From Saliphagus infecundisoli (GTDB lineage: Archaea; Halobacteriota; Halobacteria; Halobacteriales; Natrialbaceae), in assembly GCF_020177375.1 (NCBI RefSeq), contig NZ_JAIWHV010000002.1, positions 372,001 through 436,000 on the forward strand: a stretch of DNA of 64,000 nt, given 5' to 3'. This document shows, one piece after another, positions 1 to 64,000 of this stretch. The translations under genes were made by a program, and so were the position numbers. A model generated the notes under the pieces. It was not told where the DNA came from. It saw nothing but the letters and a program-made list of their open reading frames with translations, and did not search any database. Position 1 is the stretch's first letter. Each line of letters starts with the position of its first letter.

Positions 1-593
1 CCCGCTGGATCGAGGTCGATCCCTTCGATCCCGACCGCCTCTACGTCGGCATCGAGGCCGGCGCGCTCTTGGTGAGCCCGGACGGCGGCGAGACGTGGCG
101 CGAGCGCCCGCCGGGGTCGCGCCGGGACAACCACAGCCTGGCGACCCACCCCGGCCGGGAGGGTCGGGTCTACTCGGCCGCGGGCGACGGCTTCGCGGTT
201 TCGGATGACGGCGGCGACTCCTGGACCCACCCACAGGAGGGACTCGATCATCGCTACTGCTGGTCGGTCGTCCCCGATCCCGACGACCCCGACCTAGTCC
301 TTCTCTCGAGCGCGAGCGGCGCCTCCTCGGCTCACACCGCCGAGCGCGCGGAGGCCTACGTCTACTGCTGTGGGGGCCTCGGTGGGCGGTGGGAGCGCCT
401 CGAGGGGGAGTTCCCGACGGGCGAGGGCGTCGTCCGGGCGGAGTTCTCGACCCACGGCGGTGTGGTCTACGGCGTGACGAATCGTGGCGTCTTTCGCTCC
501 CCCGATTTCGGCGACTCCTGGGAGCGCGTCGGGCTCGAGTGGGACGAGGACCTGGAGGCGTTGGCGCCGCGGGGGTTCGTCGCCGTTTCCTGA
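1..593 (+). CDS. BNR/sialidase-like repeat protein, C-terminal part (5' end outside window)
   Basis: The frame is open from the window edge to TGA at 591-593, so the true start lies upstream. The visible roughly 196 residues hold repeated Asp-box-like units, for example SPDGGETW, SDDGGDSW and SPDFGDSW, each preceded by short beta-strand-like stretches such as DRLYVGIEAGALL. These repeats are typical of BNR/YVTN/VPS10-type beta-propellers, often seen in haloarchaeal glycosidase-like or photosystem-stability-like proteins. No catalytic residues can be assigned from this fragment and no function is claimed. A T-rich stretch follows about 50 bp after the stop. The next gene, on the same strand, has its own promoter. 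Confidence 0.8.
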   Translation, partial: RWIEVDPFDPDRLYVGIEAGALLVSPDGGETWRERPPGSRRDNHSLATHPGREGRVYSAAGDGFAVSDDGGDSWTHPQEGLDHRYCWSVVPDPDDPDLVLLSSASGASSAHTAERAEAYVYCCGGLGGRWERLEGEFPTGEGVVRAEFSTHGGVVYGVTNRGVFRSPDFGDSWERVGLEWDEDLEALAPRGFVAVS

Positions 594-640
594 CTACCGG
601 TTCGACCCGGCACCGATGGCGATATCTTCAGGATATATAA

Positions 641-654
641 TTTTATTAATTTTT
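641..654 (+). terminator. T-rich putative transcription terminator
   Basis: After the BNR gene stop, the sequence ttttattaatttttcc forms T-tracts in an otherwise GC-rich genome. Archaeal termination commonly occurs at such U-rich runs. The AT-rich patch (about 625-690) could also belong to the upstream control region of the peptide transporter operon. Confidence 0.4.
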
Positions 655-787
655 CCTAATCGACTTTCCCGGAGAGCATATTTTCAGTAGTATCGCCGTA
701 TGAGTTACGATGGGTGGCAATTTAGACTCGTAAACGAACGCATGAGCAACATATCTCCGTGGAAGCGGCCGCTCGTCAATCAATAAG

Positions 788-795
788 CTTTTATG
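788..795 (+). promoter_or_regulatory. TATA-like promoter of the peptide ABC operon
   Basis: The element cttttatg is centred about 26 nt upstream of the ATG at 817. That is the spacing expected for a leaderless haloarchaeal transcript and it supports the 817 start. Confidence 0.5.
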
Positions 796-816
796 AAAGT
801 GGGCTTCTGTTAGCGT

Positions 817-2823
817 ATGCCGCGACGATTTCACGATCAACGGGACGACGAAACGGTTATCAACCGCCGACAGTGGCTCGCTGCTCTCGGCGTCGGCGGG
901 GTCGGCGGTCTCGCCGGCTGTATGGGCGGCGACGGTGGTAACGGAAACGGCAATGGGAACGGAAACGGCAATGGGAACGGAAACGGGAACGGAGACTCGA
1001 ACGAGAGCACCGAGGAGACGGAGACCGGGAACGAAACGAACGGGACCAACGAGAGCGACGGCGGAAACGAGACCAACGAGAGCGATGGCGGGTCGGGCGA
1101 GCCCACGATGTCGGAGTCCTACGACACCGTCACCTCCGCGTCGTTCGAGACCCTCAACCCGATCTACAACACAGAGGACGGCGCGGGGGACGCGATCGGT
1201 TACGCCCTGGATATGGGCTACACCTTCGACGGGAACAGCGAGTACTTCCCTCTGCTGTACGACATGTCCACCGAGGACGGCTCCGTCTGGACGTTCACCG
1301 TCCGCGAGGGCCTCGAGTTCAGCGATCCCTACGGCGAGGTGACCGCCTCGACGTTCGTCTATCTCATCCAGGAGGTCCACCAGAGCGAGTGGGCGGCGAC
1401 CGCGGCGGCGACCTCCTGGGCCGGCGTCGAGGTCGAGGAGACCGGCGACTACGAGTTCCAGGCGACGCTTCCCGAGCCGAGCCTGCTCTGGCCCGAGAGC
1501 TACGACCCGCTGCTGTACCCCATCCCCCAGGACCTCCTTTCGCCCTACGTCGAGGAGGAGGACGCCGAAGGCCTCCAACAGGACGAGGAGCTCCTCGAAC
1601 TCCAGTTCACCGGTAACCTCGGCGCGTACGTCCTAGACGAGTGGAACCGCGGCGCCGGGACGAGCTACAGTCGCAACGAGAACTACTACATCCAGAACAT
1701 CGAGGAGGGTCCCGACAGCTTCAGCGACGCGCCGTACTTCGAGAGCGCCACGATCAGCGTCGTCGAGGAACAGGCCTCCCGCCTCGGTGCCCTGGAGACC
1801 GGGGAGGCCGACTCCGCCGGGATCCCACCGGAACGCGTCGAGGAGTTCCGGAACCTGGATGGAGTCCAGGTCAACGAGATCCCACAGCCGTACAACACGA
1901 TCCTCTCGGTCAACATGCGCGACAACGGCTGGAACGCCGGTCCCGGGAACCTCTTTCGGCACATCCCGTTCCGGCAGGCGCTCAACGTCGCCGTCAGCAA
2001 GGACGACCTGATCGAGGGGATCTATCGCGGTCTCGCCGAGCCCCACTACACCTGGCAGCCCCGCTTTTCGGACTTCTATCCCGGCGACGATTCGATTCCG
2101 ACGTTCGGGAGCGGCGACCAGTATGGCTCGGAGATGGCCCGTGGCCTCGCCGAGGACGCCTTCGAGCAGTCCGACCACGACTACGCCTTCGACGGCGACC
2201 AGATGGTCAACCCCGACGGCGACCAGGTCACCCTCGAGGTCCTCCACAGCTCCGGCCAGGAGGTCTCGAGAAACACCGCGGAGTTCATCGCCCAGGAGCT
2301 AGCCGAGAACCTCGGGATCAACCTCGAGGTCAGCGCGATCGACGGCACCCGCTTCGGCGAGGAGTTCTGGACCGCCACGCCGGCCGAAAGCGAGGAGGAA
2401 CTCACCGCCGAGATCGACGGCGAGGAGGTCGTCTGGGAGTCCCCCGGCCCGAACAATCCGGGGCCGCGCTCGGTGACTGCAAACGAGAGCTGGGACATGT
2501 CGCTCGTGTACGGGCTGAACACCTACCCGCTGAACCCGCTGACAAACGAGGTGTTCTTCGACGGAGCCACTGCCCAGTACAACCCCGTCGGCTACTACCC
2601 CGAGTTCGACGCCGCGGGCCTCCTCGAACAGGCTCGCAACGCCGGAGGCCAGGAGGAACTCCAGGAGGCGTTCCAGGAGATCTTCGTCAACCTCGCCGAG
2701 GAGCAGCCGTACGTCATGCTGGTCTTTAGCGACGACATCATCGGCTACAACGACGGGCTCGTCGGACCGATCGAGAACTTCGCGAACGGCTGGGACTTCC
2801 CCGGCTGGTACATCGAGGAGTAA
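817..2823 (+). CDS. ABC transporter substrate-binding protein, peptide/nickel family 5 (DppA/OppA-like)
   Basis: The product is a 668-residue lipoprotein that binds the solute outside the membrane for the downstream permeases. The N-terminus has a Tat motif (NRRQWLAALG) followed by the lipobox LAGC. A Gly-Asn-rich linker of about 45 residues, encoded by near-perfect ggaaacgg/gggaac repeats, is followed by an acidic Glu/Thr/Asn tether. The body shows family-5 features: FETLNPIYN early, VREGLEFSDPYGEV, and a late VNLAEEQPYVMLVFSDDIIG segment. Length exceeds typical bacterial DppA (about 530) because of the linker and insertions. It is the first gene of a five-gene operon. The substrate is not evident; peptides are usual for the family, but some haloarchaeal homologues may bind sugars. 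Confidence 0.9.
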   Translation: MPRRFHDQRDDETVINRRQWLAALGVGGVGGLAGCMGGDGGNGNGNGNGNGNGNGNGNGDSNESTEETETGNETNGTNESDGGNETNESDGGSGEPTMSESYDTVTSASFETLNPIYNTEDGAGDAIGYALDMGYTFDGNSEYFPLLYDMSTEDGSVWTFTVREGLEFSDPYGEVTASTFVYLIQEVHQSEWAATAAATSWAGVEVEETGDYEFQATLPEPSLLWPESYDPLLYPIPQDLLSPYVEEEDAEGLQQDEELLELQFTGNLGAYVLDEWNRGAGTSYSRNENYYIQNIEEGPDSFSDAPYFESATISVVEEQASRLGALETGEADSAGIPPERVEEFRNLDGVQVNEIPQPYNTILSVNMRDNGWNAGPGNLFRHIPFRQALNVAVSKDDLIEGIYRGLAEPHYTWQPRFSDFYPGDDSIPTFGSGDQYGSEMARGLAEDAFEQSDHDYAFDGDQMVNPDGDQVTLEVLHSSGQEVSRNTAEFIAQELAENLGINLEVSAIDGTRFGEEFWTATPAESEEELTAEIDGEEVVWESPGPNNPGPRSVTANESWDMSLVYGLNTYPLNPLTNEVFFDGATAQYNPVGYYPEFDAAGLLEQARNAGGQEELQEAFQEIFVNLAEEQPYVMLVFSDDIIGYNDGLVGPIENFANGWDFPGWYIEE

Positions 2824-2885
2824 GGGCTCGTCGAGCGATCGCGGTTACCGTACTCGCGGGACACATAAATTCAGACGGTCACAAT

Positions 2886-3860
2886 ATGGGATTTGCCACA
2901 TACGTCACTGCCAGGATGCTGTGGGCGGCGTTAGTATCGTTCATAATCGTCACGGTCACGTTCGTGTTGCTCTCGTTCGCCCCGAACCCCTCGATCCAGG
3001 AGGCGGCGACACAGGCGGCCCTCCAGGGCGGCGATCCGGCCGCCGCGGCCGAACGCGAACGCGAGCTCCGCGGGCTCAACGAGCCGCTCCACATCAGATA
3101 CATGGATTTCCTCCAGAGCGTCTACACGCTGGACTGGGGCTGGTCCCAGTACCGCAGCCAGCCGGTCACGGAGGCGGTCTACGAGGGGCTCTACTACACC
3201 GCCCAGTACTCGGTGCCGTGGACGATCCTGACGCTCGTCCTCGGCCCGCTCGTCGGGCTCTACTCGGCGGCGAACATGTACAGCTGGAAGGACCACGCTG
3301 CGACGGGCTTTGCCTTCTTCGGCTACGCGATCCCGAACTTCTTCTTCGCAATCATCCTCCTGTTGGTGTTCGCGGTCTGGCTCGAGTGGATCCCCGTCGT
3401 CTACAACGCCAACGCCGCCGTCTTCAGCCTCGAGAACGTCCGGCAGTTGATCCTGCCGGTGTTCGTCCTCGTCACCGGCTCGATCGGGGGCATCATGCGC
3501 GTCTCCAGAAACGAGTCCGCGGAGTTCCAGAACTCGGAGTTCATGAAGACGGCCAGGGCCAAGGGCGTCTCGCCGATCCGGGCGTACCTGTACCACGTCC
3601 TGCGGCCCACGATGGTCCCGCTGTCGACGACGATCGTCGGCCAGTTGCTCGCCCTGTTTCTGGGCTCGTCGCTGCTCGTCGAGATCGTCTTCGGCATTCC
3701 GGGGCTGGGACGGATCACCTACGAGGCGCTGGTCGCACAGGACACGAACCTCGTGTTGGGGACGACCCTCTTTTTCACGTTCATCGCGGTCGTCGGCAAC
3801 CTGCTGGAAGACATCGTCTTCACCGTCCTCGACCCGCGTATCAGCTACGACGATCGATAA
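2886..3860 (+). CDS. ABC transporter permease, DppB-like
   Basis: This 324-residue integral membrane protein forms half of the translocation pore. Residues 10-30 are a first membrane span (WAALVSFIIVTVTFVLLSF). Several further spans follow, and the EAA-type cytoplasmic loop that contacts the ATPase appears as ...EFMKTARAKGVSPIRAYLYHVLRPTMVPL. It lies 62 bp after the binding-protein gene, and its stop is 2 bp before the next permease. The order binding protein, DppB, DppC, DppD, DppF is the classical layout of family-5 importers. Confidence 0.92.
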   Translation: MGFATYVTARMLWAALVSFIIVTVTFVLLSFAPNPSIQEAATQAALQGGDPAAAAERERELRGLNEPLHIRYMDFLQSVYTLDWGWSQYRSQPVTEAVYEGLYYTAQYSVPWTILTLVLGPLVGLYSAANMYSWKDHAATGFAFFGYAIPNFFFAIILLLVFAVWLEWIPVVYNANAAVFSLENVRQLILPVFVLVTGSIGGIMRVSRNESAEFQNSEFMKTARAKGVSPIRAYLYHVLRPTMVPLSTTIVGQLLALFLGSSLLVEIVFGIPGLGRITYEALVAQDTNLVLGTTLFFTFIAVVGNLLEDIVFTVLDPRISYDDR

Positions 3861-3862
3861 AA

Positions 3863-5050
3863 ATGGCAACTGAAAACCAGGACCGGTTCGATCGGGTCGA
3901 CTGGGACGAGATCGCCGCCTCCCGCGGACGCGACCTCTCGGTCAACACGCTCGGCATGCTCGCGTTCGCCGTCCCGCTCGCGCTACTGGGACTCTACGAC
4001 TGGCGGCTGGTCGACGAACGGGAGGCGACGTTTGGGGCGATCGGCTACGATATCGATATCACGAGCCTCGAGTACCTCTTCGTGTTCACGCTCCTCCTGT
4101 TCGCGTTCTACCTCGTCTTGCCGCTGTATCAGAACCCGAGACGGACGAAACACTACTGGACGGAGTTCAAACGGAACCGGCCCGCCGTCGTGAGTCTCGT
4201 CTGGCTGGCGATCGTCTTCGTCGGCGGGTTGATCGGCCCGCTGCTCATGAACGCGCCCCAACAGGACATCCTGATCAGCCACCAGCCCCCGGTCTACCTC
4301 TCGGTCGACCAGGCCAACGTCGCCAACTGTGTCGGCGAGATCGCAAACGGCCGGTGTCACGGCACCTGGGAGTACCCGCTCGGAACCACCAATGGCGGAC
4401 GGGACGTCCTGACGGGGATCGTCTACGGGATGACGACCACCATGCAGATCGCGTTCATCGCGACGACGATCGTCGCCGTGGTCGGCATCTCCGTCGGGAC
4501 GGTAAGCGCCTACGCCGGCGGCTGGGTCGACGAGGTTCTCATGCGGATCACCGACGTCGTGCTCTCCTTTCCGACCTTCCTCATGTTCCTGTTGATCCTC
4601 TACATCTACGGCGCCGGGATCGGGATGTTCATCCTGGTGTTCTCGGGGTTCGCCTGGGGCGGAACGGCCCGGTACGTCCGGAGCAAGGCGCTGTCGATCT
4701 CCGAGGAGGAGTACATCAAGGCCTGTCGGATCAGCGGGGCGAACACGTACGGGGTCGTCCGTCGCCACGTCGTTCCCAACACCGCCAGCAGCATCATCAC
4801 CCAGCTGACGCTGCTCATCCCCGGCTTCCTGCTGTTCGAAGCCCAGCTCGCCTTCCTCGGGATCGGCGACACCGAGGTCCCGACGTGGGGACAGCTGATC
4901 TCGGCGGGCCGGAGCGATCTGGCCTTCGCCCCCTGGATCGTCCTGGCCCCCGGGATCGTCCTCTTCTTGACGATCCTCGCGTTCAACTTCCTCGGCGATG
5001 CCCTGCTCGACGCGCTCAACCCCGAAGCGCAAGCGGAGACAGACCAATGA
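3863..5050 (+). CDS. ABC transporter permease, DppC-like
   Basis: The start is the ATG two bases after the dppB-like stop; no other in-frame start gives a sensible N-terminus. The 395-residue product has an extra N-terminal pair of membrane spans (LGMLAFAVPLALLGLYDW and YLFVFTLLLFAFYLVLPLY) before the usual DppC core. The core begins around KRNRPAVVSLVWLAIVFVGG and includes the EAA loop near EEYIKACRISGANTYGVVRRHVVP. The ending ILAFNFLGDALLDALNP is typical of DppC. The stop codon overlaps the next ATG as ATGA, indicating translational coupling. Confidence 0.92.
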   Translation: MATENQDRFDRVDWDEIAASRGRDLSVNTLGMLAFAVPLALLGLYDWRLVDEREATFGAIGYDIDITSLEYLFVFTLLLFAFYLVLPLYQNPRRTKHYWTEFKRNRPAVVSLVWLAIVFVGGLIGPLLMNAPQQDILISHQPPVYLSVDQANVANCVGEIANGRCHGTWEYPLGTTNGGRDVLTGIVYGMTTTMQIAFIATTIVAVVGISVGTVSAYAGGWVDEVLMRITDVVLSFPTFLMFLLILYIYGAGIGMFILVFSGFAWGGTARYVRSKALSISEEEYIKACRISGANTYGVVRRHVVPNTASSIITQLTLLIPGFLLFEAQLAFLGIGDTEVPTWGQLISAGRSDLAFAPWIVLAPGIVLFLTILAFNFLGDALLDALNPEAQAETDQ

Positions 5051-6087
5051 CGCCTGACACCGACCCACTGCTCGAGGTAGCGAACCTCCGGACGACGTTC
5101 GACACCGACGGCGGCGAACTCGTCGCCGTCGACGGCATCGACTTCTCGATCGACGCCGGCGAGACCGTCTGTATCGTCGGCGAGTCGGGCTCGGGAAAGA
5201 CCGTCGCGACCGAGTCGATCACCCGACTGGTCAAGTCCCCGCCCGCCACCGTCACCGGCAGCGTCCGGTTCGACGGCGAGGACCTCCTCGAGGCGAGCGA
5301 GGAACGCCTCCGGGAGATCCGGGGCTACAACATCGCCCACATCTTCCAGAACCCACAGGAGGCGATGAACCACTGCTACAGCGTCGGCTGGCAGATCACG
5401 GAGGCGCTGACGATCCATACCGACGCCTCACAGGAGGAGGCACGCGCGAAGGCGATCGATCTGCTGGACCGCGTCGGCATCGCCAACGCCAGCTCCCGGT
5501 TCGACGACTACCCCCACGAGTTCTCCGGTGGCCAGAAACAGCGGGTGATGATCGCGATGGCGCTGGTCGGCGACCCCGACCTCCTGATCGCCGACGAGCC
5601 CACGACCGCCCTCGACGTCACCGTCCAGGGCCAGATCCTCAAGCTGCTCGACGATCTCCAGGAGGAGTTCGACATGGGCATCCTCTTCGTGACCCACGAC
5701 CTCGGCGTCGTCGCCCAGATCGCGGACCGGATCGTCGTCATGTACGCCGGCAAGGTGATGGAGCGAGGCGACGTCTACGACGTCTTCGACCGGCCCGCCC
5801 ACCCCTACACCCAGCAACTCCTCGAATGTCTCCCCGGAACGAGCGACTCGATCGGAGGGATCCCCGGCTCGCTTCCCTCGCCGACCGATCCGCCCGATGG
5901 CTGTCGGTTCGCCCCCCGGTGTGAGCACGCCGTCGCCGACTGTGAGGCCGGCGGGCAACCCCGAGAGGTCGAGGTCCGGCCCGGCCAGGCCGTCTCGTGT
6001 GTCTACTACCAGTCGGGCTACGACGCCTCGGTCGTCGAGGCCGATACCGGCGACGCCGAAACCTCCCGGGGGGTGGGCGATGACTGA
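5047..6087 (+). CDS. ABC transporter ATP-binding protein, DppD-like
   Basis: The 346-residue ATPase shows Walker A GESGSGKT, a Q-loop in IFQNPQEAMNH, signature FSGGQKQR, Walker B LLIADEPTTALD and the H-loop FVTHDLG. Its C-terminus carries the oligopeptide/dipeptide transporter extension with the Cys-rich CRFAPRCEHAVADC. The start codon overlaps the dppC stop (ATGA), and its end overlaps the next ATPase gene by 8 bp. It energises uptake together with the DppF-like partner. Confidence 0.93.
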   Translation: MTPDTDPLLEVANLRTTFDTDGGELVAVDGIDFSIDAGETVCIVGESGSGKTVATESITRLVKSPPATVTGSVRFDGEDLLEASEERLREIRGYNIAHIFQNPQEAMNHCYSVGWQITEALTIHTDASQEEARAKAIDLLDRVGIANASSRFDDYPHEFSGGQKQRVMIAMALVGDPDLLIADEPTTALDVTVQGQILKLLDDLQEEFDMGILFVTHDLGVVAQIADRIVVMYAGKVMERGDVYDVFDRPAHPYTQQLLECLPGTSDSIGGIPGSLPSPTDPPDGCRFAPRCEHAVADCEAGGQPREVEVRPGQAVSCVYYQSGYDASVVEADTGDAETSRGVGDD

Positions 6088-7429
6088 GCCCCTGCTGTCG
6101 GTTCGCGACCTGAAGAAACACTACCCGATCAAGAAGGGGCTCCTGAACCGCCAGGTCGGCGCCGCACGCGCGGTCGACGGCGTCAGCTTCGACATCGCGC
6201 CCGGCGAAACCCTCGGGCTCGTCGGCGAATCCGGTTGTGGGAAGTCGACGGTCGCGACCTCCGCGATCCGTTTAGAGGAGCCGACCGCCGGCGAGGTCCT
6301 GTTCAACGGCGGGGACCGCCGCGGCGCGACCCGAAACGACGACGGGACCCACCCCAATGACGTCACCCGGTTCGACAAGGGAGAGCTGAAGGCGTTCCGG
6401 CGGGACGCCCAGATGATCTTCCAGGACCCCTCCTCGAGCTTCGATCCGCGGATGACCGTCGGGGCGACGATCGCCGAACTGCTCTCCATCCACGGGATGA
6501 CAGACCGGGGCCGGCGCCGCCGGATCGTCGAGGACCTGATCGAACGCGTCGATCTCTCGGCGTCCGACTACGACCGGTATCCCCACGAGTTCTCGGGCGG
6601 GCAGAAACAGCGCCTGGCGCTGGCCCGCGCGCTCGTACTCGACCCCGACCTGATCATCGCCGACGAACCGGTGTCGGCGCTCGACGTCTCGGTCAAAGCC
6701 GAGGTCCTCTCGCTGATCGACGACCTCCAGGCGGAGTTCGGCCTCTCCCTGCTCTTTATCAGCCACGACATGTCCGTCATCCGTGAGATATGTGACAGGG
6801 TCGCGGTGATGTATCTCGGCGAGATCGTCGAACTCGGACCGACCGAGGAGGTCTTCCACGGGCCCGAACACCCCTACACCGAGGCGTTGCTCTCCTCGAT
6901 CCCGACGCCCGATCCGCGGGCGACGCTGGACGAGATCGAGCTGACGGGCACCGTCCCGAGCCCGACGGATCCTCCCTCGGGCTGTCGGTTCCACACGCGA
7001 TGTCACCGGGTCATCCAACCCGAGGACATGGAGATGGACCAAGCGGAGTGGCGCCGGCTGCTGACACTGCGCAAACGGATCGAATCCCGGGAGGTCGACG
7101 TCGAGCAGGCGACCGAGAACCTCGCTCTCGACGACGAACCCGACGACCTCTCGGACGAGGCGATCAAGTCCCAGCTCAGATCCGAGTTCGAACTCGAGGC
7201 CCCCCTCGATTCGGCGACCGCCGAGGCGACCCTCGAAACCGCCCTCGACCGGCTCGTCTCCGGCGACGCCGACGGGGCCGAGGAGGTGCTGTCGTCTTCG
7301 TTTACCACCCCGTGTGAGACCACGCACCCGGAGTTCGTCGACCACGACGCGGACCACAAGTCGGCGTGTCTGCTCCACGTCGACGACAGGCCCGACTCGC
7401 GGATCGGCGTCGAGAACGTGCCCCAGTGA
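6080..7429 (+). CDS. ABC transporter ATP-binding protein, DppF-like, with long C-terminal insertion
   Basis: The second ATPase of the importer (449 residues) shows Walker A GESGCGKST, FSGGQKQR, LIIADEPVSALD and FISHDMS. It starts at the ATG at 6080, eight bases inside the DppD-like gene. The usual oligopeptide-transporter Cys motif is split. CRFHTRC is followed by about 110 acidic residues (RVIQPEDMEMDQAEWRRLL through LDRLVSGDADGAEEVLSSS) before the closing PCETTHPEF and the final Cys. Bacterial DppF is about 330 residues, so this insertion accounts for the extra length. The role of the insert is unknown. The gene ends the operon. Confidence 0.92.
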   Translation: MTEPLLSVRDLKKHYPIKKGLLNRQVGAARAVDGVSFDIAPGETLGLVGESGCGKSTVATSAIRLEEPTAGEVLFNGGDRRGATRNDDGTHPNDVTRFDKGELKAFRRDAQMIFQDPSSSFDPRMTVGATIAELLSIHGMTDRGRRRRIVEDLIERVDLSASDYDRYPHEFSGGQKQRLALARALVLDPDLIIADEPVSALDVSVKAEVLSLIDDLQAEFGLSLLFISHDMSVIREICDRVAVMYLGEIVELGPTEEVFHGPEHPYTEALLSSIPTPDPRATLDEIELTGTVPSPTDPPSGCRFHTRCHRVIQPEDMEMDQAEWRRLLTLRKRIESREVDVEQATENLALDDEPDDLSDEAIKSQLRSEFELEAPLDSATAEATLETALDRLVSGDADGAEEVLSSSFTTPCETTHPEFVDHDADHKSACLLHVDDRPDSRIGVENVPQ

Positions 7430-7504
7430 GCGGGCGCGAACCCGTCGTTCGCGGCTTCGAAATCCTTTTAGGCGCCACGGCGGGATAGTAGGGTAACTGG
7501 ACAC

Positions 7505-7819
7505 ATGGACGTCGCAATCGTTTCCGAAGAGGAGAACCCGATGTTGCACCGGACGGACGTCACGTTCGAACTGACCCACGACGACGCCACGCCCTCCCGG
7601 CTCCAGGTCCGGGACAGCCTGGCGGCGAAGCTGAACAAGGACGCAGGCGAGGTCGTCGTCCGGGAACTCGACACCAAGTTCGGGATGCGAAAGACCGTCG
7701 GCTCGGCGAAGGTCTACGAGACGGCCGCTCACGCGGGCGACGTCGAACAGGACCACATGCTCGAGCGAAACAAGATCGCGGCCGACGAGGAGAGCGAGGC
7801 CGACGCGGAGGAGGCCTGA
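7505..7819 (+). CDS. rps24e: 30S ribosomal protein S24e
   Basis: The 104-residue protein matches archaeal S24e: it begins [19 protein letters not shown] and has the core DKFG-type motif as [18 protein letters not shown]. The acidic C-terminal tail ([11 protein letters not shown]) is a haloarchaeal adaptation. It is the first gene of a small ribosomal/tRNA-modification cluster with rps27ae two bases downstream. A TATA-like ccttttagg lies about 37 nt upstream, giving a leader of roughly 10 nt. Confidence 0.95.
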
Positions 7820-7820
7820 G

Positions 7821-7955
7821 ATGGCCCACCACGAGGTCTACGGCGACGACGGCGCGGCCGAACGCGAGGAGTGTCCCCGCTGTGGCGACTCGTTTCTCGC
7901 AGACCACGGCGACCGGCGCCACTGCGGGAAGTGTAGCTACACAGAGTGGGAGTAG
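7821..7955 (+). CDS. rps27ae: 30S ribosomal protein S27ae
   Basis: This 44-residue zinc-ribbon ribosomal protein has the four-cysteine pattern [21 protein letters not shown], i.e. two CxxC pairs about 15 residues apart. It ends YTEWE. It starts one base after the S24e stop. The pair S24e-S27ae followed by kae1-bud32 is a conserved haloarchaeal order. Archaeal S27ae lacks the ubiquitin fusion of eukaryotes, as here. Confidence 0.95.
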
Positions 7956-7985
7956 CGAGCACGTTCTGACGCCCTTCCGGACGCC

Positions 7986-9650
7986 GTGAGTCACGATTCG
8001 TCGATCCGCGTCCTCGCCGTCGAGGGCACCGCGTGGGCTGCCAGCGCGGCCGTCTACGACGCCGGAAGCGAGGAGGTCTTCATCGAGACCGACGCCTACC
8101 TCCCCGACAGCGGCGGCATCCACCCTCGCGAGGCCGCCGAACACATGCACGGGGCGATCCCGCGGGTCGTCGAGACGGCGCTCTCACATGCCCGGGAGAC
8201 GGTCGATGGACCCGCCAGTGAGCCGCCCGTCGACGCGGTCGCCTTCTCCCGGGGACCCGGATTGGGCCCCTGTCTGCGGATCGTCGCGACGGTCGCGCGG
8301 GCGCTCGCGCAGACACTGGAGGTTCCCCTGGTCGGGGTCAACCACATGGTCGCCCACCTCGAGATCGGACGCCACACCTCGGAGTTCAATTCTCCAGTGT
8401 GTCTGAACGCCAGCGGCGCGAACGCCCACCTGCTCGCCTACCGCAACGGCCGGTATCGCGTGCTCGGCGAGACGATGGACACCGGCGTCGGCAACGCCAT
8501 CGACAAGTTCACTCGCCACGTCGGCTGGTCGCATCCCGGCGGGCCAAAAGTCGAGGAGGCGGCCGCCCGCGCGGAGGGCGAGGAGCTGCTCGACCTCCCC
8601 TACGTCGTCAAGGGGATGGACTTCTCGTTTTCGGGGATCATGACGGCGGCGAAGGAGGCCTACGACGGGGGCGAGGACGTCGAGGACGTTTGCTGTTCGC
8701 TCCAGGAGAACGTCTTCGCGATGCTCGCGGAGGTCGCCGAACGCGCGCTCTCGCTCACTGGACGGGAGGAACTCGTGTTGGGGGGTGGGGTCGGCCAGAA
8801 CGCCCGCCTGCGGGGGATGCTCGCGGAGATGTGCGAGGCGAGGGGCGCCAGCTTCCACGCGCCCGACCCGCGATTCCTGCGGGACAACGCGGGGATGATC
8901 GCGGTGTTGGGCGCGAAGATGTACGCGGCCGGCGACACCCTCGAGATCGCCGACTCCCGCGTCGATCCCGACTTCCGGCCCGACCAGGTGCCCGTCACCT
9001 GGCGGGAGGCGCCCGAGCCGGCCCCGAGGCGAGCCGAGGGAGAGGCGGTTCGGGGCGCCGAGGCGGTCGTGACCCCCGAGGGCGACCGCGTGGTCAAACG
9101 TCGCCTGCCCAAGTCCTACCGTCATCCCGACCTCGACGACCGCCTGCGCCGAGAGCGGACCGCGGGGGAGGCCCGGCTGACGAGCCTCGCGCGCCGCGAG
9201 GGCGTGTCGACGCCCGTCCTCTCCGACGTCGATCCGCGGGAGGCGACCCTCGAGTTCGAACGCGTCGGGACCGCCGACCTCCGGGACGCTCTCACCGAGC
9301 AGCGGGTCCGGGAGGTCGGGGCGCACCTGGCGACGATCCACGGCGCGGGATTCGTCCACGGCGATCCGACGACGCGGAACGTCCGGGTCGGCGCCGGGAC
9401 GGACGGCGATGGGGACGATGCAGGGGGTCGAACCTATCTCATCGACTTCGGGCTGGGCTACCACACCGACCACGTCGAGGACTACGCGATGGACCTCCAC
9501 GTCGCGGAGGGGAGCCTCGTCGGCACGGCCGACGACCCCGACCCGCTTCGAGCGGCGCTCCGGGAGAGCTACCGCGCGGCCGGCGACGAGCGAGTTCTAA
9601 ATCGACTCGCCGAGATCGAGTCCCGCGGGCGGTACGTCTCGGAACCCTGA
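7986..9650 (+). CDS. kae1-bud32: Bifunctional tRNA threonylcarbamoyladenosine synthase Kae1 / protein kinase Bud32
   Basis: This 554-residue fusion makes t6A37 in tRNA with the other KEOPS subunits. The Kae1 half (about 1-330) is an ASKHA ATPase with the metal-binding HxxxH in NHMVAHLEIG, the phosphate loop GGPKVEEAA, GGGVGQNARLRGML and the late Asp in RDNAG. The Bud32 half (about 345-554) is a small RIO-type kinase: VVKRRLPKSYRHP (catalytic Lys), RERTAGEARL, HGDPTTRNV and the metal Asp in LIDFGLGY. The catalytic-loop Leu usual in HGDLTTSN is Pro here. It starts with GTG 30 bp after rps27ae. Confidence 0.95.
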   Translation: MSHDSSIRVLAVEGTAWAASAAVYDAGSEEVFIETDAYLPDSGGIHPREAAEHMHGAIPRVVETALSHARETVDGPASEPPVDAVAFSRGPGLGPCLRIVATVARALAQTLEVPLVGVNHMVAHLEIGRHTSEFNSPVCLNASGANAHLLAYRNGRYRVLGETMDTGVGNAIDKFTRHVGWSHPGGPKVEEAAARAEGEELLDLPYVVKGMDFSFSGIMTAAKEAYDGGEDVEDVCCSLQENVFAMLAEVAERALSLTGREELVLGGGVGQNARLRGMLAEMCEARGASFHAPDPRFLRDNAGMIAVLGAKMYAAGDTLEIADSRVDPDFRPDQVPVTWREAPEPAPRRAEGEAVRGAEAVVTPEGDRVVKRRLPKSYRHPDLDDRLRRERTAGEARLTSLARREGVSTPVLSDVDPREATLEFERVGTADLRDALTEQRVREVGAHLATIHGAGFVHGDPTTRNVRVGAGTDGDGDDAGGRTYLIDFGLGYHTDHVEDYAMDLHVAEGSLVGTADDPDPLRAALRESYRAAGDERVLNRLAEIESRGRYVSEP

Positions 9651-9756
9651 ATCCGGTCCGACCCGCCGGTCGGCGTCGGCTCGCTCGTCGTTCCTTCGCC
9701 GGTCGTCCGGACGGGCACGGTTATCGTTATCACACGGACGACCGAACCGCACTCCC

Positions 9757-9888
9757 ATGGACGAGATCCTCGTCGCGGTCGCCAAGGGGGGCGAACTCGC
9801 CATCGACCTGTGTTTGACGTTCTACGAGAAGGTCTTTTCCGACGAGGAAGACGAGGGGGAGCGGTCGGTGGCTGACGAACCTCGGTAA
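9757..9888 (+). CDS. Hypothetical small acidic protein, 43 aa
   Basis: Starting MDEILVAVAKGGELAIDLCL, the first half is an amphipathic or short hydrophobic helix; the second half is a run of acidic residues (FSDEEDEGERSV). Codon usage is like the neighbouring genes. I do not recognise a family. Its support is the coding-like composition and a start in a suitable place after kae1-bud32. It could be spurious. Confidence 0.4.
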   Translation: MDEILVAVAKGGELAIDLCLTFYEKVFSDEEDEGERSVADEPR

Positions 9889-9949
9889 CCGAAACGTCTC
9901 CCTCCCATCGCCGGGAGCAGGCAGGCGGTCATCGTCCTCCGGCGACGTC

Positions 9950-11587
9950 TCACTCGCCGTCGCTCACCTTCCCGTCCTCACGATCACGCTCGCGAGCCTC
10001 CGGATCCCGTTCCGTGGGATCACCGTACCCGCCGCCGCCGGGCGTCCGGACCGTGACCGTCGCGCCTGCCGACACCGATTCCGTCGTCTTCGCTCCGACG
10101 GTCCGCCCATCGATCAGGTTCTCCCCGGTCGCGCCCGGTTCGCCGCCCGCGGCGCCCGCCGGTCGGGTCCGTCGGCGTTCGGAGAGCAGGGAGACGACGG
10201 CGTCGGTCTCGACTCTCACGGCCCGCTCGATTCCCAGCCCGCCCCGAAACTCGCCGTCGCCGCCGGTGTCGGGCCGGAGGCCGTAGCGCTCGACCCTGAG
10301 GGGGTACTCGGCCTCCAGGGCCTCGACCGGCGTGTTGAGCGTGTTGGTCATCCCGACCTGGACGCCGTCGATTCCATCGGAGTCCGCCCGGCCGCCGAGG
10401 CCGCCGCCGATCGTCTCGTAGTAGGTAAACCCTTCCTCGCCCGTGCCGTCGACGTCTCCGCTCGAGCCCCCTCCCCCGCGCCCGCCGATCACGAAGTTGT
10501 TCATCGTCCCCTGCCCCTGGGCCGGAACGCGATCCGGAACGCACTCTTCGAGGGCCGCGAGGACGACGTCGGTCACCCGCTGGCTGGTCTCGACGTTGCC
10601 GCCGACGACCGCCGCCGGCGGTCGCGGGTTCAGAAGCGACCCTTCGGGCGCCTCGACGCTGACCGGCGCGTAACAGCCGTGGTTGGGTGGGATCTCCGGA
10701 TCGGTCACCGACCGGAGGACGAAGTAGACCGCGCTGGTCGCGACCGCGAGCGGGGCGTTGACGTTGCCCGCAACTTGGCTCGCGGTTCCCGCGAAATCGA
10801 CCTCCATCCGGCGTCCGTCGATCCGCACCGTCGCCTCGATCGGGATCTCCTCGTCGGTGCGGCCGTCGCCCTCCATGACGTCGCGAGCGCGGTACTCGCC
10901 GTCCGGAAATCCCTCCAACTCGCCTTCGACCCGCTCGCGGGAGTAGTCGATGACGGCCTCGAAGGCGGTTTCGAGATCGATCTCGCTCTCCTCGGAGAGC
11001 TCCCGGATCCGCTCTTCGGCCCGGTCGGTCGCCGCGATCTGGGCCCGGAGATCCGCCCGACGCTCCTCGGGGTCCCGGACGTTCGCGAGGACCGTCTCGA
11101 GGAGGTCCTCGTCCATCTCGCCCCCGCGGACGAGCCGGACTCCCGGAATTCGGAGCCCTTCCTCGTAGATCTCGGTCGCCCCGGCGGGCATGCTTCCCGG
11201 GGTCGCCCCGCCGACGTCGGCGTGGTGGGCCCGGGAGACCGCGTAGCCCGTGACTTCTCCCGCCACAGCGATCGGCGCGACGAGGGTGACGTCGGGGAGG
11301 TGCGTCCCCCCCGCGAAGGGGTCGTTCAGCGCGACGACGTCGCCGGGGACGAGGTCCCGATCGAGGACCGTCTCGACCGCCCGGGGCATCGCCCCGAGGT
11401 GGACCGGGATGTGCTCGGCCTGGGCGACCATTCGGCCCTCGCGGTCGAACAGCGCCGTCGAGCAGTCCCGGCGCTCCTTGATGTTCGGCGAGCGGGCGCT
11501 GCGGATCAACACCTGGCCCATCTCGGTCGCGACCCCCTCCAACTGGTTGCGGACGACCTCGAGGGTGACCGGATCGACGCCGCTCAC
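9950..11587 (-). CDS. hyuB: Hydantoinase/oxoprolinase B subunit
   Basis: The 545-residue protein begins GTG (VSGVDPVTLEVVRNQLEGVATEMG), the standard HyuB opening. It contains the family segments SARSPNIKERRDCSTALFD, LGAMPRAV, DVVALNDPFAGGTHLPDV and VSRAHHADVGG. Its GTG overlaps the stop of hyuA as GTGA, so the two subunits are co-translated. Family members hydrolyse hydantoins, 5-oxoproline or carboxylate acetone with ATP; the exact substrate cannot be read from sequence. The C-terminal 30 residues are an acidic/charged tail. Confidence 0.93.
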   Translation of the reverse strand: MSGVDPVTLEVVRNQLEGVATEMGQVLIRSARSPNIKERRDCSTALFDREGRMVAQAEHIPVHLGAMPRAVETVLDRDLVPGDVVALNDPFAGGTHLPDVTLVAPIAVAGEVTGYAVSRAHHADVGGATPGSMPAGATEIYEEGLRIPGVRLVRGGEMDEDLLETVLANVRDPEERRADLRAQIAATDRAEERIRELSEESEIDLETAFEAVIDYSRERVEGELEGFPDGEYRARDVMEGDGRTDEEIPIEATVRIDGRRMEVDFAGTASQVAGNVNAPLAVATSAVYFVLRSVTDPEIPPNHGCYAPVSVEAPEGSLLNPRPPAAVVGGNVETSQRVTDVVLAALEECVPDRVPAQGQGTMNNFVIGGRGGGGSSGDVDGTGEEGFTYYETIGGGLGGRADSDGIDGVQVGMTNTLNTPVEALEAEYPLRVERYGLRPDTGGDGEFRGGLGIERAVRVETDAVVSLLSERRRTRPAGAAGGEPGATGENLIDGRTVGAKTTESVSAGATVTVRTPGGGGYGDPTERDPEARERDREDGKVSDGE

Positions 11588-13599
11588 GCCGACTCACCCC
11601 CTTCAGTGAGCACGAGCGTCCCGTCCCCCCGGACGGTCGCCGTCCATTCGGGGGGAACGAGCGTCGTCGACTCGCGGCCCTCGAGAACCGCCGGGCCGTC
11701 GATAGTGGTTCCGATGGGCGGTCCCCGCCTGTCGTGGACCGCGGTCTCGTGAACGTCGTCGCCAAAGCGCGCCTTGCGGGTTCCCCGCTCGAAGCTCTCC
11801 TCTCCCTCGTAGGGGATCGGTCCCAGCTCCCGGCCGACGCTCGCCCTGGCCCGCAGCGTCACCAGTTCGACGGGGTCGTCGGTCCGGTAGCCGTAGGCCC
11901 GTTCGTGGGCGTCCTCGAACCGATCGCGGACGATCTCGGGATCGAACGGGTCGGGAGCGGGCACCGAGAGCTCGAAGCTCTGGCCGGCGTACCGGCAGTC
12001 CGCGACCCGATCGACGGTTCCCCGATCGGGGTCGCGGAGCCCTTCCCGGGCTCGCTCGCCGACCGCCGCGAACGCCGCTTCGACCGCCTCGAGGTCGGCC
12101 TCCGCGAGGCGGGTCCGGAGCGTTCGGACGGCGTCCACCTCCTCGTCGGCCGCGAGCAGCCCCATCGCCGAGAGCACTCCCGCTTGGAGCGGGACGACGA
12201 CGGTTCCGATCCCCAGCCGGTCGGCCAGCGCCGCCCCGAACAGCGGGCCGGCGCCGCCGAAGGCGACCAGCCCGAACTCGCGGGGGTCGTGGCCAGCCTC
12301 GACGGTGACCTCCCGGATCGTCCGGGTCATCGTCGCCGCTGCGACCCGGTAGATCCCCGCGGCGGCCTCGGCAGCGGTATCGAACCCGCCAGCCTCCGCG
12401 AGTTCCGCGAGAACCGCCGTCGCCCGATCGGGCTCGAGGGCGAGCTCTCCCCCCAACTTCCCCCCGACGTATCCCAGCTCGACGGCGGCGTCGGTGACGG
12501 TCGGCTCCTCGCCGCCGCGGCCGTAGCAGGCGGGGCCGGGCTCGGCGCCCGCAGAGCGGGGACCGACCCGGAGCGCCCCCCCGCTATCGACCCGGGCGAC
12601 GCTCCCGCCGCCCGAGCCGACGGTGGTCACGTCGACCATCGGGAGGTGGATCGGCACTCCGCCGACGGTCGTCTCGGCCGTCCGTTCGGCCTCGCCGTCC
12701 CGGACGAGGCTCACGTCGCTTGAGGTGCCGCCCATGTCGAAGGTCACCAGGCCCGCGAGGTCGCGGTCGGCAGCGACCCCTTCGGCTGCTCGGGCGGCGC
12801 CGACGACGCCCGCCGCGGGCCCCGAGAGTACCGTCGTCGCCGCTCGTTCTCTGGCCCGGTCGGCGCCCGCGACCCCGCCGTTTCCTCCCATCACCTGCGG
12901 GGTCGGGACGCCAGCCGCTCGGACCTGCTCGATCAGGTCGCCGAGGTAGGCGTCGACCGCCGGGCGGACGTAGGCGTCGGCCGCCGTCGTCGCCGTCCGC
13001 TCGTACTCCCGGAACGCCGCGAGCACCTCGTGGGAGACCGAGACCGGGATCGGGAGCCGGTCGCGCAGTCCCTCCGCGAGCCGGGCCTCGTTGTCGGGCG
13101 TCGCGTAGGCGTGTAGCAGCGCGACCGCGACGCTTTCGGCTCCCGTCTCGCGGATCTCGCCTGCGACCCGCTCGATCCCCTCCTCGGTCACGGGCCGCTC
13201 GACGCCTTCGGGGGTGGCGCGTTCGTCGACCTCGAGCCGGCGCCGGCGCGGGACCAGGGGATCCGGTCGCTCGACGCTCCGGTCGTACAGATCGGGCCGG
13301 TCCTGGCGGCCGATCTCGACGACGTCACGGAACCCCTCGGTGGTGACCAGGGCTGTCTGCGCGCCCGCCCGCTCCAGGAGGGCGTTGACGGGGACGGTCG
13401 TCGCGTGGGTGAACTCGCCGATCCCCGCGGGGACGATTCCGGCCCGCTCGCAGGCGACCTCGATCCCCCACATGACGCCGTCGGCCTGCTCGGGCGTCGT
13501 CGCCACCTTGGCGGTGACCAAGCCGTCGCCGGTCCGGAGGGTGACGTCGGTGAAGGTCCCGCCGACGTCGACCCCGATTCGGGCGGTCCCGGTTTCCAT
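11584..13599 (-). CDS. hyuA: Hydantoinase/oxoprolinase A subunit
   Basis: The start is the ATG giving METGTARIGVDVGGTFTDV. A minus-strand TATA-like gtttttgtc lies about 27 nt upstream, supporting a leaderless start there rather than the longer frame at 13674. The 671-residue ATPase subunit has the N-terminal nucleotide motif GVDVGGTFTD, the second motif LVTFDMGGTSSDVSLV, and GGAGPLFGAALADRLG in the ASKHA fold. With HyuB it would form an ATP-dependent amidohydrolase complex; substrate unknown. Confidence 0.93.
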   Translation of the reverse strand: METGTARIGVDVGGTFTDVTLRTGDGLVTAKVATTPEQADGVMWGIEVACERAGIVPAGIGEFTHATTVPVNALLERAGAQTALVTTEGFRDVVEIGRQDRPDLYDRSVERPDPLVPRRRRLEVDERATPEGVERPVTEEGIERVAGEIRETGAESVAVALLHAYATPDNEARLAEGLRDRLPIPVSVSHEVLAAFREYERTATTAADAYVRPAVDAYLGDLIEQVRAAGVPTPQVMGGNGGVAGADRARERAATTVLSGPAAGVVGAARAAEGVAADRDLAGLVTFDMGGTSSDVSLVRDGEAERTAETTVGGVPIHLPMVDVTTVGSGGGSVARVDSGGALRVGPRSAGAEPGPACYGRGGEEPTVTDAAVELGYVGGKLGGELALEPDRATAVLAELAEAGGFDTAAEAAAGIYRVAAATMTRTIREVTVEAGHDPREFGLVAFGGAGPLFGAALADRLGIGTVVVPLQAGVLSAMGLLAADEEVDAVRTLRTRLAEADLEAVEAAFAAVGERAREGLRDPDRGTVDRVADCRYAGQSFELSVPAPDPFDPEIVRDRFEDAHERAYGYRTDDPVELVTLRARASVGRELGPIPYEGEESFERGTRKARFGDDVHETAVHDRRGPPIGTTIDGPAVLEGRESTTLVPPEWTATVRGDGTLVLTEGGESA

Positions 13600-13689
13600 G
13601 GGATATCCGGGAGGCTCCGGGACAAAAACGTGTCCCACCGGCCCCGACCCGCCCGCGGACAACCGAATACTCATATCGGGGGAGGTTCA

Positions 13690-13977
13690 ATGCGGGGTAT
13701 GGTGGAGAAACCGACGTCCGGCGAGATCTTCGGCGTGCCGTACAACTTCGACCGACCGAGCCTGGGACGGATGCTCTCCGCGTACTGGCAGCCCGGCCAG
13801 GGGATGTTAGTCGAGAAGCCCTTCGGCGTCGGCTACACCCTCAACATGGCGAACTGGCGCTCCTGGATCGTGCTGGGCGTCGCCGCCGTCCTCCTCTGGC
13901 AGGAAGGCGGGACCGACGCCGCCGGCGAGGTCCCCGACGAGGAAGAGCCCGTCGAGGTCATCGTCGACGACGAGTAA
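13690..13977 (+). CDS. DUF5808-type small membrane protein
   Basis: The 95-residue protein reads MVEKPTSGEIFGVPYNFDRPSLGRMLSAY in two parts, followed by WQPGQGMLVEKPFGVGYTLN. This matches the DUF5808 signature (an FGVPYNF core followed by GYTLN), known also from SdpI-associated proteins. A single membrane span (SWIVLGVAAVLLW) and an acidic tail follow. A second in-frame ATG exists at 13699; ggagg at 13681-13685 favours the first. Function is unknown. It is divergent from hyuA and precedes rdgB. Confidence 0.75.
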   Translation: MRGMVEKPTSGEIFGVPYNFDRPSLGRMLSAYWQPGQGMLVEKPFGVGYTLNMANWRSWIVLGVAAVLLWQEGGTDAAGEVPDEEEPVEVIVDDE

Positions 13978-14055
13978 GGCGACGCCTTTCTACCGGGCGC
14001 CGTCGGCCGACGGCGGGACCGAAGCCGACTTGGGTCGACCCGTCCGACTTCCCCC

Positions 14056-14601
14056 ATGACCGTTCGGTTCGTCACGGGAAACGAGGGGAAAGTACGGGAG
14101 GCCGGCGAGTATCTCACGGAGTCCGTCGAGCAGGTCGACTACGACTATCCCGAGATCCAGGCCGACGACGTCGGCGTGATCGCGTCACGAGGGGCGAGGG
14201 AGGCGTTCGCGGACCTCGGCGGCGAGGAGGGGGTCGTCGTCGACGACACCGGGCTCTCCGTCGAGGCCCTCGGCGGGTTCCCGGGGCCGTACTCGGCGTA
14301 CGTCGAGGACACGCTGGGGATCGAGGCGATCCCGCGGCTGCTGGAGGACGACGCGGATCGCCGGGCACGCTTCCGGACGGTCGTCGCCTACGCCGACGGC
14401 GAGGGGGTCGAGACGTTCGAGGGCTCGGTCGGCGGAACGATCGTTTCTCCGCGGGGCGAGGACGGGTTCGGCTACGATCCGGTCTTCGAGTACGACGGAC
14501 GGACGTTCGCGGAGATGAGCACCGCCGAAAAGAACGCCGTCTCCCATCGCGGGCGCGCCCTCGAGGCGTTCGCGGAGTGGTACGCCGGTCGCGAGCGGTA
14601 G
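14056..14601 (+). CDS. rdgB: XTP/dITP diphosphatase, RdgB/HAM1 family
   Basis: The 181-residue house-cleaning enzyme hydrolyses non-canonical purine triphosphates such as ITP and XTP. The start FVTGNEGKVREAGEYL matches the S/TxNxxK substrate motif. VVDDTGLSVEALGGFPGPYSA carries the catalytic/metal acidic residues, and GFGYDPVFEYDGRTFAEMSTAEKNAVSHRGRAL is the purine-binding C-terminal motif. Length and order are normal for archaeal members. It is convergent with the next gene, the two stop codons being directly adjacent. Confidence 0.94.
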   Translation: MTVRFVTGNEGKVREAGEYLTESVEQVDYDYPEIQADDVGVIASRGAREAFADLGGEEGVVVDDTGLSVEALGGFPGPYSAYVEDTLGIEAIPRLLEDDADRRARFRTVVAYADGEGVETFEGSVGGTIVSPRGEDGFGYDPVFEYDGRTFAEMSTAEKNAVSHRGRALEAFAEWYAGRER

Positions 14602-15117
14602 TCAGGCCCGGGGATCGCGGTCGGGGCCCGGGTACTCGCCCCCGCGTTCGGCCTCGTAGAGCGACTCGGGGTCGAACAGCCGGGCGAAGGCGTCGGGCGG
14701 GCGGACGCTCACCCGCACGTGGGGTTGGAGGGCGATGCCGGCCCCCGGCGAGGCGAGCTCCTCGCTCTCGGTGAGCAGGTGGGCCGCGTTTCCGTGATAC
14801 GCGGAGGCCAGCGCCGGGTGGTCGTCCTCGGGATGGGTGACCGCGACCCGGTCGGCCTCCAGACGCTCACGGTGGGCGGCCGCGAGGTCCGCATCGGCGA
14901 GGGTGGCGACGAGCTCTTCGGTTTCCTCGAGGAGCGGGTCGCTCGCGACCAGGCCCATCCAGGAGTGGGCCCGAACGTGATCGAGGGCCTCGCGGGCGGC
15001 ACCTCCCACGAGGAGGTCCGCGGCGAGGACCCCGCTGTCGGCGACGACGCGGGTCGGGTCCGGCCGATCGTCGCCCCTGGCGTCGTCGAAACGATCGCCG
15101 TCGGCTTCCTCAGCCAT
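14602..15117 (-). CDS. PIN-like domain protein, haloarchaeal conserved (DUF7384-like)
   Basis: This 171-residue protein contains VVADSGVLAADLLVGGAAREALD near residue 24, resembling the first acidic motif of PIN nucleases. ASDPLLEETEELVATLADADLA and AVTHPEDDHPALASAYHGNAAHLLTE follow; in PIN proteins these positions supply further acidic residues and the ILTxD-like strand. The canonical last Asp is not obvious (LLTESEELAS instead), so nuclease activity is uncertain. Its ATG overlaps the stop of the tiny gene upstream on the minus strand. The DUF number is from memory and should be treated as tentative. Confidence 0.7.
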   Translation of the reverse strand: MAEEADGDRFDDARGDDRPDPTRVVADSGVLAADLLVGGAAREALDHVRAHSWMGLVASDPLLEETEELVATLADADLAAAHRERLEADRVAVTHPEDDHPALASAYHGNAAHLLTESEELASPGAGIALQPHVRVSVRPPDAFARLFDPESLYEAERGGEYPGPDRDPRA

Positions 15118-15211
15118 CGCTCCCCTCGCGCTCGCGGATCGCCTCCTGGATCCTCGCGGCGTCTACCTCGACGTCGGCCGCCCGCTCGAACAGCGCCGCC
15201 CAGTTATCCAT
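15110..15211 (-). CDS. 33-aa protein overlapping the PIN-like gene
   Basis: The frame MDNWAALFERAADVEVDAA followed by RIQEAIREREGSDG is strongly coding-like and helical. Its last 8 bp overlap the start of the PIN-like gene, indicating co-translation. It is too short for a folded domain but could be a helical partner. It is not recognised as a known family member. An antitoxin role is only a positional guess. Confidence 0.55.
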   Translation of the reverse strand: MDNWAALFERAADVEVDAARIQEAIREREGSDG

Positions 15212-15285
15212 ACGGGTCGTGGGTGGGGCGGGCGAAAAAGCGTTCCGTCGATAGGGTGAAGGCGCCCCCCTGCCTCGGTTCGGGC

Positions 15286-16296
15286 GTGACCGACCTCGGC
15301 AAGGTAGACCGCGCGTTCTTTGAAGACCGGATCGCCCCGAAGTTGGGTGCCGACCGCGAGGACGTCCGCATCGGTCCGACCCACGGCATCGACTTCGGGT
15401 TGCTCTCGGTCGGCGGCCGCGCGGTCGCCGTCGCGACCGACCCGATCTCGATTCTCCCCGTGCTCGGGTTCGAACGCGCGACACGGTTCGCGCTCGACCT
15501 CGTGATCGCCGACGTCGCGGTGAGCGGCCTGGCGCCCTCGCATCTCTCGATCTCGTTTACCCTCCCGCCGGAGATGGGCGACGAGGAGTTCGCGACCGTC
15601 TGGGAGACGGTAGACCGGGAGTGCCGGGAGATGGGGATCGCCGTCGCGACCGGCCACACCGCCCGCTACTCCGAGTGTTCGTACCCCTGGATCGGCGCGG
15701 CCACGGTGTTCGGCGTCGGTGACCCCGAGGAGCTGATCCGCCCCGACGGCGCCCGCCCCGGCGACCGCCTGCTGCTGACGACGGGTCCGGCCGCGGAGGC
15801 CGTCGGCGTGCTCGCGACACTCTTTTCCGACCGGATCGATCTTCCCGACTCGGTTCTCTCGGCTGCTCGCGACCGTATCGAGGACGTCCACTGTGCCAGA
15901 GACGCCCTCGCGGCCGCCGCGGCAGGTCCCATAAGCGCGATGCACGACGCCACGGAGGGCGGGATCGCGGGCGCGATGAACGAGATGGCGGCGGGCGCGG
16001 GCGTCCGCTTCGAGATCGATCGGGACGCCGTCGTGCTCCGGCCGGGCGTCGAGGAGGTCGCGGACCACTTCGACTTCGACTCCTGGGCGGCGACCTCCTG
16101 TGGCACCCTCCTGCTCGCGGTCGACCCTTCGGGGGTCGAGCGAGTCGTCGAGGCCCTCGAGGCCCGGGACACTGCCGTCGCCGAGATCGGCCGCGTCCGG
16201 GAGGGCGAGGGCGTCGTCGCCGACGGCGAGCGAGTCGCTCCCCCGGAGCGCGACCCCTCCTGGGCGGTGTACGCCGCGCTCGCGGCGGGGTCGTAG
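15286..16296 (+). CDS. AIR synthase-related protein (HypE/ThiL-type fold)
   Basis: The 336-residue protein starts with GTG (VTDLGKVDRAFFEDRIAPKLG); another in-frame GTG at 15256 would add ten residues. PurM/ThiL-like features are a first half with THGIDFGLLSVGGRAVAVATDPISI and VSGLAPSHLSISFTLPPEM, VATGHTARY, and the second half HDATEGGIAGAMNEMAAGAGV (the Gly-rich nucleotide motif), ending SCGTLLLAVDP. Members bind ATP and phosphorylate or dehydrate small molecules. The haloarchaeal subgroup has no assigned reaction that I can name. It sits upstream of a ThiD gene, so a thiamine-related role is possible but unproven. Confidence 0.85.
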   Translation: MTDLGKVDRAFFEDRIAPKLGADREDVRIGPTHGIDFGLLSVGGRAVAVATDPISILPVLGFERATRFALDLVIADVAVSGLAPSHLSISFTLPPEMGDEEFATVWETVDRECREMGIAVATGHTARYSECSYPWIGAATVFGVGDPEELIRPDGARPGDRLLLTTGPAAEAVGVLATLFSDRIDLPDSVLSAARDRIEDVHCARDALAAAAAGPISAMHDATEGGIAGAMNEMAAGAGVRFEIDRDAVVLRPGVEEVADHFDFDSWAATSCGTLLLAVDPSGVERVVEALEARDTAVAEIGRVREGEGVVADGERVAPPERDPSWAVYAALAAGS

Positions 16297-16364
16297 CCGC
16301 GTCGGTTCCCCGTCGGCGCGAGCGCGACCACCACTGACTTGTACAACCGGAGATTAGGGCGGCC

Positions 16365-17570
16365 ATGCTCCCACCCCATCCCGACTCCCGACCGGTCGCG
16401 CTCACGATCGCCGGCAGCGACTCCGGCGGCGGCGCGGGGATCCAGGCCGACCTCGCCGCGATAGCGGGTCAGGGCGCCTACGGCACCTCCGTCGTCACAG
16501 CGATCACCGCCCAACACACCCGCGGCGTCGAGGGCTCGTTTCCGTTGCCCGCCGAGGAGGTCGCCGCCCAGCTTTCGGCCGTCCGCGACGACTTCGCGAT
16601 CACCGGCGCGAAGACGGGGATGCTCGCGACGGCCGAGATCGTCGAGTCGGTCGCCGAGCGAGCGGGAGAGTTCGGGTTCCCGCTCGTCGTCGACCCCGTG
16701 ATGGTCGCGAGCTCCGGCGACCGGCTGCTCGAGCCCGCGGCCGAACGCGCCTACGAGGAGTTGATCGCCGAGGCGGCGCTCGTCACGCCGAACGCCGACG
16801 AGGCCGAGGTTCTCACCGGTCGAACGATCACGAGTCCGGCGGACGCGCGTGCGGCCGGCGAGGACCTCCGCGACCTCGGCGCGGAGGCCGCTCTCGTCAC
16901 CGGCGGCCACCTTCCCGGGGAGCGAATCTCGGACGTCCTCGTCGACGGCGAGGGCGCACGAACCATGGAGCATCCCCGGATCGACACGGACGCGACCCAC
17001 GGCTCGGGCTGTGCGCTCTCGGCGGCGATCGCCGCCCGGCTGGCGGCCGGCGACGACCTCCGGGCGGCCGTCGAGGCGGCCGTCGCCGCCCTCTCGCGGG
17101 CCGTCCGCTTTCACTATGACGTCGGAGGGGGGCCGGGCGCGGTCAACCACGCACTCGAACTCCGGAACGCGGCCGCGAGAGCCGACGTCGCGGAGGCGGT
17201 CGGTGCACTGGCCGAGCCGGACGGCGAGCGCGTCGCGGTCGCCGGCGCGACGCCGTACGCCGCGAACGTCGACGACGTCGCCGTCGCGGACGGCGCCCGA
17301 CCCCGGTTCGGCCTCGAGACCGACGCCGCGAACGCGCTGCTCGCTGCCCGGGAGGAACGGCCCGACCTCCGCTTTGTGGCCATCGTCGGCGGGAGACGCG
17401 CGGCTCCCGCCCGGCCGGTTGTAGAGAGCGATACCGACCCCTCGGAGGGGCCGTTCGACCTCCCTGGCGACCGATCCCCGGTCGCGGTGGCCGGGGCCGA
17501 ACGGACGGTCCTGTTCGCCGCCGATGCCGGGGAGCTCCGGCGGGCCGTCGCCGACCCCTCCGAGCGGTAG
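16365..17570 (+). CDS. thiD: HMP/HMP-P kinase ThiD with shortened ThiN-like C-terminal domain
   Basis: Residues 1-255 are a complete ThiD kinase: AGSDSGGGAGIQADL, GAKTGMLA, VDPVMVASSGDRLL, NADEAEVLTG and the catalytic THGSGCALSAAIAARLA. It phosphorylates 4-amino-5-hydroxymethyl-2-methylpyrimidine and its monophosphate for thiamine synthesis. Residues about 275-401 resemble ThiN thiamine-phosphate synthase (VAGATPYAANVDDVAVADG, RFGLETDAANALLAAREERPD, RFVAIVGG). They appear abbreviated relative to the roughly 170-residue ThiN of other archaeal ThiDN fusions, so the synthase half may be degenerate. Confidence 0.9.
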   Translation: MLPPHPDSRPVALTIAGSDSGGGAGIQADLAAIAGQGAYGTSVVTAITAQHTRGVEGSFPLPAEEVAAQLSAVRDDFAITGAKTGMLATAEIVESVAERAGEFGFPLVVDPVMVASSGDRLLEPAAERAYEELIAEAALVTPNADEAEVLTGRTITSPADARAAGEDLRDLGAEAALVTGGHLPGERISDVLVDGEGARTMEHPRIDTDATHGSGCALSAAIAARLAAGDDLRAAVEAAVAALSRAVRFHYDVGGGPGAVNHALELRNAAARADVAEAVGALAEPDGERVAVAGATPYAANVDDVAVADGARPRFGLETDAANALLAAREERPDLRFVAIVGGRRAAPARPVVESDTDPSEGPFDLPGDRSPVAVAGAERTVLFAADAGELRRAVADPSER

Positions 17571-18108
17571 CGAGGGCCGGCGAACTCTCCTCCAGCCGAA
17601 GAAACATAAGAATCCGATCTATATATGAAAACAGCCATATAGGGCGGGGAAAACGTCGAAACGTGGGAACCGAGACCAGCGTTGGGGGGTCGTGGGGCGT
17701 TGTCTCGCCCCGTCTTCTGCGCTCCACCGGAACGGACGAACGCCGGAAGGGTACGAACACGGATAGAGGGGGCGGGCAGCTTGTCGATTTGTTTCGGGAA
17801 ACTCCCCGGGACCTCCCGGACCGTTGGACCGAGCCCCTCTATCGACCGTTCGACGATCACCACCGTTCGTGGTTGGTGTTCCCTCACGACGTCTCGGTTC
17901 CTCGGCGCCATGGACTCGGTTAATATATTAGGATAGGCGTGTTCGACGAGCAATAATATTTCTTTCACTAGGGCGCAGTCCTCCAGGGGGTCGTCCGGAC
18001 GGGCGGCGATGGCGACGACATCACCACCGGTCCCGACCTCTGGGTATTACACGCGTATGGGTGTCAGTCTCGGCCGGCGAGCTCCCGCACCAGGAGTGGG
18101 TGCCGCCC
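17571..18108 (+). other. Intergenic region, no supported gene
   Basis: About 540 bp separate thiD from the iclR gene. Two AT-rich islands stand out: around 17604-17640 (aacataagaatccgatctatat and onward) and around 17920-17965 (ttaatatattagg and aataatatttc). Short open frames cross the region on both strands, but their composition does not look coding and none matches a family I know. The islands could hold promoters or a terminator. No RNA gene is visible. Confidence 0.4.
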
Positions 18109-18133
18109 AGGCGTTCACTCATCGTGAACGCCT
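18109..18133. repeat. 25-nt palindrome overlapping the iclR stop codon
   Basis: Arms AGGCGTTCAC and GTGAACGCCT are perfect 10-bp inverted repeats around TCATC. On the minus strand it would form a strong hairpin at the end of the iclR message. Its core CGTTC...GTGAACG also recurs upstream of iclR at 18921-18939, so it may instead be a regulator-binding site. Confidence 0.6.
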
Positions 18134-18890
18134 ACCGCGAGAGGAGGGCGTTCTCGACGGACTTCGCGGCGCTGGTCACCAGCCCCACGGCGTCCTCCTC
18201 CAGGCGCTTGCCCGACATGTGGTAGTCGCTGCCCGTGACGCTGATCGCGCCGATCGCCGTCCCCTCGCTCCCGATGATCGGGGAGGCGACACACTGGTGG
18301 CCCTTCCGGTACTCCTCGCGGTCGAAGGCGACCCGCCGGTCGCGGACCGAGCGGAGTTCGCGCTCGAGGTCGGCCCGGTCGGTGAGCGTCTTTTCGGTAT
18401 AGGCCGGCAGGCTCGAGTCTGCGAGCAGGGCGCGTTTCTCGTCGGCCGGAAGATGTGCGAGGATGGCCTTCCCGCCCGCGGTCGCGTGTAGCGGGGCGAC
18501 GTCGCCCTCCGCGATGTCTCCATCCTCGCTCCCGTCGGGTCTGATCCGGAGCGCGTAGATGCCCCTGTCGTCCTCGCGGGCGATGAAGTTCGCGACGTGG
18601 CCGGTGGTCTCGGCCAGGTCGGAGACGACCGGGCGGACGTGTTCGATCGGGAATCGCTCTCTGGCCTGGATCCCCAGGGAGAGAAACCGGTTGCTCAGGT
18701 AGTAGCCGTCGCCCTCGCGGACGAGGTAGCCGAGGTCGGTGAGCGTGTGCACGTGTTTGGAGACCGCACCTTTCGAGAGGCCGACCTCCCGCCCGAGGGC
18801 ACTGATCCCGAGACCGGGCTCGTCGCGGATCGCCTCGACGATCCGGAAGCTGGTTTCGGTCGTCTTCACGCCGCGTCCCGTGTCGCTCAT
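18132..18890 (-). CDS. IclR family transcriptional regulator
   Basis: The 252-residue regulator starts MSDTGRGVKTTETSFRIVEAI. Residues 10-65 are the winged helix-turn-helix (GISALGREVGLSKGAVSKHVHTL in two adjoining parts, then DLGYLVREGDGYYL). The rest is the IclR effector domain (APLHATAGGKAILAHLP, DREEYRKGHQCVASPI, GAISVTG). It is divergent from the galactonate dehydratase gene with 147 bp between starts, so it probably controls that gene and perhaps the sugar importer. A TATA-like gcttttgc on the minus strand lies about 25 nt upstream of its ATG. Confidence 0.93.
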   Translation of the reverse strand: MSDTGRGVKTTETSFRIVEAIRDEPGLGISALGREVGLSKGAVSKHVHTLTDLGYLVREGDGYYLSNRFLSLGIQARERFPIEHVRPVVSDLAETTGHVANFIAREDDRGIYALRIRPDGSEDGDIAEGDVAPLHATAGGKAILAHLPADEKRALLADSSLPAYTEKTLTDRADLERELRSVRDRRVAFDREEYRKGHQCVASPIIGSEGTAIGAISVTGSDYHMSGKRLEEDAVGLVTSAAKSVENALLSR

Positions 18891-18920
18891 GTATGGGCGG
18901 TGGGCCCCGGCGAGCAAAAG

Positions 18921-18939
18921 CGTTCTCATACCGTGAACG
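18921..18939. promoter_or_regulatory. Candidate IclR operator between iclR and dgoD
   Basis: CGTTC and GAACG form an inverted repeat 9 bp apart within cgttctcataccgtgaacg. It lies just upstream of the iclR promoter and about 100 bp upstream of dgoD. The motif resembles the palindrome at 18109-18133. Regulator binding is inferred, not shown. Confidence 0.4.
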
Positions 18940-19037
18940 GAAGTGGTTCGCGGACGGGCGAAGACAGGACGTGTACGGCCGATCGCCGGACGGCGGGAGG
19001 CGTCGCGTTTATGCCGGATCGGTCCGTCGGTCGGGTC

Positions 19038-20222
19038 ATGAGTTCGGGCAACGCCGAGACGACCGGATCGAGCCGGATCGCCGACTACGAACTGTTCGAG
19101 GTCCCGCCAAGGTGGCTGGTGCTCCGCCTCGAGACCGCCGACGGGGTCGTCGGCTGGGGCGAACCGATCGTCGAGGGCCGGGCCCACACCGTGCGAGCGG
19201 CCGTCGAGGAACTCCTCGAGAGCTACCTCCTCGGGGAGGACCCCGCCGACATCGAGGACCACTGGCAGACGATGTATCGCGGCGGGTTCTACCGGGGCGG
19301 GCCGGTCCTGATGAGCGCCATCGCCGGCATCGACCAGGCGCTGTGGGACATCAAGGGCAAGCGCTTCGGCGCGCCGATCCACGAGTTGCTCGGCGGGAAG
19401 GCCAGAGACCGGATTCGGGTCTACCAGTGGATCGGCGGTGATCGGCCCAGCGAGGTGGCCGACGAGGCCCGCCAGAAGGTCGAGAGCGGCTTCACCGCGC
19501 TCAAGATGAACGCGACCTCCGAACTCCAGCGGGTGGACGATCCCGCCAGCGTCGCGGCCGCCGTCGACCGCCTCGCCGAGGTCCGCGAGGCCGTCGGTCC
19601 CGACGTCGACGTCGGCGTCGACTTCCACGGCCGGGTCACGAAACCGATGGCCAAGCGCCTTGCGGCGGCTCTGGAACCCTACGAGCCGATGTTTGTCGAG
19701 GAACCGGTCCTCCCCGAGCACAACGACGCGCTGGGGACGATCGCGGCCCACACGACGACCCCGATCGCGACCGGCGAGCGGATGTACTCCCGCTGGGACT
19801 TCAAGGAGGTCTTCGAGGACGGCAGCGTCGACGTCATCCAACCGGATCTCTCTCATGCTGGTGGCATCACTGAAGTCAAGAAGATCGCCGCGATGGCCGA
19901 AGCCTACGACGTCGCCGTCGCGCCCCACTGCCCGCTGGGGCCGATCGCGCTGGCCTCGTGTCTCCAGGTCGACGCCTGCTCGCCGAACGCGCTCATCCAG
20001 GAACAGAGTTTGAACATCCACTACAACGAGACCAGTGACGTCCTCGACTACCTCGCGGACCCCTCCGTGTTCGACTACGAGGACGGGTTCGTCCAGATTC
20101 CCGACGGACCCGGCCTCGGGATCGACGTCAACGAGGCGTACGTCCGCGAGCAAGCAGAGAAGACCGTCGACTGGCACAACCCCGTCTGGCGCCACGAGGA
20201 CGGCAGCGTCGCCGAGTGGTGA
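19038..20222 (+). CDS. dgoD: D-galactonate dehydratase
   Basis: The 394-residue enolase-superfamily enzyme dehydrates D-galactonate to 2-keto-3-deoxygalactonate. The start at 19038 is chosen because tttatg lies about 28 nt upstream; an upstream in-frame ATG at 19011 falls inside that element. Catalytic residues align with a constant +12 offset to E. coli DgoD: metal ligands Asp195, Glu221 and Glu247, general base His297 and His197 (in DFHGRV, EEPVL, GERMYSR and APHCPLG). The ending NPVWRHEDGSVAEW is diagnostic. It is convergent with lacZ, 4 bp between stops, and divergent from iclR. Confidence 0.94.
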   Translation: MSSGNAETTGSSRIADYELFEVPPRWLVLRLETADGVVGWGEPIVEGRAHTVRAAVEELLESYLLGEDPADIEDHWQTMYRGGFYRGGPVLMSAIAGIDQALWDIKGKRFGAPIHELLGGKARDRIRVYQWIGGDRPSEVADEARQKVESGFTALKMNATSELQRVDDPASVAAAVDRLAEVREAVGPDVDVGVDFHGRVTKPMAKRLAAALEPYEPMFVEEPVLPEHNDALGTIAAHTTTPIATGERMYSRWDFKEVFEDGSVDVIQPDLSHAGGITEVKKIAAMAEAYDVAVAPHCPLGPIALASCLQVDACSPNALIQEQSLNIHYNETSDVLDYLADPSVFDYEDGFVQIPDGPGLGIDVNEAYVREQAEKTVDWHNPVWRHEDGSVAEW

Positions 20223-20226
20223 GCGG

Positions 20227-23547
<3,321 letters not shown>

Positions 23548-23584
23548 TTAATATACCCAAGATCCAATGTGGGAGTGAACATCC

Positions 23585-25051
23585 ATGTCAGGGTCTACTG
23601 GTCCTAGTGCGCGCCGTCGACAGCTACTGCGGTCGCTCGGTATCGCCGGCGCCGCCGGCCTCGCCGGCTGTGTCAGCTTCGGGGGCGACGGCGGAAACGG
23701 CAACGGTGGAAACGGAAACGGGGGTAACGGGAACGGAAATGGTGGTAACGGTAATGGCGGAAACGGAACTGGCGGAAACGGCAACGGCAACAGCAGCGGA
23801 AACGGCAACGAGAGCGGAAACGAAAGCACGAGCGGCGGCTCCGGCGGAGAGATGGCGGACTCCTCCCAGGGGTGGGGCTGGAACATCGCGGCCCAGTCGC
23901 TCCAGGACGCCGCCGAGACCTACAACGAGGAGAACGGCACCTCCGTCGAGGTCGAGGAACTCGGGGGCGACGCGTGGGAACAGCGTTTCCAGACCGCGAT
24001 CACGAGCGGCGAGGGCGCGCCCGACTTCTCGGTCGTCCAGAACTACGACGTGACCAACTACGCGAGCATCGACGGCCTCATGGACCTCACCGACCGGATC
24101 GACGAGGCGGGGATCCGAGAGGACATCGTCGAGGGCAAGTGGCAGACGGTCAACTACGACGGTGCCGACTACGCGATCCCGTGGGACATCGGCCCGACCG
24201 GCGTCTTCTACAAGCGCGACCGGTACGAGGAGGCCGGCATCGACGTCGACTCGATCGAGACCTGGGACGACTTCATCGAGGCCGGAGGGCAGCTTCCCGA
24301 CGACGTCTCGATGATCAACCTCCCGCCCCAGGACATGTCGAGCCTGTGGCGCATGCTGCTCCGTCAACTGGGCGGCCAGGCGTTCACCGAAGAGGGCGCC
24401 GTCAGCGTCAACAGCGAGGAGAGCGTCCAGGTGGCACAGCTCATCCAGGACATGAGCGACGCCGGGATCACGACGCGGATCGAGACGTGGTCGGGCGGCT
24501 GGTTCACCGCGTTTTCCGAGGGGACGCTCGCCTCGGTCGCGACCGCGGCGTGGATGGACGGAACCCTCCGGGCCGAACTGCCGGATACGGAGGGCAACTG
24601 GGGCGTCTACAAACTCCCCGCGTTCGAGGAGGGAGGCACCCGCGCGTCGAACCGCGGTGGCTCGAACATGGCGATCCCGTCCCAGATCGAGGACGAGGCG
24701 GCGATCAACCGCGCGGCCGACTACTGCATGTGGGCGATGTCGACCCCCGAGGTCCAGAACACGATGCTCGAGGACTACGGGCTCTTCCCGTCGCTGACGT
24801 CGGCGTACGACGCCGACATCTACGACGAGGAACTCGACTTCTACGGCGGCCAGCCGGTGTTCCGGCTGTTCGCGGACGTCGCCGAGGAGATCGAACCCTA
24901 CCGCTACACTACCGACACCCCGGAGGTCCAGGATGCCATCGAGACCGAACTCGGGAACATGCTCGACGGGAACAAATCGCCCGAGGAAGCCGTCACCGAC
25001 GCCGCCGAGACCGTCGCAGACCGGACCGATCGCGATCTGGCCTCGGAGTAA
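23585..25051 (+). CDS. ABC transporter substrate-binding protein, family 1 (sugar)
   Basis: The 488-residue lipoprotein has a Tat-type signal (RRRQLLRSLGIAGAAGLAGC) and a Gly-Asn repeat linker of about 45 residues very like the one in the peptide-binding protein at 817. The body is a family-1 solute-binding protein: DFSVVQNYDVTNYASIDGLMD, DYAIPWDIGPTGVFYKRDRYE, GGSNMAIPSQIEDEAAINRAA. It precedes two MalF/MalG-type permeases and a MalK-type ATPase. Divergent placement from lacZ suggests it binds a beta-galactoside or galactose-type sugar. A TATA-like gttaatatac is at 23547-23556. Confidence 0.93.
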   Translation: MSGSTGPSARRRQLLRSLGIAGAAGLAGCVSFGGDGGNGNGGNGNGGNGNGNGGNGNGGNGTGGNGNGNSSGNGNESGNESTSGGSGGEMADSSQGWGWNIAAQSLQDAAETYNEENGTSVEVEELGGDAWEQRFQTAITSGEGAPDFSVVQNYDVTNYASIDGLMDLTDRIDEAGIREDIVEGKWQTVNYDGADYAIPWDIGPTGVFYKRDRYEEAGIDVDSIETWDDFIEAGGQLPDDVSMINLPPQDMSSLWRMLLRQLGGQAFTEEGAVSVNSEESVQVAQLIQDMSDAGITTRIETWSGGWFTAFSEGTLASVATAAWMDGTLRAELPDTEGNWGVYKLPAFEEGGTRASNRGGSNMAIPSQIEDEAAINRAADYCMWAMSTPEVQNTMLEDYGLFPSLTSAYDADIYDEELDFYGGQPVFRLFADVAEEIEPYRYTTDTPEVQDAIETELGNMLDGNKSPEEAVTDAAETVADRTDRDLASE

Positions 25052-25284
25052 TCGAGGCTTTCACGTACCGTCGAGTTTCATGATCCCACAGCGCATGAGC
25101 GAACGACCCACGTCCGCACATGGACGTCCGCCACGCCCGTCGATTCGACCGGGCGCAGCGGGCGTTCGAGCGAGCGTCCGGAACCGCCGCCCGGACGGAA
25201 CCGACCCCGACGCCCCCCCAGTCCGGCCGCGAGCGACCCCCGGGAAGGCGTCGGACGACCGAGCAGATTGGGGGCCATAGCCCG

Positions 25285-26307
25285 ATGGTCCTCGCTGCCA
25301 TCCAGTCTCGTATCCGGTCGTCGGCTGCCTACAAGCAGGTGTCCGACGGCGTCCGCTACACCCGCCAGGACGTCTCTCGGATCGTCCCGGAGATTCCCGG
25401 CCTTCCCTACGCCTACATCTCGCCGTTTTTCATCCTCTTCGGGGTCTTCCTGCTGTTCCCGACGGCGTACACGCTGTATCTCTCCTTTTTCGACTACGTC
25501 GGCGTCTCCAACGAGGTCCTGTTGACGGTGACGATGGGGCCGATGGAGGTGTCGCTCCCGCGGATCGCGAACCTCGAGTTCGTCGGTCTTTCGCACTACG
25601 AACGCCTGATCTTCAGGGACTCGCTGTTCCACCGGTCGCTGCTCAATACGACGTTCATCTTCGTCGTCCAGGTGCCGTTGATGGTGATCCTGGGACTGGC
25701 GACCGCGCTCGTCCTCGACGCGAAATTCATCCGAGCGAAGGGCCTGTTCCGGACGCTGATCGCCCTCCCGGTTGCGACGGGGCTCGTCGCGTACTCGACG
25801 ATCTTCCTGTTGTTGTTCAACGGCGAGGTCGGGCTGATCAACTACGTCCTCGAGAGCGTCGGGCTGACGGCGATCCCGTGGCTCGGCGACGGTTTCTGGG
25901 CGCGGATCACGCTCGTGATCGCCGTCACGTGGCGCTGGCTCGGCTACAACATGATCATCCTGCTGGCGGGCCTCCAGACCGTGCCCCAGCAGCTGTACGA
26001 GGCCGCCGAGATCGACGGCGCCTCCCGGTGGGAGAAGTTCCGGTTCGTCACCCTTCCACAGATCCGTCCCGTCCTGCTGTTCGTCGTCGTCTCCTCGACG
26101 ATCGGCACCTTCCAGATCTTCGCCGAGCCGTACGTCATCACGGGCGGTGGCCCCTCGAACGCGACGATCACCGTCGTCCAGTACATCTACAACCAGGCGT
26201 TCCTCCAACTCAACCTCGGCTACGCCAGCGCGGTGTCGGTTCTCCTCGTCGTAATCGTGAGCATCATGTCAATCATTCAGATACAGTACGGCGGTGGTGA
26301 CTCGTAA
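25285..26307 (+). CDS. Sugar ABC transporter permease, MalF/UgpA-like
   Basis: The start at 25285 (MVLAAIQSRIRSSAAYKQVSDG) is preferred. A longer in-frame start at 25120 would add a Pro/Arg-rich stretch unlike permeases. The 340-residue protein has membrane spans from ISPFFILFGVFLLFPTAYTLYL onward. The EAA loop EAAEIDGASRWEKFRFVTLPQIRPVLL contacts the ATPase. The 233 bp between it and the binding-protein gene contain no supported gene. It is co-translated with the next permease (overlap TAATG). Confidence 0.9.
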   Translation: MVLAAIQSRIRSSAAYKQVSDGVRYTRQDVSRIVPEIPGLPYAYISPFFILFGVFLLFPTAYTLYLSFFDYVGVSNEVLLTVTMGPMEVSLPRIANLEFVGLSHYERLIFRDSLFHRSLLNTTFIFVVQVPLMVILGLATALVLDAKFIRAKGLFRTLIALPVATGLVAYSTIFLLLFNGEVGLINYVLESVGLTAIPWLGDGFWARITLVIAVTWRWLGYNMIILLAGLQTVPQQLYEAAEIDGASRWEKFRFVTLPQIRPVLLFVVVSSTIGTFQIFAEPYVITGGGPSNATITVVQYIYNQAFLQLNLGYASAVSVLLVVIVSIMSIIQIQYGGGDS

Positions 26308-27143
26308 TGCGATCGGATACCAAAAAGGAGGGCCTCTGGAAGTTCGGTGCCTACATCTTCCTGTTGACGATCACCGTCCTCGTGATGATTCCCCTCTACT
26401 GGATGATCGTCGCGGCGACGATCCCCCAGTCGGAGTTCTTCACGTGGCCCCCGCGGCTGATCCCCGGCACGCAGTGGCTCGCGAACTTCGAGGCGCTCCA
26501 GGAGAACGTCAACTTCCTCAGGAGCATGGGCAACAGCGTCATCATCGCCGTGTCCTACACCGCGCTGTCGCTCGTACTCTGTTCGATGGCGGGCTTTGCG
26601 TTCGCCAAGTACGAGTTCCGGTTCAAGGAGCCGCTGTTTTACTTCATCCTGGCGACGCTCGTCTTGCCGATCCAGTTGCTGATCATCCCGCTGTTCTTGC
26701 TGATGGTCCAGATCGGCTGGACGAACTCGTATCTGGCGGTAATCCTGCCGTGGGCAGCGAACCCGCTGGGGATCTTCCTGATGCGCCAGAACATGAAGGC
26801 GATCCCCGACTCCTTGCTCGAGTCCGCACGCATGGATGGCGCGACGGAGTTCCAGTTGTATTATAAGATCGCGCTGCCGACGATGCTGCCCTCGCTGGCG
26901 GCGCTCGCGATCATCCTCTTTCTCAATCAGTGGCAGGCGTTTCTCTACCCGCTGGTGATCCTCCAGGACCCACAGATGTACACGATTCCGCTCGCGCTGG
27001 CCGACCTCGTCGGCCAACAGCGGGTCTACTTCGACCAGATCATGGTCGCGACGTCGCTGGCGGTGACGCCCATCTTCATCGTGTTCCTCACGATGCAACA
27101 GTACTTCATCAAGGGGATCCTCTCGGGATCCGTCAAACAGTAA
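26307..27143 (+). CDS. Sugar ABC transporter permease, MalG/UgpE-like
   Basis: The 278-residue permease has about six spans (FLLTITVLVMIPLYWMIVAA; SVIIAVSYTALSLVLCSMAGF; and others) and the EAA motif SARMDGATEFQLYYKIALPTMLPSL. The start ATG shares a base with the preceding gene's stop. It forms the pore heterodimer with the MalF-like subunit. The late LVGQQRVYFDQIMVATSLAVTPIF is typical of this family. Confidence 0.93.
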   Translation: MRSDTKKEGLWKFGAYIFLLTITVLVMIPLYWMIVAATIPQSEFFTWPPRLIPGTQWLANFEALQENVNFLRSMGNSVIIAVSYTALSLVLCSMAGFAFAKYEFRFKEPLFYFILATLVLPIQLLIIPLFLLMVQIGWTNSYLAVILPWAANPLGIFLMRQNMKAIPDSLLESARMDGATEFQLYYKIALPTMLPSLAALAIILFLNQWQAFLYPLVILQDPQMYTIPLALADLVGQQRVYFDQIMVATSLAVTPIFIVFLTMQQYFIKGILSGSVKQ

Positions 27144-27153
27144 GGTACTCACC

Positions 27154-28281
27154 ATGGCAACAATCGACATCACGAACCTGCGAAAGGAGTTCGGTGACGG
27201 AAACGAGCGGATCGTCGCGGTCGAGGACTTCGACCTGACGATCCAGGACGGGGAGTTCCTCGTGTTCGTCGGCCCCTCGGGCTGTGGGAAGACGACGACC
27301 CTGCGATGTATCGCGGGGCTCGAAGACGTCACCGAAGGAACGATCGAGTTCGACGGCGAGGACGTGACCGACCGGCGCGCCAGGGATCGGGACGTGGCGA
27401 TGGTGTTCCAGAACTACGCGCTGTACCCCCACATGACCGTGCGAAAGAACATCGGGTTCCCGCTGCGGCTCTCGACGAAGAAGTCGACCGACGAGATCGA
27501 CGACGAGGTCGAGGCGATCGCCTCCATGCTCGGTATCGAGACGCTGCTCGACCAGAAACCGCGGGAGCTCTCGGGGGGCCAACAACAGCGGGTCGCCCTC
27601 GGCCGGGCGATCATCCGGGATCCCCAGCTGTTCCTGATGGACGAGCCGCTGTCGAACCTGGACGCGAAACTCCGCTCGACGATGCGCACCGAACTCCAGG
27701 AGCTCCAGACCGAACTCGGCGTGACGACGGCGTACGTCACTCACGACCAGACCGAAGCGATGGCGATGGGCGACCGGATCGCGGTGATGAACGACGGGGA
27801 ACTCCAGCAGGTCGGCACCGCAAGCGAGGTCTATCGGGCGCCGGAAAACGAGTTCGTCGCGGGCTTCATCGGCAGCCCGAGCATCAATCTCCTTACGGCA
27901 GACGTCGACGGCGCGACCCTCCGCGGCCCGGGGGGCTTTGCCTACGAGATGGAGGACCCCTCGCTGGTCGAGGGCCACGATCGGATCCGCGTCGGGGTTC
28001 GTCCGGAGGATCTGGAACTCGATCCCGACGGGGGCATGCCAAGCGAGGTGACGGTCGTCGAGGAGATGGGCAACGAGAACTTTCTCTATGCGGTGATGGG
28101 AGATATCGACATCACCGCCCGGATCGAGAGCGTGATCCATCCCGAGGCGGGCAAGACGGTCACGTTCGGGTTCGACGAGGAGGACCTCTACCTCTTCGAC
28201 GCGGAGACGACCGAGGCGGTAAAGACGAAAACCGGGGAGACCGACGTCGACTACGACCAGTACGTCCAGCCGAGTCACTGA
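27154..28281 (+). CDS. Sugar ABC transporter ATP-binding protein, MalK/UgpC/MsmX-like
   Basis: The 375-residue ATPase contains Walker A GPSGCGKTTT, signature LSGGQQQRVALGRAI, Walker B LFLMDEPLSNLD and H-loop VTHDQTEAMAMGDR. It has a C-terminal regulatory TOBE/OB region (VGVRPEDLELDPDG, EVTVVEEMGNENFLYAVMGD). It completes the CUT1-type importer. Such ATPases often serve several sugar importers in one cell. Confidence 0.94.
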   Translation: MATIDITNLRKEFGDGNERIVAVEDFDLTIQDGEFLVFVGPSGCGKTTTLRCIAGLEDVTEGTIEFDGEDVTDRRARDRDVAMVFQNYALYPHMTVRKNIGFPLRLSTKKSTDEIDDEVEAIASMLGIETLLDQKPRELSGGQQQRVALGRAIIRDPQLFLMDEPLSNLDAKLRSTMRTELQELQTELGVTTAYVTHDQTEAMAMGDRIAVMNDGELQQVGTASEVYRAPENEFVAGFIGSPSINLLTADVDGATLRGPGGFAYEMEDPSLVEGHDRIRVGVRPEDLELDPDGGMPSEVTVVEEMGNENFLYAVMGDIDITARIESVIHPEAGKTVTFGFDEEDLYLFDAETTEAVKTKTGETDVDYDQYVQPSH

Positions 28282-28488
28282 CGACCCCTCCTTTCTTCGG
28301 GCGACCACCACGTCCGCGCCCAGGTCCGCTCGGAGTCGGTCGACCTGCTCGTCCTCGAGCGCTCGCTGTCGGGGACCAACGCCGACGACTGGCTGGACCG
28401 CCAGCCGGTCCTCGACGAGGAGTCCACGATCGAGACGGGCGAGACTGTTCGAGGAAGTGTGACGTTCGAAATCGTAGTTTTGAACTGA
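28282..28488 (+). pseudogene. Possible remnant of a coding sequence
   Basis: Directly after the ATPase stop, the same frame stays open to a TGA at 28486-28488 with strongly GC3-biased codons. It reads HHVRAQVRSESVDLLVLERS and later TIETGETVRGSVTFEIVVLN, which looks like a beta-sandwich C-terminus. There is no plausible start codon. It may be the 3' relic of a lost gene whose 5' part was removed when the transporter operon arrived. It could also be chance in GC-rich DNA. Confidence 0.35.
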
Positions 28489-28755
28489 TACTCGAGACCG
28501 TCCCTCTCGACCGGTCGTGACGATGCTTCTGGATCGACGCTGGGAAGCTGGGAAAGAGAGCGAAGAACGGGATTTTGACGCACACGACGCGATCCGCTCG
28601 TGTCCTGATCGAATCGAAAGGGGCTGACGGGCGGATCGGGGACCATCGAATTATAGAAAAAGATTTATGAAATCCAAAATGGTTAGTTGTGGGCGGAAGT
28701 TCCGGGGGGAAGCCGTGGCCAAGGGCTTTTTGACTCGCCGCGGTCTGGTGGCGCC
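28489..28755 (+). other. Intergenic, nothing recognised
   Basis: This stretch is of ordinary composition, with one AT-rich patch near 28650-28690 (aattatagaaaaagatttatg) that may hold a promoter or terminator. No gene or RNA is supported. Confidence 0.35.
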
Positions 28756-29079
28756 ATGGTCGAGAGTCCGTTCGAGACGACGGTTCGCGTCGGTCGGGTC
28801 GAGCGCGCGGAGGCGTTCCCCGAGACCGACAAGCCGGAGATGGTGAAGCTGTGGATCGATCTCGGCGAGGAAACCGTCCAGTCGGCCGCCCAGTTGGGGT
28901 ACCGTCACGATCCCGAAGCACTGCCGGGTCGGCAGGTGATCTGTGCGACCGACCTGGGCACCGTTCCGATCGCGGGATTCGAGTCGGAGGCACTGACCCT
29001 TGGCGTCCCCGACGAGGAGGGCCACCCGGTGCTCGTGACGCCCGACGAGGACGTCCCGCTCGGGGGATCGCTCTACTGA
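28756..29079 (+). CDS. csaA: tRNA-binding domain protein, CsaA-like
   Basis: The 107-residue OB-fold protein matches CsaA/EMAPII-type tRNA-binding domains: VRVGRVERAEAFPETDKPEM, KLWIDLGEE, LPGRQVICATDLG, GFESEALTLGVPDEEG and PDEDVPLGGSLY. CsaA is described as a chaperone-like and tRNA-binding protein. The usual SSAQI motif appears as SAAQL. The start MVESPFE is preceded by 23 residues of open frame that do not resemble the family. The gene ends 39 bp before mutS. Confidence 0.85.
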   Translation: MVESPFETTVRVGRVERAEAFPETDKPEMVKLWIDLGEETVQSAAQLGYRHDPEALPGRQVICATDLGTVPIAGFESEALTLGVPDEEGHPVLVTPDEDVPLGGSLY

Positions 29080-29118
29080 ATCCGCAGGTCTTTAGCGGTG
29101 GGCCGAGTGCCTTCGGGT

Positions 29119-31776
29119 ATGCCAGAGGCGACGGGGATCGTCGGGGAGTTCCTCTCTCTCCGGGAGGAGGCCGACGCCGACCTGCTCGCGATGCAGTGTG
29201 GGGACTTCTACGAGTTCTTCGCCGAGGACGCCGAACTCGTCGCCGAGGAACTCGACTTGAAGGTCTCCCAGAAGTCCTCCCACGGCTCGTCGTACCCGAT
29301 GGCGGGCGTCCCCGTCGACGACCTCACGCCGTATCTGAAGGCGCTGGTCGAACGCGGCTACCGCGTCGCGGTCGCGGACCAGTACGACACCGACGACGGC
29401 GGCCACGCCCGCGAGGTCGTCCGCGTGGTGACGCCGGGGACCCTCCTCGAGACGAGCGACGCCGACGCCCAGTACCTCGCGGCGGTCGTCGCCGGCGAGG
29501 GGTACGGCCTCGCCTTCGCCGACGTCACCACCGGCCGGTTTCTCGTCGCCGACGCCGAGGATCGGGGAGAAGCCCTCACCGAACTCTACCGGTTCTCGCC
29601 GGTCGAGATCCTCCCCGGCCCCGAGGTCAGGACCGACGACGACCTCCTCTCGGAGCTGGACGGGACGCTCACCCCCCACGAAACGGAGGCGTTCGCGCCC
29701 AAACGCGCCGCCCACGCCGTCGGTGAGCAGTTCGGCCGGGAGACGGTCGATCGCCTCGACGTCTCCCGGGAAGCGATCGCGGCCGCCGGCGCGGTCCTCG
29801 CGTACGTCGAGGAAACCGGCGCGGGCGTGCTGGCGTCGATGACCCGGATCGGTGCCCACCACGGCGACGACCACGTCACCCTCGACGCGACCACCCAGCG
29901 AAACCTCGAACTCACCGAGACGATGCACGGAGAGAGCGAGGGCTCGCTGTTTTCGACGATCGACCACACCGAGACGAGCGCGGGCGGCCGGTTGTTAAAG
30001 GAGTGGCTCTGTCGTCCCCGCCGGTCGCCTGCGCTGTTGGAGGAGCGTCTCGCCTGCGTCGAGGGGCTCTCGACGGCGGCGATGGCCCGCGAGGAGCTCC
30101 GCGACCGACTGGGCGAGGCCTACGACCTGGAGCGGCTGGCCTCGCGGGCGACCCACGGTAGCGCCGACGCCCGGGATCTGGTGGCCGTTCGGGAGACCCT
30201 CGCCGTCCTCCCCGCGGTCGCCGACGTCGTTTCGTCGACCCCCGATCTCGCCGACTCGCCCCTCCCAGACCGCCTCGAGGAACCCGACCGAGAGGCCGCC
30301 GGCGCGTTGTGCCGGGAACTCGAGGAAGCCATCGCCGAGGACCCGCCCTCGACGGTGACCCAGGGCGAACTCCTCCGGCGGGGATACGACCCCGACCTGG
30401 ACGAGGTGATCGAGCGACACGAGGCGGTCCAGGCGTGGTTCGACGGGTTAGCCGAGCGCGAGAAGCGCCGCCACGGCCTTTCGCACGTGACCGTCGACCG
30501 CAACACGACCGACGGCTACTACGTCCAGGTCGGGAAGTCGGCGGCCGACGGCGTTCCCGAGGAGTACGACGAGATCAAGACGCTGAAGAACTCGAAGCGG
30601 TTCACGACCGACGAGCTAGAGGAGAAAGAGCGGGAACTGCTCGGATTGGAAGAGCAGCGGGGGGAGCTCGAGTACGACCTCTTCGCCGAACTGCGCGACC
30701 GGGTGGGCGAACGCGCCGAACTCCTCCAGGACGTCGGCCGAACCCTGGCGGAGGTGGACGTTCTCGCCGGGCTCGCGACCCACGCCGCCGAGAACCGCTG
30801 GATCCGGCCCGACCTGCACGCCGGCGAGGGCCTGTCGATCCAGGCAGGTAGGCATCCGGTCGTCGAGGGCACCACCGAGTTCGTGCCCAACGACGTCGCC
30901 TTAGACGACGACCGGCGCTTCCTGATCGTCACCGGGCCGAACATGTCCGGGAAGTCGACGTACATGCGCCAGGTCGCCTGCATCGTCCTCCTGGCCCAGA
31001 TCGGCAGCTTCGTCCCCGCCCGCGAGGCCGAGATCGGGCTCGTCGACGGCATCTTCACCCGGGTCGGGGCGCTCGACGAACTCGCGGGCGGGCGCTCGAC
31101 GTTCATGGTCGAGATGAGCGAACTCTCGAACATCCTCCATTCGGCGACCGAGGACTCGCTGGTGATCCTGGACGAGGTCGGCCGCGGGACGGCGACCTAC
31201 GACGGGATCTCGATCGCGTGGGCCGCGACCGAGTATCTGCACAACGAGGTCGGCGCGAAGACGCTCTTTGCGACCCACTACCACGAACTGACGGGGCTGG
31301 CCGACCACCTCCCGCGGGTCGGCAACGTCCACGTCGCCGCCGAGGAGCGAGAGGGCGAGGTCACCTTCCTCCGGACGATCCGCGAGGGTCCCACGGACCG
31401 ATCCTACGGCATCCATGTCGCCGACCTCGCGGGGGTGCCCGGTCCGGTCGTCTCGCGCTCCCGGGAGGTCCTCGACCGCCTGCGCGATGAGAAGGCGATC
31501 GAGGCCAGGGGCGGGGGAGACGACGAGCCGGTCCAGACCGTCTTCGACGTCGGCAGCGGGAGCTTTCGTGGCCCCGCGAACGCCGACGGCGGCGAGCGAC
31601 CCGCTGAGTCGCGATCCTCGCCGGAGTCGTCCGACGGCGGCGAGTCCACGAAGGGTCTCGATCCCGACGCGAAACGGGTGCTCGAGGACCTCGAGGGGAT
31701 CGACGTAGCGGAGACGGCGCCGGTCGAACTGCTCTCGAAGGTCAGCGAGTGGCAGCGGACCCTCGAGGACCGGTAG
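29119..31776 (+). CDS. mutS: DNA mismatch repair protein MutS
   Basis: The 885-residue MutS1-type protein recognises mismatches. The N-terminal Phe-x-Glu mismatch motif is present (CGDFYEFFAEDA). The connector, core and clamp follow, then the ATPase with Walker A GPNMSGKSTYMRQ (Ser for the usual second Gly), Walker B VILDEVGRGTATYDG and FATHYHELTGLADHLPRVGN. A Ser/Asp-rich insertion of about 60 residues precedes the C-terminal helix. gtctttagcg lies about 27 nt upstream of the ATG, consistent with a leaderless message. mutL lies downstream on the same strand. Confidence 0.95.
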   Translation: MPEATGIVGEFLSLREEADADLLAMQCGDFYEFFAEDAELVAEELDLKVSQKSSHGSSYPMAGVPVDDLTPYLKALVERGYRVAVADQYDTDDGGHAREVVRVVTPGTLLETSDADAQYLAAVVAGEGYGLAFADVTTGRFLVADAEDRGEALTELYRFSPVEILPGPEVRTDDDLLSELDGTLTPHETEAFAPKRAAHAVGEQFGRETVDRLDVSREAIAAAGAVLAYVEETGAGVLASMTRIGAHHGDDHVTLDATTQRNLELTETMHGESEGSLFSTIDHTETSAGGRLLKEWLCRPRRSPALLEERLACVEGLSTAAMAREELRDRLGEAYDLERLASRATHGSADARDLVAVRETLAVLPAVADVVSSTPDLADSPLPDRLEEPDREAAGALCRELEEAIAEDPPSTVTQGELLRRGYDPDLDEVIERHEAVQAWFDGLAEREKRRHGLSHVTVDRNTTDGYYVQVGKSAADGVPEEYDEIKTLKNSKRFTTDELEEKERELLGLEEQRGELEYDLFAELRDRVGERAELLQDVGRTLAEVDVLAGLATHAAENRWIRPDLHAGEGLSIQAGRHPVVEGTTEFVPNDVALDDDRRFLIVTGPNMSGKSTYMRQVACIVLLAQIGSFVPAREAEIGLVDGIFTRVGALDELAGGRSTFMVEMSELSNILHSATEDSLVILDEVGRGTATYDGISIAWAATEYLHNEVGAKTLFATHYHELTGLADHLPRVGNVHVAAEEREGEVTFLRTIREGPTDRSYGIHVADLAGVPGPVVSRSREVLDRLRDEKAIEARGGGDDEPVQTVFDVGSGSFRGPANADGGERPAESRSSPESSDGGESTKGLDPDAKRVLEDLEGIDVAETAPVELLSKVSEWQRTLEDR

Positions 31777-31906
31777 GCAGCGACGGCGTGTGGCGTGGCG
31801 GCCGGATCCGCCCCACCCGTCTCTGGAATCGGGGAACCGCTCCGAGTGCGTCTCGCGGAGGTCGGTCCACAGAATCCCTTATTGCCGGCCAGTGTGAACC
31901 ATACTC

Positions 31907-32116
31907 ATGTTAGAGAGGGACGACCGGGGCCGGCTGCACGTCCCGCGGTATCGGGTGGGCTGTTATTACGGCCGGATGGAGGACTGCTGTTGGGCGTGTA
32001 TGCTCCGACTCCTGCTGGCCGTACTCCTCGCGTGCAGCCGATGGATGGTCGGGATGGCGTGGTACCGACACTACTCCCGAGTGGGGGTTATGGGTTTTTG
32101 GTCGCCGGCGGCGTAG
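31907..32116 (+). CDS. Possible small Cys-rich membrane protein, 69 aa
   Basis: The frame starts MLERDDRGRLHVPRYRVGCY, continues with YGRMEDCCWAC and a hydrophobic stretch MLRLLLAVLLAC, and ends at TAG just before the SOUL gene. A TATA-like cttatt is about 26 nt upstream of the ATG, which argues for real expression. I know no family for it, and the 347-bp gap between mutS and the SOUL gene has no other candidate. It may be spurious. Confidence 0.35.
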   Translation: MLERDDRGRLHVPRYRVGCYYGRMEDCCWACMLRLLLAVLLACSRWMVGMAWYRHYSRVGVMGFWSPAA

Positions 32117-32123
32117 CCGGGCC

Positions 32124-32753
32124 ATGCGATCCCGTCTCGCCACCGTCGTCGCCGCCACCGCCGGGACCTTCCTCGTCGGCTGGATCGGCTGGGGCGTCTA
32201 CAGCGCCAGGACGACCGAACGCGTTCCCTACGACGTCCTCGAGTCGGGCGACGGATTCGAACTCCGGCGTTACCCCGAAACCGTACTGGTCGAGACGACG
32301 GACGACGACGGAACCGACGCGTTTCGGCGTCTGTTCCGGTACATCGACGGCGAGAACGCCGCGAGCGATGAAGTTGCGATGACCGCGCCGGTGCGAACGG
32401 GCAGGGGAGAGGGCGAGTCGGTGGCGATGACGGCACCCGTCCGAACCGCCGACCGGGGCGACGGGCCGGTCACGATGGCGTTCTACCTTCCGCCGTCGTA
32501 CTCGAAGACGTCGGCCCCGGTTCCGACGGATCCGGACGTTCGGCTCGTCGTCGAGCCGCCGCGGACGGTCGCCGTCCGTCGGTTCTCCTGGCTCGCGACC
32601 GACCGGCGCGTCGAGGCGCGGCGCCGGGTGCTGGTCGCGGCCGTCGCCGAGCGCGGTCTCGAGGTTCGGGGGGAGCCGGCCCTGTTGCAGTACAACGACC
32701 CGTGGACGCCGCCGTTCATGCGTCGAAACGAGGTCGCGGTGACGGTCGGGTAG
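32124..32753 (+). CDS. SOUL family heme-binding protein
   Basis: The 209-residue protein has an N-terminal membrane anchor (LATVVAATAGTFLVGWIGWGVY) and the SOUL fold: YDVLESGDGFELRRYPETVLVET, AFRRLFRYIDGENA, two VAMTAPV repeats, VTMAFYLPPSY, VAVRRFSWLATD and LQYNDPWTPPFMRRNEVAV. SOUL proteins bind heme or related tetrapyrroles. The role in haloarchaea is unknown. gtttttgg is about 27 nt upstream of the ATG. Confidence 0.93.
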   Translation: MRSRLATVVAATAGTFLVGWIGWGVYSARTTERVPYDVLESGDGFELRRYPETVLVETTDDDGTDAFRRLFRYIDGENAASDEVAMTAPVRTGRGEGESVAMTAPVRTADRGDGPVTMAFYLPPSYSKTSAPVPTDPDVRLVVEPPRTVAVRRFSWLATDRRVEARRRVLVAAVAERGLEVRGEPALLQYNDPWTPPFMRRNEVAVTVG

Positions 32754-32878
32754 GGGGAACCGACCCCGCCCGGTTCCGATCGTCCGTCGGGAGCGGAGGG
32801 CAACGCCGGTCCCGGGAGATCACCGGCCCGCGCCACCGGGGGACACTTGTGGCGGGAGGCCGTAGCCCCGCCGATCAG

Positions 32879-35020
32879 ATGAGCGACGAGACGGAGCCCG
32901 GAGGGGAGGCGGAGTCCGGAGAGGGGACGGCGGACGAGGCGGGGACCGAGATCCGCCGGCTCGACGACGACACCGTCGCCCGGATCGCCGCCGGCGAGGT
33001 CGTCGAGCGGCCCGCGAGCGCGGTGAAAGAGCTCGTCGAGAACGCTCTCGACGCCGGCGCCTCGCGTCTCTCGGTCGCGGTCTCGGAAGGGGGGACCGAG
33101 TCGATCCGGGTCTCCGACGACGGCCGCGGGATGACCGAAGCCGACGTCCGCGCGGCCGTCCGCGAGCACACGACCAGCAAGATCGGCGACGTCACCGACC
33201 TCGATTCGGGGGTTTCGACACTCGGGTTTCGGGGCGAGGCCTTACACACGATCGGCTCCGTCTCCCGGCTCCGGATCGAGACGAAAGCGCGGGGCACGGA
33301 GGGTGCGGGCACCGAACTCGTCTCCGAGGGCGGCGAGGTCCGCTCCGTCGAGCCGACGGGCTGTCCCGAGGGCACTGCGGTGACCGTCGAGGACCTCTTT
33401 TTTAACACGCCAGCCCGCCGGAAGTTCCTGAAGGCGACCGCGACGGAGTTCGCCCACGTCAACCGCGTGGTCACCCGCTACGCGCTCGCGAACCCCGACG
33501 TCGCCGTCTCTCTGACCCACGACGGCCGCGAAGTCTTTTCGACGACCGGCCAGGGCGACCTCCAGGCGGCGGTGCTGTCGGTGTACGGTCGCGAGGTCGC
33601 GAGCGCGATGATCCCCGTCGAGAGCGAGGGAGAAGAGCTTCCCGCAGGCCCCCTCGAGTCGGTTTCCGGACTCGTCTCTCACCCCGAGACCAACCGCTCC
33701 TCGCGGGAGTACCTCGCGACGTACGTCAACGGCCGCGCGGTCACCTCCCCTGCGATCCGCGAGGGGATCATGGGCGCCTACGAGGGTCAACTCGGCGATC
33801 GCTACCCGTTCGTCGTCCTCTTTCTGTCGGTGCCCGGCGACGCGGTGGACGTCAACGTCCACCCCCGCAAGCGCGAGGTCCGCTTCGACGACGACGACGC
33901 CGTCCGCCGGAGCGTCGACTCGGCCGTCGAGGCGGCGCTGCTCGACCACGGCTTGCTGCGCTCGACCGCCCCCCGTGGTCGGTCCGCTCCCGAGCAAACG
34001 AGCGTCTCCCCATCGAGCAGTCGGCCGGATTCCGACCGGGAACCCGGATCGGCGCAGACGGAGGGGGCGGATGATGCCGAGGTCGCCGAGTCCGCCCGCG
34101 CCGGTACAGCCCGCAAGGGCCACCGAGCGCGCGATTCCGGGACGGATTCGGCAGGCGACGCCGCGACCGCCGCCGCGACTGATGCCGCCAGCGCGGACGA
34201 AACCGACGCTGGCGAAGCCCCCCAGGACCCTGTCAGCACTCGATCACCGCCGGACCGAACGTCGGCGCCGCCCGACGAAGACGCCCCGCCGGCGCCGTCC
34301 GGAAGCGAACCCGCCGACGCTTCGAGCGACCCGGGCCCCTCGCCGGCGCGAGCGTTCGAAGCCGGCGAACAGCGGACTCTCGGCGGAGAGGCCGCGAGCA
34401 CGGACCGGGAGTTCGATTCCCTGCCCTCGCTGCGGGTGCTCGGCCAGCTCGAGGACACCTATCTCGTCTGTGAGGGCGAGGACGGGCTCGTCCTGATCGA
34501 CCAGCACGCCGCAGACGAGCGGGTCCACTACGAGCGCCTCCGGGAGGAGTTCGCGGACGACCCGGCCGCACAGACCCTCGCCTCGCCCGTGGAACTCGAG
34601 GTGACCGCCGCCGAAGCCGAAGCGTTTTCGGGCTACCGGGAGGCGCTCTCGCGGCTGGGTTTTCACGCGGACCGAACCGGCGACCACACCGTGTCGGTGA
34701 CGACCGTCCCCGCCGTCGTCGGGGAGGTCATGGCGCCCGAGGGGCTCCGGGACGTCCTCGACTCGGTCGTCGCCGGCGACCGTGAGGCGGGCGCCGAAAC
34801 CGTAGACGCCCTCGCGGACGACTTCCTCGCGGATCTCGCCTGCCATCCCGCGATCAAAGGCAACACCTCGCTGCGGGAGGGCTCCGTCGTTGATCTCCTC
34901 TCGGCGCTCGACGACTGCACCAACCCCTACGCCTGCCCGCACGGCCGGCCGGTGATCATCTCGATCGACGGCGACGAGATCGGTGAGCGATTCGAACGGG
35001 ACTACCCGGGCCACGCCTGA
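32879..35020 (+). CDS. mutL: DNA mismatch repair endonuclease MutL
   Basis: The 713-residue protein has the GHKL ATPase motifs ELVENALDAGA, SDDGRGM and TLGFRGEAL. A long low-complexity acidic/Ser/Ala linker spans about residues 360-520. The C-terminal domain carries the endonuclease motif DQHA-x2-E-x4-E (DQHAADERVHYE), then CHPAIKGN and CPHGRP. So it should nick DNA itself, as expected where no MutH exists. It works with the MutS encoded upstream. The next gene begins 2 bp after its stop. Confidence 0.95.
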   Translation: MSDETEPGGEAESGEGTADEAGTEIRRLDDDTVARIAAGEVVERPASAVKELVENALDAGASRLSVAVSEGGTESIRVSDDGRGMTEADVRAAVREHTTSKIGDVTDLDSGVSTLGFRGEALHTIGSVSRLRIETKARGTEGAGTELVSEGGEVRSVEPTGCPEGTAVTVEDLFFNTPARRKFLKATATEFAHVNRVVTRYALANPDVAVSLTHDGREVFSTTGQGDLQAAVLSVYGREVASAMIPVESEGEELPAGPLESVSGLVSHPETNRSSREYLATYVNGRAVTSPAIREGIMGAYEGQLGDRYPFVVLFLSVPGDAVDVNVHPRKREVRFDDDDAVRRSVDSAVEAALLDHGLLRSTAPRGRSAPEQTSVSPSSSRPDSDREPGSAQTEGADDAEVAESARAGTARKGHRARDSGTDSAGDAATAAATDAASADETDAGEAPQDPVSTRSPPDRTSAPPDEDAPPAPSGSEPADASSDPGPSPARAFEAGEQRTLGGEAASTDREFDSLPSLRVLGQLEDTYLVCEGEDGLVLIDQHAADERVHYERLREEFADDPAAQTLASPVELEVTAAEAEAFSGYREALSRLGFHADRTGDHTVSVTTVPAVVGEVMAPEGLRDVLDSVVAGDREAGAETVDALADDFLADLACHPAIKGNTSLREGSVVDLLSALDDCTNPYACPHGRPVIISIDGDEIGERFERDYPGHA

Positions 35021-35022
35021 CC

Positions 35023-36102
35023 GTGCGGGAACTCGACGGATCGGGCGGCGGCGGCCAGTTCCTCCGGACTGCCCTCGCCGTCGCCGCCCTCGAGGGCGAG
35101 CCCGTTCGGATCGAACAGGTCCGGGGCGGACGCGACGACCCCGGACTGAAGGCCCAACACCTCGCCGTCCTCGAGACGCTGTCGGCGATCACGGGCGCCG
35201 ACCGCGAGGGGGCGGAACTCGGCGCGGGGACGGTCGCGTTCGATCCCGGCCCCGTCTCGGGCGGGGAGTATGCGGTCGAGATCGGGACCGCCGGGAGCCT
35301 GACACTGCTGTTCGACGCCCTCCTCCCGCTGGCGGTCGCTCTCGAAGAACCCCTCTCCGTGACCGCGACCGGCGGCACCGACGTCGCGTGGTCGCCGCCG
35401 ATGGACTACCAGCGGCACGTGAAACTGCCGCTGCTCCGGGCGTTCGGGCTCGCGGCGACCGTCGAGGTCGATCGCCGGGGGTTCTACCCTGCAGGAGGCG
35501 GCCGGGTGACCCTCCACCTGTTTCCCTCCGCGCTCGAGCCGATCGCCCTCGACGGGAGCGCGACCGACGGCGCGAACCCGGGAGGCATCGACTCGGTTCG
35601 GATCCACTCGACGGAGGCCGCCGCCCTCGCCGACAGCGACGTCGCGAAACGCCAGGCCAGAGCAGCGACGGAACGGCTGGACCGGGCGATCGACGAGCGC
35701 GTCGAGACGACCGCGGAGAGCCCGGGACCGGGGTCGGCGATCGTGGTCGTGCTCGCCGACGGCGGGCTCCCGCGGGCGGGCTTTACCGCGCTGGGCGAAC
35801 CCGGGAAGCTCGCCGAGCGCGTCGGCGAGGCGGCCGCCGACGGGGCGAACCGCTTTCTCGAGCGCGACGCCGAGGACGGACCGCCGGCGGTCGACCCCCG
35901 CCTGGCCGATCAGCTCCTCCCCACCCTCGCGCTCGCCGGCGGGCGCTACCGGACGCCGGCGGTCACCGACCACCTCGAATCGGCCGCCGGACTGCTCGCG
36001 GATCTCGGGTACGATGTCTCGGTCTCGATCGACGCCGGCGGCGCGGTGGTCTCGGGGACGGACGATAAGCCTGGGGACCGACCGCGAGGGGACGACTTAT
36101 AG
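35023..36102 (+). CDS. rtcA: RNA 3'-terminal phosphate cyclase
   Basis: The 359-residue enzyme converts RNA 3'-phosphates to 2',3'-cyclic ends through an adenylylated His. It starts with GTG (VRELDGSGGGGQFLRTAL), the standard opening, and contains GRDDPGLKAQHLAVLETL, GTAGSLTLLFDALLPLA and RGFYPAGGGRVTL. The late LADQLLPTLALAGGRYRTPA is followed by VTDHLES, where His aligns with the nucleophile His309 region of E. coli RtcA. It is tightly linked to mutL, so it may be co-transcribed with it. Confidence 0.93.
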   Translation: MRELDGSGGGGQFLRTALAVAALEGEPVRIEQVRGGRDDPGLKAQHLAVLETLSAITGADREGAELGAGTVAFDPGPVSGGEYAVEIGTAGSLTLLFDALLPLAVALEEPLSVTATGGTDVAWSPPMDYQRHVKLPLLRAFGLAATVEVDRRGFYPAGGGRVTLHLFPSALEPIALDGSATDGANPGGIDSVRIHSTEAAALADSDVAKRQARAATERLDRAIDERVETTAESPGPGSAIVVVLADGGLPRAGFTALGEPGKLAERVGEAAADGANRFLERDAEDGPPAVDPRLADQLLPTLALAGGRYRTPAVTDHLESAAGLLADLGYDVSVSIDAGGAVVSGTDDKPGDRPRGDDL

Positions 36103-36125
36103 CACGCCCGGTCGTCCGATCCCGT

Positions 36126-36194
36126 ATGAACGACCGCGACCCGATCCGGCGGGCCGACGGGATCGGACGGGAGGCCACGAGGCGGGACCGATGA
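36126..36194 (+). CDS. Putative 22-aa leader peptide coupled to kdgK
   Basis: This mini-frame starts with ATG about 27 nt after a TATA-like gacttatag (near 36094-36102) and encodes a basic/acidic peptide beginning MNDRDPIRRADGIG. Its TGA overlaps the kdgK ATG as ATGA. The promoter spacing suggests that the transcript begins at this ATG, so the ribosome would reach kdgK by termination-reinitiation. Peptide function is unknown and may be only coupling. Confidence 0.4.
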   Translation: MNDRDPIRRADGIGREATRRDR

Positions 36195-37141
36195 CCGACC
36201 TCGTCACCTTCGGCGAGACGATGCTCCGGCTCTCGCCGCCGGACAACGAGCGCATCGAGTCCACCGACGAGTTCGAGGTGCGTGCGGCGGGCGCCGAGAG
36301 CAACGTCGCCGTCGCCGCCTCCCGGCTGGGCGCCGAGGCGACCTGGACCTCGAAACTGCCCGACTCGCCGCTGGGACGGCGGGTCGTCGGCGAACTCAAT
36401 CAGTACGGGATCGGGACCGACGTGATCCTCGGGGAGGGCCGCCAGGGCACCTACTACCTCGAGCACGCCGGCAAGCCCCGCGGGACGAACGTCGTCTACG
36501 ACCGGGCGGACGCGGCGGTGACGACCGCCCGTGCCGAGGAGTTCGACCACGACCTGATCGGCGAGGCGGACTGTTTCTTCACGACGGGGATCACGCCCGC
36601 GCTCTCGCCGACGCTCCGGGAGACGACCGGCAAACTGCTCCAGGCCGCAAAGCGCGCGGGGACGGCGACGGCCTTCGACTTCAACTACCGGGGGAAGCTC
36701 TGGTCGGAGGCGGAGGCCGAGGAGACGCTGACCGCGCTGTTCGGCGGGATCGACCTCCTCGTGATCGCCACCCGGGACGCCCGGGAGGTGCTCGGCTACG
36801 AGGGTGACCCCCGCCAGATCGCCCACAAGCTGGGCTCGGCCTACGAGTTCGACACGGTCGTCGTCACCCGCGGCGCGCGGGGCGCGCTGGCCTGGCACGA
36901 CAGCGTCGTCCACGACCACGACGCCTACGAGACCGATACCGTGGACCCGATCGGCACCGGCGACGCCTTCACCGGCGCCTTCCTCGCCCGCCGGCTCGCC
37001 GGCGACGACGTTCCGACCGCTCTCGAGTACGGCGCCGCGACCGCCGCGCTCAAGCGGACGATTCCGGGGGACATCGCCCTGGTCACCCGCGAGGAGGTCG
37101 AGGCGGTCATCGCCGACGAGAGCGGGGAGATATCCCGATAG
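36191..37141 (+). CDS. kdgK: 2-keto-3-deoxygluconate/galactonate kinase, PfkB family
   Basis: The 316-residue ribokinase-fold enzyme begins MTDLVTFGETMLRLSPPDNE, a typical KDG kinase opening. It has the substrate motif AAGAESNVAVAASRLGAEA, AFDFNYRGKLWS, and the C-terminal PfkB signature DPIGTGDAFTGAFLARRLAG with the catalytic Asp. It phosphorylates KDG (or KDGal) in the semi-phosphorylative Entner-Doudoroff and De Ley-Doudoroff pathways of haloarchaea. It therefore fits downstream of the galactonate dehydratase at 19038. An overlapping mini-frame precedes it. Confidence 0.9.
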   Translation: MTDLVTFGETMLRLSPPDNERIESTDEFEVRAAGAESNVAVAASRLGAEATWTSKLPDSPLGRRVVGELNQYGIGTDVILGEGRQGTYYLEHAGKPRGTNVVYDRADAAVTTARAEEFDHDLIGEADCFFTTGITPALSPTLRETTGKLLQAAKRAGTATAFDFNYRGKLWSEAEAEETLTALFGGIDLLVIATRDAREVLGYEGDPRQIAHKLGSAYEFDTVVVTRGARGALAWHDSVVHDHDAYETDTVDPIGTGDAFTGAFLARRLAGDDVPTALEYGAATAALKRTIPGDIALVTREEVEAVIADESGEISR

Positions 37142-37207
37142 GGGGGTCGCTCGAGGACGGCACACGGACCCCGAAACGCTATCCGGCAGTCCGCCGTACC
37201 GCCGCCC

Positions 37208-38626
37208 ATGTCTCTCCACGTCGCGATCGTCGGCGCCTACGGCAGCGCCGGGGTCGCCGCCGCCGACGAGCTGGTAGACCGCGCGGACGACGGCGGGATC
37301 GACGACCTCGAGCTGACGCTGATCGACGACGGCGATCCCGGCGGCGGGCTCTGCATCCTCAGGGGCTGTATGCCATCCAAGGACGTCCTCTCGGCGGCCG
37401 AGAACCGGTATCGCGTTCGCCACGACGACCGGCTCTCGGGGACGCCGACGGTCGATCCCGACGCCGTCGTCGCCCGCAAGGACGACCACGTCTCGAACTT
37501 CGCCGAACACCGCCGCGAGCACGTTCACGACCTCGCCGAACGAGAGGACGTCGAGTTCCTCCACGAGCGCGCGCGGTTCGTCGCCGACCGCACCCTTGCC
37601 GTCGGCTCTCGCGAACTCGAACCCGACTACGTCGTCGTCGCGACCGGCTCCCGCCCCTCGATCCCCGACCTTCCCGGCATGGAGGCGGTCGAACCGCTGA
37701 CCAGTAGCGACGTCCTCGACGCGACCCGGTTCCCCGACAGCGCGGTCGTGATGGGCTTTGGCTACGTCGGTCTCGAGCTCGCACCCTACCTCGCCGAGGT
37801 CGGCGGCGTCGATATAACTGTCATCGAACACGACGAGAGACCTCTCGACGATATGGAAGACGAGTTCGGCGACACGCTCCTCGAGCTCTACCGCGAGCAG
37901 TTCGGAATCGACATTCTGGTCGAGACCGACGAGCGACGCGTGGAGGCCACCGAGGGCGGCGTTCGGCTCCACGTCGAGCGGGAGGGCGACGAGGAGGCGA
38001 TCGAGGCCGACCGGCTCTGTGCCTTCACGGGCCGGGAGCCGAACCTGGAGGGGCTGGGACTCGAGAACACGTCCCTCGAACCCGGCGAGAACTGGGTGGA
38101 ATCGACGATGCAGGCGACGGGCGACGACCGCGTGTTCGTCGTCGGCGACGCCAACGGCCGCGAGCCGATTCTCCACGTCGCGAAAGAACAGGGGTTCGCG
38201 ACCGGAGAAAACATCGTTCGACACGCTCGCGGGGCGGAGCTCGAGCCCTACGCGAACGTCCCTCACCACGTGATCTTCTCGGGGCTCGGGGTCTACCCCT
38301 TTGCCCGGATCGGCCACACGCCGGAGACGGTCGCGGAGCTGGGGATGGACGCGGTCGTCGTCTCGCGGGAAGCTTCCTCGGACGGCGTGTTCGCCGTGAA
38401 GGGACATCCGGAGGGGCGGGCGACGCTCGTCGTCGGCGAGGACGGAACCGTGCTCGGCTACCAGGGTCTTCACTACCAGGCCGACGTGATGGCCAAGACG
38501 ATGCAGGTGGCCGTCGAGATGGGCCTGGACGTCCGCGAGGTTCCAAAGCGGGCTTACCACCCGACGACGCCCGAGATCCTCGACGGACTGTTCCGGGAGG
38601 CCCGTACTGACCTCGGCGACCGCTAG
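37208..38626 (+). CDS. Pyridine nucleotide-disulfide oxidoreductase (dihydrolipoamide dehydrogenase-like)
   Basis: The 472-residue flavoprotein has an unusual FAD motif GAYGSAGVAAADE and the redox-active disulfide CILRGCMPSKDV (Cys-x4-Cys). An NAD(P) motif follows (VVMGFGYVGLELAPYLAEVG), then CAFTGREPNLEGLGL, the second FAD motif VFVVGDANGREPILHVAKEQG, and the interface His-Glu pair in YHPTTPEILDGL. These are features of the Lpd/mercuric reductase class. No 2-oxoacid dehydrogenase genes are nearby, so the substrate is uncertain. Confidence 0.87.
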   Translation: MSLHVAIVGAYGSAGVAAADELVDRADDGGIDDLELTLIDDGDPGGGLCILRGCMPSKDVLSAAENRYRVRHDDRLSGTPTVDPDAVVARKDDHVSNFAEHRREHVHDLAEREDVEFLHERARFVADRTLAVGSRELEPDYVVVATGSRPSIPDLPGMEAVEPLTSSDVLDATRFPDSAVVMGFGYVGLELAPYLAEVGGVDITVIEHDERPLDDMEDEFGDTLLELYREQFGIDILVETDERRVEATEGGVRLHVEREGDEEAIEADRLCAFTGREPNLEGLGLENTSLEPGENWVESTMQATGDDRVFVVGDANGREPILHVAKEQGFATGENIVRHARGAELEPYANVPHHVIFSGLGVYPFARIGHTPETVAELGMDAVVVSREASSDGVFAVKGHPEGRATLVVGEDGTVLGYQGLHYQADVMAKTMQVAVEMGLDVREVPKRAYHPTTPEILDGLFREARTDLGDR

Positions 38627-38695
38627 CACTGCGTGGGGCCGACCGACTCGCCGGACGTCGGCTTCCGAACGCGTGATAGCTCACTTCTCACAATA

Positions 38696-38713
38696 GTTAT
38701 TATACTCGATAAC
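38696..38713. promoter_or_regulatory. Palindrome over the hsp20 TATA region
   Basis: GTTAT and ATAAC flank tatactcg, so an 18-bp imperfect palindrome coincides with the only TATA-like sequence (ttattatac). A repressor binding here would block TBP. This is a candidate heat-shock operator by position only. Confidence 0.4.
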
Positions 38714-38733
38714 GTATGTATGTTCGATCACCG

Positions 38734-39174
38734 ATGAGATCCTTCGACGACATGGACAGGCTGTTCGACGAGATGAACCGCACCTTCGAGGAGTTCCGGA
38801 CGGGACGGCGACACGGGATGCCCGCCCTCGAGCCGGGCGCCGATACCGGTGCCTGGGGGACGGAGGGCGACGGGTCCGTCCTCCACGAGGAGGACGGCGA
38901 GTACGTCTTCGTGATGGACCTCCCCGGCTTCGAGCGCGAGGAGATCGATCTCACCTTCGAGGACGGCACCCTCTCCATCGACGCCAGCCACGACGTCGAG
39001 GAGGACGCGGAGGGCCACCACGCGATGCGCTCGCGACGGATCGCGCGCTCGGTCTCGATCCCCGGACGCGTCGGCGAGGAGGGGATCAGCGCCTCCTACC
39101 GCAACGGCGTCCTCGAGGTCCGCCTTCCCGTCGAGGACGGCCGGGAGAGCGGCCACCACATCGAGATCGAGTAA
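38734..39174 (+). CDS. Hsp20/alpha-crystallin small heat-shock protein
   Basis: The 146-residue chaperone has the alpha-crystallin domain: VLHEEDGEYVFVMDLPGFER, EEIDLTFEDGTLSIDASHD, RSRRIARSVSIPG and the closing ISASYRNGVLEVRLPV. The start MRSFDDMDRLFDEMNRTFEEF is chosen over an in-frame ATG at 38716. The TATA-like element (centre about 38700) is too close to 38716 and would give a short leader to 38734. It holds unfolded proteins for refolding under stress. Confidence 0.92.
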   Translation: MRSFDDMDRLFDEMNRTFEEFRTGRRHGMPALEPGADTGAWGTEGDGSVLHEEDGEYVFVMDLPGFEREEIDLTFEDGTLSIDASHDVEEDAEGHHAMRSRRIARSVSIPGRVGEEGISASYRNGVLEVRLPVEDGRESGHHIEIE

Positions 39175-39316
39175 GCCGATCGCGCTCGGACCCGGTTCCG
39201 GGAGGGTTGTGGATCGGCCGGCCGGTCGCTGTGGAGTCGTAGCGCCCTGTCGGGGCGAGCGGCTCGTCTCTCGATACCCGGCTCTTTTCGCCTGTATTGA
39301 CGTCCCCGGCTCATCG

Positions 39317-39337
39317 GGTCTCCGACCCTATCAGTCC
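39317..39337. repeat. 21-nt sequence shared with the metX 3' end
   Basis: The 20 bases gtctccgaccctatcagtcc plus one preceding g recur exactly at 57745-57765. In both places the stop codon of a minus-strand gene lies at the same position in the repeat. As RNA the minus strand would form a small GGGUC/GACCC stem-loop just after the stop. Confidence 0.6.
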
Positions 39338-40617
39338 TCGACGACCTCGATCCCACGATTGTTGACCGCCATCGGGTCGAGTCCGACCTCCTGGAGGAAG
39401 TTCTTGTACTCGCGTTCGCACTGTTCTGCGGCCTTCTGTTTGTCGCTGGCCCGATCACAGAGTTCCACGAGGTTCACGGGAACGTCGTTCTCGTGGACGA
39501 TCCAGTGATTGATGAGGTCCGAGAGCCGGCGAATGGGGCTCGTGAAGTGGCCGTAGATCTCGAAGTTCAGCGCGTGGTGGCCCCCGAAGGGGTCGTTCAT
39601 GTAGCGAGCGCGGGGCATCACCTTCATCACGGCCCACTGGATCTTGTCGAGTTGGCGACCGGGTGCCTCCTCTAGGGTCGCGTTGACGGCCTTCCGGGGG
39701 TCGTCCCATTTGTCGCCGGGGATCGACACGCCGTCGAGATCCTGGATCTCCCGGAGGGCTTCCGACCACTCGTCGGGGCTCGGTTGGGGGTGGACGCGGT
39801 ACATCGCCTCGACGCCCCGATCCCACATCAGGGTGTGGGTCACCGCCTTGTTCGCCTTCAGCATGCACTCCTCGATGATGGTGTGGGCGCGGTCGCGACT
39901 CGGGTTCAGAACCAGGGAGCCGTCCTCCTTTCGCTGCTCGTGCATCCGATCCGCGAGGTCGTGAACCAGGACGTTCTCCTCGTGGAGCGGGAGGTCGGGG
40001 TCCTCGAGCCGGGTTTCGGCCTGGCTGTAGGTGAGCCGTTCGTCCGACCGGATGACGGACTTGTAGATCTCGATCTCCTCGTAGCCCAGGGTCTCCTTGT
40101 CCAGATGCATCTCGACGGTGTGGGCCAGCCGGTCCTCCTCGGGCACCAGCGAGCAGACCGTCTCGGCGAGGACCGGCGGCAGCATATGGATCGTATAACC
40201 GGGGAGGTAGACCGTGTTTCCGCGCTCGACGGCCTCGTCCCACATCGCAGTCTCGGGGTTGACGTAGTGGGTGACGTCGGCGATGTGGACCCAGAGGACG
40301 TACTCCTCCTCGCGTTCTTCGATCGAGATGGCGTCGTCGAAGTCCTGGGCGTCTACGGGGTCGGTCGTCCAGGTCGTCAGTTCCCGGAGGTCCCGGCGCT
40401 CGTCGACCTCCGATTCGATCTCCGAGCCGACGTCTTCGGTGCGGACCTCGGCCTCCTCGATGACGGTCTCGGGGAACTCGTCGCGGATCTCGAACTTCTC
40501 GAAGAGCTCCTCGCGTTTGTTCTCGATGTGGCGCGCGAGCTCCTCGCTTATCTCGACGGGTCCCTGGCCCTCGGCCGTTCCAGCCTCGGCCTGGGCGTCT
40601 CCCTGCTGATCGCTCAT
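39331..40617 (-). CDS. RNase II/RNase R family exoribonuclease (RNB domain)
   Basis: The 428-residue protein is essentially an RNB catalytic domain: the Asp cluster TDPVDAQDFDDAISIEE, VHIADVTHYV, NTVYLPGYTIHMLPPVL, SLVPEEDRLAH and YGHFTSPIRRLSDLINH. Bacterial RNase R is about 800 residues with cold-shock and S1 domains; these are absent here, as in other haloarchaeal RNase R-like enzymes. It should degrade RNA 3' to 5'. The 100-aa zinc protein gene lies 39 bp upstream on the same strand and may be co-transcribed. Confidence 0.92.
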   Translation of the reverse strand: MSDQQGDAQAEAGTAEGQGPVEISEELARHIENKREELFEKFEIRDEFPETVIEEAEVRTEDVGSEIESEVDERRDLRELTTWTTDPVDAQDFDDAISIEEREEEYVLWVHIADVTHYVNPETAMWDEAVERGNTVYLPGYTIHMLPPVLAETVCSLVPEEDRLAHTVEMHLDKETLGYEEIEIYKSVIRSDERLTYSQAETRLEDPDLPLHEENVLVHDLADRMHEQRKEDGSLVLNPSRDRAHTIIEECMLKANKAVTHTLMWDRGVEAMYRVHPQPSPDEWSEALREIQDLDGVSIPGDKWDDPRKAVNATLEEAPGRQLDKIQWAVMKVMPRARYMNDPFGGHHALNFEIYGHFTSPIRRLSDLINHWIVHENDVPVNLVELCDRASDKQKAAEQCEREYKNFLQEVGLDPMAVNNRGIEVVED

Positions 40618-40656
40618 GGGTTGCGTTCGGGCGAGAGGGTCAAAGGCGTGTCGTCG

Positions 40657-40959
40657 CTACTCGCGGCGCCCGTGGCCCTCGAGTTCGCGCCGCCGGTCCC
40701 CGACGGCCGCCATGTATCGCGCACAGAACTCCGCCTGGTCGAGGCCGTCGCCGAGTTCACAGAGGAGGTCCTCGACCCCGTCCCGTGGACACCGGGAGAG
40801 TTCCCGGTCGCAGGGTTTACACAGGTGTTCGAACTCCTTCTCGCCGCGATCCCACCGGTCGCCGTGTTTGTCGTACTCGCGGGCGTCCGCACGCGGAAGG
40901 GACGTGCCACAGGCGATACACGTCACGCGGTCGGCCCGCCAGGGGGGCCACGAGACCAT
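40657..40959 (-). CDS. Haloarchaeal small zinc-binding protein, 100 aa
   Basis: The protein begins MVSWPPWRADRVTCIACGTS. It has two CxxC pairs (CIAC, and CKPC in EHLCKPCDRELSRCP), suggesting one structural zinc, followed by a helical acidic region ending in LEGHGRRE. The N-terminal zinc ribbon may contact nucleic acid. I cannot name a family. It is the likely first gene of a two-gene unit with the RNB nuclease. Confidence 0.7.
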   Translation of the reverse strand: MVSWPPWRADRVTCIACGTSLPRADAREYDKHGDRWDRGEKEFEHLCKPCDRELSRCPRDGVEDLLCELGDGLDQAEFCARYMAAVGDRRRELEGHGRRE

Positions 40960-41185
40960 ATCCGGAGTTCGACGCGTGGCTACTTAGCGGTTGTCACGGT
41001 CGGTCGGGCAGCGAGGGAACGTGGCCGTCCGTGGCGTCTCGATCGTCACGCCGGCGGTCGTCCTCTCTGTCGGTCCCAGGGGACTCCGAGGCAACGAGTC
41101 GACGAGCCATCCGGTCTGCCGGTTGCACTGTCCGTCTCCCCTGGAACGGGCTTTATGATCGTTGACAGCGTACTAATATGTGATC

Positions 41186-41590
41186 ATGAACATGAACTGG
41201 ACAGCTGTGGTAACCGGATTCGTCATGACCCTCGTGCTTGGGTTCATCAGCGGCCTCGTCTACGTGGGATCTGAGGCCTCGGTCGTGCTCCTGTACTGGG
41301 GCGGAATCGGACTCCTCGGCGGGCTCACTGCCGGGTACATCGTCGGCGGGCGGGTGAGCACCGGAGCGGTCCACGGCGCGGTCGCGACCGTCTTCGGGTC
41401 GCTGGTGTTGTTAGCCATCGCGACGTTCACGACCCTCCTGTTCGGGGGGCTCGTCGCCTCGTTCAGCGTGCTCGTCCTGGGCATCCTGATGCTGGCGTTC
41501 TACGCCATCCCCGGTGCCGTCGGCGGGGCGCTCGGCTCGTGGGCGAAACACCGCCGGGCCGCACCCGAGCAGGTGGGCGCGCGGACCTGA
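41186..41590 (+). CDS. DUF5518 membrane protein
   Basis: The 134-residue protein has four membrane spans (TAVVTGFVMTLVLGFISGLV; VVLLYWGGIGLLGGLTAGYIVGG; GSLVLLAIATFTTLLFGG; LVLGILMLAFYAIPGAVGGALG) and the GYIVGGRVSTGAVHGAVAT motif of the haloarchaeal DUF5518 family. A TATA-like ctttatga at 41151-41158 places transcription start near 41180-41186. A GTG at 41180 would add two residues. Function unknown. Confidence 0.85.
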   Translation: MNMNWTAVVTGFVMTLVLGFISGLVYVGSEASVVLLYWGGIGLLGGLTAGYIVGGRVSTGAVHGAVATVFGSLVLLAIATFTTLLFGGLVASFSVLVLGILMLAFYAIPGAVGGALGSWAKHRRAAPEQVGART

Positions 41591-41707
41591 GAAAGTACCC
41601 GAACCCACCTTCTCCCTCGATTAGAGTCGACCGGCATCGACCGGTGAGTGTCATCGATATCGCGAACCGTCCATTAAGACGTTCGAGGTGGAACCGTTCC
41701 CGACCGT

Positions 41708-42498
41708 ATGAGCGAAGAACCGATGCGTTCGAACCGATTTCTCCTCCTCATCGGCCTTCTCGTCGGCGTGCTCTCGGTCCTGATCGTCCTGCCCTTTCTC
41801 ATCTGGATCGTCGTCGCCCTGATCCTCGCGTACGCTCTCGGCCCAGTCAACGACCGGCTCGGGACGCGGGTCGGACCGGAGCTGGCCGCCGGCCTGTCGA
41901 TACTCGTCGGACTCTTTGTGATCGTCCTTCCGGTCGTGGGCATCCTGGTCGTCGCGGCGAACTAGGCCAGCCGACTCTTCGCGGACCTTCAGCCCGGAGA
42001 CGTCTCCCAGCTCAACGAGCTGACCGCGGCGCGACTCGGAACGCGGGTTGATCTCGCGGCCCTCCAGGATGCGTTCAGCAGCGCCGTCAAAACGGGCGTA
42101 CGGGGTCTTGCCGGCAACCTCTTCAGCATCATCGGTGGCCTTCCCGAACTCTTCATCGGGTTCACGGTGCTCTTTTTCGTCCTGTTTCAGTTGCTCCGAA
42201 GCGGCGACCGGACCCTCGAGTGGGTTCGGACGGTGTTGCCCCTCGAACCGGCAGTCCAGGACGAACTGTTCGAGGGGACCCATCTGTTGCTCCACAACTC
42301 GCTGGTCGGCACCGTCGCCGTCGCCGGCGCACAAGCCGTCTTGCTCGGCGCCGTGTTTCTCGTTCTCGGCCTCGGGAACGTCGTGTTCTGGATCGTCACG
42401 ACGTTCATCGCGGCGATGGTTCCGCTCGTCGGTGCCTCGATCGTCTGGGCGCCGGCCTCGGTCTCCCTGTTCCTCGTCGGTCGGCCGGTTCCCGCGGT
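41708..42498 (+). pseudogene. AI-2E transporter family permease, broken (in-frame amber and lost 3' end)
   Basis: The frame MSEEPMRSNRFLLLIGLL encodes membrane spans typical of the AI-2E/PerM family and is stopped by TAG at 41963-41965. The same frame then continues family-like: ASRLFADLQPGDVSQL, GNLFSIIGGLPELFIGFTVL, LVGTVAVAGAQAVLLGAVF, FIAAMVPLVGASIVWAPASV and SLFLVGRPVPAVV. After about 42495 the similarity ends abruptly, leaving about 90-100 residues missing. Family members form multi-span membrane exporters. Two independent lesions make it a pseudogene. Confidence 0.8.
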
Positions 42499-42726
42499 CG
42501 TCTCGTCCAGGGCCGCGACTCCGGCTCTCTGGAGTACGTCATCGGCGGCCACGGTCGTGCGCCCGTTGGACGCCGAATCGCCTTCATCGCTGCCGTCCTA
42601 CGCCCGCCTGGAAGTATCTACGTAGAGAACGCCTATCTCCTCGCCGGCGTACGTGGCCAACGCATACCGTAGCGCGAAGTTCGCCTGAGTCGAGCCGTCG
42701 AACGCGACCAGGATCCAAAGTCACAT
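42499..42726 (-). pseudogene. UspA-type universal stress protein, N-terminal remnant
   Basis: Read on the minus strand from an ATG at 42726, the frame gives TGA immediately, then LWILVAFDGSTQANFALRYA, LATYAGEEIGVLYVDTSRRA and a TAG. After that, AADDVLQRAGVAALDE may be further Usp sequence. The pattern ILVAFDGS...A..YA......GVLYVD is the start of a universal stress protein. Only about half a domain remains and it has two stops. It abuts the truncated AI-2E gene tail to tail. Confidence 0.65.
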
Positions 42727-42874
42727 ACCGGTCCGAACGACGAGAAGCGATAAGTTTCACCGGTGTCGTCCGGTACCCGCGCTCGGACCGGCTCGCCGTC
42801 CGGTCGCGGTGTCGAACCGATCCGCTCGCCCGGGGAACCTCATCTGTTAAATGCGTCCGGAAGGTAGCGCGGGT

Positions 42875-43354
42875 ATGCAGGTCAAATCCCGCCACCACCT
42901 CCGCAGCGACGCCGTCTCGGAACTCGAGGACGCCGTTCGGACGAAACTCGGCGTCTCCCTCGCGGGCGACGCCTACGAACACGTCGAGTTCGAGGACAGC
43001 GACTGGGAGGTCGTCCTGGTGGACGGAAAGCCACAGGTAGCGGCCTTCGACGGCGAGGACTTCCTCACCGTCCGGGGGGCAAACGCCTACGAGCCAGAGG
43101 ACCGGGTGGTCGTCGTCGATGCTGGCGCGGTGTCGTTCGTCAGCGACGGCGCCGACGTGATGCGTCCGGGGATTACCGAGGTCAGAGGTGACGTGAGTGA
43201 GGGCGATCTGGTGATCATCGCCGAGGAGTCCCACGGCAAGGTCCTGGGGGTCGGGCGGGCCCGCGTTGAGGGCTCCGAGATGGTCGGCGATGAGGGAAAG
43301 GTCGTCGACTCGCTGCACCACGTCGGCGACGACCTCTACGAGTTCGCCGGCTGA
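42875..43354 (+). CDS. PUA domain RNA-binding protein
   Basis: The 159-residue protein has an N-terminal domain (MQVKSRHHLRSDAVSELEDA through VVLVDGKPQVAAFDGEDFL) and a C-terminal PUA domain: DRVVVVDAGAVSFVSDGADVM, RPGITEVRGDVSEGDLVII, AEESHGKVLGVGRARV. This is the archaeal stand-alone pre-PUA/PUA family related to MCT-1, which binds RNA such as tRNA or the ribosome. The ATG at 42875 has a TATA-like gttaaatg about 27 nt upstream. Confidence 0.9.
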   Translation: MQVKSRHHLRSDAVSELEDAVRTKLGVSLAGDAYEHVEFEDSDWEVVLVDGKPQVAAFDGEDFLTVRGANAYEPEDRVVVVDAGAVSFVSDGADVMRPGITEVRGDVSEGDLVIIAEESHGKVLGVGRARVEGSEMVGDEGKVVDSLHHVGDDLYEFAG

Positions 43355-43476
43355 TCGACGACGGCGCCGAGCACGGGGTTCGGCGACCGGGCGGACGGCC
43401 TCGAACCGCGCCCTCTCGGATGGGCCTCGGGCGGTTCGAGCGCACCGGCGAACCGTCTGCCGGAAGACCACCCCGC

Positions 43477-43905
43477 TCACTCCGTCCGACGGTACATCCC
43501 CTGCGAGGCGGGCCCGACCTCCTCGTAGCCGAAGTCCTCGTAAAAGCCCTCGACGTCGGCGATGAGGTTGACGTACGCATCCGGGGGTGCCGTCTCCTCG
43601 ATGTAGCCCTCGAGGGCCTCCATGACCTGCGTCCCGAGCCCCTGGCGCTGGTGATCGGGGTGGACGGCCATATCACAGATATGGTAGACGGTGCCGTCGT
43701 CGCCGACGATTCGGCCCATGCCGACGATCTCGCCGGTCGGTTCGTAGAGGGCGACGACCCCGTACAGCGAGTTCGGGAGCCCGCGCTCGAGACCCTCCGG
43801 CGATCGAGCCGGAAGATCGGCGGCCGCCCGGAGCCCGGCGAACGTCTCCGGATCGGGGAGTTCCTCGCGGATCGTGTACGTCTCGTTCGCGTCTCGCTCG
43901 GCCAT
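43477..43905 (-). CDS. GNAT family N-acetyltransferase
   Basis: The 142-residue enzyme has the GNAT acetyl-CoA loop [21 protein letters not shown] (from the V/A-x-P-x-x-Q-R-x-G-x-G signature), preceded by [20 protein letters not shown] and followed by [23 protein letters not shown]. The start [17 protein letters not shown] has a minus-strand ccctttttc about 27 nt upstream. Acceptor unknown. Confidence 0.88.
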
Positions 43906-44071
43906 GACGATCGGTGGCAGGCCGGTGAAAAAGGGATGCCGGTCGCCCGAGCGCGGAACGCGCCGCCGTCCGCGCGGGTGTTCGACGATCGACGTCAGTT
44001 TCGACGTCATATCACGCGAACCGGGGGGTTTCGACGGATTTAACGCGATCACTGGCCCAGGAGTACGTGGT

Positions 44072-44986
44072 ATGACGAAAGTTAGCGTGGTCGGCGCGGC
44101 CGGCACGGTCGGAGCCGCCGCGGGCTACAACATCGCGCTCCGGGACGTCTGTGACGAACTCGTCTTCGTGGACATCCCCGACAAGGAAGAAGACACGGTC
44201 GGCCAGGCCGCCGACGCCAACCACGGCGTGGCCTACGACTCGAACACCACCGTCAGGCAGGGCGACTACGCCGAGACCGCGGGCTCGGACGTCGTCGTCA
44301 TCACGGCGGGGATCCCCCGCCAGCCGGGCCAAACCAGGATCGACCTCGCGGGCGACAACGCCCCGATCATGGCCGACATCCAATCCTCGCTCGACGAGCA
44401 CAACGACGACTACGTCTCGATCACGACCTCGAACCCCGTCGACCTCCTGAACCGTCACCTCTACGAGAGCGGCGACCGCGCCCGCGAGCAGGTGATCGGT
44501 TTCGGCGGCCGTCTGGACTCCGCGCGCTTTCGGTACGTGCTCGCCCAGCGTTACGACGTCCCCGTCGGCAACGTCGAGGCCACCATCCTCGGCGAGCACG
44601 GCGACGCCCAGGTCCCCGCGTTCTCGAAGGTCCGCGTCGACGGCCGCGACCTCGAGTTTACCGACGAGGAACGCGAGGAGATCCTCGAGGAGCTCCAGAC
44701 CTCCGCGATGGAGGTCATCGAGAAGAAGGGTGCCACCGAGTGGGGCCCGGCGACCGGCGTCGGCCACATGGTCGAGGCCGTCCTCCGCGACACGGGCGAG
44801 ATCCTCCCCGCGAGCGTCGCCCTGGAAGGCGAGTACGGCCACGAGGACACCGCCTTCGGCGTCCCCGTCCGGCTCGGCTCCGACGGAGTCGAGGAGATCG
44901 TCGAATGGGACCTGACGGAGTTCGAGCGAAACCAGCTGGGCGAGGCCGCCGAGAAGCTCGCCGAGCAGTACGACGAGATCGCCTGA
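44072..44986 (+). CDS. mdh: Malate dehydrogenase
   Basis: The 304-residue enzyme has exactly the length of characterised haloarchaeal MalDH of the LDH-like class. It oxidises malate to oxaloacetate with NAD. It shows the dinucleotide motif [27 protein letters not shown], the substrate-discriminating arginine loop [28 protein letters not shown] and the catalytic His in [18 protein letters not shown] also matches the family. Start MTKVSVVG has a tttaacg element about 30 nt upstream. Confidence 0.95.
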
Positions 44987-45115
44987 GTCTGTTCGTCAGG
45001 GTCCTTCGTCATCTTCGACGCACCGTATTCGGCCAGTGAGACGACGGGGTCGCGCTCGTCCCGCAGTCCCAGACCACCCCAAACCGTTTTCTCTCGGCGA
45101 GCGACGGAGCGACCG

Positions 45116-45547
45116 ATGGCCAGGGACCTCACGCCCGCCGACGCACCGGCGTTGACCGATCTCTACGGCGACTACGAGTGGTGGGCCGACCGCGACGTAG
45201 AGGAGGTTCGCCGCGCCCTCTCGGGAACCGAGGTCGCCGTCGGGATCGAGGAGGGTGACGAACTCGTCGCCGCCGCGCGGGTGCTGACCGACGGGGTTTA
45301 TTACGCGAACGTCTTCGACGTGATCGTTGCGTCCGAGCGCCGCGGCGAAGGGTTCGGCCGGACACTCCTCGAAACGCTAGTCGATCACCCCGACCTCGCG
45401 GAGGTCGTGGGACTCTCCTTGCTCTGTCGGCGCGGACTGGTTCCTTACTACGAGTCGGTCGGCTTCGAGTGCTTCGATCCCGAGATCGAGGTGCCCGAGG
45501 GCGAGAGCGAGGAACTGGTGCGGATGACCTACCGCCAGGAAGGATGA
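45116..45547 (+). CDS. GNAT family N-acetyltransferase
   Basis: The 143-residue protein starts MARDLTPADAPALTDLYGDY and has the acetyl-CoA loop VIVASERRGEGFGRTLLETL and the C-terminal VPYYESVGFECFDPEIEVPE. The pattern is a compact single GNAT domain. A TATA-like gttttctc is about 26 nt upstream. Substrate unknown. It is unrelated to the interrupted GNAT gene that follows. Confidence 0.87.
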   Translation: MARDLTPADAPALTDLYGDYEWWADRDVEEVRRALSGTEVAVGIEEGDELVAAARVLTDGVYYANVFDVIVASERRGEGFGRTLLETLVDHPDLAEVVGLSLLCRRGLVPYYESVGFECFDPEIEVPEGESEELVRMTYRQEG

Positions 45548-45640
45548 TCTCAACGATCGAAGTGAAATGGGTCCACGCAGCCAGTCACGAGCTTCAACGC
45601 TGCCGGCCCATTGAAGACTGAGGGGATCGGTCCATCGTGT

Positions 45641-45919
45641 ATGGTGGCCGATCTGTCGATCCGACGGGCTCGAGAGGACGACGTCCCACGATTGCGCGAG
45701 CTGATGGAGGCGGCCCACCGCGACGCGGGAGCCTATTTCGAGGACGTCGGCGACGATTTCGACGGACTCGATGACGAGTATTTCCCCGACGGAGAGTTCC
45801 TGGTCGGGGAGAGAGGAGGTCGAATCGTTGCCTCGATCGCCTACCGCGACCCCGGCGAGATGATCCGGTTGGTCGCCGACGTCTCCGAGGAGGCGATCCA
45901 GCTGAAACGGTTCAACTAA
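45641..45919 (+). pseudogene. GNAT acetyltransferase, N-terminal fragment (interrupted by IS element)
   Basis: The frame MVADLSIRRAREDDVPRLRE through MIRLVADVSEEAIQLKRF is the first half of a GNAT domain ending just before the acetyl-CoA loop. It then runs into TAA at 45917-45919 within the left end of the IS1341-type element. The missing half, starting TVAPEYQRRGYGGRIYDELE, lies at 47330-47557. Joining the two gives one normal-length enzyme of roughly 165-170 residues. Confidence 0.85.
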
Positions 45920-45934
45920 TCGGTAGCGCGGAGT

Positions 45935-45984
45935 CCCCTTCCTCAAGGAGCGAGCGCGGTTCGTAGCGAGCGAGTAGGGAGGGG
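45935..45984 (+). repeat. Left-end subterminal hairpin of the IS element
   Basis: CCCCTTCCT (45935-45943) pairs with AGGGAGGGG (45976-45984), allowing one T-G pair, around a 32-nt loop. It mirrors the right-end structure and would be the folding target of a Y1 transposase. Confidence 0.65.
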
Positions 45985-46050
45985 AGGAGCACGTTCGTAT
46001 AGCTGAGAATTTCCGTTATCTCTAAATAGCCACAGAGCCACATTGAATAT

Positions 46051-47307
46051 GTGGCAGACGACTACGTGCGTCGGACGGCAATCACCCGCCTCTCGGTAGA
46101 TGGCGAGCAACGCGAGTTGCTCGAGGATACCATCACCGAGTGGAAGAACGGTTGCCAACTCGCCACAGACCTCGCGTGGGGACGGTGCAACACCAAGAGC
46201 GACGTCCAACCTCTCGCCTACGATTCTGTGCGCGAAGATACCGACCTCGGGAGTCAGCATGCAATTCTCGCCACCCACCAAGCCGCACAAGCCATCACCG
46301 GCTGTCTCGAACGCCGGTCGAAAGGCAAGAAGGTCAGCAAGCCGACGTTCACCGCGCCGACCGTGAAGTACGATACACGGACGATGACGCTGTTCGATGA
46401 CGACACCGTTTCCCTCTCCACGACGGAGAGGCGGGTCCGGTGTCCACTCGACCTTCCTAAAGCTGAAGATGGCTATCAGCGTCAGTATCTCGACTCGGAC
46501 GACTGGAGTGTTACGGAAAGTACGCTCACCACCCGAGACGACGAGTTCTTTTTGCACATCGGATTCCGCCGGTACAAAAACGAGACCGAACGAAACACCG
46601 CCGAGGACGGAACGGTCCTCGGGGTTGACCTCGGGATCGAAAACCTCGCCGTCACCAGCACCGCCTCCTTCGTCAGCGGGCGGGAGCTCACCCACGACCT
46701 CCGCGAGTTCGAGAAGGTACGCGCCGGGTTGCAACAGACCGGAACACGAAGCGCCCACCGGACGCTCGTTCAGTCGAGTGGTCGGGAACTTCGATACGTC
46801 CGTGACGTTCTCCACCGGGCGTCGAACGCGCTGATAGACGAAGCACTCCGATACAACTGTGACGTGATCGCGTTCGAGAATTTGACTCACATCCGCGACC
46901 GCACGGGTGCGTCGTGGGGTCACAAGTGGGCGTTCCGAACGCTCTACGAGCAGGTCGAATACAAAGCCGAATCGATCGGAATCTCGGTAAAGCAAGTCGG
47001 GTCGGCGTATACGTCGAAGCGGTGTGCCGAGTGTGGATTCACAGCGGACGAGAATCGCCCCTCGCGCACCGACTTCCGGTGTCAGAAGTGCGACTCGGAA
47101 GCGAACGCGGATTACAACGCAGCGAAGAACATCGGCATGCGGTATGTCCGTCGAGGCCAACAGTCGTCTCGGCGGACGGGCGACAGTCAGCTCGCCCTCA
47201 AGTCTGGAACGGCGACGCCGAAGGGCGGATTTACCGCCTACCCTGATGGGTTCGAGGCTGAGTTCACGGACAAGCCCCACCCTCCACGAGCGAACCCGTC
47301 AGGGTGA
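46051..47307 (+). CDS. tnpB: RNA-guided endonuclease TnpB
   Basis: The 418-residue protein starts with GTG (VADDYVRRTAITRLSVDGEQ). All three RuvC carboxylates are present: Asp193 in GVDLGIENLAV, Glu276 in IAFENLTH and Asp354 in NADYNAAKNIG. The zinc ribbon CAECGF...CQKC uses Cys325, Cys328, Cys344 and Cys347. TnpB nucleases cut DNA next to a short motif using a guide RNA made from the element's 3' end. Nothing looks truncated, so it should be active. Its C-terminal tail (SGTATPKGGFTAYPDGFEAE) overlaps the predicted guide-RNA region. The GC content is slightly lower than in neighbouring genes. Confidence 0.93.
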   Translation: MADDYVRRTAITRLSVDGEQRELLEDTITEWKNGCQLATDLAWGRCNTKSDVQPLAYDSVREDTDLGSQHAILATHQAAQAITGCLERRSKGKKVSKPTFTAPTVKYDTRTMTLFDDDTVSLSTTERRVRCPLDLPKAEDGYQRQYLDSDDWSVTESTLTTRDDEFFLHIGFRRYKNETERNTAEDGTVLGVDLGIENLAVTSTASFVSGRELTHDLREFEKVRAGLQQTGTRSAHRTLVQSSGRELRYVRDVLHRASNALIDEALRYNCDVIAFENLTHIRDRTGASWGHKWAFRTLYEQVEYKAESIGISVKQVGSAYTSKRCAECGFTADENRPSRTDFRCQKCDSEANADYNAAKNIGMRYVRRGQQSSRRTGDSQLALKSGTATPKGGFTAYPDGFEAEFTDKPHPPRANPSG

Positions 47308-47350
47308 GCGAAGTAGGGTGGGGTAGTTGACCGTAGCCCCCGAGTACCAG
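47230..47350 (+). ncRNA. Predicted TnpB guide RNA (omega/reRNA) region
   Basis: The right end folds as CCCCACCCT (47275-47283) with AGGGTGGGG (47315-47323), enclosing an inner aaccc/gggt hairpin. In IS605-type elements the guide RNA spans the 3' part of tnpB and the right end and extends into flanking DNA, which supplies the guide. Here the guide would start near 47330-47333 with gtagcccccgagtaccagc. The 5' and 3' limits given are estimates. Confidence 0.4.
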
Positions 47351-47557
47351 CGGCGGGGCTATGGGGGTCGGATCTACGACGAACTCGAGGCGTGCGCTCG
47401 GAACGCGGACTCAGAGGGGATCGTACTCCACACGACCGGGCGTCAGACCGCCGCTCGCCGGTTCTACGAGAAACGCGGATACGATCTTGTGGAACGGGCC
47501 GATATCGAGGAATTCTCGGAAGCGTTCGAGCTGTTCGTCTACTGGAAACGCCTTTAG
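47327..47557 (+). pseudogene. GNAT acetyltransferase, C-terminal fragment
   Basis: The frame reads TVAPEYQRRGYGGRIYDELE, then RRFYEKRGYDLVERADIEEF and ends FVYWKRL. It begins exactly at the acetyl-CoA loop that the N-terminal fragment (45641) lacks. The apparent TTG start is an accident of the IS junction. Its stop overlaps the stop of the convergent ferredoxin gene. Confidence 0.85.
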
Positions 47558-47799
47558 GGAATCAACTGCTCGCCGTCGTCGTCGTAGATCGCAATGGCGT
47601 CGACGGGACAGGTCCGGGCGGCGAACTTCGCATCGAGTTCGGCCTCGGCGGGCACCTCGCGGGCGAAGATCCCGTCTTCGACCTCCTCGCCGCCCTCCAG
47701 AACCGCTTTCCCCGCGGACTTGTCCTCGCTGAAGGCGTCCCACTCCGCGACGCACTGGTACATCCCGATACAGGTGTCCTCGTCGAACTCGACGCGCAT
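47554..47799 (-). CDS. Ferredoxin, three-cysteine type
   Basis: The 81-residue protein has MRVEFDEDTCIGMYQCVAEW and later ARTCPVDAIAIYDDDGEQL. The cluster motif is CIGMYQC...CP: the middle Cys of CxxCxxC is replaced, leaving three cysteines. This is the pattern of small [3Fe-4S] ferredoxins (or [4Fe-4S] with a non-Cys ligand). An acidic insertion of about 40 residues separates the two halves. The ATG has ccgatttaggg about 26 nt upstream on the minus strand. Confidence 0.87.
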   Translation of the reverse strand: MRVEFDEDTCIGMYQCVAEWDAFSEDKSAGKAVLEGGEEVEDGIFAREVPAEAELDAKFAARTCPVDAIAIYDDDGEQLIP

Positions 47800-47875
47800 G
47801 GGCGGAGATTGACCGGGGCGCCCTAAATCGGTAGCGGTGCCCTCGCCTGCTCCCCCTGCTCGGAAACCCGCCCCC

Positions 47876-48490
47876 TCACAGCAGGTCTGGCACCGCGGCG
47901 AGCGAGCGGGCGACCGCCACGCCCTCGCCACCGGGGTCGTCCTCGCCGACGTACACCCCATGCCAGTCCCGTTCGACCGCCGGCCGGAGGTCCCGCTCGA
48001 CGTCGTCGGCGACGAACGCGTAGGAGCCGGCGGGCAGACGCTCCTCGGCGATCCGGTAGATTTCGGGATCGGGCTTTTCGACCCCGACCTCCCCCGAGAC
48101 GACGACGGTCTCGACGCGGTCGGCGAGCCCGACCGCCTCGAGTTTGGCGCGCTGGAGGGAGCCGACGCCGTTGGTGAGCACCCCCAGTTGGTGATCGCCA
48201 GCGAGCGTCTCGAGAAGGTCGTCCGCGCCGGGGACCGCCCGGACGGCCTCGACCTCCCGGTCGACCATCGCATCGCTGAACGCGTCGGGATCGACTGGAA
48301 CGTCGGTTTTCGCGATCGCGGCCGAAAACGGGTCGTCGGCCTCGCCCAGGAGGTCGAAGAACGCCTCGCTGTAGGCCTCCAGTTCCCGAGGTTCGACGCC
48401 GAGAGAGCAGAGGGCATCGGCGTAGATCCGCGGGAAGGGTTCGGCGTACTCGATCAGCGTCCCGTCGAGATCGACGTAGACGGCCTGCAT
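47876..48490 (-). CDS. HAD superfamily hydrolase
   Basis: The 204-residue phosphatase-like protein has the four HAD motifs: nucleophile YVDLDGTLIEY, motif II LGVLTNGVGS, Lys in GVEKPDPEIYR and metal Asp in AFVADDVERDLRPA. The helical cap (residues about 20-80) is C1-type. It resembles phosphoglycolate phosphatase and REG-2-like enzymes; the substrate cannot be deduced. A TATA-like ggctttctc is about 26 nt upstream. Confidence 0.92.
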   Translation of the reverse strand: MQAVYVDLDGTLIEYAEPFPRIYADALCSLGVEPRELEAYSEAFFDLLGEADDPFSAAIAKTDVPVDPDAFSDAMVDREVEAVRAVPGADDLLETLAGDHQLGVLTNGVGSLQRAKLEAVGLADRVETVVVSGEVGVEKPDPEIYRIAEERLPAGSYAFVADDVERDLRPAVERDWHGVYVGEDDPGGEGVAVARSLAAVPDLL

Positions 48491-48647
48491 ACCTCTCGGA
48501 GGGCGGGTTCGGAGAAAGCCGTTTCCCCGCCGTGTGGGTCTACCGCGCGCGTCGGGACTGGTCTTCTAACTCTTGTTGCCGTGTCACACGTTACTCGAGG
48601 TTATATCTCAACACACAGTAATTACCCCGGAGCGCGTCGGAGCCGAT

Positions 48648-49403
48648 ATGGCCGATGAGCCACGAGAAATCGGCGGGCGACCGGACCCGCTCGGGCGGGC
48701 GATGTTCGACCACCAGCGCGGCGAGCCGGGCTCGCTCGTCTACCGCGACGGCGAGCGAACGCGCGAGGGCCACGTCGCCGACTACTACTTCGAGCCCCGC
48801 TCGGAGTGGGACGACGGTACCGTGGGGCTACTCGAGCGCCTCGCCGCCCACGGCGGCCCGTTTCTGGACGTCGGCTGTGGCGCGGGCCAGCACGCGCTGT
48901 GGTTTCAGCACCGGGGCCTGGCGGTCACTGCGGTCGACGTCAGTCCCGGGACCGTCCGGGCCGCCAGTGCGCGCGGCGTCGCGGACGCCTCCACGATGGA
49001 CATGTTCGATCTCGCCTTCCATCCCGATCGGTTCCGGACCCTCTACGCCCTAGGGACCCAGATCGGGCTCGGCCGGTCGCTCGCGGGCGTCGGCGAACTC
49101 CTCGCCGAGTTCGCCCGGGTCACCGACGAGAACGGGCTGGCCGCGATCCACAACTACGATCCCGATACCCTGGAGGGCGACCTGCTCGGCTACCGCTCGG
49201 ACCCCAGGAAGGGAATCGCCCACCGCTCGTTTCACTTCGAGTACGAGCCGCCCGGATCGGGGGGCCGAGTAGTGGGCCGGACGCTCCAGTTCCTCCTCTT
49301 TGGCCCCGACAGGCTGGCCGACGCCGCCGTCGGCACGCCGTGGACGGTGGCCGACGTCTATGCCGGGGAGAACACGTATGTCGCCCTCCTCGAAAAGGAG
49401 TAG
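48648..49403 (+). CDS. Class I SAM-dependent methyltransferase
   Basis: The 251-residue enzyme has motif I FLDVGCGAGQHALWFQHRG followed by the acidic VTAVDVSPG. FRTLYALGTQIGLGRSLAGV and LAAIHNYDPDTLEGDLLGYR follow. The start MADEPREIGGRPDPLGRAMF is chosen because a TATA-like gttatatct (about 48600) gives a short leader to it. Substrate unknown. Confidence 0.88.
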   Translation: MADEPREIGGRPDPLGRAMFDHQRGEPGSLVYRDGERTREGHVADYYFEPRSEWDDGTVGLLERLAAHGGPFLDVGCGAGQHALWFQHRGLAVTAVDVSPGTVRAASARGVADASTMDMFDLAFHPDRFRTLYALGTQIGLGRSLAGVGELLAEFARVTDENGLAAIHNYDPDTLEGDLLGYRSDPRKGIAHRSFHFEYEPPGSGGRVVGRTLQFLLFGPDRLADAAVGTPWTVADVYAGENTYVALLEKE

Positions 49404-49496
49404 CCGCCGGCGGCGATTTCCGTTCCGGGGGGCGATCGCCGAGCGAAGGATGGCGCGCCCGCCTCGAGCCGAAGTTACTAGACAAAGCAGAGAATT

Positions 49497-49509
49497 TTAT
49501 CAATGATAA
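49497..49509. promoter_or_regulatory. Palindrome upstream of the metal ATPase gene
   Basis: TTATC-AAT-GATAA is a perfect 13-bp palindrome in an AT-rich control region (49475-49550). It lies about 35 bp upstream of the TATA-like tttaataa at 49539-49546, which itself is 27 nt before the ATG. It is a candidate site for a metal sensor; no such regulator is encoded nearby. Confidence 0.35.
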
Positions 49510-49569
49510 CCGCTTAAACCCCGATATATAGCAGCTAGTTTAATAATCCGTGGGGCGTAGCGTCCCTCG

Positions 49570-51957
49570 ATGACTTCCACCGACCCATCGGCCGATGGGT
49601 CCGGCACGCACGCCAACGACCGTGCCGATCTCGGTCACAGCCACGGCCACGGCGATCGGTCCGAGCACGACGCCGGCAACGTCGTGCGGTTCTCGGTCCC
49701 CGACATGGACTGTCCCTCGTGTGCCGGCAAGGTCGAGACCGCCGTCGGCGGCGTCAACGGCGTCTCGACGGTCGATCCCCGGCCGACGACCGGGACCGTC
49801 TCCGTCGGATACGACCCGTCGGCCGTTTCCGAGGGCGCACTCGTCGGCGCCATCGAGCGCGCGGGCTACGAGGTCACGGGCGCCACCGACGGGAACAGCG
49901 GCGGTGGTGTCGACGGCCAGGACGACATCTGGACGAGCCCGCGGGCGATCAAGACGTGGCTCGGCGGCGGGGTCGTCTCGCTCGGGCTCCTCCTCGAGTT
50001 CGTCCTCGGGGGCTGGAACGTCCGGGCGGCGACCGTCGTCGGGAGCGAGCTGTTCGTCGCGGACGTCCTGTTCGTCGTCGCCGTCGCCGTCGGCGGTCAG
50101 GAGATCCTCCGGAACGGCTACTACTCGGCGCGAAACCGCTCTCTCGACATCGACTTCCTGATGTCGACGGCGATCCTCGGCGCGCTGACGGCGAGTCTCG
50201 CCTTCGGCGAGGCCCTCTACTTCGAGGCCGCCACCCTCGCCGTCCTCTTCAGCGTCGCCGAACTCCTCGAGCGCTACTCGATGGATCGCGCCCGCAACTC
50301 GCTCCGAGAGCTGATGGAACTCTCGCCCGAGGACGCCACCGTCAAGCGAGAGGACGGCGAGGAGACGGTTTCGGTCGAGGAGGTCGCTGTCGGCGACGTC
50401 GTCGTCGTCCGGCCCGGCGAGAAGGTCCCGACCGATGGGACGGTCGTCGACGGCGAGAGCGCGGTGAACCAGGCCCCGATCACCGGCGAGAGCGTGCCCG
50501 TCGACAAAACGACCGGGGACGAAGTGTACGCCGGCACGATCAACGAGGAGGGCTACCTCGAGGTGGAGGTCACCTCGGCGGCGGGCGACGACACCCTCTC
50601 GCGGATCGTCGGGATGGTCGAGGACGCCCGGGCCGACAGGACCGAACGCGAGCAGTTCGTCGACCGTTTCGCGGCCTACTACACCCCGGTCGTCGTCGCC
50701 TTCGCCGTCCTCGTCACGATCGCTAGCCCCTCGGTTCTCGGGACGACGTGGCCCACGGCCGTCGTCTACGGCCTGACGCTGCTCGTGCTCGCCTGTCCCT
50801 GTGCGTTCGTCATCTCGACGCCCGTCTCGGTCGTCTCGGGGATCACGAGCGCCGCGAGAAACGGGGTCCTCGTCAAGGGCGGCACCCATCTCGAGGCGAT
50901 GGGCGCGGTCGACGTCGTCGCCTTCGACAAGACGGGCACACTCACGGGGGGCGAACTCGCCGTTACCGACGTCGTCGCGTTGAACGGGAACAGCGAGGAC
51001 GACGTCCTCCGGTGTGCCCGCGGGCTCGAGACGCGCAGCGAACACCCCATCGGGGAGGCGATCGTCGCGGAGGCCAGCGCCGCGGGCGTCGCCGGCCGCG
51101 AGATCGACGGCTTCGAGGCCATCACCGGCAAGGGCGTCCGGGCGGAGCTCGACGGGACCCCCCACTTCGCGGGCAAGCCCGCGTTCTTCGAGGAACTCGG
51201 CTTCGACCTCTCGCACGTCCACGCGACGACCGATGGCGGGGCCGTCACCTCTACCGCACGGGACCTCTGTGAGCGAAACGACTGTCTCGACCTGCTCGAG
51301 GAGACGGTGCCCGCCCTCCAGTCGGAGGGCAAGACCGTCGTCCTCGTCGGGACCGACGACGCACTCGAGGGGGTCATCGCCGTCGCCGACGAGGTCAGAC
51401 CCGAGGCGAAGCGGGCCGTCGAGCGCCTGAAGGATCTCGGCGTCGAGCGGACGGTGATGCTCACGGGCGACAACGAGCGGACCGCACGCGCAATCGCCGA
51501 CCGCGTCGGGGTCGACGAGTTCCGGGCGGAACTGCTCCCCGAGGAGAAAGTCGACGCCATCGACGGCCTCGTCGCTACCTCCGACGGCGTCGCGATGGTC
51601 GGCGACGGGATCAACGACGCGCCCGCCCTCGCCACGGCGACCGTCGGCGTGGCGATGGGCGCGGCCGGAACCGACACCGCACTGGAGACGGCCGACATCG
51701 CCCTGATGGGCGACGACCTCGCGAAGCTCCCGTACCTGTACGAACTCGCGGCCGACGCAAACGGGGTCATCCGCCAGAACGTCTGGGCGAGCCTCGCCGT
51801 CAAGGCCGGCCTCTCGCTCGCCGTCCCCTTCGGCTACGTCCCCATCTGGCTGGCAGTCCTCGCGGGCGACGCCGGGATGACCGTCGGCGTCACCGGCAAC
51901 GCGATGCGCCTCTCGCGGATCGCGCCGGAACTTCCCGACGCCGACCCGCGCGACTGA
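49570..51957 (+). CDS. Heavy-metal P1B-type ATPase, probably Zn2+/Cd2+ (ZntA/CadA-like)
   Basis: The 795-residue exporter has a His-rich N-terminus (GHSHGHGDRSEHD), one HMA domain with the metal motif MDCPSCAGKV, and the transmembrane CPC motif in LVLACPCAFVIS. It also has the phosphorylation site DKTGTLTGGE, the nucleotide motif SEHPIGEA and VGDGINDAPALA. The last span region WLAVLAGDAGMTVGVTGNAMRL contains the conserved Asp that marks Zn/Cd/Pb rather than Cu transporters. TGES is present in the actuator domain (ITGESVPVDK). It should export toxic divalent metals with ATP. Confidence 0.93.
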   Translation: MTSTDPSADGSGTHANDRADLGHSHGHGDRSEHDAGNVVRFSVPDMDCPSCAGKVETAVGGVNGVSTVDPRPTTGTVSVGYDPSAVSEGALVGAIERAGYEVTGATDGNSGGGVDGQDDIWTSPRAIKTWLGGGVVSLGLLLEFVLGGWNVRAATVVGSELFVADVLFVVAVAVGGQEILRNGYYSARNRSLDIDFLMSTAILGALTASLAFGEALYFEAATLAVLFSVAELLERYSMDRARNSLRELMELSPEDATVKREDGEETVSVEEVAVGDVVVVRPGEKVPTDGTVVDGESAVNQAPITGESVPVDKTTGDEVYAGTINEEGYLEVEVTSAAGDDTLSRIVGMVEDARADRTEREQFVDRFAAYYTPVVVAFAVLVTIASPSVLGTTWPTAVVYGLTLLVLACPCAFVISTPVSVVSGITSAARNGVLVKGGTHLEAMGAVDVVAFDKTGTLTGGELAVTDVVALNGNSEDDVLRCARGLETRSEHPIGEAIVAEASAAGVAGREIDGFEAITGKGVRAELDGTPHFAGKPAFFEELGFDLSHVHATTDGGAVTSTARDLCERNDCLDLLEETVPALQSEGKTVVLVGTDDALEGVIAVADEVRPEAKRAVERLKDLGVERTVMLTGDNERTARAIADRVGVDEFRAELLPEEKVDAIDGLVATSDGVAMVGDGINDAPALATATVGVAMGAAGTDTALETADIALMGDDLAKLPYLYELAADANGVIRQNVWASLAVKAGLSLAVPFGYVPIWLAVLAGDAGMTVGVTGNAMRLSRIAPELPDADPRD

Positions 51958-51973
51958 CCGGCGCCACGTTCAG

Positions 51974-52021
51974 GCCAGCGGCGTCCGCTCGACGACCTGC
52001 CCGTCGTCGGTCGGATACTGC
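51974..52021. repeat. Duplicated 3' end of the radical SAM gene
   Basis: These 48 bp match 52247-52294, the C-terminal coding end of the radical SAM gene, with two mismatches. On the minus strand they encode QYPTDDGQVVERTPLA and a stop, against QYPTYDGQVVERTPLA in the intact gene. Similarity stops abruptly at 52021, so this is a partial duplication or the scar of a lost tandem copy. Confidence 0.75.
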
Positions 52022-52025
52022 GTCG

Positions 52026-52186
52026 CGAAGTTTTTCCGTTCGGGTGCGCCGGGAGTGGGTAGCGTAACATTTGCACCTTTCAGATCTGCACGCTGCGTCT
52101 CCTCACCCCGTCGAGACCGGCCTCGACGATGACGTGTTCAAACGTCGCGCAGACCACTCGAGGCGCACCCGAACGGAAAAACTTCG
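52026..52186. repeat. 25-bp inverted repeat pair
   Basis: Positions 52026-52050 and 52162-52186 are perfect reverse complements (core ttttccgttcgggtgcgcc), separated by 111 bp without a gene. One arm lies five bases from the end of the duplicated radical SAM fragment, so the two rearrangements are probably linked. Confidence 0.7.
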
Positions 52187-52242
52187 ATGAAAAAGCCGCT
52201 CGCTCACGCCGTTCGCTTCGAACCGTGCTTCGCTCGCGGGAA

Positions 52243-53238
52243 CTACGCCAGCGGCGTCCGCTCGACGACCTGGCCGTCGTAGGTCGGATACTGCTCGACG
52301 ATCTCGCCCTCGGCGAGGTCGCCCTCCGCTACCATCTCCTCTAGGAGCCACCAGGCGACCTCGACGTGGTCGGACTTGATGGTGTAGAACTCCTCGGGAA
52401 CCCCCAGGTACTCGAGCCGGTCGGGATCGATCCAGGTCTTTCCGTAGACGAGGGTGCCGTCGTCGGTGACGTCGTCGAACTCCCGGCGGACGTTGCGGGC
52501 CATCCGCTTCAGGCGGCGGCGGTGCTGGGCGGCGTCCTTGAACACCGAGGTGCAGAAGTAGACCTTCTCGTGGTCGCCCATGACCTCGAGGATCCCCTCG
52601 CGGGAGCCCTCGACGGCGCTCATGTGGCCCTCCTGAAGTTCGAAGCCCGCCTCCTGCATCCTCCGATAGTTTCCGTCGCTCATCTCGAACTCGTTGACGT
52701 TACAGAAGTCGGCGGCGCCCTCGTCCAGAAAGTCGAGGAACTCCTCCTCGGGGCGGATGCCGGGGATCTCGAAGGCCGGCGTCAGCCCCTCCTCGCGGGC
52801 GATGTACAGAATTTCCTCCCACTCGGTGCCGTGCATCTCCCCCCAGAGCTCGAGGGGCGGGTGAAAGCGGATCTCGTCCAACCCTGCTTCGGAGAGCCGG
52901 CGCATGTTCTCGCGGCCGCCCGTGATTCCGGTGTAGAGGTGGGTGTGGTGGTCCTCCCCGAACTCGTCTTTGAGGAGAGAGAGATAGTGACAGGTCCGAT
53001 CGAGGGCCTCCTGGGGCTCCCCGCCCGTAATGGAGGTTCCCAGCGCGTCCATCCGGTGGGCCTCCGTGAGCACGTCCTCGTCGTCCTCGACGAGGCGCTC
53101 GTTGGCGTAGACGTCGGTGACGTTCTTTCGGTTCTCGCCGAGGGGACAGTAAAAGCAGTCGCGCTGGTCGCAGTAGCCGTAGACGAACATGACCATCTTC
53201 CCACCTTTGGCGCACTGCTCACAGCCCTCCGAGATCAT
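52243..53238 (-). CDS. Radical SAM protein (COG2108-like)
   Basis: The 331-residue protein begins MISEGCEQCAKGGKMVMFVY and has the probable [4Fe-4S] SAM-binding motif YGYCDQRDCFYCPLGENRK. The spacing is Cys-x4-Cys-x2-Cys rather than the canonical x3-x2. SAM-binding follows in ALGTSITGGEPQEALD (the GGEP motif) and the barrel continues with HTHLYTGITGG and RFHPPLELWGEM. It is annotated in archaea as pyruvate-formate-lyase-activating-like; the substrate is unknown. A minus-strand cggcttttgtgg is about 28 nt upstream of the ATG. Its 3' end is duplicated at 51974. Confidence 0.88.
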   Translation of the reverse strand: MISEGCEQCAKGGKMVMFVYGYCDQRDCFYCPLGENRKNVTDVYANERLVEDDEDVLTEAHRMDALGTSITGGEPQEALDRTCHYLSLLKDEFGEDHHTHLYTGITGGRENMRRLSEAGLDEIRFHPPLELWGEMHGTEWEEILYIAREEGLTPAFEIPGIRPEEEFLDFLDEGAADFCNVNEFEMSDGNYRRMQEAGFELQEGHMSAVEGSREGILEVMGDHEKVYFCTSVFKDAAQHRRRLKRMARNVRREFDDVTDDGTLVYGKTWIDPDRLEYLGVPEEFYTIKSDHVEVAWWLLEEMVAEGDLAEGEIVEQYPTYDGQVVERTPLA

Positions 53239-53390
53239 TCACGGGTTATACCGTCCCCGTCCACAAAAGCCGACCGATCCCGGTCGATCCCCGAAGCGCC
53301 CGCCGGCGCGGATCGAGGGGTCGGCGTCGTGCCTCCGCACGAACCGATACCGCCTAAAAACATAAGTTGATACGCATTATACGCTGACGT

Positions 53391-53606
53391 ATGGCGTTGT
53401 TCCCGCTCTCCCAATCGGAGCTCTGGACCCTTCGAGTGCTGTTTTTCGGCCCCGTTCTCCTCGGTACCGGCGGGATGGCCCTCTCGGGGACTCCGATCGG
53501 GGCGTCGCTCCTTTCGGGGGGTACGGTCGGCGGGTTCGTGGTTCTCCCGTTGCTCGTGGGTTACCTGCTCGTCCTCTCGGCCGTCGAGAGCCGATCGGCG
53601 TCGTAA
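53391..53606 (+). CDS. Small membrane protein, 71 aa
   Basis: The protein MALFPLSQSELWTLRVLFFG has two predicted membrane spans (LRVLFFGPVLLGTGGMALSG and GGFVVLPLLVGYLLVLSAVE). The upstream cctaaaaacataag and gcattatacg give TATA-like elements. No family is recognised. Hydrophobic pattern and promoter support a real gene. Confidence 0.6.
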   Translation: MALFPLSQSELWTLRVLFFGPVLLGTGGMALSGTPIGASLLSGGTVGGFVVLPLLVGYLLVLSAVESRSAS

Positions 53607-53698
53607 CCCGAGCACTCGCTCAGGCCGCGCCCGACCGGAACTGACACCCGCCCGACGCGCCCGAAGGTCCTTATCCGTCCGTCGTCTACCCCCGACCG

Positions 53699-54796
53699 AT
53701 GCTGCTGATCCTCTGTGTCGACCTCGACGACGACCTCGGCCGCAAGACCGGCTTCTCGACGCCGGTCATCGGCCGCGAGGCAGTCGAGGAGGCCGCGGTC
53801 GCGCTCGCGACCGAGGACCCCGAGGACAGCGACGTCAACGTCCTCTTCCAGGGGGTCCACGTCTACGACGACCTCGCGAGCGAGGGCGAGAGCGTCGAGG
53901 TCGCCGCCGTCACCGGCAACGAGGAGGGCGACGTCGCCGCCAACCGCGAGGTCGGCGACGAGGTAGACACCGTCCTCGCGAGCCTCCAAACCGGGGAGGA
54001 CGTCACCGCGCTCGTCATCACCGACGGCGCCCAGGACGAGTCCGTCCTGCCGGTGATCCGTTCTCGGGTGCCCATCGACGGCGTCCGCCGCGTCGTCGTC
54101 CGCCAGGCCCAGAACCTGGAGTCGATCTACTACACGATGAAGCAGGTCCTCGCGGACCCCGAGACCCGGGGGACGATCCTGATCCCGATGGGCATCCTCC
54201 TCTTGATCTACCCGCTCGCGCTCGTCGGCGCCGTCTTCAGCCTCCCGGGGCTCGTGATCGGATCGACGGCCGCCCTCCTGGGACTGTACCTCATCTCGCG
54301 GGGCCTCGCGCTCGGCGACCGGATCGACGAGGCCGCCGAGGGCGCCCGCCGGTCGCTGTACGCCGGTCGGATGACCCTGATCGCCTACGTCGTCGCCGTC
54401 GCCCTGCTGATTCTGGGGGGCGTAAACGGGATGAACGCGGTCTCGGACGTGGGGGCGTCGGCAGGCGCCGCCGACGCCCCGGTGGCGCTCGCGGCGTTCG
54501 TCTACGGCGCCGTCCAGTGGGTCGCCGCCGCCGGCGTCACGACCAGCCTGGGCCAGATCACCGACGAGTACATCGCCGACCGCCTCGAGTGGCGCTACCT
54601 CAACGCGCCCTTCTACGTGATCGCGATCGCGGTCGTCCTCCACGCGGTGAGCGCGTACTTCCTCGATCTGGCCTCGACGTCGTACCTGGCGACGGCGCTC
54701 ACGGCGGGCACCGTACTCGGAATCGTGAGCACGCTCGCCTTCGCCGTCGCCGAGTCCCGGCTCTCGGAGGGCGGGCGGCGCGTCGAGGGCGCCTGA
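53699..54796 (+). CDS. DUF373 family membrane protein
   Basis: The 365-residue protein starts MLLILCVDLDDDLGRKTGFS, the DUF373 opening. An N-terminal soluble domain (about 1-155; LVITDGAQDESVLPVI, VVVRQAQNLESIYYTMKQVL) precedes about six membrane spans from ILIPMGILLLIYPLALVGAVF to TALTAGTVLGIVSTLAFAVAE. DUF373 is widespread in archaea and has no known function. ccttatcc lies about 27 nt upstream of the ATG. Confidence 0.92.
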   Translation: MLLILCVDLDDDLGRKTGFSTPVIGREAVEEAAVALATEDPEDSDVNVLFQGVHVYDDLASEGESVEVAAVTGNEEGDVAANREVGDEVDTVLASLQTGEDVTALVITDGAQDESVLPVIRSRVPIDGVRRVVVRQAQNLESIYYTMKQVLADPETRGTILIPMGILLLIYPLALVGAVFSLPGLVIGSTAALLGLYLISRGLALGDRIDEAAEGARRSLYAGRMTLIAYVVAVALLILGGVNGMNAVSDVGASAGAADAPVALAAFVYGAVQWVAAAGVTTSLGQITDEYIADRLEWRYLNAPFYVIAIAVVLHAVSAYFLDLASTSYLATALTAGTVLGIVSTLAFAVAESRLSEGGRRVEGA

Positions 54797-54869
54797 ACGG
54801 TCGCAGAGACCCGATCACGGACTCCGGCGTCCACAGTACTTATGGATCGCTGTCGACTCTTCCGGGGGT

Positions 54870-56855
54870 ATGGAGGGGTTCGGCGACGCCATCGACGGCT
54901 ACGTCGACGTTGAGGACGGAATGGCGCGATACGTCCTGGCCCGGGCGGAAGAGCAGTTCGCGGACGCGCGGGCCGAAAAGCGCTCGATCGATAGCCGCGA
55001 GGAGTTCGAACGGCGCCGCGAGGACGTCCGAGCGGCCTTTCGCTCAAGCATCGGCGGGCTCCCCGACCGGATGGCGGACCCGTCGATCGAGACGACGGGC
55101 CGGCTCGACCGGACAGGGTACGCGATCGAATCGGTCGTCTTCGAGAGTCGGCCGGACTTTCACGTGACTGCAAACTGTTACGTTCCCGACGGCCGGGGGC
55201 CACATCCCGCAGTTCTCTTTCTCTGTGGCCACGTCGACGACCCGAAGGCGGATCCGTACAACCAGCGGGCCTGCATCGAACTGGCGCGCAACGGGTTCGT
55301 CGTTCTCATCGTCGACCCGATCGCTCAGGGCGAGCGCCTCCAGTATCGCGATCCAGAGACCGGCGAGGCTATTGTCGCGGGCGGCGGCGGGGTGTTCGCC
55401 CACTGCTATGCGGGCCAGAAGTGTTTCTACGCCGGGGCAAACCTCGCCCGGTACATGATCCATGATGCCCGGTGCGGGCTCGACTACCTCGAGGCGCGAG
55501 CCGACGTCGACGGCGACCGGATCGGCGCCACCGGTTCCTCCGGCGGCGGGATCCAGACGCTGTACCTCGCCGCCCTCGACGACCGGGTCGCCGCTGCTGC
55601 GCCGTGTTGTTCGGTCACCACGCGCAGGGAGTGGCTGAAGACGGGCAAGCGGATCGACGCCGAACAGTCGATCCCCGCCGCGATCCCCCGAGGAATCGAC
55701 TACGACGACCTGCTCACGAGGATGGCACCACGGCCGGTCTGCGTTGGCGCCGCCGCCTCGGACGAGTATTTTCCGATCGAGGGCAGCCGGGAGGCGGTCG
55801 ATCGCACCCGCCGGATCTACGACCTGTACGGCGCCGGGGAACGGGTGAACTTCGTCGTCGCCGACCGTCCCCACTGCTCGGTGTACGAACTCGGCGACGG
55901 CGTCCTCGAGTGGCTCTGTGAACGTCTGGGCGACGACGAGTACACCTCCCACGAGGACGTCCCTATCGCCGCCCGGACCGAACTGCGGTGTACGCCTGCG
56001 GGAAGCGTCCGCGAGGCCTACCCCGACGAGCGGACGATCGACGACCTGATCCGGGAGTACGTCGCGGAAACGACGCCGGGTGGAACGGGATCGGACGACG
56101 GCGTCGAATCGGATCCCTCGGGGATGCGAGACGCCGTGATCGAGACGTTCGACCTCGACCGCGAGGGCTGTGAACTCTCGCCGCGGGTCGTCGAGCGAAC
56201 CACCGTCAAGGGGCTGGACGTCGAACGGCTCTGGTTCAAGACCGAGCGTGATCCGGACGCCGTCGTGGCGGGTGTCCTCGTCTCCGATCCGCGATCGGCG
56301 GCCGACGGTCCCGCAGTGGTCCTCTACGAGGGTGGGACGGAGGAACTCCCCGCCCGGAGCGACGATGTCGCGGCTCTCGCGGCGGAGTACGGGGCGGTTC
56401 TGGTCTTCGATCCTCGTGGGGTCGGCGCGGTTCGGAACCGAGAGATTCCGATCCCGACCTGGGTCGAGGACTACTACGGGATCTACGGCACCGAGTTCAA
56501 ACTCGCCTACGACGCCTTGCTGCTCGGGACCTCCCTGCTCGGGATGCGGGTCTACGACGTCATCCGGGCCGCAGAGTTCCTCTGCCAAGAAACCGGCGGC
56601 GACCGCGTCTCCTTCGTCGGCGAGGGGACCGGCGCGACCCACGCGCTGTACGCTGCGGCCGCTGCCCGGGACGTAGACCGGGTCGCCCTTCGAGACATGG
56701 CCCCGAGCTTCGCTGAGATGGCGACTGATCGAAACCCCCCGTTCCGACCGGAGCTCACCGCGTTTGACGTCGTCAGGACGTGCGACCGAGAGCGGACACT
56801 CGCCGCGCTCGCCCGTCGAAACGTAGCCGTCGAGAGCGGCGAGCCATCGGCGTAG
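54870..56855 (+). CDS. Two-domain alpha/beta hydrolase (acetylxylan-esterase-like)
   Basis: This 661-residue protein carries a catalytic alpha/beta-hydrolase domain in residues about 80-370. FLCGHVDDPKADPYNQRACI is followed by the nucleophile elbow GSSGGG (Ser224), an Asp in AAASDEYFPIEG and a His in ADRPHCSVYELG. The architecture resembles bacterial acetylxylan or carbohydrate esterases. Residues about 430-650 look like a second, degenerate hydrolase domain: its elbow reads GEGTGA, without Ser. No signal peptide is seen. It may act on acylated sugars imported by the cell. acttatgg is about 28 nt upstream of the ATG. Confidence 0.82.
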   Translation: MEGFGDAIDGYVDVEDGMARYVLARAEEQFADARAEKRSIDSREEFERRREDVRAAFRSSIGGLPDRMADPSIETTGRLDRTGYAIESVVFESRPDFHVTANCYVPDGRGPHPAVLFLCGHVDDPKADPYNQRACIELARNGFVVLIVDPIAQGERLQYRDPETGEAIVAGGGGVFAHCYAGQKCFYAGANLARYMIHDARCGLDYLEARADVDGDRIGATGSSGGGIQTLYLAALDDRVAAAAPCCSVTTRREWLKTGKRIDAEQSIPAAIPRGIDYDDLLTRMAPRPVCVGAAASDEYFPIEGSREAVDRTRRIYDLYGAGERVNFVVADRPHCSVYELGDGVLEWLCERLGDDEYTSHEDVPIAARTELRCTPAGSVREAYPDERTIDDLIREYVAETTPGGTGSDDGVESDPSGMRDAVIETFDLDREGCELSPRVVERTTVKGLDVERLWFKTERDPDAVVAGVLVSDPRSAADGPAVVLYEGGTEELPARSDDVAALAAEYGAVLVFDPRGVGAVRNREIPIPTWVEDYYGIYGTEFKLAYDALLLGTSLLGMRVYDVIRAAEFLCQETGGDRVSFVGEGTGATHALYAAAAARDVDRVALRDMAPSFAEMATDRNPPFRPELTAFDVVRTCDRERTLAALARRNVAVESGEPSA

Positions 56856-56870
56856 GAATCGGGAGAACGC

Positions 56871-57068
56871 CTAGAACTCGTGTTCGACCTGGTCCTTGTC
56901 GGCTTTCTGGATGATGATCTTGTCCTCCCGGACGCGAACGAAGACCTCGTCGCCGATGTCCATCCCCGCGACGGCAAGTTCGTCCTCGTGGAGGTTGAGG
57001 TGGACGTTGTGGTAGTCGCCGTCCTCGTCTTTCGCCCCGCTCGGGCTCAACTTCTTTTTCCGTACCAT
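56871..57068 (-). CDS. AbrB/SpoVT-like small protein
   Basis: The 65-residue protein MVRKKKLSPSGAKDEDGDYH continues into NVHLNLHEDELAVAGMDIGD and EVFVRVREDKIIIQKAD. The pattern of short strands with GDEVFVRV and IIIQ is that of the swapped-hairpin AbrB fold, which binds DNA. The basic N-terminus supports this. It is widely conserved in haloarchaea. Convergent with the esterase gene and divergent from mc1. Confidence 0.75.
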   Translation of the reverse strand: MVRKKKLSPSGAKDEDGDYHNVHLNLHEDELAVAGMDIGDEVFVRVREDKIIIQKADKDQVEHEF

Positions 57069-57299
57069 CGCGGTGTTCTATCCCGACCCTCGCCGTAGGA
57101 TACACTTAAGTGTTTTCTACCCACTGGCGACTGACTCGATCACGTACCGGTCCGATCACCGACGGGTGTCGCGGTTCGACCGGCGCGTCTCCGGCAAGGA
57201 CCGGCGGCACGATATACTTAAAGATACCGGCGCCGGCGGCCGGTTTCCGGGGATATCTTTATGTCATATCGTGTGCTGAATTGGCACGGAGGCAAAACC

Positions 57300-57605
57300 A
57301 TGGTACGAGAAGACGGCAAGCGAAACTTCGCGCTGCGCGAGTCCGACGACGAATCGAGCGTGTTCTCCGGGAACACGCCCCGACAGGCCGCCCTCAAGGC
57401 GGCCCGGCGGCTCGAGCCCGGCTCGAGCGAGGACGCCGCCGACCGGACCGAACTGCGGCTCCGGGAGAAAGGCACCGACAAGGTCCACATCTACGACGGC
57501 TGGGCCTGGGAGGAGACGGCTCCCGACGACAAACCCGACTGGATGCCCGAGGACATCACCGAGGCCAACGTCTCGAAGAAGGGAATCGAACACCTAGAGG
57601 AGTAG
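57300..57605 (+). CDS. mc1: Non-histone chromosomal protein MC1
   Basis: The 101-residue DNA-bending protein aligns along its length with Methanosarcina MC1: KRNFALRESDDESSVFSGNT, PRQAALKAARRLEPGS, LRLREKGTDKVHIYDGWAWEE and PDWMPEDITEANVSKKGIEHL. The start at 57300 is favoured over an in-frame ATG at 57261 because tttatg (about 57269-57274) lies 27 nt before it. Compared with methanogen MC1 it has more acidic residues, as usual for halophiles. Confidence 0.93.
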   Translation: MVREDGKRNFALRESDDESSVFSGNTPRQAALKAARRLEPGSSEDAADRTELRLREKGTDKVHIYDGWAWEETAPDDKPDWMPEDITEANVSKKGIEHLEE

Positions 57606-57677
57606 CCCGTCCCGTCGTCGGTCGGGTGCGGTGCCCGGCTCGCGAGCCCTCGGCTCGCGACAGTGCCGTCTTCTATC

Positions 57678-57759
57678 ATAGGGTCGGAGACGACGATTTA
57701 TCGTTCGGTCGTGGTACCGTGTCGCGACGGACGGCGCACTGACTGGTCTCCGACCCTAT
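57678..57759. repeat. 14-bp perfect inverted repeat at the metX 3' end
   Basis: ATAGGGTCGGAGAC (57678-57691) and its reverse complement (57746-57759) bracket 54 bp between mc1 and metX. The right arm is part of the 21-nt sequence also found after the RNB nuclease gene at 39317. Function unknown: 3' processing or termination signal, or a small mobile relic. Confidence 0.55.
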
Positions 57760-58955
57760 CAGTCCGAAAAGAGACTCGTGTGGACGGGCGCGAACTCGTC
57801 GTCGGGGTCGCGGACGTCCGTGATCGCCCGGCCGGCCAGTCCCTCGGCGAGCAACGCCGAAAGCGGCGGGCCGACCTTCTCGGGTTCGACGAGGAAGGCG
57901 TCGTGACCGTGGTCGGAGTCGACCACGTGGTGGGCGACCGAGACGCCGGCCTCGCGACAGGCGTCGGCCAGGGCGTCCGATTGGGCGACCGTAAAGTGCC
58001 AGTCGCCGGTAAAGGACAGACAGAGCAGTTCGCCGTCGAACGCCGCCAGCGCGTCGGCATCCGACTCGTAGCCCGCCGAGAGGTCGAAGTCGTCCATCGC
58101 CCGCGTCAGGTAGAGGTAGCTGTTGGCGTCGAACCGATCCGTGAAGCTCTCGGCCTGATAGTCGAGATAGGACTCGACCTCACGGTAGGGAAAGAAGGCC
58201 GCCGCGGGGTCGGGGGGGTCCTCGCGCGTGGCGTCCCTGCCCGCCGACCGGCGGCCGAACTTCCGGTCCATCGAGGCCTTCGAGAGGTACATCAGGTGGC
58301 CGATCTGGCGGGCCCGCGCCAGTCCCGCCTCGGGTTCCGGGCCCCCATAATAGTGGCCGCCGTTCCAGTCGGGGTCGCTCGTGATCGCCCGCCGGGCGAT
58401 GGCGTCGAGACCGAGACACTGGGCGTCGAGTCGGGCGGCCCCCGCCACCGAGGCCGCTCGCTCGACGTCGTCGGGATACCGCCGGAGCCAGTCTAAGACG
58501 TTCATCGCGCCGACGCTCCCGCCGACGACGGCGTGGAGCCGGCCGACGCCGAGCTCGTCGAGCAGCTTTCGCTGGGCGCGGGTCCAGTCGCCGACGGTGA
58601 CGGGCGGGAAGTCGGTGCCGTACGGTTCGCCCGTCTCGGGGTTCTCGCTTGCGGGCCCCGTCGTGCCGTAACAGGAGCCGGGAACGTTCGCACAGACGAC
58701 GTAGTACTCGGTTGTGTCGATGGCCTTCCCGGGGCCGACGACGTCGCCCCACCAGGCGCGGGCCTGGCCCGCGGTTTCGTCGCCCGCGTCGGGACGGCGC
58801 GCGACGTGGGCACTCCCCGTGAGGGCGTGACAGGCAAGCACCGCGTTCTCGCCGTCGAACTCGCCGTAGCTCTCGTAGGCGACCTCGAGTTCGGGGATCG
58901 ACTCCCCACACTCGAAGGTGAACGCGCCGAGGGAGACGGCGTCCCGCGTCGTCAC
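57759..58955 (-). CDS. metX: Homoserine O-acetyltransferase
   Basis: The 398-residue alpha/beta hydrolase acetylates homoserine with acetyl-CoA, the first step of direct sulfhydrylation to homocysteine. The start chosen is GTG ([20 protein letters not shown]), where homology begins. A TATA-like ttatatt (centre about 59037) would start transcription near 59008, downstream of the ATG at 59021 that would extend the protein. It shows [28 protein letters not shown], the nucleophile [14 protein letters not shown] and the DSDHGHDAF His. A leader frame overlaps the GTG. metZ lies just upstream on the same strand. Confidence 0.93.
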
Positions 58956-59008
58956 GGTTCCCCCCGCTCCCCGGACCGCCCCGCACGTCGCTGGTCCCGC
59001 ACACTCAT
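58952..59008 (-). CDS. Putative 18-aa leader peptide coupled to metX
   Basis: The mini-frame [18 protein letters not shown] ends in TGA that overlaps the metX GTG (GTGA). Its ATG lies about 29 nt from the TATA-like ttatatt, so it would be the 5' end of a leaderless metX message. It starts with the same four residues as the metZ leader at 60371-60403. No run of Met or Cys codons is present. Confidence 0.45.
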
Positions 59009-59072
59009 ACGTGATGTGCATAGAACTCGGTGACAATATAACCCGTAGTTACGGTAAGTTCTGCTCCGACCG

Positions 59073-60374
59073 TCACTCCGTCGCCGCCGAGATCGCCCGC
59101 TCCAAGTCGGCCAGAATATCCGCCGGGTCCTCGATCCCGACCGAGAGTCTGACGAGGTCGGGTGTGACCCCCGCTTCCTCTTGTTCCTCGGGGGTGAGCT
59201 GGCCGTGGGTCGTGCTCGCGGGGTGGATCACGAGCGTTTTCGCGTCGCCGATGTTCGCGAGGAACTGGGCGACCTCGACCTCCTCGCAGAACCGCTTGCC
59301 GGCATCGTACCCGCCGTCGAGACCGAACGCGATCATCCCGCCGTAGTCGGTGAGGTACTCCGTGGCATTGTCGTGGGTCGGGTGACCCTCGAGTCCGGGA
59401 TAGGTCACCCATGCCACCTCGTCGTGGTCGGCGAGGTAGTCGGCGACGACTGCGGCGTTCTCGCAGTGCTGGCGCATTCTGAGCGGGAGGGTTTCCAGCC
59501 CCTGGAGGGTCTGCCAGGCGTCGAACGGCGACTGCTGGTTGCCGAGACTGCGGAGCGACCGGAAACGGACCGCGGCGGCGAAGGGTGCCTCCGCGAAGTC
59601 CCGCGAGAAGTCGACGTCGTGGTAGGCGGGGTTCTGGCCCGCGATCTCCCCGTAGCCGTGATCGCCCCAGGGAAAGGAGCCGCCGTCGACGAGGATGCCG
59701 CCGACCGTCGTGCCGGAACCGTGGATCCACTTCGTCGTCGATTCCCAGACGACGTCCGCACCGTGCTCTAGGGGGCGACAGAGCGCGGGCGTCGCGAACG
59801 TGTTGTCCACGACGAGGGGAACCCCGTGGCTGTGGGCGATCTCGGCGACCCGTTCGAAGTCCGGCGTCACGAGCGAGGGGTTTCCCACCGTTTCGACGTG
59901 GACGAACGCCGTATCCGCATCGATCGCCGCCTCGTAGGCGTCGTACTCGAGGGTCGGGACGAACCGCGTCTCGATCTCCCGGCGGGCGGCGGTCTTCGCG
60001 AAGTAGGCGGTCGTTCCGCCGTAGGTGTCCGTCGAGCAGACGACGTTGTCGCCGCCGGCGGCGAGGATCAGCGTCGCCGAGTCGAGGGCGGCCATCCCCG
60101 AGGCGGTCGCGACCGCCCCCGGAGCACCCTCGAGGGAGGCCAGTCGGTCCTCCAGGACCTCGACGGTCGGGTTCGAGATCCGCGAGTAGATGTGGCCCTC
60201 GCCCTCGAGGGCGTAGAGTTCCGCGGCGCTCGCGGCGTCCTCGAAGCGGTAGGAGGTCGTCTGGTGGATCGGCGGCGCCACCGCGCCGGTCGCCGGATCC
60301 GGCCGTTGGCCGGCGTGGACGCTTCGAGTACCGAACCGATCGGAATCGCCGTCGTCCTCCGGGTCGTCGCTCAT
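59073..60374 (-). CDS. metZ: O-acetylhomoserine sulfhydrylase
   Basis: The 433-residue PLP enzyme makes homocysteine from O-acetylhomoserine and sulfide. The start MSDDPEDDGDSDRFGTRSVH is followed by APPIHQTTSYRFEDAASAAE, YSRISNPTVEVLEDRLASLE, the PLP-stacking region VVCSTDTYGGTTAYF, VVDNTFATPALCRPLEHGAD and the PLP lysine in WESTTKWIHGSGTTVGG. FLANIGDAKTLVIHPASTTH matches the sulfhydrylase/gamma-synthase class. It lies 64 bp upstream of the metX leader. Its ATG overlaps the stop of a 10-aa mini-frame. metY is an alternative symbol. Confidence 0.93.
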   Translation of the reverse strand: MSDDPEDDGDSDRFGTRSVHAGQRPDPATGAVAPPIHQTTSYRFEDAASAAELYALEGEGHIYSRISNPTVEVLEDRLASLEGAPGAVATASGMAALDSATLILAAGGDNVVCSTDTYGGTTAYFAKTAARREIETRFVPTLEYDAYEAAIDADTAFVHVETVGNPSLVTPDFERVAEIAHSHGVPLVVDNTFATPALCRPLEHGADVVWESTTKWIHGSGTTVGGILVDGGSFPWGDHGYGEIAGQNPAYHDVDFSRDFAEAPFAAAVRFRSLRSLGNQQSPFDAWQTLQGLETLPLRMRQHCENAAVVADYLADHDEVAWVTYPGLEGHPTHDNATEYLTDYGGMIAFGLDGGYDAGKRFCEEVEVAQFLANIGDAKTLVIHPASTTHGQLTPEEQEEAGVTPDLVRLSVGIEDPADILADLERAISAATE

Positions 60375-60403
60375 GTTTTGGACGCATACTCCCGGACACT
60401 CAT
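60371..60403 (-). CDS. Putative 10-aa leader peptide coupled to metZ
   Basis: The mini-frame MSVREYASKT ends in TGA overlapping the metZ ATG (ATGA). A 15-nt stretch around its start (tcccggacactcata on the plus strand) matches the metX leader start with one difference. No clear TATA element is visible 27 nt upstream. It is too short to judge by composition, so its support is the match to the metX leader and the exact overlap. Confidence 0.45.
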   Translation of the reverse strand: MSVREYASKT

Positions 60404-60516
60404 ATGACTGCCAGTAACGGCAACGTTGACCGGCCGCGGGTCGATCCTTCACGCCGCCCGGTGTGTCCTCGGATCGACGCGGACCACGGCCGCGCCGAAG
60501 ATGAACGGACGCCTTC

Positions 60517-61782
60517 ATGTCGCTCCGAGCCCAACCGACGGACGTGTACTCGAGGGAACGAAACGACCGCGACCGTGCCCTGCTGGCGGCGGTCGTCTTC
60601 GCCGTCCTCTTCTCCCAGCTCCTGTTGTATCCCGGCGTCTCGACGCTCGTCGAGGCCCTCGGCGCGGATCCCGGCGCCTCGGCCTTGATGGGGACGGCCC
60701 TCGAGGCGAGCATGTGGTTCGTCGTCGCGGAGTTCGTCGGCTACGTCGCGTTCGTCGGCGTCTGGGGCGTCGCGAGCGACGCCGCCGGCCGCCGGACCCC
60801 CTTCATCGTCGCCGGGGCGCTCGCGGGCGCGGCCGGCTACGCCGCGCTCGCAGCCGTCCCCGCGGTCGGATCTCTCCCCTTCGAGGCCGTCCTCCTCCTG
60901 CGAATCTGCCAGGGTGCGATGACCATCGGCCCGTTCTCGCTGACGATGACGATGCTGATGGACCTAGAGGGCGGTCACGGCCGGAACATGGGTGCGGCGG
61001 GGATCGCCATCGGACTGGGCGCCGCCCTCGGCGCGCCGATGGGCGGCGCGCTCACGGAGGTCGACCCGATCGCCCCGCTCGCGGTCGCCGCCGCCCTGCT
61101 CGTCTGCGTGGGCGGGCTCGTCACCCGCGTCCCCGACCGATCACCCGGTTCCCGGCGCACCCCGCATGCGGTCGTCGCGGGGGTCCGGCGAACCCCTCAG
61201 CTCCTCCTTCCCTACGCCTTCGGTCTGATCGACCGACTCACCGCGGGCTTTTTCGCGCTCGTCGGCACCCTCTACTTCCAGGCCATGTTCGACGTCGGCC
61301 CCGCGACGACGGGGCTCTTGCTCGCCTGTTTTTTCGCCCCCTTCGCCCTGCTCCAGTACCCGATGGGAGCCCTCTCCGATCGGATCGGACGGGTGCCCCC
61401 GATCGTCGTCGGCTCGGTCTGCTACGGCGTCGGCATCCTCGCGGTCGGCGCCGCGCCCACGGTCGGGCTCGCAGCCGCGGCGATGGTCGTCGTCGGCGTC
61501 CTCGGCGCGATGGTCTCTCCCGCGACGATGGCGCTGGTCACCGATCTCGCGGCCAACGACGAACGGGGGATCGCGATGGCCGGCTTCAACGTCGCCGGCA
61601 GCCTCGGCTTCCTCGCGGGCTTCCTGATCGGGGGGACCGTCGCCGAGGCCTACGGCTACGGGCTGGCTTTCCTCGTCGTCGGCGGCTTAGAGGTTGCCAT
61701 TGCGGTCATCGCCGCCCCGGTCCTGCTCCGACTCTCGATCGAGGACGGGAGCCGCTTTCTCTCGCGGGCCGACGACTCTTGA
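60517..61782 (+). CDS. MFS transporter
   Basis: The 421-residue protein has about 12 membrane spans, beginning ALLAAVVFAVLFSQLLLYPG. The loop 2-3 signature appears as GVASDAAGRRTPFIVAGAL, with the repeat GALSDRIGRVPPIVVGSVC in the second half. The central loop is RVPDRSPGSRRTPHAVVAGV. It resembles drug/proton antiporter or YcaD-type carriers; the substrate is not evident. The 142 bp between it and metZ contain no gene apart from the metZ leader. Confidence 0.9.
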   Translation: MSLRAQPTDVYSRERNDRDRALLAAVVFAVLFSQLLLYPGVSTLVEALGADPGASALMGTALEASMWFVVAEFVGYVAFVGVWGVASDAAGRRTPFIVAGALAGAAGYAALAAVPAVGSLPFEAVLLLRICQGAMTIGPFSLTMTMLMDLEGGHGRNMGAAGIAIGLGAALGAPMGGALTEVDPIAPLAVAAALLVCVGGLVTRVPDRSPGSRRTPHAVVAGVRRTPQLLLPYAFGLIDRLTAGFFALVGTLYFQAMFDVGPATTGLLLACFFAPFALLQYPMGALSDRIGRVPPIVVGSVCYGVGILAVGAAPTVGLAAAAMVVVGVLGAMVSPATMALVTDLAANDERGIAMAGFNVAGSLGFLAGFLIGGTVAEAYGYGLAFLVVGGLEVAIAVIAAPVLLRLSIEDGSRFLSRADDS

Positions 61783-61955
61783 AAGGGTCTCTGGCTCCCA
61801 CTCGACGGACGAGTCGTCGCCGCTCGCGTGTCGCTTCGCTCCCGCTCGCAGTTTTGAGGACGCTCCAACCGGTCGCGTCCTCGCCTACGGCGACAAACGC
61901 TGCCGGTCCGGCGGGACTCGTTTCACTCGCCTCGCTGGCTCTCAGAGACCTCGTC

Positions 61956-63266
61956 CTACGGACTCAGTCTCTGCCGGTCTCGCGGGAAGAGAACGGCCTC
62001 CCGGATGTTGTCGAGGTCGAGCATCGTCATCAGCAGGCGCTCGCCACCGAGGCCCCAGCCGGCGTGGGGGGGCATCCCGTACTTGAACATCTTCGTGTAG
62101 TACTCGAACTGGGCGGGGTCGAGGCCCTGCTGTTCGAACCCCTCCACTAAGTTCTCGTAGCGGTGTTCGCGCTGTCCACCGGAAACGAGCTCCATCCGGG
62201 GGTGCATCAGGTCGAACCCCGTCGAGAGGTCGTCGTCCTGGTCCATGATGTAGAAGGGCTTAATCTCGCTGGGCCAGTCGGTGACGAAGTAGTGGCCGCC
62301 GACGTCGCTCCCCAGCGCCTTCTCGGCCTCCGTCGAGAGGTCGTCGCCCCACACCAGCTGGTCGTCGAGTTCGCCCGTCGCGTTGACCCGCTCGATCGCC
62401 TCCTCGTAGGAGAGGCGGGGGAACTCGCCGTCGGGAACCGAAAACTCGCTGTCGCCCTCCTCGCCGAGCCCGAGCGTCTCGAGTTCGTCGGCCGACTCCT
62501 CGCTCACGGCCTCGTAGGCGGCCTTCACGACGCCCTCGACGACGTCCATCGCGTCGTGGTGGTCACAGAAGGCACCCTCGAAGTCGATCGAGGTCGCCTC
62601 GTTGAGATGGCGGGGCGTGTTGTGCTCCTCGGCCCGGAAGATCGGGCCGATCTCGAACACTCGCTCCAGGTTCGAGCCCGCGGTCAGCTGTTTGAACAGC
62701 TGGGGGCTCTGGTTCATGAAGGCCTCGCGGCCGAAGTAGGTGATCGGGAACAGCTCGGTCCCACCTTCGGTCCCGGTGGCGACGATCTTCGGCGTGTTGA
62801 TCTCCGTACAGCCGACCTCGTGGAACTCCTCGCGCACGGCTCGAAGCATCGTCGAGCGGATCTCGAAGATCGCCTGGACCTCCGCCTTCCGGAGGTCGAG
62901 CGTGCGGTTGTCCAGCCGGGTCGGGAGTTCGGCGTCCACCTTCCCCGAGGGGTCGAGGGGGAGTTCGGGGTCTGCGGGCGCGATGACCTCGACCGAGTCG
63001 GGGGTGATCTCGACGCCCGTCGGCGCGCGCGGTTCCTCCTCGACGGCTCCCGAGACGCTGATGACGCTCTCGCGGGCGGCCTCGAGGCCGGTCTCGACGA
63101 GCTCGTCGTCCATCTCGTCTTTCTCGAACTTGATCTGGATCCGCCCGGTGGCGTCCCGGAGGATCAGGAAGGCGATCCCGCCCAGGTCGCGGACCTCGTG
63201 GACCCAGCCGGCGACGGTGACCTCGTCGCCCGGCTCGGTCTCTGCAGTATGGGTTCTGTCCTGCAT
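61956..63266 (-). CDS. aspS: Aspartyl-tRNA synthetase, archaeal type (predicted non-discriminating)
   Basis: The 436-residue class II synthetase has an N-terminal anticodon-binding OB domain ([20 protein letters not shown]) and catalytic motifs: motif 2 [20 protein letters not shown] and motif 3 [21 protein letters not shown]. His23 in GWVHEVRD and Pro in RAPTGVEI sit at positions that in archaeal enzymes mark non-discriminating AspRS. Those also charge tRNA-Asn, which GatCAB then amidates. ccttaag is about 27 nt upstream of the ATG on the minus strand. The 61783-61955 gap has no gene. Confidence 0.95.
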
Positions 63267-63321
63267 ACCCCACGGTTCTCGCAGCCGGAACTTAAGGGCA
63301 GCCGTTCTCCGTCAGGGCCTC

Positions 63322-64000
63322 TCACCCGCGGAGCGCGACGGCGACGAGGACGACCGCGCCGACGCCGATCCCGACGGCGACCGCCGCGAAGCGGGGGCCG
63401 CCCAGCGTCGCCTCGACGACGGCGTACCGGTGGAGCGCGATCGCCGCCCCGGCCACCGCGCCCGCGCCCAGCAGCGTCGCCCCGCCGTGGACGAGCTCCG
63501 CCCGGAGCGTCGCGGCGCCCGCACCGAGTTCGGTCCGGAGTTCGCTCCCGTACTCCCCGGCGTCCCAGACGACGAACGCCGCTGTGGCGGTCAGCACCGC
63601 CGCCTCGAGCCGGGAGACGACGATAAGGGCGGCCGCGAGCGCGAAGACCGAACCCGCGGCGAGGGCGGCGCCGATCGCCCGCGGGGGGAGCACCCGGGCC
63701 GCCCGGAGCCCGCTCGCGAGCGCGAGGGTCGCGACGAGCGTGACCAATGCGACCCCGAGGGCGAAGGAGACGAGCGCGAACGGCGCCATCGCGAGCAGGA
63801 CATCCACGATCCAGGCGGGGAACAGATCGCTTCCGGCCTCGCGGAGCCGGGCGACGGTCCCCGGGTCCGCGAGCGCCCAGGCCAGCGCCAGCGTCACGGC
63901 CGCGCCGCCGGCGACGGGGGCGAGTGCCCCCGCCAGCGAGACCGCCGGCCCCCGTCGAAACGCCGACCGAAGCCGGGCGATCGCGAGGGCGGCCAGCCCC
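63322..64000 (-). CDS. Membrane protein, partial (N-terminus outside window)
   Basis: The minus-strand frame is open from the window edge to a TGA at 63322-63324. It is a string of Ala/Val/Leu/Gly membrane spans, for example FALVSFALGVALVTLVATLA, AIGAALAAGSVFALAAALIV and FAAVAVGIGVGAVVLVAVAL, with a short charged loop (DAGEYGSELRTELG). A GTG at 63897 is a possible internal start, but the frame continues upstream. It may belong to the haloarchaeal membrane proteins found beside MoxR/DUF58 genes; that is a guess. Confidence 0.65.
   Translation of the reverse strand, partial: GLAALAIARLRSAFRRGPAVSLAGALAPVAGGAAVTLALAWALADPGTVARLREAGSDLFPAWIVDVLLAMAPFALVSFALGVALVTLVATLALASGLRAARVLPPRAIGAALAAGSVFALAAALIVVSRLEAAVLTATAAFVVWDAGEYGSELRTELGAGAATLRAELVHGGATLLGAGAVAGAAIALHRYAVVEATLGGPRFAAVAVGIGVGAVVLVAVALRG

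What the first reader, a model, noticed from the sequence alone, without database searches (positions are those of the whole stretch)
45641..47557. TnpB-only element splits a GNAT gene and predicts its own guide and target motif
The two halves of one acetyltransferase flank an intact TnpB (Asp193, Glu276, Asp354, four zinc Cys) with matching hairpins at both ends. Because the host gene is recognisable, the empty site can be reconstructed to within a few bases. The expected guide is the right flank starting near 47330-47333 (gtagcccccgagtacc). The expected target-adjacent motif is the left flank ending in ggttc or ggttcaac. The uninterrupted allele would be the natural homing target.
Basis: partly seen in the sequence, partly recalled or inferred. 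Interest (0 to 1): 0.5.

Follow-up and report, generated by a model that had tools for sequence, protein, structure and literature searches.

The report
TnpB-only jumping element inside acetyltransferase gene
A common salt-loving-archaeon jumping element that carries an RNA-guided DNA cutter has landed in an acetyltransferase gene; its ends, its likely recognition motif and its likely guide can be read from relatives, but it is an ordinary member of a known kind.

Summary
A haloarchaeal GNAT gene (45641-47557) is split by a 1,416-bp IS200/IS605-type, TnpB-only element at 45916-47331. TnpB (46051-47307) has Asp193, Glu276, Asp354 and four zinc cysteines. Intact GNAT homologues run straight through the join. 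For 7 of 24 related insertions tested, empty sites in other genomes join without a gap after the 5-base motif, and in 4 of the 7 the next base is not C. So target and predicted TAM are TTCAA (45911-45915), the conserved C after it is the element's first base, and the guide starts at 47332 (CGTAGCCCCCGAGTAC). A guide-RNA scaffold over the tnpB 3' end (about 47140-47331) is supported by synonymous-site constraint (1 of 2,000 permutations), folding (z -5.4) and a few compensatory pairs, not by expression data. No intact target was found in the 124 other family genomes searched, so homing is untested. A new member of a known kind; tnpB-less and right-end-only relatives are the more interesting by-product.

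The parts
45641..45915 (+). 5' part of the interrupted GNAT acetyltransferase gene (reads on into a TAA stop at 45917-45919 supplied by the element)
   Evidence: Matches one continuous gene in relatives together with the right part; ORF
45911..45915 (+). target motif / predicted TAM TTCAA, belongs to the host gene
   Evidence: 54 distinct family left ends: TTCAA in 37, NTCAA in 50; ungapped empty sites for 7 of 24 related insertions
45916..47331 (+). whole IS200/IS605 (IS1341-type, TnpB-only) element, 1,416 bp, first base C, last bases GTTGAC
   Evidence: Family comparison of both ends and empty sites
45935..45984 (+). left-end subterminal hairpin (CCCCTTCC...GGGAGGGG)
   Evidence: Pairing kept in most of 54 left ends; not more stable than shuffles as DNA
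46051..47307 (+). tnpB, 418 aa, GTG start; D193/E276/D354, Cys 325/328/344/347
47140..47331 (+). predicted omegaRNA (reRNA) scaffold overlapping the tnpB 3' end and the right end; 5' limit approximate
   Evidence: Strongest synonymous constraint in codons 364-413; RNA fold z -5.4 for 47137-47351; alignment structure
47275..47323 (+). right-end hairpin (CCCCACCC...GGGTGGGG)
   Evidence: DNA fold z -4.5; compensatory pairs
47332..47347 (+). predicted 16-nt guide CGTAGCCCCCGAGTAC, first bases of the GNAT 3' part
   Evidence: Position after GTTGAC varies among 54 insertions; guide length of about 16 nt taken from ISDra2 (PMC8612924, passages)
47332..47557 (+). 3' part of the interrupted GNAT gene
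   Evidence: Pfam Acetyltransf_1 E 2e-9 on 47330-47554; homologues

Best explanation
This is an IS200/IS605-family, TnpB-only (IS1341-type) element of haloarchaea inserted 3' of a TTCAA in a GNAT gene, without target duplication. Shown by sequence: borders at single-base level (through relatives), intact RuvC and zinc-ribbon residues, conserved ends, constraint on the tnpB 3' end beyond the protein, precise empty sites for related insertions. Inferred from characterised TnpBs: transcription through the right end gives an omegaRNA whose last about 16 nt copy the GNAT sequence from 47332; TnpB with this RNA cuts TTCAA followed by that sequence, i.e. an uninterrupted GNAT allele or the donor joint left after excision; repair from the occupied copy keeps or spreads the element. 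The element would not cut itself because GTTGAC, not TTCAA, precedes the guide DNA at its right end. It has no tnpA; if it moves, an unlinked Y1 transposase acting on hairpins of this type is the likely mobiliser.
For: Intact homologues at the break. 54 distinct family insertions with NTCAA|C at the left in 50 and GTTGAC| at the right, next base variable. Empty sites joined ungapped for 7 of 24 insertions, next base C, A, A, G, T, C, C. Active-site residues in 85 of 85 related frames. Synonymous constraint maximal in codons 364-413, 1 of 2,000 permutations. RNA fold z -5.4. Alignment structure with 5 of 46 pairs changed on both sides in at least one sequence. No tnpA detected beside 108 family loci. 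Mechanism of characterised relatives: PMC8612924 (passages), PMC10278001 (passages).
Against: No expression, cleavage or transposition data. No uninterrupted allele of this GNAT within 3 mismatches in 124 other family genomes, so homing has no visible natural target here. Rfam found no match in the window. The covariation term of the alignment structure is small (-0.91 of -43.1 kcal/mol). 17 of 54 left ends are not exactly TTCAA, and some diverged empty sites lack it. The end motifs were used as anchors, which favours them. Mobilisation in trans is inference.
Confidence: 0.85

Rival explanations
1. Decayed or immobile relic: an element stuck in a dead gene, TnpB present but without functional RNA or partner.
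For: No tnpA in cis; single copy, nearest own-genome TnpB 45% identical; no homing target seen.
Against: Open frame with all catalytic residues, complete ends, constrained 3' segment in the family, both GNAT halves still open frames, which suggests a young insertion.
Confidence: 0.12
2. TnpB works as an RNA-guided repressor (TldR-like domestication) rather than as a nuclease.
For: Single copy with a guide against a host gene.
Against: TldRs, as recalled, have lost RuvC residues; here all three are intact, and so in 85 of 85 related frames; the relatives keep both ends and sit at scattered sites.
Confidence: 0.03
3. The motif is TTCAAC and the element ends in GACC, with the guide starting at 47333.
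For: TTCAAC is conserved at the left ends, and this reading gives the same joined GNAT sequence.
Against: The base at 47332 varies among 54 insertions (C 22, T 17, A 13, G 2); empty sites of L104, L110, L114 and L117 read TTCAG or TTCAA followed by A, A, G and T, so the C is not part of the target.
Confidence: 0.04

Closest known systems
ISDra2 of Deinococcus radiodurans (TnpA+TnpB, TAM TTGAT; PMC8612924, passages seen)
   Same: Partly palindromic ends, pentanucleotide 5' of the left end, no target duplication, RNA from tnpB 3' end plus right end plus about 16 nt of flank, RuvC nuclease.
   Different: ISDra2 carries tnpA; its motif is TTGAT; its RNA and cleavage were measured, here they are predicted.
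IS1341-type elements of haloarchaea, e.g. ISNph and ISHwa elements of Natronomonas and Haloquadratum (PMC3119063, passages seen)
   Same: tnpB often without tnpA, near-terminal palindromes, short targeting oligonucleotide, no duplication, many diverse low-copy elements.
   Different: Which of those share TTCAA ends was not checked: the main text has no 'TTCAA', its supplementary tables of ends were not read, and no ISfinder copy was on hand.
PATEs, palindrome-associated transposable elements (PMC3119063, passages seen)
   Same: The same genome holds tnpB-less elements with ends of this type.
   Different: The element in the window still encodes TnpB.
Halobacterium salinarum sotRNAs / omegaRNAs (PMC12558985, passages seen; Rfam RF02656 and RF02657 are named there)
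   Same: RNA overlapping the tnpB 3' end in haloarchaea.
   Different: No Rfam match here.

Membership tests
IS200/IS605, TnpB-only (IS1341-type) element | TnpB with OrfB_IS605 and TNB domains, D/E/D and zinc ribbon | tested here: met
IS200/IS605, TnpB-only (IS1341-type) element | subterminal hairpins at both ends | tested here: met
   RE strong; LE by kept pairing in relatives, not by folding energy
IS200/IS605, TnpB-only (IS1341-type) element | fixed short target 5' of the left end and no target duplication | tested here: met
   on relatives, and for this copy by homologues
IS200/IS605, TnpB-only (IS1341-type) element | no tnpA in the element | tested here: met
   (ORFs); the own genome's Y1 transposase matches lie elsewhere
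OMEGA (TnpB-omegaRNA) nuclease system | structured RNA at the 3' end of tnpB ending at the right end | tested here: inconclusive
   constraint and folding agree, but no expression data and no Rfam match
OMEGA (TnpB-omegaRNA) nuclease system | RNA-guided cleavage next to a TAM | not testable with these tools
   none
TldR (nuclease-dead TnpB regulator) | lost RuvC residues (recalled) | tested here: not met
   D193, E276, D354 intact
PATE | too short to encode TnpB | tested here: not met
   intact 418-aa tnpB

The most novel reading that the evidence does not exclude
Elements of this end-type move, or are trimmed, through recognition of (T)TCA(A/G)|C sites independently of TnpB and even of the left hairpin: right-end-only pieces of 85-97 bp that begin TTCAA|CGCC, at a position where full elements read TTCAC or TTTAC before CGCC, and end GTTGAC, sit at four different sites in four genomes (L254, L265, L266, L267), and pieces of 252 and 390 bp with both ends also exist (L255, L260). 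If mobile, these would be guide-only passengers of TnpB and of an unlinked transposase.
Probability: 0.15. Interest if true: 0.45.

Novelty: new member of a known kind. Interest (0 to 1): 0.27.

Why it matters
It gives single-base borders, a predicted TAM (TTCAA) and a guide for a TnpB lineage with close relatives across Halobacteria that the literature searches made here did not show described with this motif; that library lacks most subscription journals. It makes a plasmid-interference test directly possible in a laboratory haloarchaeon, and it bears on a question raised in 2011 (PMC3119063, passages): what moves tnpB elements that have no working tnpA.

Tried and rejected
Rfam: no hit at the gathering score in the window, none up to E 1 in 45500-47600, none in 12 further loci (four tnpB-less elements, six family members, two intact GNAT loci). 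Search for an intact homing target: none in 124 other family genomes. Plasmids: relatives up to about 90% identical on haloarchaeal plasmids. Phages: all 282 records with a match are below 60% identity. The motif TTCAAC with the element end GACC was rejected on empty sites.

A tnpA partner with matching ends was sought. Of four own-genome regions with tnpA, only L249 has ends of the same hairpin type (LE 18 nt at 94%, E 0.005; RE 42 nt at 74%, E 0.012: weak). Several relatives of its TnpA (among L269-L279) show, by eye, TTTAG or similar before a CCCCCTTCCTC-like hairpin, so it is a candidate mobiliser at best, with another target. Any match to that TnpA occurs in 89 of 125 genomes, own included, too broad to test anything. 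In one search only three of six TnpA queries (L061, L063, L064) read as a TnpA; they did find tnpA beside own-genome TnpBs (control).

Counts to read with care. The left-end anchor was chosen by best match to TTCAAC and the right-end anchor by best match to GTTGAC, so both motifs are favoured by construction. Of 109 sequences given (108 loci and the window) 61 had both ends placed, the other 48 were dropped for missing or diverged ends; 7 repeats by right flank were removed, leaving 54; one pair (L124, L157) is the same insertion and was not caught. The 60 tnpB genes include the window's own and had been picked with a VDLG motif filter; one search repeats the residue count without it. The alignment holds 40 of the 45 sequences prepared. 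In one search two loci of L117 (L192, L216) are the same genome, and the more diverged empty sites deviate from the motif (L212 TTCGA, L208 GTCTA, several of L124).

Full report
What is there. The window belongs to a 4.5-Mb haloarchaeal genome (G000, contig C22). Among the genomes listed none is of its genus. Its family holds G199, whose match coordinates agree with those of the Natrinema gelatinilyticum record NZ_CP100756.1, a member of Natrialbaceae. At 45641-47557 a GNAT gene is interrupted by a TnpB-coding segment. Pfam places TnpB in OrfB_IS605 and Cas12f1-like_TNB and the right GNAT half in Acetyltransf_1. Against solved structures the best matches are IS605 OrfB/TnpB and Cas12f proteins (best E 4.1e-26); in the two alignments shown, the RuvC and zinc-ribbon residues align. 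D193, E276 and D354 are present in 85 of 85 related frames. The residues NADYN fit the 'derived' TnpB clade (NADXN) named in PMC10278001 (passages); no tree was built.

Borders. Three lines agree. (1) Homologues: of 29 GNAT loci read, 28 show both halves in one frame; the two closest (L010, L011, about 50% identical) read ...RFNVLPEYQ... across the break and L012 reads RFSVAPDYQ. This demands that the empty site be CGG TTC AAC GTA GCC, one C fewer than the flanks give if both the C at 45916 and the C at 47332 are taken as host sequence. (2) Family ends: from 108 related loci and the window, 61 sequences had both ends placed, 54 after removing repeats. The left side reads NTCAA|C in 50 and TTCAA|C in 37 of 54; the right side ends GTTGAC in 54 of 54; the next base is C 22, T 17, A 13, G 2. 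Both motifs served as anchors. (3) Empty sites: 24 insertions were rebuilt by joining flanks after the 5-base motif and sought in 391 genomes of the class. For 7 of 24 (L103, L104, L110, L114, L117, L124, L125), loci were fetched in which the join aligns without a gap; the bases after the motif are C, A, A, G, T, C, C. The motif varies in some empty sites (TTCAG at both L104 sites; TTCGA at one L110 site; GTCTA at one L125 site; ATCGA, ATTAA or ATACA in some at L124). So the C after the motif belongs to the element. For the window this means target TTCAA 45911-45915, element 45916-47331 (1,416 bp), guide from 47332. The two Cs make this copy itself ambiguous by one base; the family resolves it.

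RNA. In 60 aligned tnpB genes (the window's included) the 50-codon window with the highest identity at fourfold-degenerate sites is codons 364-413 (mean 0.806 against 0.637 overall, 220 usable codons), reached by 1 of 2,000 permutations of codon order; a test with a fixed border at codon 375 gave p 1.3e-4. Some other stretches are also raised (codons 181-200). The stretch 47137-47351 folds at -107 kcal/mol, z -5.4 against shuffles. An alignment of 40 sequences gives a 5' stem, a pairing of GCCC with the right-end GGGU and the right-end hairpin, with 5 of 46 pairs changed on both sides in at least one sequence. This is moderate support: many pairs hardly vary, the 5' stem lies in coding sequence, and the right-end hairpin may be kept as single-stranded DNA for a transposase. 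Rfam gave no match.

How it most likely works. In ISDra2 the RNA from the right end, ending in about 16 nt of flank, directs TnpB to cut next to the same pentanucleotide that the transposase uses (PMC8612924, passages), and TnpB is thought to act like a homing endonuclease that prevents loss on excision (PMC10278001, passages). By analogy, this TnpB would cut TTCAA-CGTAGCCCCCGAGTAC, the uninterrupted GNAT or the donor joint. The guide lies in the stretch coding V-A-P-E-Y-Q-R-R-G-Y-G, which I take (recalled) to be the acetyl-CoA-binding motif of GNATs. The element's own right end carries GTTGAC in front of the guide DNA, which would protect it. No intact target within 3 mismatches was found in the 124 other family genomes, so the homing target, if any, must be sought within the species.

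Mobilisation. No tnpA was detected next to the 108 family loci within the fetched flanks (about 1.5 kb at most; some loci are partial or cut by contig ends), with three usable TnpA queries and a working positive control. The own genome has 6 Y1 transposase matches, some of them fragments. One tnpA-tnpB element (L249) has ends of the same hairpin type (weak matches) and is the best candidate to act in trans; this is inference.

Relatives without tnpB. The own genome carries tnpB-less elements with ends of this kind: L003, L004 (about 489 bp) and L007, L008 (about 644 bp) after TTCAA, in L008 GTCAA, and a homogeneous set of about 502 bp, 99-100% identical in 8 copies plus one cut by a contig end, after (T)TCAG. 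One of the latter sits inside a tnpB (L237); by eye its join restores the reading frame. These match the PATEs described in Haloquadratum (PMC3119063, passages). In other genomes right ends occur apart from a full tnpB: of 14 regions fetched from such listings (13 right-end, 1 left-end), several still carry broken tnpB, and two (L255, L260) are pieces of 252 and 390 bp with both ends, at the same site in two genomes. A pattern search of 391 genomes found three right-end-only pieces beginning TTCAA|CGCC (L265-L267; L267 is the L253 locus), and L254 is a fourth; they are 97, 85, 97 and 96 bp long. Microhomology-mediated deletion between TTCAA|C and the internal TTCAC|C would explain them as well as mobility does.

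Verdict. Literature searches (listings only, apart from the passages cited) found no paper with TnpB, TAM and TTCAA together (0 papers), but the library lacks most subscription journals and ISfinder was not available.

Noticed in passing
G000 loci L231-L235, L237-L240 (nine places listed): A tnpB-less element of about 502 bp, 99-100% identical in 8 copies plus one cut by a contig end, target (T)TCAG, right end GTAGTTTAC: a recently multiplied PATE, one copy inserted in a tnpB (L237).
   Followed up: partly
L003, L004, L007, L008: Second tnpB-less family (about 489 and 644 bp, about 98% identical where they align) with TCAA|CTGGGG left ends and GGTGAC right ends; the longer form has 155 extra bases inside.
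   Followed up: partly
L254, L265, L266, L267: Right-end-only pieces of 85-97 bp that begin TTCAA|CGCC and end GTTGAC, at four different sites in four genomes.
   Followed up: partly
54 insertions: The first base after the right end is G in only 2 of 54, against C 22, T 17, A 13; possible target preference or guide constraint.
   Followed up: no
L249 (G000:C21:39300-42700), tnpA at 858-1256: Intact Y1 transposase beside a TnpB with ends of the same hairpin type; several relatives of it show TTTAG-like targets before a CCCCCTTCCTC-like hairpin (by eye).
   Followed up: partly
window 45116-45547: A second, intact GNAT gene just upstream of the interrupted one (Pfam Acetyltransf_10 E 9.9e-8).
   Followed up: no
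window 49570-51957: Open frame of 795 aa that reads like a heavy-metal P-type ATPase (DKTGTLTGG and ACPCAF motifs, by eye).
   Followed up: no
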